A stretch of DNA of 27,186 bases. Origin: a virus. The translations under genes were made by a program, and so were the position numbers. The stretch spans positions 1 to 27,186 of IMG/VR virus record IMGVR_UViG_3300036716_000873; one strand, given 5' to 3'. How positions within the stretch are numbered: position 1 is the stretch's first letter; every line of letters starts with the position of its first letter. Shown one piece after another: positions 1-27,186 of the stretch. Under the pieces are notes generated by a model. The model was not told the origin of the DNA and ran no database searches. It worked only from the letters and a program-made list of their open reading frames with translations.

Positions 1-40
1 AATTTCAGTCTTGTAGGACAGAAGATGGGATTTATATAAA

Positions 41-1573
41 ATGAGTTTTACACAGGGCTGGTGGGCTAACCTTTCCCCAGCAGAGAAGAAACAGTTTGTT
101 GAAGAAAACCCTGATGTCCAGTATGCGACTCGTGATTCGACAGGGAAGGTTGTTCGTGCTGGAGATCCTTTAGCTGATCCTGAGTTTGTTGTACCTATGA
201 GTGGTATGGCTCCTGAAGCTATGGCTAAATGGGACCCTGTGGGGACAGCGGAATTACAGGCACAACAGAATCGTTTTCAGGTTTGGTTATCTCAAAATCC
301 TACTTTGGCAGAAGGTAAGAATAAATTCTCGGCTTGGGAGTTGTTTCACTCTAGTGAAAGGGTGTGGGGTCAAGGTTCAACAACAGACCCATTTATACCA
401 CCAAGTGATGAAACTGTACAGACAGGAGGATTTGATCCTTCACTTAGTAACCCTAACGATCAAGGTGGGGTTTACAATCAGAACCCAGCTAATCAAGTTG
501 CCGAAGGTTTAGTAGCTAAGATAGCAGCAGATTTTCCTTGGGCTTCAGAGTTTGGCTTCTTGGATATGATAAAAGATTTAGCTATCGAGAACGCTACTGC
601 AGAACAAATCGTAGCTGAGTTACGAGCTTCTGAAGTTTACAAACAACAGTTCCCCGGCATGGCTGGATCTGGTGGTATAAGACGTTTTGACAATGAAGGT
701 CAATATATATCTGCTCGCCGTAATCTAAGAAATGTTCTTATAGATTATGGTGCTTACGATCCTGCTACTGACTCCCCTATGGATTATGTGGCTTTCTTTG
801 ATGCTGGTATTGAATCTAATGAACTAGCCTCAAGGTTTGATTATTACAGGGCTCTTGAAGAAGGCTCTAGAGATCTTCGGGACGCTTTCTTTGTTTATGC
901 AGGGATGGAAGTTTCAGTAGATGATTTGTTTCAAGCTACAGTTTCTCCACAGTTCAGGAATGAACTGGTGAATAATTACGATCAAAATGTTGCTTCGCAA
1001 CCTTTGGATTATGCAACCTATATTGACAGGGCTCGTCAAGTCTCTACAAATGCTGTTGTAGAGACTCTGGAAAGAATGCAGGCAAGAGGAGATATGACAG
1101 GAACTGCCGTGTCTCGTGTATTGCAATTAGATCCAGAGTTTGGACAGCGACTCATGGCTTCTATATTCACTGGTGGAGGTTCAGCAGCAGATACCAGAAC
1201 TATGCAGTTGCCAGAATTAACTAGAGCTTTTGAGTATGCAGTCATGGGATCAGCAGCTACACAAGCTGGCTTTGCTATTCCTGACAAGGCACGTTTAGAA
1301 GAGTTCCGTCAAGCTGGTATTGACTCAGCAAAATTGACTACTGCATATTCCAGACTAGGTGAAAAAGGTTCTGCTTTGAGTGGAATGTTGAACAGGGTTA
1401 ATCGTGGTGCAGATTTTGGCAGAGAGCTTTTAGATCAGGAACTTTTAGGCAAAGGTAAAGAGATTCATTACGCTCAACAGGCAGAAAGAGCGCTTGGACA
1501 ACGTGCTGGTGGGTTCCAAATGGGTCAAGAAGGCACAAGATTTACACAAACAGGTCGTTCTCTCTCGTATTAG
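41..1573 (+). CDS. Uncharacterised virion-associated protein upstream of scaffold
   Basis: I do not recognise this 510-residue protein. It is soluble, with no signal peptide or membrane segment. The N-terminus is rich in Trp and acidic residues (WWANLSPAEKKQFVEENP), the middle looks helical, and the C-terminus is Gly/Gln-rich. It lies directly before scaffold and capsid genes, where portal-proximal or internal head proteins are often found, so a virion or head-assembly role is inferred from position only. The ATG at 41 is preceded by an A/T-rich stretch without a good ribosome binding site. Because the window starts just upstream, a coupled start from a preceding gene is possible. Confidence 0.7.
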   Translation: MSFTQGWWANLSPAEKKQFVEENPDVQYATRDSTGKVVRAGDPLADPEFVVPMSGMAPEAMAKWDPVGTAELQAQQNRFQVWLSQNPTLAEGKNKFSAWELFHSSERVWGQGSTTDPFIPPSDETVQTGGFDPSLSNPNDQGGVYNQNPANQVAEGLVAKIAADFPWASEFGFLDMIKDLAIENATAEQIVAELRASEVYKQQFPGMAGSGGIRRFDNEGQYISARRNLRNVLIDYGAYDPATDSPMDYVAFFDAGIESNELASRFDYYRALEEGSRDLRDAFFVYAGMEVSVDDLFQATVSPQFRNELVNNYDQNVASQPLDYATYIDRARQVSTNAVVETLERMQARGDMTGTAVSRVLQLDPEFGQRLMASIFTGGGSAADTRTMQLPELTRAFEYAVMGSAATQAGFAIPDKARLEEFRQAGIDSAKLTTAYSRLGEKGSALSGMLNRVNRGADFGRELLDQELLGKGKEIHYAQQAERALGQRAGGFQMGQEGTRFTQTGRSLSY

Positions 1574-1606
1574 TAAACACTTTTTGGGAGAGGTAGTGAA
1601 CCATTC

Positions 1607-1634
1607 CTCGATGATTTACCTCGGAATCATTGAG
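1607..1634 (+). other. Stem-loop before the capsid cassette
   Basis: A 10-bp stem (CTCGATGATT pairing with AATCATTGAG, one G-U pair) closes an 8-nt loop in the gap between the 510-residue gene and the scaffold gene. No T-run follows, so it is not a standard intrinsic terminator. It could be an mRNA processing or stability element. A nearby 9-bp direct repeat GAGCGTAGG (1632-1640 and 1648-1656) leads into the ribosome binding site region. Confidence 0.5.
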
Positions 1635-1664
1635 CGTAGGTAACACCGAGCGTAGGAGAAGATC

Positions 1665-2135
1665 ATGGATGATTACGATGACGATGAAGTCACCGAAGAG
1701 ACAGGATCAACCCTTCGGCGAAAGCTGGAGGAGACAATTAGTGAAAATAGGCAATTAACTACTGAATTATCCAACCTGAAAGCCCAAGAGGTGATTGCAG
1801 AGAATGGATACAGCTTAGTTAAAGTCGATGATCTACTAGATGTCAACCTTAGTGAAATGACTGAAAAGGCAAGTCTGATCCAAGAGGAACGGACAAACCA
1901 ACAGGTCGATCTTGCTAAGGACATGCTTGCTAGAAAAGGGTATGTAGGAGATGAGTTGGATAAGGCAGTCAATGACTTCCTTACTCCCACACAAACTCCT
2001 GCTAAACAAGACGTAGCGGCACATCAGAGAACTCGTACAGTCTCTGCGATAGGTGGCAATGCCACCCCAGTGAATGATACGACAGATTTAATGGGCTTAG
2101 ATGCTATTGATGCAGCCCTCAGAGGCAAGCAGTAA
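1665..2135 (+). CDS. Capsid scaffolding-like protein
   Basis: This 156-residue acidic, helix-rich protein has a very acidic N-terminus (MDDYDDDEVTEE), a predicted coiled coil around residues 15-45 (RRKLEETISENRQLTTELSNLKAQ) and a short helical tail ending DAIDAALRGKQ. Size, acidity, coiled coil and position immediately before the major capsid gene are typical of phage scaffolds, which direct shell assembly and leave before DNA packaging. The start is preceded by TAGGAGAAGATC, a good ribosome binding site. Assignment rests on context and composition, not on a diagnostic motif. Confidence 0.65.
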   Translation: MDDYDDDEVTEETGSTLRRKLEETISENRQLTTELSNLKAQEVIAENGYSLVKVDDLLDVNLSEMTEKASLIQEERTNQQVDLAKDMLARKGYVGDELDKAVNDFLTPTQTPAKQDVAAHQRTRTVSAIGGNATPVNDTTDLMGLDAIDAALRGKQ

Positions 2136-2168
2136 ACCTACTACTGACTACCTACTAAGGAGAAAAAA

Positions 2169-3104
2169 ATGGCTACAGGAAGCCTTTCGCTTCTTGAGGC
2201 AGCCAAATATGGTTCGACCACTCTTGGTCGTGGTGTTGTTTCAACACTAATCCAAGAGTCACCGATCCTTGAAATGCTCCCATTTACGAGCATTACTGGC
2301 AACGCCCTCAAGGTAAGCGTTGAGGATACCCTTCCAACCCCTGCTTTCCGTGATGTCAATGAATCTTACACTCGTTCACATGGAACTGACACCGAGCGTT
2401 TCTTCGGTTGCTCAATTCTTGGTGGCGAGGTATTCATAGATAATTACATTGTCCGAGTTCAGGCTGACCAAATATCAGCTAAAGCTCGTCAGTACTCAAA
2501 ATTCGCTAAAGCGATGTCACGAGTATTCGACAAGTATTTCTTTGACGGCACAGGAACTGCAAAGGATTTCAAGGGTATCAACTCCCTCATTTCAGAGGGT
2601 CTAGGGCAGACAATATCAGCAGGCACTAACGGTGCTACGCTGACATTGGACATGCTCGATCAAACATTCGACTCGTTGCGTTCGCAATCAAGTCCTGATG
2701 TTTTGTTGATGAACCGTGTCAATAGACGCAAGATCAACAGCTTGGCTCGTAGCACCTACTCAGGTGTGAGCCTTATTGACGTAGGAACAGACTCGTTCGG
2801 TAGACAAGTTAATATCTACAACGGTGTTCCTATCCGTATTGTTGGCGATGACTCGAGTGGCACAGCCATTCTTGGTCATGACGAGACTCAAGGAAATCAA
2901 AACGCATCATCTTCCATTTATGCAATGGCTTTTGGAACAGATGAAAACGTCTACGGTATTCTTGGTCTTGGCGGATCATTCGATGTCGTAGATTTCGGCG
3001 AAACAGAGGCGGCTCCCGGTCACCTTGGTCGTGTTGAAGTCTACCCCGGCATCGTTGTGGCTAACAGTTTCTCAGTTTGTCGTCTAGCTGGCGTAAACGC
3101 TTAA
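2169..3104 (+). CDS. Major capsid protein, HK97-type fold
   Basis: This 311-residue protein forms the icosahedral shell. Family-like features are the N-terminal helix (SLSLLEAAKYGSTTLGRG), the ILEMLPFTSITGNAL segment that resembles the start of the E-loop region, a central FDKYFFDGTGTAKDFKGINS segment as in capsid proteins of the HK97 supergroup, and the late GVPIRIVGDD segment followed by a beta-rich C-terminus. Length fits the family. It follows the scaffold gene and precedes a decoration-type gene. The start ATG sits behind AAGGAGAAAAAA, a strong ribosome binding site fitting high expression. No protease-maturation site was identified. Confidence 0.82.
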   Translation: MATGSLSLLEAAKYGSTTLGRGVVSTLIQESPILEMLPFTSITGNALKVSVEDTLPTPAFRDVNESYTRSHGTDTERFFGCSILGGEVFIDNYIVRVQADQISAKARQYSKFAKAMSRVFDKYFFDGTGTAKDFKGINSLISEGLGQTISAGTNGATLTLDMLDQTFDSLRSQSSPDVLLMNRVNRRKINSLARSTYSGVSLIDVGTDSFGRQVNIYNGVPIRIVGDDSSGTAILGHDETQGNQNASSSIYAMAFGTDENVYGILGLGGSFDVVDFGETEAAPGHLGRVEVYPGIVVANSFSVCRLAGVNA

Positions 3105-3118
3105 GGAGGCTGATAATA

Positions 3119-3529
3119 ATGGCACAAGCAACAAGAACAGTAGGACCCGGCACCATAATAAATGATGCCAATGCACCTACATTACAAGCCACAGGCAATG
3201 TGACTTCAGATACAACAGGATCATGGGTTCAGGTTGATCGTCCTTGTGACGTTCAAGTTGAAATGGCTCTTGGAACCATCGGAGGATCTGTAACAGGATT
3301 CGATGTTGAGATTCAAGGTGCTGATGACGGAAGTGGAACTAACACAGTTTCTTACGGACGTTTCGATACTGTTGGAGCTTCTGATGATGACACAACACGC
3401 CGTATGGCAGCCCATGTGTACAAGCCGTACATGAGGGCAGTTATGGACCACACAGGTTCTGGCAACGTGGGTGTGACTATCAAAGTCCGCACCACCCATA
3501 ATCAGGTAACTGATTCAACTACCGCTTAG
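3119..3529 (+). CDS. Head decoration-type protein
   Basis: A 136-residue beta-rich protein with no membrane segment or catalytic motif. It follows the capsid gene directly, and its start (MAQATRTVGPG) has an ideal AAGGAGG 8-9 nt upstream, so the longer frame beginning at 3077 is rejected. Alternating hydrophobic/polar segments (VQVEMALG, GFDVEIQG, NVGVTIKVRTT) look like a beta sandwich. The probable role is binding the outside of the capsid or stabilising it. This is inference from size, position and composition. A minor head or fibre component is the alternative. Confidence 0.6.
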   Translation: MAQATRTVGPGTIINDANAPTLQATGNVTSDTTGSWVQVDRPCDVQVEMALGTIGGSVTGFDVEIQGADDGSGTNTVSYGRFDTVGASDDDTTRRMAAHVYKPYMRAVMDHTGSGNVGVTIKVRTTHNQVTDSTTA

Positions 3530-3547
3530 GCGGTCCACCATAGGCTA

Positions 3548-3575
3548 GGGGCATCCGACTTAGGTCGGGTGTCCC
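3548..3575 (+). other. Perfect 12-bp stem-loop after the decoration gene
   Basis: A 12-bp stem (GGGGCATCCGAC pairing with GTCGGGTGTCCC, two G-U pairs) is closed by a TTAG tetraloop between the decoration gene and the first tail gene. It lacks a downstream T-run. With the stem-loop at 1607-1634 it brackets the scaffold-capsid-decoration block, so it may protect the 3' end of a capsid mRNA or be a processing site. Confidence 0.65.
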
Positions 3576-3606
3576 AAGCTGATGGGTGGATATAGGAAAG
3601 GTTTAT

Positions 3607-4104
3607 ATGTCATCAGACACATTAAACAGCAAGACATGGAATGTTCTTGCGACAGTAGATAAATGGGAGAAGGAAGAGGACTTTCTTGCAGGTAAACCTG
3701 CAGATGATGTTACCTCTCTTGAAGATAACCTTCTTCTAAATGAGGGCATTAACCTTCTCTTAGATCTCTTAATCGGAGCAGGTGGAACCGCTTTCAATAA
3801 TGGAAATAGTTATATAGGTGTGGGAGACAGTAGTGCCTCCCCAGCCGCCGCACAAACAGGTTTGCAGGCTTCTTCTAATAAATCGTATAAGGCTATGGAA
3901 TCCTCGTACCCTTCTCGCTCTGGTCAGACAGTGACTTGGCGTTCAATTTGGGGATCAAGCGATGGTAACTTCGCTTGGAATGAATGGTCTATTGCTAATG
4001 GCAATTCCAATAGTTCAACGAACCTGAATAGAAAGGTAGCTTCTTTAGGAACAAAGGCTTCAGGATCAAGTTGGACACTAACAGTAACAATAACGGTGTC
4101 CTAA
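3607..4104 (+). CDS. Virion protein, probable tail or fibre component
   Basis: About 165 residues if it starts at the ATG preceded by AGGAAAGG at good spacing. A GTG at 3586 would add seven residues but has no comparable site. The protein has an acidic helical N-terminal part (NLLLNEGINLLLDLLIG) followed by a Ser/Asn/Trp-rich beta part (NSYIGVGDSSASP, WRSIWGSSDGNFAWNEWSIANG). A segment opening with a short helix and the phrase YIGVGDSS is common in uncharacterised phage virion proteins. It lies at the head of the fibre block and is separated from the next gene by one base. Exact function is unknown. Confidence 0.6.
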   Translation: MSSDTLNSKTWNVLATVDKWEKEEDFLAGKPADDVTSLEDNLLLNEGINLLLDLLIGAGGTAFNNGNSYIGVGDSSASPAAAQTGLQASSNKSYKAMESSYPSRSGQTVTWRSIWGSSDGNFAWNEWSIANGNSNSSTNLNRKVASLGTKASGSSWTLTVTITVS

Positions 4105-4105
4105 T

Positions 4106-5344
4106 ATGGCTACTAATTATCCTTCATCTCTTGACACCTCTACTCAACAGCCGTCACCGACAGCATCTACAGAAATGGATGATGCCGGTTTTTTGCATGA
4201 CGAAGTTCATACAAATGCTTCTGGCGCTATTATTGCGTTGGAAACGAAACTTGGTGTCGGAGCTACAACGGCTGCCACTGCTTCGACTAACCATGTACTT
4301 GTAAAGCAAGCAGATGGGGACACTGAATGGGCTGCTGCCCCTTCTAGTACTCCTACAGTAATTACGGTAGCTGACACTACTGACACTACGTGTTCAGTAG
4401 CTTTGTTTGAAGATGCTACTGGTGATCTTGCTCCTAAGACTGATGGTGGTGCCACATACAATGCTGGCACTGGGGTTTTAACAGCGACAGGGTTCGCTGG
4501 ACCGCTTACTGGTAATGTTACTGGTAATGCTTCAGGTTCGGCTGGTTCCTGTACAGGCAACTCTGCCACAGCTACAAACAGTACTACAGTCACTGTTGCT
4601 GATACCACTGACACCTCATGCAGTGTGGCTCTCTTTGAATCAGCTACAGGTTCACTAGGGGCTAAGACCGATGGAGGTGTAACTTACAACGCTGGCACTG
4701 GAACATTAACCGCTACTGCTTTCGCTGGTGCTTTGACAGGTAATGTCACAGGTAATGCTTCTGGTACAGCGGCGACTGTTACAGGTGCTGCACAAAGCGC
4801 TATCACTTCTGTTGGGGCTTTAACAGGTTTAACTATTGGTAGCGATGGTAATGGTGGGGACGTAACTTTCCACTCAGACACAGCGGGTGACGCTCTCGTC
4901 TGGGATTCCTCAGCGGAATCTCTGACAATAACAGGAACTAATGCCCAAACAGCGTTGGCGGTAGCTGACGGTAATGTCACTATGGCTGACGATCTTACTG
5001 TGACAGGTGGTATTGTCGGCGGGAGTGTAGTAGCTCCTATAGCTTTTAATAACCAGACAGGCACCACGTACACTTTCGTAATCGGCGACGCTGGAAAACT
5101 CGTTACTTCTTCTAACGGTTCCGCACAAACATTCACAGTGCCACCAAATTCTTCAGTGGCTTACGCAATAGGTACTCAGATCATTGTTCAGAACATTGGT
5201 TCAGCTAACTGCACTTTGGCTCAAGGGTCGGGTGTGACGATAACGTCTGTTGATTCTTCGAAAGAGATCGACGGGCAGTACGCTTCTGCATGTTTGATTA
5301 AAACTGCTACTGATGCTTGGACACTTATTGGTAAGCTAGCTTAA
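4106..5344 (+). CDS. Repeat-containing tail fibre protein
   Basis: A 412-residue Thr/Gly/Ala-rich protein. The N-terminus (HDEVHTNASGAIIALETKLG) resembles the attachment region of many phage fibres. Two copies of a ~59-residue unit (residues ~86-144 and ~162-220, offset 76) share VADTTDT, CSVALF, KTDGG, TYNAGTG and LTGNVTGNASG. The C-terminal ~110 residues (GDAGKLVTSSNGSAQTFTVPPNSS onward) look like a beta-rich knob. Repeats of the TGNVTGNASG kind are widespread in tail fibres and form elongated trimeric shafts. The probable role is host recognition. It starts one base after the previous stop codon. Confidence 0.75.
   Translation: MATNYPSSLDTSTQQPSPTASTEMDDAGFLHDEVHTNASGAIIALETKLGVGATTAATASTNHVLVKQADGDTEWAAAPSSTPTVITVADTTDTTCSVALFEDATGDLAPKTDGGATYNAGTGVLTATGFAGPLTGNVTGNASGSAGSCTGNSATATNSTTVTVADTTDTSCSVALFESATGSLGAKTDGGVTYNAGTGTLTATAFAGALTGNVTGNASGTAATVTGAAQSAITSVGALTGLTIGSDGNGGDVTFHSDTAGDALVWDSSAESLTITGTNAQTALAVADGNVTMADDLTVTGGIVGGSVVAPIAFNNQTGTTYTFVIGDAGKLVTSSNGSAQTFTVPPNSSVAYAIGTQIIVQNIGSANCTLAQGSGVTITSVDSSKEIDGQYASACLIKTATDAWTLIGKLA
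4361..4537 (+). repeat. Internal fibre repeat, copy 1
   Basis: First coding copy of the ~59-residue fibre unit (VADTTDT ... GNVTGNASG). The matching copy starts 228 bp downstream. It reflects duplication within the shaft and is not a mobile element. Confidence 0.75.
4589..4765 (+). repeat. Internal fibre repeat, copy 2
   Basis: Second copy of the fibre unit. Most differences are conservative or synonymous (for example GFAGPLTG versus AFAGALTG), so the protein repeat appears older than the DNA similarity alone might suggest. Confidence 0.75.
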
Positions 5345-5359
5345 TAAAGGGGGCTTAAA

Positions 5360-6445
5360 ATGACTTTTAATCCACTTATTATAGGGTCGATACAAGAATC
5401 AGGTGCGTCAGCTCTTATGACCTACTCGACTAGTGGGTCACCTGTTCTTCGTACTCACACCACTTATTCGTCTTTGACATGGACAGGTTCAGGCTCGTTT
5501 ACTATTTTGACTAATCCGAACAGTCTTACTTTCGATTATATGATTGTCGCAGGTGGAGGTGCTGGAGGAACTACTGACGACTGTATGGGTGGCGGAGGAG
5601 GTGGCGGTGGTGTTCGTGTGTTCACTAGCCAAACTTTAAGCATTGCGGCTCACACAGTTACTATCGGAGCAGGCGGTACTGCCGCTTGGAATGTAACTAC
5701 ATCTGGTTCGGGAGGTAACACTACCTTTTCAAGCAATACAACGACAGGTGGAGGTGGGGGCGGTAACCGTAACCCGGGAATAGGTTACCCTTCTTATGGA
5801 TACCAAGTTGGTGCGACTGGTGGTGCTGGTGGAGGCGGTGGAACTTCCAGAAGTCATCAAGGAGCCGCAGGTGGCGCAGGTAACCAAGGCAGTTACTCTC
5901 CTGTAGAGGGAGTTAATGGTGCTACGGGTTTCGTGGATTGGGGTTATCCAACAATAAATAATCAGGGTGCCGGCGGTGGCGGTGGTGGTGCCACTCTTTC
6001 GGGAGCGTCTGGTGGTGGAACTGGTACTACTCAAACAGCGCAGTCTTGGACTGTAAAAAGGAAAGGTTCTGCTGGGCAAACCAACAATTACATGACTGGC
6101 GCTACGATTACTGACCCTTACACAGGTGGGACTACTGCTTTCGGTGGAGGCGGTGGAGCGCCTCAGGCTCAAGGTAATTCATATCCCGGTTTTGGCGGGC
6201 TTTTGTATCGACTTGATTCAAATGGCGGCGAGTATGAACTTGATTCCACTGGTTGTACTGCGGGTGGTACTGGTCGTGGAGGTGCTGGAAGTTCGTATTC
6301 TGGAGCGGCGTCGGCTCCCGGTGCTGGAGTCGCTAATTCTGGTGGCGGTGGCGGTGGAAGATACCCTGATGGAAACGTGTCGTCACGATTAGGAGGTAAC
6401 GGTGGGTCAGGCGTTGTTGTACTTCGTTGGGTAACGGAGGGTTAA
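5360..6445 (+). CDS. Glycine-rich adhesin or tail fibre tip
   Basis: A 361-residue protein. Residues ~1-60 are a beta-rich head ending in the phrase LTFDYMIVAGGGAGG, typical of a phage glycine-rich domain. The rest holds at least eight poly-glycine runs (five to eight Gly) separated by variable Ser/Thr/Asn/Tyr loops. Phage receptor-binding proteins with such runs, such as the Salmonella phage S16 adhesin, pack them as polyglycine-II helices that display variable host-binding loops. That comparison is by composition only. The start has AAGGGGGC upstream. It ends directly before the next gene, with stop and ATG adjacent. Confidence 0.7.
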   Translation: MTFNPLIIGSIQESGASALMTYSTSGSPVLRTHTTYSSLTWTGSGSFTILTNPNSLTFDYMIVAGGGAGGTTDDCMGGGGGGGGVRVFTSQTLSIAAHTVTIGAGGTAAWNVTTSGSGGNTTFSSNTTTGGGGGGNRNPGIGYPSYGYQVGATGGAGGGGGTSRSHQGAAGGAGNQGSYSPVEGVNGATGFVDWGYPTINNQGAGGGGGGATLSGASGGGTGTTQTAQSWTVKRKGSAGQTNNYMTGATITDPYTGGTTAFGGGGGAPQAQGNSYPGFGGLLYRLDSNGGEYELDSTGCTAGGTGRGGAGSSYSGAASAPGAGVANSGGGGGGRYPDGNVSSRLGGNGGSGVVVLRWVTEG

Positions 6446-6985
6446 ATGGCTCACTTCGCTGAACTAGACGAAAACAATGTAGTAGTACAAATTCTTGTCA
6501 TTGACAATAATGACATGACTATTGATGGTGTAGAAAACGAACAGTTAGGGATTGATTTCCTTAACGATCATTACCCAGATTCAGGTACTTGGATTCAAAC
6601 TTCTTACAATGGGAAGATAAGAGGTCGGTATGCAGGTGAAGGATCAGTTTATTTACCTGATCGTGACCTTTTTCAAGTTGAACCGCAACCTTATCCTTCG
6701 TGGACTTTAGATGATGACGGTTATTGGAGACACCCAGAATCAGCAGGTGAATGGCTTGCAGGTCATAGCTGGGATGAAGATTCTTTATCTTTCGTTAAAC
6801 CTGACAGTCCTCATCCATCTTGGACATGGATTAGTAATGGAACAAAGATGGCTGGATGGTATGCCCCTGTTCCACATCCTTGGGAAGGAATCGCTCCTGA
6901 AGAAATTGATAATTCAACAGAGTATGAATGGAATGAAGAAGAACAAAAATGGGATGAGTATATACTCCCAAGTGAACGAGAATAA
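6446..6985 (+). CDS. Marine-phage-type fibre-associated protein
   Basis: A 179-residue acidic, Trp-rich protein beginning MAHFAELDENNVVVQILVI. This opening, followed by a segment with IQTSYNGKIRGRYA, is a pattern I know from small proteins found beside fibre genes in many marine phages. Their function is unsettled (fibre assembly or accessory). Trp/Pro/Tyr-rich repeats in the second half (YPSWTLDDDGYWRHP, HPSWTWISNG) are probably short beta modules. The start follows GGAGGGTTAA and directly abuts the previous stop. Confidence 0.65.
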   Translation: MAHFAELDENNVVVQILVIDNNDMTIDGVENEQLGIDFLNDHYPDSGTWIQTSYNGKIRGRYAGEGSVYLPDRDLFQVEPQPYPSWTLDDDGYWRHPESAGEWLAGHSWDEDSLSFVKPDSPHPSWTWISNGTKMAGWYAPVPHPWEGIAPEEIDNSTEYEWNEEEQKWDEYILPSERE

Positions 6986-7023
6986 TGGCTGTTGAAATGA
7001 TTGAAGCAGCGAAAGAAGAGTAA
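6985..7023 (+). CDS. 12-codon micro-ORF between fibre genes
   Basis: The stop of the previous gene overlaps an ATG (TAATG) that opens a 12-residue frame, MAVEMIEAAKEE, ending 3 bases before the next gene's ATG. It could maintain translational coupling across the gap or be a decayed gene end. No homologue can be inferred and expression is uncertain. Confidence 0.3.
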   Translation: MAVEMIEAAKEE

Positions 7024-7026
7024 ATA

Positions 7027-7908
7027 ATGACCTACAGGTCATCTGTTCTATATAGATCAGGCAAATACCGACCCGGCGTTTATGAGCTTTTATATAGAAA
7101 TACTTTTAACTATCGAACAAACATAGGGTATAGAAACCTTTTCTCTAATGCAGATAATTACGATCTAACTTATAGAAATTCTGCCAACTATCGTTCAACT
7201 CTCAGTTATAGAACTACATCAGTCCCTACACCCCTTTTCGACACGATCACTGTTGTTGACAGTGAAACTTTAACTGTCTCTTTAGTCTTAACAGATCAAC
7301 TATCTGCAAGTGAAGTAGAAGTTCCTTCTATTCTTGTAGTTGCATTGACAAGTGATAGTCAACAATTCTTTGACAGTATGACACTCGTCTTGGATCAAGC
7401 TGACACTGGCTCTGGTGCTGAAACCGAAGCACAAGGCAACTCTTTAACAGACTCTGACACTGTTCGGTATTCTTATGGATCAGAACAGGCATACAGATTC
7501 TCTAATGATTACAGAAACGATAACCGTTATCGTGGTGGTGGAAGTTTCATCAACATAGACGTAGGAACACAGTCGGATACTGCCGCAGCTACAGATGTGA
7601 CTCTTTCATTTACTAATGCTGTCACTGTTACTGAAGCTCTTTCGATACTGGAAGCTCATGGTATAGATCTATCCAATGCAGACACGAGTAGTGTTGTTGA
7701 CAATCTGGTTGACCTAATTCTTCTTTCTGATGATGTTGCCGAAGGCACAGATCTTGATATTGGTGGGGATCGTACAACGATAGCTCCGGGTGATTCTTTC
7801 TCCATATCAGAGGATATGGCTAATCTTTTCGGTGACAGGGCAACGAATCTGTCTTATATAACGGTAAACCGTTATAGAAAGACACCTTCACGGTTCAAAT
7901 TCAAATAA
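7027..7908 (+). CDS. Tyr-Arg-repeat virion protein
   Basis: A 293-residue protein with an unusual composition. In the first ~65 residues the dipeptide YR recurs about every 5-9 residues (for example TYRSSVLYRSGKYRP, NTFNYRTNIGYRN). YR recurs again near residues 155-172 and at the C-terminus (NRYRKTPSRFKFK). Between these lie acidic Thr/Ser/Val-rich beta segments (ITVVDSETLTVSLVL). There are no membrane segments or catalytic motifs. Its place among fibre genes suggests a tail or surface protein. I do not recognise a family. Confidence 0.55.
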   Translation: MTYRSSVLYRSGKYRPGVYELLYRNTFNYRTNIGYRNLFSNADNYDLTYRNSANYRSTLSYRTTSVPTPLFDTITVVDSETLTVSLVLTDQLSASEVEVPSILVVALTSDSQQFFDSMTLVLDQADTGSGAETEAQGNSLTDSDTVRYSYGSEQAYRFSNDYRNDNRYRGGGSFINIDVGTQSDTAAATDVTLSFTNAVTVTEALSILEAHGIDLSNADTSSVVDNLVDLILLSDDVAEGTDLDIGGDRTTIAPGDSFSISEDMANLFGDRATNLSYITVNRYRKTPSRFKFK

Positions 7909-7933
7909 GTGACATATCAAGGGTAGGTAAGCG

Positions 7934-8845
7934 ATGGCTACGACAACCACAGTTTCACAGGGAACTCTTATAGAGGATACATTAGAGATGCTTTACCGTG
8001 ACTCAGAACGTCCTTTTCAGGTTACTGTGGGTAGTAATGCGTTAGATACTGCTTCTGATACTCAACTAACAGTAAGTGATGCGACTAGAGTACAAGTGAC
8101 TGATATTCTTGAGTTAGGCAGTGAGTTGTGCTTGATAACAGCAAAGTCTAGCGATGCTACCCCTGTGTTGACAGTAGCACGAGGCTATGCAGGGACAACA
8201 GCAAGCAGCGGTCATACGACAGGCACTACTTCACTCATTAACCCTCCTTGGTCTCGTAACTCTGTAAAAAGTTATTTAGCTCGGTGTTTCAACTCTGCTC
8301 TGAATGCTTTTATTCCCAGTCTGACATCTCAATCCATGTCTCGTGCTACGGATTTGCAGTACATTGTGATGCCTTCTAACACGATGAGGGTGTATTCAGT
8401 GAGGCATATCATTGGTCAGACAGGAAGGATAATTGATATTAACGGTTGGCAGTTTGAAGAAGATATGCCAACTACTGATGTATCGAGTGGTAAGGCTTTA
8501 AGACTTCCTACTTCTGTAGAGAATGAGGATTCAGTTATAGTTGTATTTCAAACTCCTTACGAGTTTACCTCTGAAGAGGAGACTGGAACTGTAAACCTGC
8601 CTTTAGGTTCAGAGGATATTCCTGCTCTTTGGGCTGCTGCCTATGCAACAACCAGAAGAGAAGTGAACCGTATGGAGGTTGACAAGATAGAAGAGTGGAA
8701 TCAAGACGCTGCCATGAGGCAAGGTGTCAATTTAAGGTGGGCTAGAGAATTGTGGGGCGAGGTGTACCGCAGGATAGATGAGGCGAAGTCTCTTCAGTAT
8801 GTGCCTAAGTATAGACCGTACAGAAAAATGCCTCATTTGCTATAA
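7934..8845 (+). CDS. Virion protein, possible head-tail adaptor
   Basis: A 303-residue protein. The N-terminal ~90 residues look like a small beta domain (FQVTVGSNALDTASDTQLTV, ILELGSELCLITAKS, ending in VARGYAGTTAS). The remainder is mixed, with Trp-rich helices near the end (EEWNQDAAMRQGVNLRWARELWGEVYRR). The ARGYAGT phrase is shared by several phage structural proteins and also appears as VRAQEGT in the next gene. The helical C-terminal part would suit a connector or adaptor. The assignment is tentative. A ribosome binding site (AAGGGTAGGTAAG) precedes the ATG. Confidence 0.5.
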   Translation: MATTTTVSQGTLIEDTLEMLYRDSERPFQVTVGSNALDTASDTQLTVSDATRVQVTDILELGSELCLITAKSSDATPVLTVARGYAGTTASSGHTTGTTSLINPPWSRNSVKSYLARCFNSALNAFIPSLTSQSMSRATDLQYIVMPSNTMRVYSVRHIIGQTGRIIDINGWQFEEDMPTTDVSSGKALRLPTSVENEDSVIVVFQTPYEFTSEEETGTVNLPLGSEDIPALWAAAYATTRREVNRMEVDKIEEWNQDAAMRQGVNLRWARELWGEVYRRIDEAKSLQYVPKYRPYRKMPHLL

Positions 8846-8854
8846 GGAAACATT

Positions 8855-9889
8855 ATGTCATTAACTAGAGAATTTAAGAATTTCATCAAAGGTTCGCTGA
8901 ACACTGCTTTGGGTTCATCTGCAGTAACAGCGAGCGTCAACTTTGATACCAACACCACTGCTCCTAGTGGCTTATCAGCCACTAATTACATGATGATGGT
9001 GATTGATCCTGATGCCACGGAACATGCTTCAGAGATTGTTAAGGTAACTGGTATTCAAGACAGTGGACCTCACACTCTAACGATAGTTAGGGCGCAAGAA
9101 GGTACATCAGCACAGAATTGGGATACGGACAGGAAAATAGTCGCTCCCTTAACTGCAGGTATTGTCGATGATTTTATGATCTCTACTGCCAATTTCACCT
9201 ACGACCACAGCAATGAACGTCTAGGTATTAAAGACACTGCTTCTTCATGGAGTGGTGGTGGACCCGCTGAGGCTTTGCATATCAACCATTCGGATGCAAC
9301 AATTAAATTTACCAATACTGACACTACAGCTAATAGTTTTATCAGTGCAGACGAGTCTGATGGCTCTGTCGTGATAGATGCTGATACTGATAGTGCTGTT
9401 TCGTCTGGCTCTACAGCCAAAGTTATTCTAAAGACTGCTCAGACTGAAAGAGCCAGAGCCCATGCAGGTGGGTTTACCATCACTGGAGCTTTAGCAAAAA
9501 CAAGTGGTACTTTCGACATAGAACATCCGACTCAAGAAGGTATGCGTTTAAGACATTCTTTCATTGAAGGACCACAAGCTGATCTAATCTACAGAGGTAT
9601 GGTGATGCTAGAAGGTGGTCGTGCTGAAGTAAACATTGATGAAGTTTCTGGTATGACTGAGGGAACTTGGCAGGCTCTGTCCAGAGAACCTTGGTCTATT
9701 GTTTCCTGCCCTGCTGGAGAATCTGTTACTTGGTCTATCAATGAGAACATTTTGACAATAGAAGGTCAAGATGGTGCTATCGCTATGTGGATAGTTATTT
9801 CCGAACGTCAAGACAAGGATATGAAATCAGAAGAATGTGGGATTGCTGACAGTACAGGGCGACTTGTCGTAGAGTATGAGGCTGAATAA
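8855..9889 (+). CDS. Tail fibre or spike protein
   Basis: A 344-residue protein. The N-terminal ~100 residues carry a virion-attachment-like beta domain (TLTIVRAQEGTSAQNWDTDRKI). The middle is Ser/Thr/Asp-rich. From ~residue 222 (TSGTFDIEHPTQEGMRLRHSFIEGP) it matches a C-terminal module common in phage fibres, in which an SGSFxIxHP motif and an LxHSxxEGP motif come before a beta domain. This supports a host-binding or fibre-tip role. Start: ATAAGGAAACATT-ATG. Its stop overlaps the next ATG (TAATG). Confidence 0.65.
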   Translation: MSLTREFKNFIKGSLNTALGSSAVTASVNFDTNTTAPSGLSATNYMMMVIDPDATEHASEIVKVTGIQDSGPHTLTIVRAQEGTSAQNWDTDRKIVAPLTAGIVDDFMISTANFTYDHSNERLGIKDTASSWSGGGPAEALHINHSDATIKFTNTDTTANSFISADESDGSVVIDADTDSAVSSGSTAKVILKTAQTERARAHAGGFTITGALAKTSGTFDIEHPTQEGMRLRHSFIEGPQADLIYRGMVMLEGGRAEVNIDEVSGMTEGTWQALSREPWSIVSCPAGESVTWSINENILTIEGQDGAIAMWIVISERQDKDMKSEECGIADSTGRLVVEYEAE

Positions 9890-10560
9890 TGCCTTCTTTA
9901 GGAGTGCCTGCACTTGGCACTACCGCTTTAGGCGGTGAGACAGGGGTAGTACATGATCCCCCTGTAGTCTCTGCTGTTGCCGCCACTACCACTGCTAACA
10001 CTTCTGCCAATTCGACTGTCACTTGGTCTTACACTCAGCCACAAGGTAGACCTCAAACTTATTACCGTGTTCAAGCTAAGAACTCTGCAGGCAGTTCAAC
10101 CTTTTTTGATTCAGGGTGGTTGCTAGGTGCTAATACCAGCTACACATTTGATATAGATGAAGAAAGTGTCCCTGTAGCTGCCACTAACAAGTGGGTAGTT
10201 CAGGTTAAAGACACTGTTGGATCTTTTTCTAGTGAAGCCTCAGCTAATGTGACCTACGCTTGGGGTAACCCTCAAGCTGCCATGACTACATTAGAGGGTG
10301 TCACTGTTCCCAGTGATGCACAAATGACTATTACTCAGGCTCAAAATGTGACCCTTGCTTGGAGTTTCTCTGATGGAGGTAACACACAGTCTTTTTACAG
10401 GGTGCGTGTCCTTGATAAGGACACCACTATAGAGCTACATGATTCAGGTTGGACTGCTGGAAGTGGCACTACTTATGATATTCCATTCACCTTTAGTAAT
10501 GGTGTGGAATATGACATCCGTTTACAGTTAAAGAACAACTATGGAGTTAGGTCAAGTTAA
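9889..10560 (+). CDS. Fibronectin-III-like virion protein
   Basis: A 223-residue protein with two similar ~95-residue beta modules. Each has a Trp-Ser followed by a YYRVQ- or FYRVR-type strand and an FDSGW or HDSGW turn (TVTWSYTQPQG ... YYRVQAKN ... FFDSGW, then VTLAWSFSDGG ... FYRVRVLD ... LHDSGW). This is the pattern of immunoglobulin/fibronectin-III folds that decorate phage tails and may bind polysaccharide. It sits between fibre and tail genes, with TAATG overlaps on both sides. Confidence 0.65.
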   Translation: MPSLGVPALGTTALGGETGVVHDPPVVSAVAATTTANTSANSTVTWSYTQPQGRPQTYYRVQAKNSAGSSTFFDSGWLLGANTSYTFDIDEESVPVAATNKWVVQVKDTVGSFSSEASANVTYAWGNPQAAMTTLEGVTVPSDAQMTITQAQNVTLAWSFSDGGNTQSFYRVRVLDKDTTIELHDSGWTAGSGTTYDIPFTFSNGVEYDIRLQLKNNYGVRSS

Positions 10561-12476
10561 TGGCTGCTGAAGAATCCCTATTAGTAAAGGTTGAATATGT
10601 TGATGTTTTTGATTTTCCTGATCTCTCAAGTGTGGGACACGTTTATCAAGTGGGCATCAATGGCACAGGTTATATGCTGGCAGACCATCCAGAGAAAGGT
10701 CAAGAGTACCGCCGTCAGGTTATACCTCTTGACCCTCAGCGGTTAGCCACTTCTGATACCCCTTTCAGTGAGGCAATCGAAAGATACTCTTTCGCTGCTG
10801 CTGACACATGGGATGCAGGTGCTGGTCAAAAGTATTTACATAGAGGTTCTTCTACTGCTTCTGGCTATTGGGAGTCAACTGGTTTAGACCCTTTTACAGA
10901 TCCCGGAAAGATAAAACTCTTACCTTCTGTCGTTCTGGAAGAGGCTGAGAGCTATGCAAGTTTAAGGCATGTCGTTGTGGGGAATACTCTTTACATGCAG
11001 ACAGGTGATTTAGCCCTCAAGTATGTGACTTCTCCAAGTGCAAGCCCACAAGCTATTACTGTTGCGGCTTCAGGTGCTGCAGTAACTGATTTGACAAGTG
11101 ATGGTCAAAAATGGTACGCCTGTAATGGGACGGATATTCATAGAGGTACTACTAGTTCAAATCCCGGTGCTTGGTCTACCCAAAATGCTTATGAAGTTGA
11201 ATGGGCTGCAGGAAGAATTTGTGCGGCGGTAGCCAGTGCAGGTTCTACGCCTAATAGATTTACTACTCTCAATGACAGTGGAGCGGAAGAAAAATCTAAT
11301 GGGCATCTTACTTTACCTGAAGGAACGACTATTACTCTTGGTGGGTCTACTGGTGGTCATTTCTATTTTGGAGGTTCTACCTCTGCTACTGGTTCTGTCT
11401 ATGCTTGGAAGTTAGGTTTAGATGAATCAGGTGATTTCTTCGTGCCTTTTGAGGCACTTAAACTACCCGATGGCTTGGAGGTGGCTACTGTTGCTACAGG
11501 TGGAGGGTATGTTTGGGTTAGAGCTTATAGACCAGAAGGCTCTAATAAAGGACAGGCTCTACTGTATCAATGTGTAGTCGATGGTAGTGGCGCTTTAATA
11601 GCCACTGTTGTTACAGAGATAGCCCCTGTCGGAACTTCAGCAGATCATAAAGTGGGAGCTTTTGCTACCCACGAGGATCTAATGTTGTTTGGTTGGAAAA
11701 CAATGGCTAGTAGTCATGCTGGCACAGGTGCCGTTTCATTAACTACTGGTGGTTGGGCTAAATGGTATGAGGCTAGTGTTGATGGTGATGTTTCTTCTAT
11801 AAGTATTTGGCAAGGGTTACCTGTGTTCTCTATAAGAGGGCATGGAGTTTACAGAACCCATGCTTCACAGTTTGTTACTGCTGGAGAGTTAAAGACTTCT
11901 TTCGCTGATGGTGCTTCTGGTTTGTTCAAGGTGTGGGATGATGTAACTCTCACTATGGACCCTTTAGGAACTGGCGAGTCAATTACTGTTACTGCAACTG
12001 TAGACGGTGGGGCTAATTATTCTTCTCTTACTGGTGGTACGGTTTCTGAACAGTTAAAAACCCATACTGTAGAGATAGGTAAACAATCTAAAGAGTTGGG
12101 ATTGAAGCTGTCATTTGTTGGTAATGCTTCTGGTGACTGTGCGCTGACTTTCTTGTCAGCTAGATACCATCCTCTTGGCTTGGCAGACACCCTCATACAG
12201 ATACCTGTTGATTGTGGCGATCATTTGAAAGGAATGAATGGTGCGCCTCTTGGTGAGAATGGTGAAGGTGCAGGTATTAGGAGAGCTAGGACACTACAGA
12301 ATCTTGTTCAAACGAGAGTTAAATTTCAAGATATTGACTGGCATGTGACTGGCTCCACAGATGTTTTTGAGGTTGAAGCCTGTGATTTACAGGCGGTTAC
12401 CTTATACGAACCTTCCAGATCAGGTTCTGCAATTCGTTTAATAGCGACTCTAACCCTCCGAAAAGTAGGTTCTTAG
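10560..12476 (+). CDS. Large beta-rich tail protein
   Basis: A 638-residue protein without signal or membrane segments. Many short Trp/Gly-rich blade-like segments (RHVVVGNTLYMQTGD, SDGQKWYACNGTDIHRG, GGGYVWVRAYRP, HEDLMLFGWKT, WQGLPVFSIRGHGVYR) look like a beta propeller or stacked beta sheets. The C-terminal ~150 residues have another beta module (ITVTATVDGGANY) ending in ATLTLRKVGS. Size and position at the end of the tail block suggest a tail nozzle or hub-type component, but no family signature is certain. Confidence 0.55.
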   Translation: MAAEESLLVKVEYVDVFDFPDLSSVGHVYQVGINGTGYMLADHPEKGQEYRRQVIPLDPQRLATSDTPFSEAIERYSFAAADTWDAGAGQKYLHRGSSTASGYWESTGLDPFTDPGKIKLLPSVVLEEAESYASLRHVVVGNTLYMQTGDLALKYVTSPSASPQAITVAASGAAVTDLTSDGQKWYACNGTDIHRGTTSSNPGAWSTQNAYEVEWAAGRICAAVASAGSTPNRFTTLNDSGAEEKSNGHLTLPEGTTITLGGSTGGHFYFGGSTSATGSVYAWKLGLDESGDFFVPFEALKLPDGLEVATVATGGGYVWVRAYRPEGSNKGQALLYQCVVDGSGALIATVVTEIAPVGTSADHKVGAFATHEDLMLFGWKTMASSHAGTGAVSLTTGGWAKWYEASVDGDVSSISIWQGLPVFSIRGHGVYRTHASQFVTAGELKTSFADGASGLFKVWDDVTLTMDPLGTGESITVTATVDGGANYSSLTGGTVSEQLKTHTVEIGKQSKELGLKLSFVGNASGDCALTFLSARYHPLGLADTLIQIPVDCGDHLKGMNGAPLGENGEGAGIRRARTLQNLVQTRVKFQDIDWHVTGSTDVFEVEACDLQAVTLYEPSRSGSAIRLIATLTLRKVGS

Positions 12477-12523
12477 TAACAGACTTCGGGTGGTGTAGTG
12501 GACCCCCTAACAAGGAAAGATAT

Positions 12524-12730
12524 ATGACTATTAAGGTTAAAGCAAAAGAGATCAACTGGATGTCAGTTGGAGAGAAGGCTATTAGTACAGCCCTTCAATC
12601 CTTCTTGGCTATCTGGGTGGTTACGGACACTTCTAGCGTTAAAGGTGCTTTGACTGCTGCTGCTGCAGCAGGAATAGCAGTGATTAAAAATGCTGTGAAA
12701 GAATACAGAGCGCAAGTAGATAAAGCATAA
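12524..12730 (+). CDS. Small two-helix membrane protein, holin candidate
   Basis: A 68-residue protein with two short hydrophobic segments (~residues 18-34 ALQSFLAIWVVTDTS and ~40-56 GALTAAAAAGIAVIKNA), a charged N-terminus and a basic C-terminus. Size, topology and position after the tail genes are like small holins that perforate the inner membrane so endolysin can reach the wall. The start has AAGGAAAGATAT upstream. The endolysin is encoded on the other strand at 22600-23316, so the lysis genes are split if this call is right. Confidence 0.5.
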   Translation: MTIKVKAKEINWMSVGEKAISTALQSFLAIWVVTDTSSVKGALTAAAAAGIAVIKNAVKEYRAQVDKA

Positions 12731-12732
12731 CC

Positions 12733-13209
12733 ATGGACGATATTACGGACATAAAGAAAATAGGAGTATCTAGGATAACTCTTGGACTTATTATGTCCGT
12801 AGCCGTGGTTAGTGGCACTGTCGTCTGGAAGGCATCACAAATTGCTGGAAGGATTGACGATTTAGAAAAGCAGGTACAGGTAATTGAGGGCAACACTGGG
12901 ACAGACAGTACAGTTCTGGCGAAACTTGATGAAATATCTCAAGGAGTCATGGAAAATGCTGGCGGTCTTGATGATTTGCGGAGCGCTAGGGTCGATGACC
13001 TTAGCCGTTTTACTCCTTCTCATATTACAAGCGCTATGGCGGCTGATGTAGAAATAATCAGAGATGACGTAGATGAAATGAAAGAGATTATCGCTGGTCT
13101 CGCTTGGGTTCCTTCAGAATTTAGCACGATCTGGGATCGTATATATCTAGCTGAAGAAGCTATTCAAAGTAAGAACTGGGGTAAAGAGTTCTACGAATAC
13201 AATGAGTGA
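12733..13209 (+). CDS. Membrane-anchored coiled-coil protein
   Basis: A 158-residue protein with one N-terminal membrane segment (~residues 14-34, ITLGLIMSVAVVSGTVVWKAS), then heptad-like helix (~residues 40-55 and 95-115). It begins 2 bases after the holin candidate and overlaps the next gene by 8 bases, so the three small membrane genes likely form one unit. Roles could be lysis control, a spanin-like bridge or superinfection exclusion. No specific family is recognised. Confidence 0.5.
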   Translation: MDDITDIKKIGVSRITLGLIMSVAVVSGTVVWKASQIAGRIDDLEKQVQVIEGNTGTDSTVLAKLDEISQGVMENAGGLDDLRSARVDDLSRFTPSHITSAMAADVEIIRDDVDEMKEIIAGLAWVPSEFSTIWDRIYLAEEAIQSKNWGKEFYEYNE

Positions 13210-13405
13210 GGAGAAAGACGGCACATCTAAAGCCGTTAAACTCATCGCCGCTATAACAGGTTTGTTGGTAGCTATTGGTACTCTTGTGGGTGCTATTACT
13301 GTGACTTTAGGGAAGAATGACCCTAGCCCTTATCAGGGTGGAATGACCATAATTTTAGATAGTCCTGAAGCCTATGCCACGTTCCTTGAAAACCATCCGG
13401 GTTAA
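13202..13405 (+). CDS. Small single-pass membrane protein
   Basis: A 67-residue protein with a charged N-terminus (MSEEKDGTSKAVK), one hydrophobic helix (~residues 14-36, LIAAITGLLVAIGTLVGAITVTLG) and a short hydrophilic tail ending in a SPEAYATFLENHPG helix. It overlaps the upstream gene (ATGAGTGA). A second holin or antiholin is possible from size and neighbours. Confidence 0.5.
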   Translation: MSEEKDGTSKAVKLIAAITGLLVAIGTLVGAITVTLGKNDPSPYQGGMTIILDSPEAYATFLENHPG

Positions 13406-13406
13406 C

Positions 13407-13673
13407 ATGCAACCGAATGAATTATCAGGAATGAAAGTTTGGATTGACCAAGATCTCTGCACAGGTGACGGACTCTGCGAAGAGATAGCACCCTCTGTTT
13501 TTTTCGGTCACGATGATGGTCTTTTCTACGTCAAGGAAGATGGTTCCGAAACACCGAAAGAACCAACTCACAAGATGAGTGAAACTGTTGATGTTAAGCC
13601 TGAGAATGTTGAGGCAGTAATCGAAGCGGCTGACGAATGTCCCGGTGAGTGTATCTTCATTGAATTAAGCTAA
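13407..13673 (+). CDS. Ferredoxin with Asp-type cluster motif
   Basis: A small acidic ferredoxin (88 residues from this start) that would carry low-potential electrons. The cluster motif is C18-x2-D21-x2-C24 with the distal C78-P, so the usual second cysteine is Asp. Such motifs bind a [3Fe-4S] cluster or a [4Fe-4S] cluster with Asp as ligand, as in Pyrococcus furiosus ferredoxin. An extra C82 is present. The phrase WIDQDLCTGDGLCEEIAP is like ferredoxins I know from actinobacteria, where partners include cytochrome P450s. No such oxidoreductase partner is in the window. ATG 13407 lies 1 base after the previous stop. An inner ATG at 13431 would match the family start but has poor ribosome-site spacing. 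Confidence 0.85.
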   Translation: MQPNELSGMKVWIDQDLCTGDGLCEEIAPSVFFGHDDGLFYVKEDGSETPKEPTHKMSETVDVKPENVEAVIEAADECPGECIFIELS

Positions 13674-13718
13674 TAATTATGAAAAAGAAAAAGAAACCAC
13701 ATACCCAGAAAAAGAAAA

Positions 13719-14009
13719 ATGGAAGAACAACAAAAAGAAAAACCAGTGGAGGATACTGAGAAGTACCCATTTGGCAAGACTACATTCAAACACTGTCCTA
13801 CGTGTAATAAAGACACGGAGGGTGGTATCTGGTGCGGTGTATGTAGTAAGGCATACAGTAGTACAGACGCTAGTCGTATCTTAGGTGGGATGAAGTTTAA
13901 GAGCTTTACTGGAGCTTCCTCCACTTCCCCTAAAGTAGAAAAGTTTTGGCAGACAGGTGATCCATCTGTCTTTGCTAAGAAAGGAGCTTTAGACTATCAA
14001 GGAGACTAA
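13719..14009 (+). CDS. Zinc-ribbon protein
   Basis: A 96-residue acidic/basic mixed protein with C26-x2-C29 and C39-x2-C42 (HCPTCNKDTEGGIWCGVC), a classic zinc ribbon. The rest has no recognisable domain. Such small proteins may bind nucleic acid or a protein partner. No strong ribosome binding site precedes the ATG. A Lys-rich 26-residue frame (13679-13759) overlaps its start in another frame and might be translated, but this is weakly supported. Confidence 0.55.
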   Translation: MEEQQKEKPVEDTEKYPFGKTTFKHCPTCNKDTEGGIWCGVCSKAYSSTDASRILGGMKFKSFTGASSTSPKVEKFWQTGDPSVFAKKGALDYQGD

Positions 14010-14010
14010 A

Positions 14011-14028
14011 TTGACATGTGAGTGTCAA
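14011..14028. repeat. Dyad TTGACA-N6-TGTCAA, copy near integrase
   Basis: TTGACATGTGAGTGTCAA has the exact half sites and 18-bp length of the right-arm dyads, with the seventh pair a T-G wobble. It coincides with the start of the Cys-rich peptide at the convergent junction with the integrase. It could be an operator site or an RNA hairpin. Confidence 0.6.
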
Positions 14029-14058
14029 GAATGTAAGTGTGATCCGTGCGAGTGTTAA
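14011..14058 (+). CDS. 15-residue Cys-rich, metallothionein-like peptide
   Basis: A TTG codon 6 nt after GGAG (AAGGAGACTAAATTG) opens the peptide MTCECQECKCDPCEC. Its six cysteines are arranged C-x-C-x2-C-x-C-x2-C-x-C, the CxC/CxxC pattern of metallothioneins (compare CxCxPCxC in cyanobacterial ones). It could bind zinc or other soft metals. It starts 1 base after the zinc-ribbon gene, and its stop overlaps the converging integrase stop. Its first 18 bases are also a copy of the TTGACA dyad, so one of the two readings may be secondary. Confidence 0.5.
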   Translation: MTCECQECKCDPCEC

Positions 14059-15008
14059 TCGAAGTCTAGCTGAACTTCTCTCATAGCTCTTGCAGTCTTA
14101 TCTGGGCGAACTTCTAGGTAAGCGATAGTCATAAGTTCTGATTCGTGACGCAAGCAGTCACGAATGGAGGACATTGGTACACCTTTGTCCTGAAGAATAC
14201 CAGCATACGTCCTACGCATGTCATGGGGAGTGAATTTAATACCTACGAAATCAGAATAATGTTGACACCTTTTAACAATGAGACTTTCAGAAACAGACCC
14301 TTCCTTCCAGAGGATTTCTTCGACAGGGAGGACATTCTCGGAGAGAGAGGGGCGATATTGGATCTTGATGATGACACTCTCGCTGTCTTTAGGTCTCCTA
14401 CCCAAATCCCCAGTAGCAGTAGAGTGCCAGTCGATCAAACGGAGTCGGGTGTTCTCACTGACAGCGATATGGGCGAGCTTTCTCCCTTTGCCAATGAATT
14501 TAATTTCCCCTTGTTCTAAATCTATTTGACCCCAAGTCAAATTCCTTATCTCTGCTTTTCGTAGACCACATGAAAAGCCAAGACGTAAGATTATTTCATC
14601 TCTACGTCCCACTAATGAGTCTGTGTCTATTGCATCAATAATTACTTGCACATCTTCTTCTGATAACCAGTTGTGTTCTATCACTTTACTATTTCCCGGT
14701 CTTACTTGTTTTTTAATATATCTAGCAGGATCTTCTTTAACTATTTCCTTATAGGCACACCAGTCAAAGAAAGCCCCTACATGGTACCTTCTGTTCCTGA
14801 GTGTTGAATCAGATGGAGCCAGCCCTTCTCTTTGTCCTTTGACAAGTGGACGATGACACCAATCAACCAAAGAGGAGAGGTTCCATTGATTGATTGGTGC
14901 ATCCCCCAATGCGAACAAGGTTTCACGAGCAGAAGAGAGTGACTTCTTTGTCTTGAAGCCATTGGCGGGATCTTTCAGGTATTCGATAACTGCTCGTTGA
15001 GTTCGCAT
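14055..15008 (-). CDS. int: Tyrosine-family integrase
   Basis: A site-specific recombinase of 317 residues from the ATG at 15008 that integrates or excises the phage genome. N-terminal SAM-like DNA-binding region (~residues 1-110), then the catalytic domain with R150 (SCGLRKAEIRNLTW), basic beta-hairpin KGRK ~174-177, H262-x2-R265 (TPHDMRRTYAG), H288 (LRHES) and the nucleophile Y297 (MTIAYLEV). This is the complete R-K-H-R-H-Y set. Seven extra residues would be added by a TTG at 15029, but a TATACT box 6 nt before the ATG supports a leaderless message from 15008. It converges on the plus-strand genes with a 4-base overlap. No directionality factor or att site was identified. Confidence 0.9.
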   Translation of the reverse strand: MRTQRAVIEYLKDPANGFKTKKSLSSARETLFALGDAPINQWNLSSLVDWCHRPLVKGQREGLAPSDSTLRNRRYHVGAFFDWCAYKEIVKEDPARYIKKQVRPGNSKVIEHNWLSEEDVQVIIDAIDTDSLVGRRDEIILRLGFSCGLRKAEIRNLTWGQIDLEQGEIKFIGKGRKLAHIAVSENTRLRLIDWHSTATGDLGRRPKDSESVIIKIQYRPSLSENVLPVEEILWKEGSVSESLIVKRCQHYSDFVGIKFTPHDMRRTYAGILQDKGVPMSSIRDCLRHESELMTIAYLEVRPDKTARAMREVQLDFD

Positions 15009-15020
15009 ACTGACAGTATA
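15009..15020 (-). promoter_or_regulatory. Leaderless-type -10 box for integrase
   Basis: On the minus strand TATACT is followed by exactly 6 nt and the integrase ATG, so transcription would begin at or next to the A of the start codon. The same arrangement, TATACT-N6-ATG, precedes the HTH regulator at 22558. No clear -35 box is visible. No Shine-Dalgarno is present, which fits leaderless translation. Confidence 0.5.
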
Positions 15021-15051
15021 GCGCCCCAAAAAATTTTATGGTTTACAATTA

Positions 15052-15375
15052 CTAGATTTCTTCTAAGCCACCATCGGGATCAAATATATCCCTATAGTCA
15101 TCTGCATTGAAATCGTCAAATGAATCCTCACCGAAGATTTCTTCATAATAAGCTGGATCTAGAGGAGCGTGTCTTACCATTGGCATTATCCTGCCATTGA
15201 AGGTAGACATAACCATCTGTGGACCACACATACATTTACCCTCTGGATCACACTCGTGAACAAAACCTTCATCAGGCACTTGATGAACGGAGCTAACCGT
15301 GCCATCTTCCTCTACGGTCATAAATGTATGAAAACCTAGATGAGGTGGAACACCCCTATCCGTAAAACCTGTCAT
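15052..15375 (-). CDS. Hypothetical acidic protein
   Basis: A 107-residue protein, unrecognised. The N-terminal half is beta-like with His/Cys (GFHTFMTVEEDGT, HECDPEGKCMCGP: C-x5-C-x-C). The C-terminal part is highly acidic (EEIFGEDSFDDFNADDYRDIFDPDGG). Its ATG overlaps the stop of the upstream zinc-finger gene (ATGA). A metal-binding knuckle is possible from the Cys/His cluster but is not a known family match. Confidence 0.6.
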   Translation of the reverse strand: MTGFTDRGVPPHLGFHTFMTVEEDGTVSSVHQVPDEGFVHECDPEGKCMCGPQMVMSTFNGRIMPMVRHAPLDPAYYEEIFGEDSFDDFNADDYRDIFDPDGGLEEI

Positions 15376-15635
15376 AGGACGGTATACAAATCTGTTCTTC
15401 TGCCATCGTTTCTAGTCCTGCCTCTAAAAAGGGCATCTACTTCTACATTGGTAAGAACATCATGTGAAGGGAGTGTCTGAGCTAAAACGATCTTTTTATG
15501 ATAGAACCTATCGTGACTAAAACCTTCAACATTTTGTGCATTAAAATGATATGAACAGAAATCATTTTTGTATTTAGGTTGCTGACAGCGACCCCATTCT
15601 GTGAAAAATTCACAAGACGGATTTGAGTGTTTCAC
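15372..15635 (-). CDS. Small C3H zinc-finger protein
   Basis: About 87 residues from a GTG at 15635, chosen because GGAGAAGG lies 4 nt upstream. Earlier ATGs lack such a site. C8-x8-C17-x9-C27-x2-H30 (SCEFFTEWGRCQQPKYKNDFCSYH) is a compact zinc finger of the kind found in many phage and HNH-associated proteins. A basic tail follows (RGRTRNDGRRTDL). The probable role is DNA or RNA binding. It overlaps the sigma-like gene by 26 bases and the downstream gene by 4, so translation is coupled. Confidence 0.6.
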   Translation of the reverse strand: MKHSNPSCEFFTEWGRCQQPKYKNDFCSYHFNAQNVEGFSHDRFYHKKIVLAQTLPSHDVLTNVEVDALFRGRTRNDGRRTDLYTVL

Positions 15636-15861
15636 GAGCCCTTCTCCATATTTTATGTACATAAGATCGAGATATGCCCAACAGTTCTGCACATTCAACC
15701 TTCGTCATACCGCCCCATATCAGACACTCAACTACTGCTCTGTCTTGTTCGGGCAAGGCTTCTACTGCTTCTATAATTGACTCTTTGTTGTCAGAATCAA
15801 TTTGATCTACTGAGGCTCTTCTTTCTAGATGAGCAGGATCAATCGGTATTTCACGAGCCAT
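15610..15861 (-). CDS. Sigma factor region-4-like protein
   Basis: An 83-residue protein whose second half (~residues 28-82) matches sigma-70 region 4: EAVEALPEQDRAVVECLIWGGMTKVECAELLGISRSYVHKIWRRARETL, a helix-turn-helix that reads the -35 promoter element. Regions 1-3, including the -10-binding domain, are absent. It may act as an appropriator or anti-sigma-like regulator of host RNA polymerase, or bind DNA as a repressor. It overlaps dNMP kinase by 11 bases in a co-transcribed run. Confidence 0.75.
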   Translation of the reverse strand: MAREIPIDPAHLERRASVDQIDSDNKESIIEAVEALPEQDRAVVECLIWGGMTKVECAELLGISRSYVHKIWRRARETLKSVL

Positions 15862-16405
15862 CTAAGAACAATGCCTTACACTTATGACGGAACTCTTCTA
15901 AAGTTCCGTCATTGTCGATGACTAGATCCCATTGATCCCAGTCATCGAGGGCATGTTCTGATGGATGTTCTAGAACAGCGACATCAGGTCGGTTGATTTT
16001 GACCAGTGTGCCTCCTGCTCTTTTTATTGCTACGGCTTCATTAGGGAAACGAACGTCTGTTATAGCTACTGGATGACCTGCTTTTATCATCATTTCTGCC
16101 TGCTTCAAAACAGGTCTAACCCAAATATCTGTATGAATTAAGTCTCGTGCGCTAGTCCCTAGTTCCTGTAAGAAGAGTCTTACCTCTTCTATGGCTTTCA
16201 TGTTTTCCCAACCCTCATTGTCTATGCCTTCTTCAAGGCGTAAACCTGCTGATTCAATATATGGATTAAGACGGTAAGCGAGTTGACGAATCTGGTCAGC
16301 AAAAGCGATACGAGCGGTAGCTTCTGAGGCGTATGCAGCGGTGTCTTTGCCTACTCTTGCTCTGTAGGCAAAACCTATTAGTGGATACTTGCTTGTTTTC
16401 ATCAT
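15851..16405 (-). CDS. Deoxynucleoside monophosphate kinase
   Basis: A 184-residue P-loop kinase resembling T4 gp1, which phosphorylates dNMPs to dNDPs to feed phage DNA synthesis. Visible motifs are the glycine-rich N-terminal loop ending VGKDTAA (~19-24), FADQIR (~35-40), the substrate-side helix EEVRLFLQELG, DIWVRPV and ITDVRFPNEA (~114-123), all typical of the family. The start overlaps the upstream nuclease by 4 bases (ATGA). Likely cytoplasmic and early. Confidence 0.82.
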   Translation of the reverse strand: MMKTSKYPLIGFAYRARVGKDTAAYASEATARIAFADQIRQLAYRLNPYIESAGLRLEEGIDNEGWENMKAIEEVRLFLQELGTSARDLIHTDIWVRPVLKQAEMMIKAGHPVAITDVRFPNEAVAIKRAGGTLVKINRPDVAVLEHPSEHALDDWDQWDLVIDNDGTLEEFRHKCKALFLDGS

Positions 16406-16968
16406 CGTCTTTGACTGTCTATGTCAGTCACCTCACCTCCAAGACATTGTGACTCTTTCCAGACTTTATCCATGAGTAGTCTGGTAGCAAGTTCAGGTAT
16501 ATCTGCTTCATCAGCAAGCCGAACGAATTGGCTAAGGTCGATAATCCACTTGCCTTTTGTGTGTGTTTCCGTATGTCCCCTATTGAGTCGTGCTTTATCA
16601 ATCGAGATGATTTCCCAAATGGGTGCAAGAAAGACTCTTGGTTCTGCTTTGTCTGCTTTATCTCGTAATACAAAAAATACATTAGGAAACCATTGTAGGG
16701 CTTTTCTGACAGTTAGCTCATCTAGAATGAAAAGATTTCTTTCTTCTACTCCTTCTAGGACTCGCCAACCTTCTGTGTAGGTGTTGTTTTTTTCTTTTAT
16801 CTCTATGAAATATCCGGGAACCCAAATGTCTAAATCATCTTTTCCATTGAATTTAGTTAAATTCGGAACCCCTATACGATTAGCTACATACTCTTCGTAT
16901 TCTCTAGCATTCTTAAAGTCAAACCTTCGTTCGGCTTCTGTCCTTGTATATCTATTGGCTGTGGTCAT
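16402..16968 (-). CDS. PD-(D/E)XK nuclease-like protein
   Basis: 188 residues from the ATG at 16968, preceded by GGGAGAAGA. The longer frame starting at 17016 has no such site. An N-terminal helix (TEAERRFDFKNAREYEEYVANRIG) leads to the catalytic segment DDLDIWVPGYFIEIKEKNN, with D followed by E-x-K, the signature of the PD-(D/E)XK fold. It may be a structure-specific nuclease or a restriction-type enzyme. It overlaps the upstream Hjc-like gene by 17 bases. Confidence 0.65.
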   Translation of the reverse strand: MTTANRYTRTEAERRFDFKNAREYEEYVANRIGVPNLTKFNGKDDLDIWVPGYFIEIKEKNNTYTEGWRVLEGVEERNLFILDELTVRKALQWFPNVFFVLRDKADKAEPRVFLAPIWEIISIDKARLNRGHTETHTKGKWIIDLSQFVRLADEADIPELATRLLMDKVWKESQCLGGEVTDIDSQRR

Positions 16969-17287
16969 TCTTCTCCCAAGTTTGTAAAAGTTCCTGACCG
17001 AAGTCCCAATCAACAACCATTAAAGTCATTGAGTCCACCTCACGCCGATCACCAGAGGCGACAACCAATGCCCAACGGTTGTCACCCCCAGCTACTGCTT
17101 TGAGCAGTCGAACCCATTTTGGGATTTCCCACCTTTTCCTATGTTTTGCTTCAATAGGAAAAGGTACACCATGAAAATCATTTGATGGATTACCGGCTTT
17201 AGCCCTATCCGCTTCGGACCATATATTTTTCAAGCCGTCCAAAACCTCATTCTCAAAACGAGTGCCTTTTTGACGAGCTTTGTTCAT
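16952..17287 (-). CDS. Holliday-junction resolvase-like nuclease
   Basis: A 111-residue small nuclease. KGTRFENEVLDGLKNIW (catalytic E), the ND of SNDFHG, and PIEAKHRKR (E-x-K) reproduce the order of active-site residues of Hjc/Hje-type PD-(D/E)XK resolvases. The size is typical. The likely function is cutting branched DNA during recombination or before packaging. No ribosome binding site is seen. The start codon immediately follows a perfect 7-bp stem-loop (17288-17304), so initiation may depend on that structure or on coupling to the primase gene. Confidence 0.65.
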   Translation of the reverse strand: MNKARQKGTRFENEVLDGLKNIWSEADRAKAGNPSNDFHGVPFPIEAKHRKRWEIPKWVRLLKAVAGGDNRWALVVASGDRREVDSMTLMVVDWDFGQELLQTWEKNDHSQ

Positions 17288-17304
17288 TGAACTATTTTAG
17301 TTCA
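17288..17304 (-). other. Palindrome abutting a start codon
   Basis: TGAACTA-AAA-TAGTTCA (minus strand) is a perfect 7-bp inverted repeat filling the gap between the primase stop and the resolvase ATG. As RNA it would form a small hairpin touching the start codon. As DNA it could be an operator. Confidence 0.5.
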
Positions 17305-18309
17305 TTACCTGTGGATAATCGAGGAACTCTCTAATTCTTTGGAACTGCAAACTGAGTTGAAAGCCCATTTCATAATTGGCTCTAACCACTGGTCTGCATC
17401 TTCTATAGCTTCTGCAAACCTGCCACCGGGAGGTGTCAGTATTCCAGTTCTATTTATACCTGTATCTAGTAGCACTTTCTGTGTGGCGTTTCTGCCTGCT
17501 TCATCATCATCAAATGCAAGAATTATCACTTTGTACCGCTCAAGTGTCTTACACCATTCTTTTCTCCAAGTAGATGCTCCAGATGGTAAGGCAAAGCAAT
17601 CGACTTGCCCTTTAGACCATTTCTGTAGACACCATAGATCAGATTCTCCCTCAACTATTATTGACACACTGTTGTCAACATTTTGAGGAGTGACTGTATA
17701 TAGTCCAGAGGAGAAAGCTGAACCTGTTACCGAGTATTTAGCCCCTGAGCGAAAATCACGTACCTTTATCCCTCTGACTATTCCTTGTTGGTCTCTATGT
17801 GGTATCCAAAGAACATCCCCATACTTTTCATCGTTTTTAAGAGCTACACCATACTGCAGTAAGTCATCTAAAGTCAGGAAAGACCACTTACCAGAAACCC
17901 ATCCCTTAGCGGTCTCGTAAGAGTCCGTAGAACCCTCTGGTTGCTCTTCAAAAAGATCAGTAAGGTCAGGCAACTCGATTTTCTTCACAGGCGCAGGACG
18001 GCGTGTAAATAAGGCACTGGTGCGACCTGAGAGTATCTGTAAAGCCTCACCGTAACTACAACCTTTTGCTAACTGGACGAGCTTAATTACATCACCTGTT
18101 TCTCCAGTGCTAAAATCATGGAAATGCTCGTCTTTATCCCCGAAACTTCTACTATATATATGACAAGAAGGAGTGTGATCTGAAGGGTTCGTCAAAGACC
18201 TTATCTTATGTTGCCTGTTAGGGGACTCAAGCCCAACCAGTCGAATAGCATCAAGCATACTCACAGACTCTTTTATATGGTCTCTCAAACGATTATCGAA
18301 TTTTGGCAT
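17305..18309 (-). CDS. DnaG-type DNA primase
   Basis: 334 residues from the ATG at 18309, whose A overlaps the previous stop (TAATG). A TTG two codons upstream is less likely. It would make RNA primers for phage replication. The N-terminal ~90 residues resemble the CHC2 zinc-binding domain in layout (TPSCHIYSRSF ... HDFSTGETGDVIKLVQL), but the usual cysteines are largely missing. The Toprim catalytic domain has E220 (VEGESDLW) and FDDDEAGRNA (~266-275). There is no fused helicase. A separate DnaB-like gene lies upstream in the same operon. Confidence 0.82.
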   Translation of the reverse strand: MPKFDNRLRDHIKESVSMLDAIRLVGLESPNRQHKIRSLTNPSDHTPSCHIYSRSFGDKDEHFHDFSTGETGDVIKLVQLAKGCSYGEALQILSGRTSALFTRRPAPVKKIELPDLTDLFEEQPEGSTDSYETAKGWVSGKWSFLTLDDLLQYGVALKNDEKYGDVLWIPHRDQQGIVRGIKVRDFRSGAKYSVTGSAFSSGLYTVTPQNVDNSVSIIVEGESDLWCLQKWSKGQVDCFALPSGASTWRKEWCKTLERYKVIILAFDDDEAGRNATQKVLLDTGINRTGILTPPGGRFAEAIEDADQWLEPIMKWAFNSVCSSKELESSSIIHR

Positions 18310-18542
18310 TACCAAGGATCTCTTAATTCTAAAACAAGTTTACAATCATACGACTTTCTTAAAGGGGAAGTACCATCTTTATTGGTCACATTACAGAGAC
18401 TGGTATCTCCATGCTTTGTGCAGGAAACTCCAAAGCAGTAACCAAACTTAACCCCAAAAGCTATCCACTCGGAATAAGTCATCTCTGGTTGTTCACTTGG
18501 AACAACCCTTAGAGGGGCTCTAAAGAAGTTGTTGCTGGACAT
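18309..18542 (-). CDS. Hypothetical 77-residue protein
   Basis: Unrecognised. It overlaps the methyltransferase end by 23 bases and the primase start by one, so it belongs to the replication operon. A Cys/His-containing stretch (GYCFGVSCTKHGDTSLCNV) could hold metal, but spacing fits no standard motif. The C-terminus is YDCKLVLELRDPW. Confidence 0.5.
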   Translation of the reverse strand: MSSNNFFRAPLRVVPSEQPEMTYSEWIAFGVKFGYCFGVSCTKHGDTSLCNVTNKDGTSPLRKSYDCKLVLELRDPW

Positions 18543-19311
18543 TATTAAGTCTCTCTTTTGCTACTTTAATGAATTTTGGATCTATTTCACTCCCTAAGAA
18601 CTTTCGGTTTAGCTTTTTAGCGACAACCGCTGTAGTTCCTGTACCTATGAAAGGATCATAAACAGTGTCCGCTACTTCTGAAAAATTTTCCAAGATAATC
18701 TCAACTAACCTCTCAGGAAATACAGCACCATGACCTGTATGTTTACTTCGTTCTCTTTTAATTAGCCATAGATCGTCTAGTGTGCCTCTCTCAAAGTTTC
18801 CTTTAGATAGAAACTGCCGACTAATGGCATCATCCCTATCAAAAACTAATATGAGTTCTGTTCTGCGATTAAGAACGTGTTCTGCCATTGCGGGTTGACC
18901 ATGCCCCTTGTCCCAAACAATAATTTCTTTAAGCTGTTCATTAAAATCTCCAATCATTTGAAAAACTGAACGCTTACTGCCAGTGACAATACCTACATTG
19001 TAAAAAACTAATGGTGACACCCTTAAGAGTTCTTTGAGAATGTTCGTGTGTAATTCGTTGTATTCTTCAATAGGTAAGTTGTCATCAAAACCTTCATACT
19101 TACTACTAAACTCTTTGACTACCTGCCGTGAACAATACTCCCCCCATGCGCCGTTCTCATATTTTCCCTTACCACTTTTTCTTCTTATCCGTAGGTTCAT
19201 ATTGTAAGGCGGTGAAGTAATTACTAAATCAACAGAGTCATCTCTCATCTTCCCTAATGTTGTTAGGCAATCTTCATTGAAAATTTCACTTTCTAAAAAC
19301 TCTTTATTCAT
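18520..19311 (-). CDS. DNA methyltransferase, beta-class
   Basis: A 263-residue SAM-dependent DNA methyltransferase. Motif IV TSPPY lies at ~32-36 and the SAM-binding motif I DPFIGTGTT at ~219-227, with HGAVFPERLVE before it. The catalytic motif coming before the SAM motif defines the beta group (N6-adenine or N4-cytosine). SPPY favours N4-cytosine but does not decide it. No cognate restriction enzyme is beside it, so it is probably an orphan methylase that protects phage DNA or has a regulatory role. It overlaps the upstream transglycosylase by ATGA. Confidence 0.88.
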   Translation of the reverse strand: MNKEFLESEIFNEDCLTTLGKMRDDSVDLVITSPPYNMNLRIRRKSGKGKYENGAWGEYCSRQVVKEFSSKYEGFDDNLPIEEYNELHTNILKELLRVSPLVFYNVGIVTGSKRSVFQMIGDFNEQLKEIIVWDKGHGQPAMAEHVLNRRTELILVFDRDDAISRQFLSKGNFERGTLDDLWLIKRERSKHTGHGAVFPERLVEIILENFSEVADTVYDPFIGTGTTAVVAKKLNRKFLGSEIDPKFIKVAKERLNNVQQQLL

Positions 19312-19700
19312 CTCATCTCCACACCCTGTCTATTGAGACAGCGCCTTGATGGATACCAGTGGGATAAGCCTCCCCATCTTTCATTCCCATTCTGGTTATA
19401 GAAAAGCCAACTGGCTACTGCTACGTTTGCGACTGGATCGTAGATACTGCTACCCTCAAAACCGGCTTTTCTGCTACGTTCGTCCCACCACTTCGGTAAG
19501 TGCTGGAAAAATCCTGTGGCTCCGCTCTTAGGGTTGACCGCTGTCGAATAAAAATCATTAGGATCAGCAGATGACTCACAAAAGGCTACAGCTAGGAAAG
19601 TATCCTGATCCTCAGGAGCAAAGAAACTTGACACAAGTTCGTCAAGTGAGGCACAACCGCCTACATTAACTAGAGAAAGAACTAATGCTAATCTCGCCAT
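19308..19700 (-). CDS. Lipoprotein lytic transglycosylase-like protein
   Basis: A 130-residue protein. The N-terminal signal peptide ends in a lipobox (VNVGGC, lipidated C16). Then an SLT-type domain: catalytic-type E42 in AVAFCESSADPNDF, GATGFFQHLP (~60-69, the GxxQ segment) and a C-terminal WGGLSHW. Such enzymes cut peptidoglycan glycan strands. The unexpected place is inside a replication operon, far from the endolysin. It overlaps a small membrane protein by 13 bases. It could act in late lysis, in DNA entry or in exclusion. Confidence 0.7.
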   Translation of the reverse strand: MARLALVLSLVNVGGCASLDELVSSFFAPEDQDTFLAVAFCESSADPNDFYSTAVNPKSGATGFFQHLPKWWDERSRKAGFEGSSIYDPVANVAVASWLFYNQNGNERWGGLSHWYPSRRCLNRQGVEMR

Positions 19701-19879
19701 GTCTTTCTTTTCCCCCTCATAGAACGAAGTACGTCAGGATGAAAAGAATTGATAGGTTCTCTATTGAGATTTTTCATCACATCATTTATTCGTCTATCTG
19801 AAACCCAAATACTCATAACTTTCACTATAAGTATAAAAAGTATAATTCCCAAACCTAAAAGAATATATTGTTCAGACAT
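19688..19879 (-). CDS. Small N-terminal-anchor membrane protein
   Basis: A 63-residue protein with one hydrophobic helix (~5-25, YILLGLGIILFILIVKVMSIW) and a basic soluble tail (MKNLNREPINSF ... RGKRKTWRD). The start follows AGGAGG with 7-nt spacing. It overlaps the lipoprotein transglycosylase gene by 13 bases in another frame. The pairing of a membrane anchor with a lipoprotein superficially resembles spanin pairs, but the partner is an enzyme and not a Pro-rich o-spanin. Confidence 0.6.
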   Translation of the reverse strand: MSEQYILLGLGIILFILIVKVMSIWVSDRRINDVMKNLNREPINSFHPDVLRSMRGKRKTWRD

Positions 19880-19890
19880 TCATCTGCCTC

Positions 19891-20745
19891 CTATGGATAA
19901 TTTAACACAAGTTCTGCTATGCGACCTGTATCTGGATGCCATTTATGTTTAACACCGTCTGGATGTATACCTCCTCCAGTTCGAGTCTTTAAGAACTGGA
20001 GCCTAATATCATTTTCTAAGAGCATCCTAGTTTCTTGAGATACGTCAGGAGACAAACTCGGCTTATACATTCCCAAAACATAATCTGCTGATTCCTCACC
20101 ACCAAATTTACCATCTGTTAAATCGAGAGGTTTATGACCAGCGTTCTGTTCCCCTCGTTTAACTTGGTGGAGAACACAGAGAGCCACATCATGCTCTCTT
20201 GCAAAAACTTTCAAAGCCCTACCGAGACTCTGCACATTGTCCATCTGGTTAGTGCCATAGTTGCGGATCAATTCTAGGTAATCAACTAAGATTAAACGAG
20301 GACTCACACCCATCTTTGTTTGGTATTCCTCTATCTTGTCGGACATATCACCTAACCCTAAATCGGGTTCATCAGCAATCATTAGAAGAGGGAAATCTGA
20401 GGTCGTGGATTCCACAGCAGAGGAAACTCCGTGTTCTCGCATTGATTCCTCTATTGTCTTTGTGGGCGTGTTTGTATATGCAGAAGAAATACGTTCAAGA
20501 ATGTAACGTCCGTGCATCTCTAAAGAAAAAATTATTGTAGGAACTTCTGGTACGTTTACCGCCCAATTAACAAGCCACCATGTTTTACCTACACCTGTTC
20601 TGGCTAACAGGATCATCACTTGCCCGGGAGCTATGCCCCCAGATGTCAGGTCATCGAAAAAACTATACCCAGTGGGGACTCGGACAATATCCGAAGTCGC
20701 CCACTGGTATAGTTCACCCTTGACCTCTTGAAGGTCTCTCAACAC
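19891..20745 (-). CDS. DnaB-type replicative helicase (RecA-fold ATPase)
   Basis: A 284-residue ATPase matching the C-terminal domain of DnaB/gp4-type helicases, lacking the N-terminal primase-interaction domain. Walker A AxxxxGKT (~48-55), the FSLEM motif (~73-77) with the catalytic Glu, Walker B LILVDY (~151-156), and the Q194-containing VLHQVKRGE motif are all present. The start is GTG, directly after the previous stop. It would unwind DNA ahead of the replisome, with the DnaG-type primase downstream in the operon. No helicase loader was recognised. Confidence 0.83.
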   Translation of the reverse strand: MLRDLQEVKGELYQWATSDIVRVPTGYSFFDDLTSGGIAPGQVMILLARTGVGKTWWLVNWAVNVPEVPTIIFSLEMHGRYILERISSAYTNTPTKTIEESMREHGVSSAVESTTSDFPLLMIADEPDLGLGDMSDKIEEYQTKMGVSPRLILVDYLELIRNYGTNQMDNVQSLGRALKVFAREHDVALCVLHQVKRGEQNAGHKPLDLTDGKFGGEESADYVLGMYKPSLSPDVSQETRMLLENDIRLQFLKTRTGGGIHPDGVKHKWHPDTGRIAELVLNYP

Positions 20746-21324
20746 TTAGGGTTTAATTTTACCGTCAGCTATTAAAGACGCATATTCATCAGCAAATCCT
20801 GCTTCTTTGAACGCCCATTCTGGAGCATGTTTTCCATACTTACTATCAAACAACCAGACTGCTATCTTGTAGCCATTAACCTCAAGGGTCTTATGGGAAA
20901 GATCTGGCTTTGTGCCACCATGAACCGAACCTTCACCAGAGGCGAATACAGTCCAGTCGTCAGGGTTATGAAAAAAAGCATCTTCACATTTCTGAACCAT
21001 AGTGCTTTTACCATGAAGAGGTTTTGGAGTGCCAGGGGTATGACCTGATCCTGTGTTGACTGGCACAGGAATATCATCTTGGTCTACCCTTACTGGTGCT
21101 TCACCACTGGGAGGAGTGAAAGCCTCTATAACTTTATCCTCCGCTTCCTGTTGTGACAGTTGAGGAGGTGTCTCCGCACCTGCCACATCAAGGATAGTAG
21201 AATGGATAAGTTCCACAGCGGCAGCAAAATCGCCACTGTTAAGAACAGATGCACCCTTTCCTTGAAAAAGCTCACCAGCAACTTTCGATGCTGTCTGAGC
21301 AACTATTAAATTGTCTCTACTCAT
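20746..21324 (-). CDS. Hypothetical 192-residue protein
   Basis: Start at the ATG (MSRDNL) with AAGGAGAAAGT upstream. The longer frame beginning at 21378 is rejected. The N-terminal part is helical, the middle is a Pro/Gly-rich linker (TPPSGEAPVR ... GSGHTPGTPKPLHG), and the C-terminal ~70 residues form a compact domain (DDWTVFASGEGSVHGGTKPD ... APEWAFKEAGF). It is flanked by helicase and nuclease genes and overlaps both neighbours or abuts them. A single-strand-binding or helicase-accessory role is possible but unproven. Confidence 0.5.
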   Translation of the reverse strand: MSRDNLIVAQTASKVAGELFQGKGASVLNSGDFAAAVELIHSTILDVAGAETPPQLSQQEAEDKVIEAFTPPSGEAPVRVDQDDIPVPVNTGSGHTPGTPKPLHGKSTMVQKCEDAFFHNPDDWTVFASGEGSVHGGTKPDLSHKTLEVNGYKIAVWLFDSKYGKHAPEWAFKEAGFADEYASLIADGKIKP

Positions 21325-22229
21325 ACTTTCTCCTTGTGTTGAGTACGTCCAAATGGACACCTTACCCAGTGATCGCAATATGCCTCACTGCAAAGGAATG
21401 ATTCCGTGTTAGGGAAAAATGGTCCACCCTGATCCACAGCTAACGCCACGAGTTTAGCTGTCAGCATGGTGGCTTCGACTTGTTCTTTATCTCTCTCTTC
21501 ATGGATACGCCAGAAAGGTTTAACAGGAGGCTTGTTACCTCTCACTGGCTTCTTCAAAATCTTATCTATCTCAACAGCGATAACATCGTAAACAAATGTA
21601 ATCTCGGCATCTGGATTTCCTAGCATATGTCTAACAGCGTTAATGTAATAACTTGCTTGTGGAGTTTTATGTGCAGAGAACTTGTCACTACGAGGAGGCT
21701 TCTTAGTTGTCTTGTGATCCACGATATATATATTGCCGTAGTTGTCTCGTAAATTCAAATCCATTGTCCCACCAAGTTCCCAGTTAGGGACACCTGATTC
21801 CCAGTCAAGTTTGAAAGTATGCTCGACTGCTAACACTTCATAGTTCTCATCCCAGTAACATTCTTCTTTGAAGTAGTATTCAAGCATTCTATTTATGAAT
21901 GCGATTGACATGAACTTGTCAAGTATTACTTCATCTTCTGAAGCGGTTTTAGGTTGATATATCCAGTTGAAATCATCTGTGATTTCTAATTCGTGCTTAA
22001 AGGCTTCTGTGGCACATTCTTGAAACTCATCAAGCATGTATAGGAGATGAACGTCACCAGTCTCTTTTCTAGTATTGTAGTAAAGTTCCAGACCAGCATG
22101 AAAACCTGTACCTATAGCTCTAGAGACACCATTACCATAAGGGATGTTTGGATCTATAGCATACTTTAGTTTCTGACCGCACTGCATAGCCGTGCTTATC
22201 AACGACTGTCTCATTAAATTGTTCTTCAA
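21321..22229 (-). CDS. Cas4/RecB-like PD-(D/E)XK nuclease with cysteine cluster
   Basis: A 302-residue nuclease. The catalytic core has GGTMDL (D157) and IVDHKTTKK (D171, K173). C17 near the N-terminus and C280, C285 and C291 near the C-terminus are arranged like the four cysteines that hold a [4Fe-4S] staple in Cas4, AddB and related enzymes. The likely job is exonucleolytic processing of DNA ends for recombination or replication. The start is TTG at 22229, supported by GGAG 7 nt upstream and an overlap with the HTH gene stop. An ATG at 22214 is the alternative. Confidence 0.78.
   Translation of the reverse strand: MKNNLMRQSLISTAMQCGQKLKYAIDPNIPYGNGVSRAIGTGFHAGLELYYNTRKETGDVHLLYMLDEFQECATEAFKHELEITDDFNWIYQPKTASEDEVILDKFMSIAFINRMLEYYFKEECYWDENYEVLAVEHTFKLDWESGVPNWELGGTMDLNLRDNYGNIYIVDHKTTKKPPRSDKFSAHKTPQASYYINAVRHMLGNPDAEITFVYDVIAVEIDKILKKPVRGNKPPVKPFWRIHEERDKEQVEATMLTAKLVALAVDQGGPFFPNTESFLCSEAYCDHWVRCPFGRTQHKEKV
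21905..21922. repeat. Dyad TTGACA-N6-TGTCAA inside nuclease gene
   Basis: TTGACATGAACTTGTCAA has exact 6-base half sites at the same spacing as the right-arm dyads, but it lies inside the nuclease coding sequence and the seventh pair mismatches (T-T). It may be an intragenic operator or a chance match. Confidence 0.45.
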
Positions 22230-22558
22230 ATGTTCGCTCCAGATAGAATATGGACTAGTCTGTTAATTTTAATCAAGTATCTCACCTGATGAATAGTAGC
22301 AGTGGTCTGTGACACTATTTCTGGAACAGTGAGCCCAGCACGGTATCTGAGAAGGATTGCCTGCTTGGTGACAGGGCTTAAAGGTCTTGCCCTACCTCTC
22401 TTAGGGTTAGGGATTAGTCCAAATTTATCGTGGACTCTGTATATCCATGTACGTGACCATCCCCCTATTCGAGAGATTTCTAACACGCTGTAGCCTACCT
22501 CATGGAGACCACAGATTTCGTCATAAGAGTTTGGTGGTTCTGGAGCTTGTATCTGCAT
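22226..22558 (-). CDS. Helix-turn-helix DNA-binding protein
   Basis: A 110-residue protein with two HTH-like segments: YSVLEISRIGGWSRTWIYRVHDKFG (~29-50) and LTVPEIVSQTTATIHQVRYLIKINRL (~75-101). A basic linker joins them (NPKRGRARPLSP). This resembles transposase/resolvase-type or homeodomain-like HTH repeats. It is a candidate transcriptional regulator. The start follows a TATACT-N6 box with no ribosome binding site, suggesting a leaderless mRNA. It overlaps the nuclease gene by 4 bases. Confidence 0.65.
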   Translation of the reverse strand: MQIQAPEPPNSYDEICGLHEVGYSVLEISRIGGWSRTWIYRVHDKFGLIPNPKRGRARPLSPVTKQAILLRYRAGLTVPEIVSQTTATIHQVRYLIKINRLVHILSGANI

Positions 22559-22570
22559 TCACCCAGTATA
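22559..22570 (-). promoter_or_regulatory. Leaderless-type -10 box for HTH regulator
   Basis: TATACT followed by GGGTGA and the ATG on the minus strand gives the same TATACT-N6-ATG spacing as at the integrase. A matching -35 is not clear. It implies a separate promoter between endolysin and regulator. Confidence 0.5.
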
Positions 22571-22599
22571 CAATAGCTAAGTGACAAGGTGTGCAATAC

Positions 22600-23316
22600 C
22601 TATTTAAGAGACTCCGCAAATGCCACGAAGGTCATAACTCTCTCATTGGCTACGCCATCAGCTTCACCAAGATGAGGCATGAAGAAATGTTGAACAGCTT
22701 TCAGTCTGGCTTCAGTTTCTAAGCCGAATATACCATCCTCTTTCTGCTGAAGAAATTTTTGCAAGCGAGCAACATCAGTTCCTGTGTCTCCAATTCGCAG
22801 TTCAAGTTTATTCCTCATTTTTTCCAACATAGCGCTACTGGGTTCAAGCCCTCCCTCTAGGATGACGTTCCTTAAAATTTTGCCGGGGCAGGAAGTGTTC
22901 TTTACAGCAGAGTGTGGGATTATCTCACCATGTCCCCACCTGTCACGAGACAACTGGACAGCTTTCTGTAATCCCTCTATCAGTTCAGGTGTAGTGTCTT
23001 GGTCTCCTATTAAGGCACAGACAGCGACATACCTTCGGTTCATTGTTAATGAACCCTGAGCGCCATTCTCTGTTTCCAATCCTCGCAGTTCCCACACTTC
23101 ACCATTCAAATCAACAGCTAGGTTGTAGGCTATGTCCCACCACCCATGAGTATTCATGTGTCCTCGTTGTATGGAACGAAGCAAATCTATAGTATTTCTG
23201 TCTTGGTTTATCTTGAAGCCTGCATAGTGAATGCAAACGCCTTGCACTCGACTACTTTTTAATGGTCTGCTTTTTTTAGGAGGTGTTGCTCCCCAACTAT
23301 TTCTACTGTGCATCAT
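22600..23316 (-). CDS. Endolysin: N-acetylmuramoyl-L-alanine amidase with PG-binding domain
   Basis: A 238-residue lysin that cuts the amide bond between muramic acid and L-Ala in peptidoglycan. The amidase_2/PGRP-type domain (~1-160) has the probable zinc ligands H30 (VCIHYAG), H135 and C143 (HSAVKNTSCPG), plus HGWWDIAYN and WELRG as in T7 lysozyme relatives. The C-terminal ~172-238 (LRIGDTGTDVARLQKFLQ ... DGIFGLETEARLKAVQHFF) is a PG_binding_1 module. No signal peptide, so release needs a holin; candidates are on the plus strand at 12524-13405. The start is weakly defined (ATGATG after TAGGTAG). Confidence 0.88.
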   Translation of the reverse strand: MMHSRNSWGATPPKKSRPLKSSRVQGVCIHYAGFKINQDRNTIDLLRSIQRGHMNTHGWWDIAYNLAVDLNGEVWELRGLETENGAQGSLTMNRRYVAVCALIGDQDTTPELIEGLQKAVQLSRDRWGHGEIIPHSAVKNTSCPGKILRNVILEGGLEPSSAMLEKMRNKLELRIGDTGTDVARLQKFLQQKEDGIFGLETEARLKAVQHFFMPHLGEADGVANERVMTFVAFAESLK

Positions 23317-23334
23317 CTACCTACCCTTCAATAG

Positions 23335-23412
23335 TGTCCGATCAACGCACTTCAACTGCACACATTGACCATCGCTGTCCGGTCAACGCACTTCAACTGC
23401 ACACATTGACCA
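23335..23412. repeat. Tandem repeat, period 41 bp, two copies
   Basis: The unit TGTCCG-R-TCAACGCAC continues to CACACATTGACCA. Copies at 23335-23371 and 23376-23412 differ at one base in 37. Each holds a GRTCAA ... TTGACC inverted pair, related to but distinct from the TTGACA dyads. It lies in the control region before the endolysin operon and could be an operator array or origin-like iterons. Confidence 0.7.
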
Positions 23413-23442
23413 CCTTAACCAGCTTAAAAAAAATGCACGGAC

Positions 23443-23460
23443 TTGACAGGCGACTGTCAA
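23443..23460. repeat. Dyad TTGACAG-N4-CTGTCAA, control region
   Basis: TTGACAGGCGACTGTCAA is a perfect 7-bp dyad with the same layout as the cassette dyads, here between the leftward terminator and the endolysin gene. On the minus strand the first half could serve as a -35 box (TTGACA, then TGCATT after 17 nt, a poor -10). Confidence 0.65.
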
Positions 23461-23517
23461 AAAAAAGACAAAAAAAAAGAACCCTTCCGCTACGAGGAGG
23501 AACAAGTAACGGAAGGG
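23461..23517 (-). terminator. Intrinsic terminator of the right-arm operon
   Basis: Read leftward, an 8-bp GC-rich stem (CCCTTCCG/CGGAAGGG, extended by 3 bp past a mismatch) with a 12-nt loop is followed by TTCTTTTTTTTTGTCTTTTTT. This is a strong Rho-independent terminator for transcription of the cassette genes arriving from the right. It separates that transcript from the endolysin-replication operon. Confidence 0.85.
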
Positions 23518-23560
23518 CTCGATCTATATAGTTTTACCCGATCTAGAGGTAAATTTCAGA

Positions 23561-23791
23561 CTACACGAATGTATCCTGTTCTGCAAGTTCTGGCTTAATT
23601 GATCTAGCGCCATTGATAAACGCTTTGACCTCCCCAGTGTTCAGGTAGTAACTGGCTCGTTCGTTTATTTGAACGAACCACCTGTTACGACCATCTTCAC
23701 GGTTTGTATTAGGCTCATTGAAGAACTCTTGAATGTAACCATCCCGCCTCATTACTTCTAAAGCGGTATGTATTCGTGATGTTTGAGTCAT
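23561..23791 (-). CDS. Small hypothetical protein, winged-HTH-like
   Basis: A 76-residue protein, unrecognised. The pattern of helix (RIHTALEVMRRDGYIQEFF), charged turn (NRED) and strands (RWFVQIN ... YYLNTGEV) resembles a small winged-helix but is not diagnostic. The start follows AAGGAGGAAATTCA. It is the last gene before the leftward terminator. Confidence 0.55.
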   Translation of the reverse strand: MTQTSRIHTALEVMRRDGYIQEFFNEPNTNREDGRNRWFVQINERASYYLNTGEVKAFINGARSIKPELAEQDTFV

Positions 23792-23803
23792 TGAATTTCC
23801 TCC

Positions 23804-23986
23804 TTATTCGTCAGGCTTAGGTTGGGAGAGATGTCTGGCTCTTCTGACAGCATCCTCCATTTTGTAATATGACTCACCGATGTCAATACCTAAATTATTG
23901 AGTATTCGATACTCTGGCATCATTGAAGAACTACTTAAATAAATAACGTTCTTTTTGACAATGTGAGTCTGTGCTGTAGTTGTCAT
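23804..23986 (-). CDS. Hypothetical 60-residue protein
   Basis: Start chosen at the ATG overlapping the upstream stop (ATGA), giving MTTTAQTHIVKK. The frame can be extended upstream to 24088 but that would overlap the membrane gene. It has a basic start, a Ser-rich segment and a helical tail (DAVRRARHLSQPKPDE). No family recognised. Confidence 0.55.
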   Translation of the reverse strand: MTTTAQTHIVKKNVIYLSSSSMMPEYRILNNLGIDIGESYYKMEDAVRRARHLSQPKPDE

Positions 23987-24120
23987 GTGCAAATCACCCC
24001 ATCTAGAGAGCATGTGTAGTCCTTGTCTAGCGTACCAGCTATTCCTAAGACAGCTAAGGCAACTATTAAAAATAACACAATTCTCCAATTAGTGATTAAC
24101 CATGACATTGGTTTAATCAA
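23983..24120 (-). CDS. Small membrane protein, TTG start
   Basis: A 45-residue single-pass membrane protein: short polar N-terminus, hydrophobic helix (RIVLFLIVALAVLGIAGTL), then a Cys-containing tail (YTCSLDGVICT). The first ATG (24108) is 22 nt from the AGGAGG site, while TTG at 24120 is 10 nt away and in frame, so TTG is favoured. The stop overlaps the next gene's ATG. Function unknown. Confidence 0.5.
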   Translation of the reverse strand: MIKPMSWLITNWRIVLFLIVALAVLGIAGTLDKDYTCSLDGVICT

Positions 24121-24148
24121 AATTGATTTACCTCCTCTTTTTTATATA

Positions 24149-24166
24149 TTGACACGTTCGTGTCAA
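24149..24166 (-). repeat. Cassette dyad 5 (TTGACAC-N4-GTGTCAA)
   Basis: A perfect 7-bp stem with loop GAAC in the minus-strand RNA, 2 nt downstream of the tRNA-like element and 12 nt before AGGAGG. The loop differs from the other cassettes while the stem is fixed. Confidence 0.85.
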
Positions 24167-24168
24167 TC

Positions 24169-24213
24169 GTCCCCTACGAGGAATCGAACCTCGATTGAAC
24201 CGTTAGGGGTATC
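24169..24213 (-). ncRNA. tRNA-like minihelix, element A
   Basis: RNA sense: acceptor-type 5' strand GATACCCCT, linker AACGGTT, T-arm CGAGG-TTCGATT-CCTCG and 3' strand AGGGGAC. CCCCT pairs with AGGGG, and two outer pairs form if single A bases bulge. The loop is a canonical TPsiC loop and the linker holds the GG pair expected to dock on it. There is no D-stem or anticodon arm. It starts 4 nt after the stop of the 69-residue gene. Confidence 0.75.
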
Positions 24214-24217
24214 CATT

Positions 24218-24427
24218 TTATTGAATGGCATCAAGCCTGTAATCCACAAGCTGGATCTGATGACCAACTAAATTAGGCACTATCTTTTCAGATAGAGCGT
24301 TTGTTGCTTCCACGTACCACTCTTCCATTAGTTGATCTGCAGTAGTATCAAGCAATGGGGTTTCTAAGTGGTTTGACTTGGATGTGTCAAACGTGACTTC
24401 AAAGGTGGCTCTAATTTTATATTTCAT
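24218..24427 (-). CDS. Hypothetical 69-residue protein
   Basis: Unrecognised. It has an N-terminal beta strand (MKYKIRATFEVTFDT) followed by helices, similar in outline to two other small right-arm proteins (25257-25445 and 25459-25635). Start overlaps the previous stop (TAATG). It ends 4 nt before tRNA-like element A. A degenerate copy of the cassette dyad lies inside it. Confidence 0.55.
   Translation of the reverse strand: MKYKIRATFEVTFDTSKSNHLETPLLDTTADQLMEEWYVEATNALSEKIVPNLVGHQIQLVDYRLDAIQ
24373..24390. repeat. Degenerate dyad copy within a coding sequence
   Basis: TTGACTTGGATGTGTCAA differs from the dyads at 25916 and 26669 at only two of 18 bases and shares their GGAT-GTGTCAA right half. 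It lies inside the 69-residue gene. Confidence 0.4.
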
Positions 24428-24537
24428 TAGTCCTCATCTCTATCTAAGAAACAGTCATAGCAAAGGTTCTGTCCTAAATGCTTTTGAATGTCACCTTTAT
24501 GATCTTCTGCACATTGGCAGGTGTCGCATGTAAGCAT
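24427..24537 (-). CDS. 36-residue zinc-ribbon-like protein
   Basis: MLTCDTCQC ... LCYDCF: C4-x2-C7 and C26-x2-C29 could form a minimal zinc ribbon, with C9 extra. It starts in a TAATG overlap with the upstream gene and ends in another with the downstream gene, so it is translationally coupled in the cassette. No known family can be named. Confidence 0.5.
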   Translation of the reverse strand: MLTCDTCQCAEDHKGDIQKHLGQNLCYDCFLDRDED

Positions 24538-24647
24538 TAGCCCTCCTCTGTGAATTTTTGGTAATCGCTACCATCACGAAGATTTTGAGCTTCTTCATCG
24601 CTATCAGTTTCCTCAATAACGAACTGTTCTAAATGTTTGTCAGTCAT
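24537..24647 (-). CDS. 36-residue acidic peptide
   Basis: MTDKHLEQFVIEE begins a highly acidic helical peptide ending KFTEEG. Its ATG overlaps the end of the upstream 86-residue gene by 8 bases, and its stop overlaps the next ATG. Supported by the coupled arrangement, not by homology. Confidence 0.45.
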   Translation of the reverse strand: MTDKHLEQFVIEETDSDEEAQNLRDGSDYQKFTEEG

Positions 24648-24900
24648 TTGACTCACCTCTGTCAAGAATTGTTAAATCCTCTAAAAGAGTAGTTATCAAA
24701 CGTAGAGCCTTCTTTTTGGTAAGACGACCTTCTGGGAGACGCTCATAAAGTTCTAAAACTTCTTCAGCTCTCCAGAGAGCTTGATTACCTTTAGTCATTT
24801 TCAGACCTCGTTCTACTTCCAGCTTGAGAGCCGTCCGTATTGACAAAAGTCTGTAAACTTCTATTTGTTCAGGTGTATCTAATACAAAACCTTCACTCAT
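24640..24900 (-). CDS. Hypothetical 86-residue helical protein, cassette 4 lead gene
   Basis: Start at MSEGFVL, preceded by AGAGGAGGAAATACT. The longer frame to 24999 only reads through the tRNA-like leader. The protein is mostly helical and charged (PEQIEVYRLLSIRTALKLEVERGL, LWRAEEVLELYERLP, ALRLITTLLEDLTILDRGE). No domain recognised. Confidence 0.6.
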   Translation of the reverse strand: MSEGFVLDTPEQIEVYRLLSIRTALKLEVERGLKMTKGNQALWRAEEVLELYERLPEGRLTKKKALRLITTLLEDLTILDRGESND

Positions 24901-24926
24901 AGTATTTCCTCCTCTGTGTTGAGAAA

Positions 24927-24944
24927 TTGACACGGTTGTGTCAA
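24927..24944 (-). repeat. Cassette dyad 4 (TTGACAC-N4-GTGTCAA)
   Basis: A perfect 7-bp dyad with loop AACC in the minus-strand RNA, about 16 nt before GAGGAGG. In this cassette it is separated from the tRNA-like element by an extra hairpin. Confidence 0.85.
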
Positions 24945-24947
24945 CTA

Positions 24948-24964
24948 ATTCGCTATTTGCGAAT
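24948..24964 (-). other. Extra hairpin unique to cassette 4
   Basis: ATTCGC-AAATA-GCGAAT (minus strand), 6-bp stem with a 5-nt loop, inserted between the tRNA-like element and the dyad. In the other four cassettes only 2 nt separate those elements. Confidence 0.6.
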
Positions 24965-24965
24965 C

Positions 24966-25009
24966 GTGCCGTTCTGGGAATCGAACCCAGATTAACCATT
25001 AACGGCTAC
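24966..25009 (-). ncRNA. tRNA-like minihelix, element B
   Basis: RNA sense: GTAGCCGT with one bulged A pairs over 7 bp with ACGGCAC. Linker includes AATGGTT. T-arm TCTGGG-TTCGATT-CCCAGA is 6 bp. The acceptor sequence differs at most positions from the GTCCC-type copies but pairs fully. It starts 4 nt after the preceding stop codon. Confidence 0.78.
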
Positions 25010-25013
25010 CTAA

Positions 25014-25256
25014 CTAATTAATGCTGTCTTTACGAATCCTGTAAACCCTTACAACTGCATCATCAGAAAACTCGTCACTGAGTTGCCAATTCATCCAGTC
25101 AGGTTCTTCTTGAAAGTGGTGATGGTAAACAACAAAGTTTACGTAATCGCTTTCTTCGTAATGAATGTTGAAAGATAAAACAGTAAACGTGCCATCATCA
25201 TTTTTAATAAGTTCATCAGGGAACTCATCTGATTCAGTCAGTATTGTTTCAAGCAT
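25014..25256 (-). CDS. Hypothetical 80-residue acidic protein
   Basis: Begins directly after the upstream stop (TAAATG). Beta-rich with aromatic residues (FTVLSFNIHYEESDYVNFVVYHHHFQEEPDWMNWQL), acidic overall. No family recognised. Confidence 0.55.
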   Translation of the reverse strand: MLETILTESDEFPDELIKNDDGTFTVLSFNIHYEESDYVNFVVYHHHFQEEPDWMNWQLSDEFSDDAVVRVYRIRKDSIN

Positions 25257-25445
25257 TTAGCCCTCTCCCTGTGTTGTGTACCCTCTGATGTAGTATGACG
25301 CTTCACCATTTTCATAACTGGTAGCGATGTCAACAGGATCAAGGTTTGACGCTTTAACCATTCGCAACGCTTCTTCAGAGGTGTCAGCTTCCACATTCAC
25401 AGTCCCATAATATGTGAGATGAACTCCCACTTCATAATTCGGCAT
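25257..25445 (-). CDS. Hypothetical 62-residue protein
   Basis: A small protein with a strand (YEVGVHLTYYGTVNVEAD) then helix (TSEEALRMVKAS), a layout shared with the neighbouring 58-residue protein, suggesting distant duplication. GAGAGGAGAGCTT precedes the ATG. Confidence 0.55.
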   Translation of the reverse strand: MPNYEVGVHLTYYGTVNVEADTSEEALRMVKASNLDPVDIATSYENGEASYYIRGYTTQGEG

Positions 25446-25458
25446 CTAAGCTCTCCTC

Positions 25459-25635
25459 TCATCCTTCTGATGTTTGGGTAATTTGCCTACTGGTTTCAGT
25501 AGCATAATCAGGCTCTGCGTACAAGCCTTCTAATTGTGCTAAAGCCAGATCATAGGCTTCATGTTCATCTCCAGCATCCACTTCGATAACTTCAGCTACT
25601 TCAAACATGACGCTTACATCGCAGTAAAATTTCAT
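25459..25635 (-). CDS. Hypothetical 58-residue protein
   Basis: MKFYCDVSVMFEVAEVIEVDAG starts a strand-strand-helix protein (helix DEHEAYDLALAQLEGLY). Its ATG overlaps the upstream stop (ATGA). It resembles the downstream 62-residue protein in layout (strands, acidic turn, EA-rich helix). No function can be assigned. Confidence 0.55.
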   Translation of the reverse strand: MKFYCDVSVMFEVAEVIEVDAGDEHEAYDLALAQLEGLYAEPDYATETSRQITQTSEG

Positions 25636-25889
25636 GGTGTTTCCACCTCAAAATGTGAGGCAAGCACCTGTTCAAAATCTTGAACCGCCTCTGTGAGGTC
25701 TGATCCTAAAGTCGGATCAAAGTTATCTTTAATCAGTACTGTAACTGATAATTTTTCAGTGGTCCTGTCTGTCCACTCATCTTCCCCATTACATAAGTGT
25801 CCAAATTCACTTTGGAACTCATCAACAAGGTGGTCTACTGCTTTCACATCCGACCACTTGTCAGGTATTGTTATTGTTATTACTCGCAT
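25632..25889 (-). CDS. Hypothetical 85-residue protein, cassette 3 lead gene
   Basis: Start at MRVITITIPDKW, preceded by AGAGGAGGAAAACCTTA. The upstream extension to 25922 reads through the leader. Beta-alpha-beta like pattern (MRVITITIP, DVKAVDHLVDEFQSEF, KLSVTVLI). Acidic. No family recognised. Confidence 0.6.
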   Translation of the reverse strand: MRVITITIPDKWSDVKAVDHLVDEFQSEFGHLCNGEDEWTDRTTEKLSVTVLIKDNFDPTLGSDLTEAVQDFEQVLASHFEVETP

Positions 25890-25915
25890 TAAGGTTTTCC
25901 TCCTCTTTTTATTTG

Positions 25916-25933
25916 TTGACACGGATGTGTCAA
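25916..25933 (-). repeat. Cassette dyad 3 (TTGACAC-N4-GTGTCAA)
   Basis: A perfect 7-bp dyad with loop ATCC in minus-strand RNA, 2 nt after tRNA-like element C and upstream of AGAGGAGG. Confidence 0.85.
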
Positions 25934-25935
25934 GC

Positions 25936-25980
25936 GTCCCTTTGCAGGAATCGAACCTGCACTAAAACCGTTAAGGGGAC
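25936..25980 (-). ncRNA. tRNA-like minihelix, element C
   Basis: RNA sense: GTCCC(C)TT pairs with AAGGGAC over 7 bp with one bulged C. Linker AACGGTTTTAG. T-arm TGCAGG-TTCGATT-CCTGCA is 6 bp. It starts 6 nt after the preceding stop. The inner acceptor pairs TT/AA covary with AG/CT in element D. Confidence 0.8.
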
Positions 25981-25986
25981 AGGCGG

Positions 25987-26208
25987 TTAGTAGCCTGTGC
26001 TTGGGTGTTGGGTATTTACATTAGTGCCATGAAAGAGGAGCATAACTTCAGCTACTCTTCTAAGTTCCACTAATGGGCTCATATCTCCACCACTCAAGTC
26101 TCCACGTTTGATTAAAGAAACATTCCATTCAACCAACTCGTGTAACTCTTTGATAGGCATATCCATTATTGTCTTAAGCCTGCTTTCATCAAAAGATAGG
26201 TCATTCAT
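25987..26208 (-). CDS. Hypothetical 73-residue helical protein
   Basis: ATGA overlap with the upstream 145-residue gene. Mostly helical (ESRLKTIMDMPIKELHELVEWNVSLIKRG ... PLVELRRVAEVMLLFHG). No recognised domain. It ends 6 nt before tRNA-like element C. Confidence 0.55.
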   Translation of the reverse strand: MNDLSFDESRLKTIMDMPIKELHELVEWNVSLIKRGDLSGGDMSPLVELRRVAEVMLLFHGTNVNTQHPSTGY

Positions 26209-26642
26209 ACTGATACGAGCTTATCTTTTTTGAAGAAATCACGAGAGCTTGTGTAGCACTCGTTAGCCATTGCCAAAACGTTATGGTCATGGTTTGACAA
26301 CTTTACGTCAAAACCATTTCCCAGACGATCTGGAACATGAAAACGTCTGACGATATTCCATTTCTGGTCACCGTATCGGTTTAACACATAAACACCGTTG
26401 TCATAGTTGTCACAGTCAAGTCTCCCGACTGTGTTTACATAGACACTCAGGTGTCCCTTGAACCAGTTACCCAACATCTGAATGAACCTAGATGGCTCAC
26501 TGATGTCTAATCTGGTTGCAGACATGCAAAAACCTTCAATGGACTCAATACCACCATTCCAATGTAAGTAAATGCCAACCTGTGAATTATCTAACTCTTC
26601 AAGACTTCCATCTTGAAAAGTTATTACTGCTCTATTTCCCAT
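26205..26642 (-). CDS. Hypothetical 145-residue protein, cassette 2 lead gene
   Basis: Start MGNRAVITFQDG has GAGGAGG upstream. The longer frame to 26675 reads through the leader. The protein has a beta-rich core (NRAVITFQDGS, VGIYLHWNGGIESIEG), an aromatic-rich middle (MLGNWFKGHLSVYVNTV, RYGDQKWNIVRRFHVPD) and a helical C-terminus. I recall similar openings in uncharacterised phage and plasmid proteins but cannot give a function. Confidence 0.6.
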   Translation of the reverse strand: MGNRAVITFQDGSLEELDNSQVGIYLHWNGGIESIEGFCMSATRLDISEPSRFIQMLGNWFKGHLSVYVNTVGRLDCDNYDNGVYVLNRYGDQKWNIVRRFHVPDRLGNGFDVKLSNHDHNVLAMANECYTSSRDFFKKDKLVSV

Positions 26643-26668
26643 GAGTTTTTCCTCCTCATTTGTTTTTA

Positions 26669-26686
26669 TTGACACGGATGTGTCAA
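26669..26686 (-). repeat. Cassette dyad 2 (TTGACAC-N4-GTGTCAA)
   Basis: A perfect 7-bp dyad, loop ATCC in minus-strand RNA, 2 nt after tRNA-like element D. Identical in sequence to dyad 3. Confidence 0.85.
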
Positions 26687-26688
26687 TA

Positions 26689-26732
26689 GTCCCAGTCTAG
26701 GAATCGAACCTAGATACAACCATTCTGGGGAC
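26689..26732 (-). ncRNA. tRNA-like minihelix, element D
   Basis: RNA sense: GTCCC(C)AG pairs with CTGGGAC over 7 bp with one bulged C. Linker AATGGTTGTA. T-arm TCTAGG-TTCGATT-CCTAGA is 6 bp. It begins 6 nt after the stop of the 123-residue gene. This is the cleanest copy. Confidence 0.82.
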
Positions 26733-26738
26733 AAAGCG

Positions 26739-27110
26739 TTATGCGATGTATTGCCCTTTTCTATCCATTTTAATAACTGGGCGAACTTCTGCCAGCTTGG
26801 ACATAATTTGGTTTACACGAATTTCTGCCTGCTCATTTACGAGCGTGGCGTTCTCTTCGTAGAACTTACGACCAAAGGGAGCTTTTGCCCTCTCGCCTGC
26901 TCTCTGTAAAGCATCACTGAAATATAAGTCATACTCGCCATCATGCCAGTAGTCCTCACCTTCCCACCATGTAGCAACGACATAAGATCTATCTCTATGT
27001 GGATGACCTTTGTCAACGCTTACACAAACAATCACATAATCAGGATTATTTAATGCAGGTATTACTGAAATGACTTTATAGCCATTGATTACAGGTAATG
27101 AATTATTCAT
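26739..27110 (-). CDS. Hypothetical 123-residue protein, cassette 1 gene
   Basis: Start MNNSLPVINGYKVISV follows AGAGGAGGAAAA. The longer frame to 27146 reads through the leader. Beta-rich N-terminal half (YKVISVIPAL, YVIVCVSVDKG, RSYVVATWWEGEDYWHDGEY) and a helical C-terminal half (DALQRAGERAKAPFGRKFYEENATLVNEQAEIRVNQI). No family recognised. Confidence 0.6.
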   Translation of the reverse strand: MNNSLPVINGYKVISVIPALNNPDYVIVCVSVDKGHPHRDRSYVVATWWEGEDYWHDGEYDLYFSDALQRAGERAKAPFGRKFYEENATLVNEQAEIRVNQIMSKLAEVRPVIKMDRKGQYIA

Positions 27111-27128
27111 TTTTCCTCCTCTGTTATA

Positions 27129-27146
27129 TTGACACGGTTGTGTCAA
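27129..27146 (-). repeat. Cassette dyad 1 (TTGACAC-N4-GTGTCAA)
   Basis: A perfect 7-bp dyad, loop AACC in minus-strand RNA, 2 nt after tRNA-like element E. AGAGGAGG follows 7 nt later. Confidence 0.85.
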
Positions 27147-27148
27147 TA

Positions 27149-27186
27149 GTTCCCCATACAGGAATCGAACCTGCTTTAACCATTTG
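27149..27186 (-). ncRNA. tRNA-like minihelix, element E (cut by window edge)
   Basis: The visible RNA has the linker AATGGTT, a T-arm GCAGG-TTCGATT-CCTGT and the 3' acceptor strand TGGGGAAC. The 5' acceptor strand is mostly outside the window, with only CA visible. The partner strand should read roughly GTTCCC(C)CA. Confidence 0.7.

Follow-up and report, generated by a model that had tools for sequence, protein, structure and literature searches.

Five tRNA-like units between gene blocks

The window, the whole stretch of viral DNA analyzed here, is 27,186 nt long and spans positions 1 to 27,186 of IMG/VR record IMGVR_UViG_3300036716_000873. A sequence-only reading had placed five tRNA-like units on its minus strand, and our searches bear this out: the pattern GGTTN{4,11}GGTTCGATTCC matches five times in the window against 0.00 expected from shuffles, and the covariance model R1 finds all five units. 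Minihelix 1 (27146-27186, minus), detected by both, is cut by the contig end and has lost its 5' portion; an uncut orthologue lies at 11954-11999 of locus L127. It is followed by a second hairpin, TTGACAC-AACC-GTGTCAA (27129-27146, minus), and by gene g1 (26739-27110, minus), whose 123-aa product of unknown function begins MNNSLP. Minihelix 2, CCCAG-AATGGTTGTA-TCTAGG-TTCGATT-CCTAGA-CTGGG-ACTA (26685-26731, minus; model R1, 53.9 bits, E 8e-13), has a computed fold of -13.7 kcal/mol, and its second hairpin (26669-26686, minus; fold z -7.1) reaches 9 bp counting flanks. Gene g2 (26205-26642, minus; 145 aa) comes next, overlapping g3 (25987-26208) by 4 nt.

Minihelix 3, CCCTT-AACGGTTTTAG-TGCAGG-TTCGATT-CCTGCA-AAGGG-ACGC (25932-25979, minus; 56.4 bits, E 1.5e-13), and its second hairpin (25916-25933, minus) stand ahead of small genes g4-g7, which overlap or nearly abut (25014-25889, minus). 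Minihelix 4, GCCGT-TAATGGTTAA-TCTGGG-TTCGATT-CCCAGA-ACGGC-ACGA (24963-25007, minus; 44.2 bits, E 6e-10; computed fold z -3.3), is followed by an extra hairpin predicted by folding, GATTCGC-AAATA-GCGAATT (24947-24965, minus), by its second hairpin, TTGACAC-AACC-GTGTCAA (24927-24944, minus), and by the overlapping or abutting small genes g8-g11 (24218-24900, minus). Minihelix 5, CCCCTA-ACGGTTCAAT-CGAGG-TTCGATT-CCTCG-TAGGGG-ACGA (24165-24211, minus; 47.4 bits, E 7e-11), and its second hairpin, TTGACAC-GAAC-GTGTCAA (24149-24166, minus; fold z -3.9), lead into g12-g14 (23561-24120, minus), where the transcription unit ends. The TTGACAC-N4-GTGTCAA hairpin thus lies downstream of the minihelix in all five elements, as part of the same leader. 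The units had been described as preceding small-gene cassettes; more exactly, they divide blocks of overlapping genes and do not separate individual genes. The window also contains an integrase gene.

A conserved minihelix with a D-loop equivalent

Each unit is an RNA of 42-48 nt in which an AAYGGTT linker some 10 nt long joins an acceptor-like stem of 5-7 bp to a T-arm whose loop is TTCGATT. The sequence-only reading had named these parts correctly, including T-stems of 5-6 bp in the window, and needs amending in two respects: the acceptor and T-stem form a single continuous stack of 11-12 bp, and the well-paired acceptor in the window is set at 5-6 bp, a small correction. Stack lengths peak at 12. 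The 12-bp acceptor/T stack, the T-loop TTCRANN and the D-loop GG of tRNA are thus all present.

Pairing is closely tied to the linker. In-register acceptor pairing is present in 227 of 277 viral AAYGGTT matches selected on sequence only, with no demand for pairing, but in just 6 of 125 controls that have CC or GA in place of GG. Matches to AATCCTT have no acceptor pairing either, although this is a crowded control because it also matches ordinary tRNAs. In an alignment whose rows had to have a 5-bp acceptor, the covariation score is 0.98 versus 0.17 when shuffled, with two-sided changes at 7/7 acceptor pairs and 4/6 T-stem pairs. Orthologous genes likewise bear elements with differing stems and the same architecture. 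A lack of pairing support in homologous phages, which would have refuted the proposal, did not materialize; the acceptor pairing and covariation are overwhelming. A few orthologous mycobacteriophage copies have D-stems that covary around TGG (TCAC/GTGA, CCGA/TCGG and CTC/GAG), so the linker is the equivalent of a D-loop. Together with the GG control, these rare copies support the earlier suggestion that the linker GG docks on the T-loop; docking itself is inferred and has not been probed.

A tRNA-like NCNA tail is anchored to the helix end, which it tracks, in 151 of 230 units. Position 75 is C, as in a CCA tail, in only 9 of the 151 (p=0.001 versus local background), and the units do not have the 3' NCCA of tRNA. 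Encoded CCA is absent from many phage and bacterial tRNA genes too. That the element is structurally a tRNA-like minihelix is near certain.

Neither tRNAs nor a known RNA family

With no anticodon arm and a linker of only about 10 nt, the units do not have the cloverleaf that defines a tRNA, and ARAGORN reports no tRNA in the window or the checked element loci except one true tRNA-Ser. Had the covariance model matched ordinary tRNAs, the proposal would have failed; on eight whole bacterial genomes it yields 0-3 matches each, at element sites, and none to their tRNAs. The window has no Rfam match even at E<=5, and neither it nor six relatives match any Rfam 15 family at the gathering score. The top similarity is to tmRNA (RF00023), in an alignment covering the acceptor, the D-loop-like UGG and the T-arm, but its 20.2 and 19.4 bits fall far short of the gathering score, 47. 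We found no earlier description of such elements in the open-access literature, nor anything relevant among the best 10 of 79 matches on the Cuke group. The earlier remark that no described family has this layout stands within Rfam and that literature, and the structured-RNA family appears to be new.

Distribution and genomic position

Relatives of the element in IMG/VR number in the hundreds at least, among the matches listed. The carriers are phages and prophages of Mycobacterium, Streptococcus, Bacteroidota and others, and in cellular genomes the elements are rare outside phages and prophages. A phage may carry up to 12 copies; the cultured laboratory Mycobacterium phage Cuke has 10. DNA comparison found no reference-phage relative of the window. 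No gene family is common to the element loci, the most widely shared occurring near at most 16 of 190 in the partial flanks fetched, and the reader is therefore probably a host factor.

Placement is strict, 0-20 nt past a stop codon and 10-50 nt ahead of the next start. A stop codon falls within -10 to +20 nt of the helix at 144 of 232 loci versus about 18 expected, and stop and start are both nearby at 129 versus 19, leaving scant space for a promoter. Between the minihelix and the next start there is often a second covarying hairpin and a Shine-Dalgarno site; the TTGACAC-N4-GTGTCAA form of this hairpin could double as an operator. In at least one GenBank phage, element copies overlap annotated gene starts.

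Proposed role as operon punctuation

We propose that the anticodon-less element serves as operon punctuation, cut most likely by host RNase P, a reading whose chances we put at about even; cleavage is inferred, with no transcript-end data. Within a polycistronic phage or prophage mRNA, between a stop codon and the next ribosome-binding site, the GG of the AAYGGTT linker would dock against the T-loop closing the 11-12 bp acceptor/T-stem stack, creating a tRNA elbow; the tail N73-C74-N75-A76 follows the stack. Host RNase P would recognize the T-loop, 12-bp stack and 3' tail and cleave where the helix begins on its 5' side, so that the gene blocks are separated and the downstream mRNA starts with a structured region. 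An additional RNase Z cut after N73 is possible, in which case the second hairpin would form the new 5' terminus. Recognition by either enzyme and any effect on expression are likewise inferences. RNase P measures the 12-bp stack, accepts minihelices of acceptor plus T-stem-loop as substrates, and cuts phage M3 RNA, C4 RNA and T4 gene 32 mRNA (PMC11143913).

Several features count against this proposal. With C75 rare, one of the three pairs that RCC makes with RNase P RNA is lost, and after the cut the upstream mRNA would finish a few nucleotides past its stop codon, unprotected by a hairpin. Moreover, N-1 is mostly A, whereas pre-tRNAs usually have U there, and G1-C72 is not conserved. The weakened tail contact at position 75 favors the chief alternative, in which the leader stays uncut and stabilizes the mRNA or promotes translation, for instance by halting 5'-3' exonuclease or by providing a binding platform for ribosomal proteins, isolating the gene blocks. 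A position 10-50 nt 5' of a start codon, often with a second hairpin and Shine-Dalgarno site downstream, would also suit it. However, a plain hairpin would suffice, while the conserved GG, T-loop, 12-bp length and NCNA imply a reader of tRNA shape; and with the helix starting 0-10 nt past the upstream stop, terminating ribosomes would disrupt the fold. We consider this explanation unlikely.

The tmRNA similarity raises the prospect of a mimic of the tmRNA tRNA-like domain or tRNA elbow that binds or titrates a host factor, such as SmpB, T-loop modification enzymes, EF-Tu or tRNA-targeting defense proteins. Most copies have no encoded CCA end, though, an mRNA offers no free 3' end, and a decoy has no need to sit between gene blocks, which makes this improbable. 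Slightly more doubtful still is a terminator, antiterminator or attenuator: tandem intergenic hairpins would fit, and phage RNAs that act in antitermination have a precedent in HK022 put, but no U-run follows the element, the element region shows no excess of terminator-like or promoter-like sites, and elbow conservation would be unnecessary.

Phage integrases frequently use tRNA 3' ends. The integrase encoded in the window and the differing gene modules among relatives would agree with tRNA-derived integration or recombination sites that act as cassette boundaries for module shuffling. Yet the elements follow the orientation of the transcript, and those of orthologous genes diverge in sequence where a recombination site would keep it. 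The stems vary freely while remaining paired, and because they covary we reject a DNA-only operator or recombination site as the main reading; the chance that the cassette-boundary reading is correct is very small. Decayed tRNAs or chance fragments, although suggested by the tRNA-matching T-loop and stack length and named beforehand as a refuting outcome, are rejected given the bimodal linker length, covariation, up to 12 copies per phage, strict placement, and the absence of model matches to the tRNAs of eight whole genomes.

Many bacterial viruses bear a stripped-down top half of tRNA between genes. The fold indicates how little of a tRNA may be enough for an elbow, and since some natural copies have a D-stem and others do not, a test series is already at hand. 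If RNase P processing holds, phages have a general route to split operons into gene blocks using host enzymes, and the elements are a natural set of RNase P substrates without an anticodon domain. Our wider claim is more tentative, held at somewhat less than even confidence: a widespread class of RNAs in phages and mobile elements, not described before, shows host tRNA-maturation enzymes where to cut polycistronic mRNAs at gene boundaries, needs no phage-encoded factor, and is possibly the smallest natural tRNA-elbow module.

Comparison with known systems

The C4 antisense RNA of phages (RF01695) is a phage RNA processed by RNase P, whereas processing of our units is only inferred, and neither the window nor six relatives have a C4 match in Rfam. 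The SAS/ESAS of cluster K mycobacteriophages are also repeats with inverted repeats just 5' of many start codons, comprising a conserved 13-bp GGGATAGGAGCCC repeat adjoining the start codon and 17-bp imperfect inverted repeats (PMC3203893); unlike our units, they have no T-loop or D-loop in published descriptions, which we did not supplement by sequence comparison. The mascRNA of MALAT1 differs in belonging to one locus of a mammalian lncRNA (PMC11658184).

The AT1-type model minihelix of RNase P studies equals the phage units in coaxial stems, T-loop and 12-bp length (PMC11143913). Unlike AT1, which is man-made, the natural units carry in addition a D-loop-like linker that is conserved, and they do not have C75. 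The tRNA-like domain of tmRNA (RF00023) shares the acceptor stem, stemless D-loop (UGG), T-arm and tRNA-like tail; the phage units have no 330-nt insert or mRNA-like domain, rarely encode CCA and score far under gathering.

Parallels in position are plant mitochondrial t-elements and mitochondrial tRNA punctuation, where tRNA-like RNAs likewise adjoin coding sequences at mRNA ends within polycistronic transcripts and are recognized by RNase P and RNase Z (PMC11658184; PMC8601606). The phage units share this placement beside mRNA coding ends, with co-transcription inferred from gene order. Homology to tRNA genes and a near-normal predicted cloverleaf, both found in t-elements, set these apart from the phage units, which lack an anticodon arm and usually a D-stem. 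The phage units also differ from t-elements in being phage-borne and multicopy, with cleavage inferred only. If the proposal is true, they would be the bacterial-virus counterpart of mitochondrial tRNA punctuation.

Units at the borders of small-gene blocks

The sequence-only reading claimed five tRNA-like units on the minus strand of the window, and a pattern search combined with reading of the sequence bears this out: all five share one layout. Five copies of GGTTN{4,11}GGTTCGATTCC occur in the small-gene block (minus strand, 27186 to 23561), where none is expected from shuffled sequence. Each unit runs from an acceptor strand of 5-6 nt through AAYGGTT plus 3-5 nt to a T-arm with loop TTCGATT; the acceptor 3' strand is followed by AC[GT]N, a TTGACAC-N4-GTGTCAA hairpin (the second hairpin), GAGGAGG, and the start codon. 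TTGACAC-N4-GTGTCAA has 20 matches in the window at up to 3 mismatches (1.8 expected), and its exact matches are confined to the five units. The window is one entire IMG/VR record of 27,186 bases; ARAGORN calls no tRNA in it, and it has no Rfam match at E<=5.

The units (E) are confined to the borders of blocks formed by the small genes g1 to g14, in the order [g1] E [g2 g3] E [g4-g7] E [g8-g11] E [g12-g14], with an additional unit upstream of g1; genes overlap or almost abut within g2/g3, g4-g7, g8-g11, and g12-g14. A scan of this region found neither promoter-like nor terminator-like sites enriched; its loop limit leaves out a long-loop intrinsic terminator lookalike, judged by eye, downstream of g14 (about 23530-23470). 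The units themselves have no U-run, which rules them out as terminators. A tandem pair of 37-nt copies (TGTCCGRTCAACGCACTTCAACTGCACACATTGACCA, 23335-23412; 97% identical, spacing 41) sits in the interval from the end of the operon to the endolysin gene and is possibly an origin or control site. TTGACA-N-TGTCAA palindromes with 1-2 mismatches lie outside the units at 14011-14028, 17661-17678, 19628-19645, 21905-21922, and 23443-23460, and the second-hairpin sequence may also act as an operator or as part of a promoter. By eye, a ferredoxin-like small protein is encoded at 13374-13673, amid phage structural and replication genes.

Across contigs, 144 of 232 units, versus about 18 expected by chance, have their upstream stop codon within -10 to +20 nt of where the helix starts; the following ATG is mostly 10-50 nt 3' of the unit, and both codons are close in 129 units (19 expected; p<1e-70). 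ORFs of at least 80 aa are avoided, containing 88/256 unit midpoints versus 1027/1280 random positions. Mycobacterium phage Cuke has ten annotated gaps of 79-200 nt from gene 35 to gene 54, and by eye eight hold a clear tRNA-like form, one a form with an altered T-loop, and one no form. At E<=0.01, R1, a covariance model of the units, matches Cuke at 10 sites and Indlulamithi at 12, with a few partial copies among the weakest. The annotated starts of SEA_CUKE_43, 44, and 52 fall in or upstream of a unit (4188-4240, 4476-4523, and 7803-7847 of the fetched locus L339, Cuke MG757156), and the true starts are probably downstream of it, after an AGGATGG site. In the Cuke gene 49/50 gap (L339 6319-6419), a site of this kind is occupied by a bigger tRNA-like form that ARAGORN did not call. 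It combines a 7-bp acceptor (GACCGTA/TACGGTC), AATGGTTT, a long arm of 8 bp, a T-arm, and a complete ACCA tail.

A conserved fold with a GG linker

Six near relatives of the window (L126-L131), matched by a pattern that includes the second hairpin, carry 1-10 units each, and the minihelix-only patterns (AATGGTT or AACGGTT, N{3,10}, GGTTCGATTCC) each matched at least 119 contigs. Among 305 distinct A[CT]GGTT units, chosen on sequence alone without demanding pairing, an acceptor of at least 5 bp forms in 261, of which 256 also form a T-stem of 4 bp or more; when partners were exchanged among units, 0.3-9 pairings per register resulted. The T-loop lies 11-13 positions from the stack end in 238 of the 256 (mode 12), T-stem and acceptor lengths trading off as 5+7, 6+6, or 7+5. 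In A2, an alignment of 64 diverse sequences, 90.4% of cells pair, versus 49.8% after shuffling and no more than 49.5% in slid controls; covariation scores 0.981 (0.172 shuffled), and RNAalifold on its own recovers the inner 11 pairs. Because A2 rows were preselected for a 5-bp acceptor, the unselected tests are the 305-unit set and the comparison of GG variants. The pairing support in homologous phages that the sequence-only reading had made a test was thus found, in unselected acceptor pairing and in A2 covariation.

In viral contigs, the acceptor pairs in register in 119/137 AATGGTT and 108/140 AACGGTT matches, versus 4/91 with CC and 2/34 with GA in place of GG (Fisher p about 1e-52), and the few paired exceptions resemble ordinary tRNA 3' halves. 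The linker GG therefore belongs to the unit structure. Rare copies have a D-stem flanking GG. Upstream of the same membrane-protein gene in three mycobacteriophages it is TCAC/GTGA (Cuke), CCGA/TCGG (Fowlmouth), or CTC/GAG (Indlulamithi), with TGGT in each loop. From these D-stems, the linker is the D-loop equivalent; docking of its GG on the T-loop is inferred by analogy with tRNA. Phage contigs L116 (2898-4702, minus-strand coordinates) and L203 (1249-2903) carry elements with a 3-4 bp D-stem around GG and no anticodon arm.

Of 114 leaders with a Shine-Dalgarno-like motif, 43 have a stem of 7 bp or more after the minihelix (6.4 expected); enrichment is weak in leaders without the motif. Over all leaders, second hairpins most commonly start 1-6 nt past the helix, with 66 distinct sequences among them. 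Since orthologous genes differ in both minihelix and second-hairpin sequences and keep their order, comparison of sequences indicates that both are selected at the RNA level. Counted from the helix end, 151/230 units carry a tail of N73 (mostly A), C74, N75, A76, whose register tracks the ends of 11-bp and 12-bp helices alike. At position 75, only 9 of the 151 have C and the other 142 have A, T, or G (p=0.001 relative to the local background), so the tail is CCA-like with its middle C altered.

Separation from tRNAs and distribution

In a survey requiring acceptor, T-stem, and T-loop with linker length free, lengths were bimodal: short linkers peaked at 9-14 nt, lengths of 15-34 nt were scarce, and those of 38 nt or more belonged to tRNAs. 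Two control loops gave about zero. The short peak is subject to ascertainment by how loci were fetched, and in viral loci fetched with control patterns, tRNA-like forms numbered 729 and short GG forms were absent. R1 has 0-3 matches per whole bacterial genome at E<=1e-4, where tRNA genes would give dozens. Both outcomes named earlier as refuting, a model matching only ordinary tRNA and copies that are decayed full tRNAs, are excluded by these R1 counts and the bimodal lengths, respectively, and we reject the units as tRNA remnants.

Named carriers are the M. smegmatis phage Cuke and relatives and S. agalactiae phages; another carrier contig, L249, is related to M. abscessus prophages. A scan of cellular genome contigs added copies from Bacteroidota (Epilithonimonas, Chryseobacterium, Elizabethkingia, Parabacteroides, Tannerella, Dysgonomonas, and others), Bacillota, and Glycomyces. 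Of the pattern matches, 35 of 105 in cellular contigs are paired, versus 227 of 277 in viral contigs. Among the genes flanking ten cellular loci are those for Mu-type transposases (at five loci, all from Bacteroidota), for an integrase and an HNH endonuclease, and for an FtsK-like protein, which points to prophages and integrative elements. When 478 genomes were drawn at random from four phyla and strict filters applied, a single new match was added to the seeds. Three Glycomyces loci (L345, L363, and L438) each have two element forms, AACGGTT and ATCGGCAA with T-loop TTCGAGG; an FtsK-like gene adjoins the elements in L363, and these loci are possibly an integrative conjugative element.

A possible RNA-processing site

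Because even the most widely shared gene family occurs at no more than 16 of the 190 element loci (flanks partial), the reader of the units appears to be a host factor. One that requires a T-loop, the GG of a D-loop, a coaxial stack of 12 bp, and a CCA-like tail, but no anticodon, would fit RNase P. Its cut would fall 0-20 nt past the upstream stop, so that every block would begin with a 5' end of its own. RNase Z cleavage after N73 could be a second step, and the newly formed 5' end would then carry the second hairpin. CCA at 74-76 blocks RNase Z, which would explain the loss of C75. Cleavage is inferred without transcript data, and we judge the chances of this model to be about even. The altered C75, an A at -1, and the missing transcript data count against it. 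The units could instead be uncut structural leaders in the mRNA, which we regard as rather unlikely.

Comparison with known systems

The unit family matches no Rfam model at threshold, and no earlier description was found in the open-access papers searched, consistent with the sequence-only reading, which named no described family of exactly this layout in phage leaders; as the search was limited to open access, description elsewhere cannot be excluded. The fold is of a known kind, tRNA-like: the nearest Rfam model is the tRNA-like domain of tmRNA (20 bits against a threshold of 47), and in tRNA and units alike the combined T-stem and acceptor set the stack length. For RNase P cleavage at the units, there is precedent in acceptor/T-stem-loop minihelices, which are cut at the normal site; the 12-bp length has been suggested as the enzyme's measuring device, R73, C74, and C75 pair with its RNA subunit while A76 stacks, and phage substrates include M3 RNA, C4 RNA, and T4 gene 32 mRNA (review, PMC11143913). 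Plant mitochondrial t-elements operate like the proposed RNase P/RNase Z scheme (PMC11658184).
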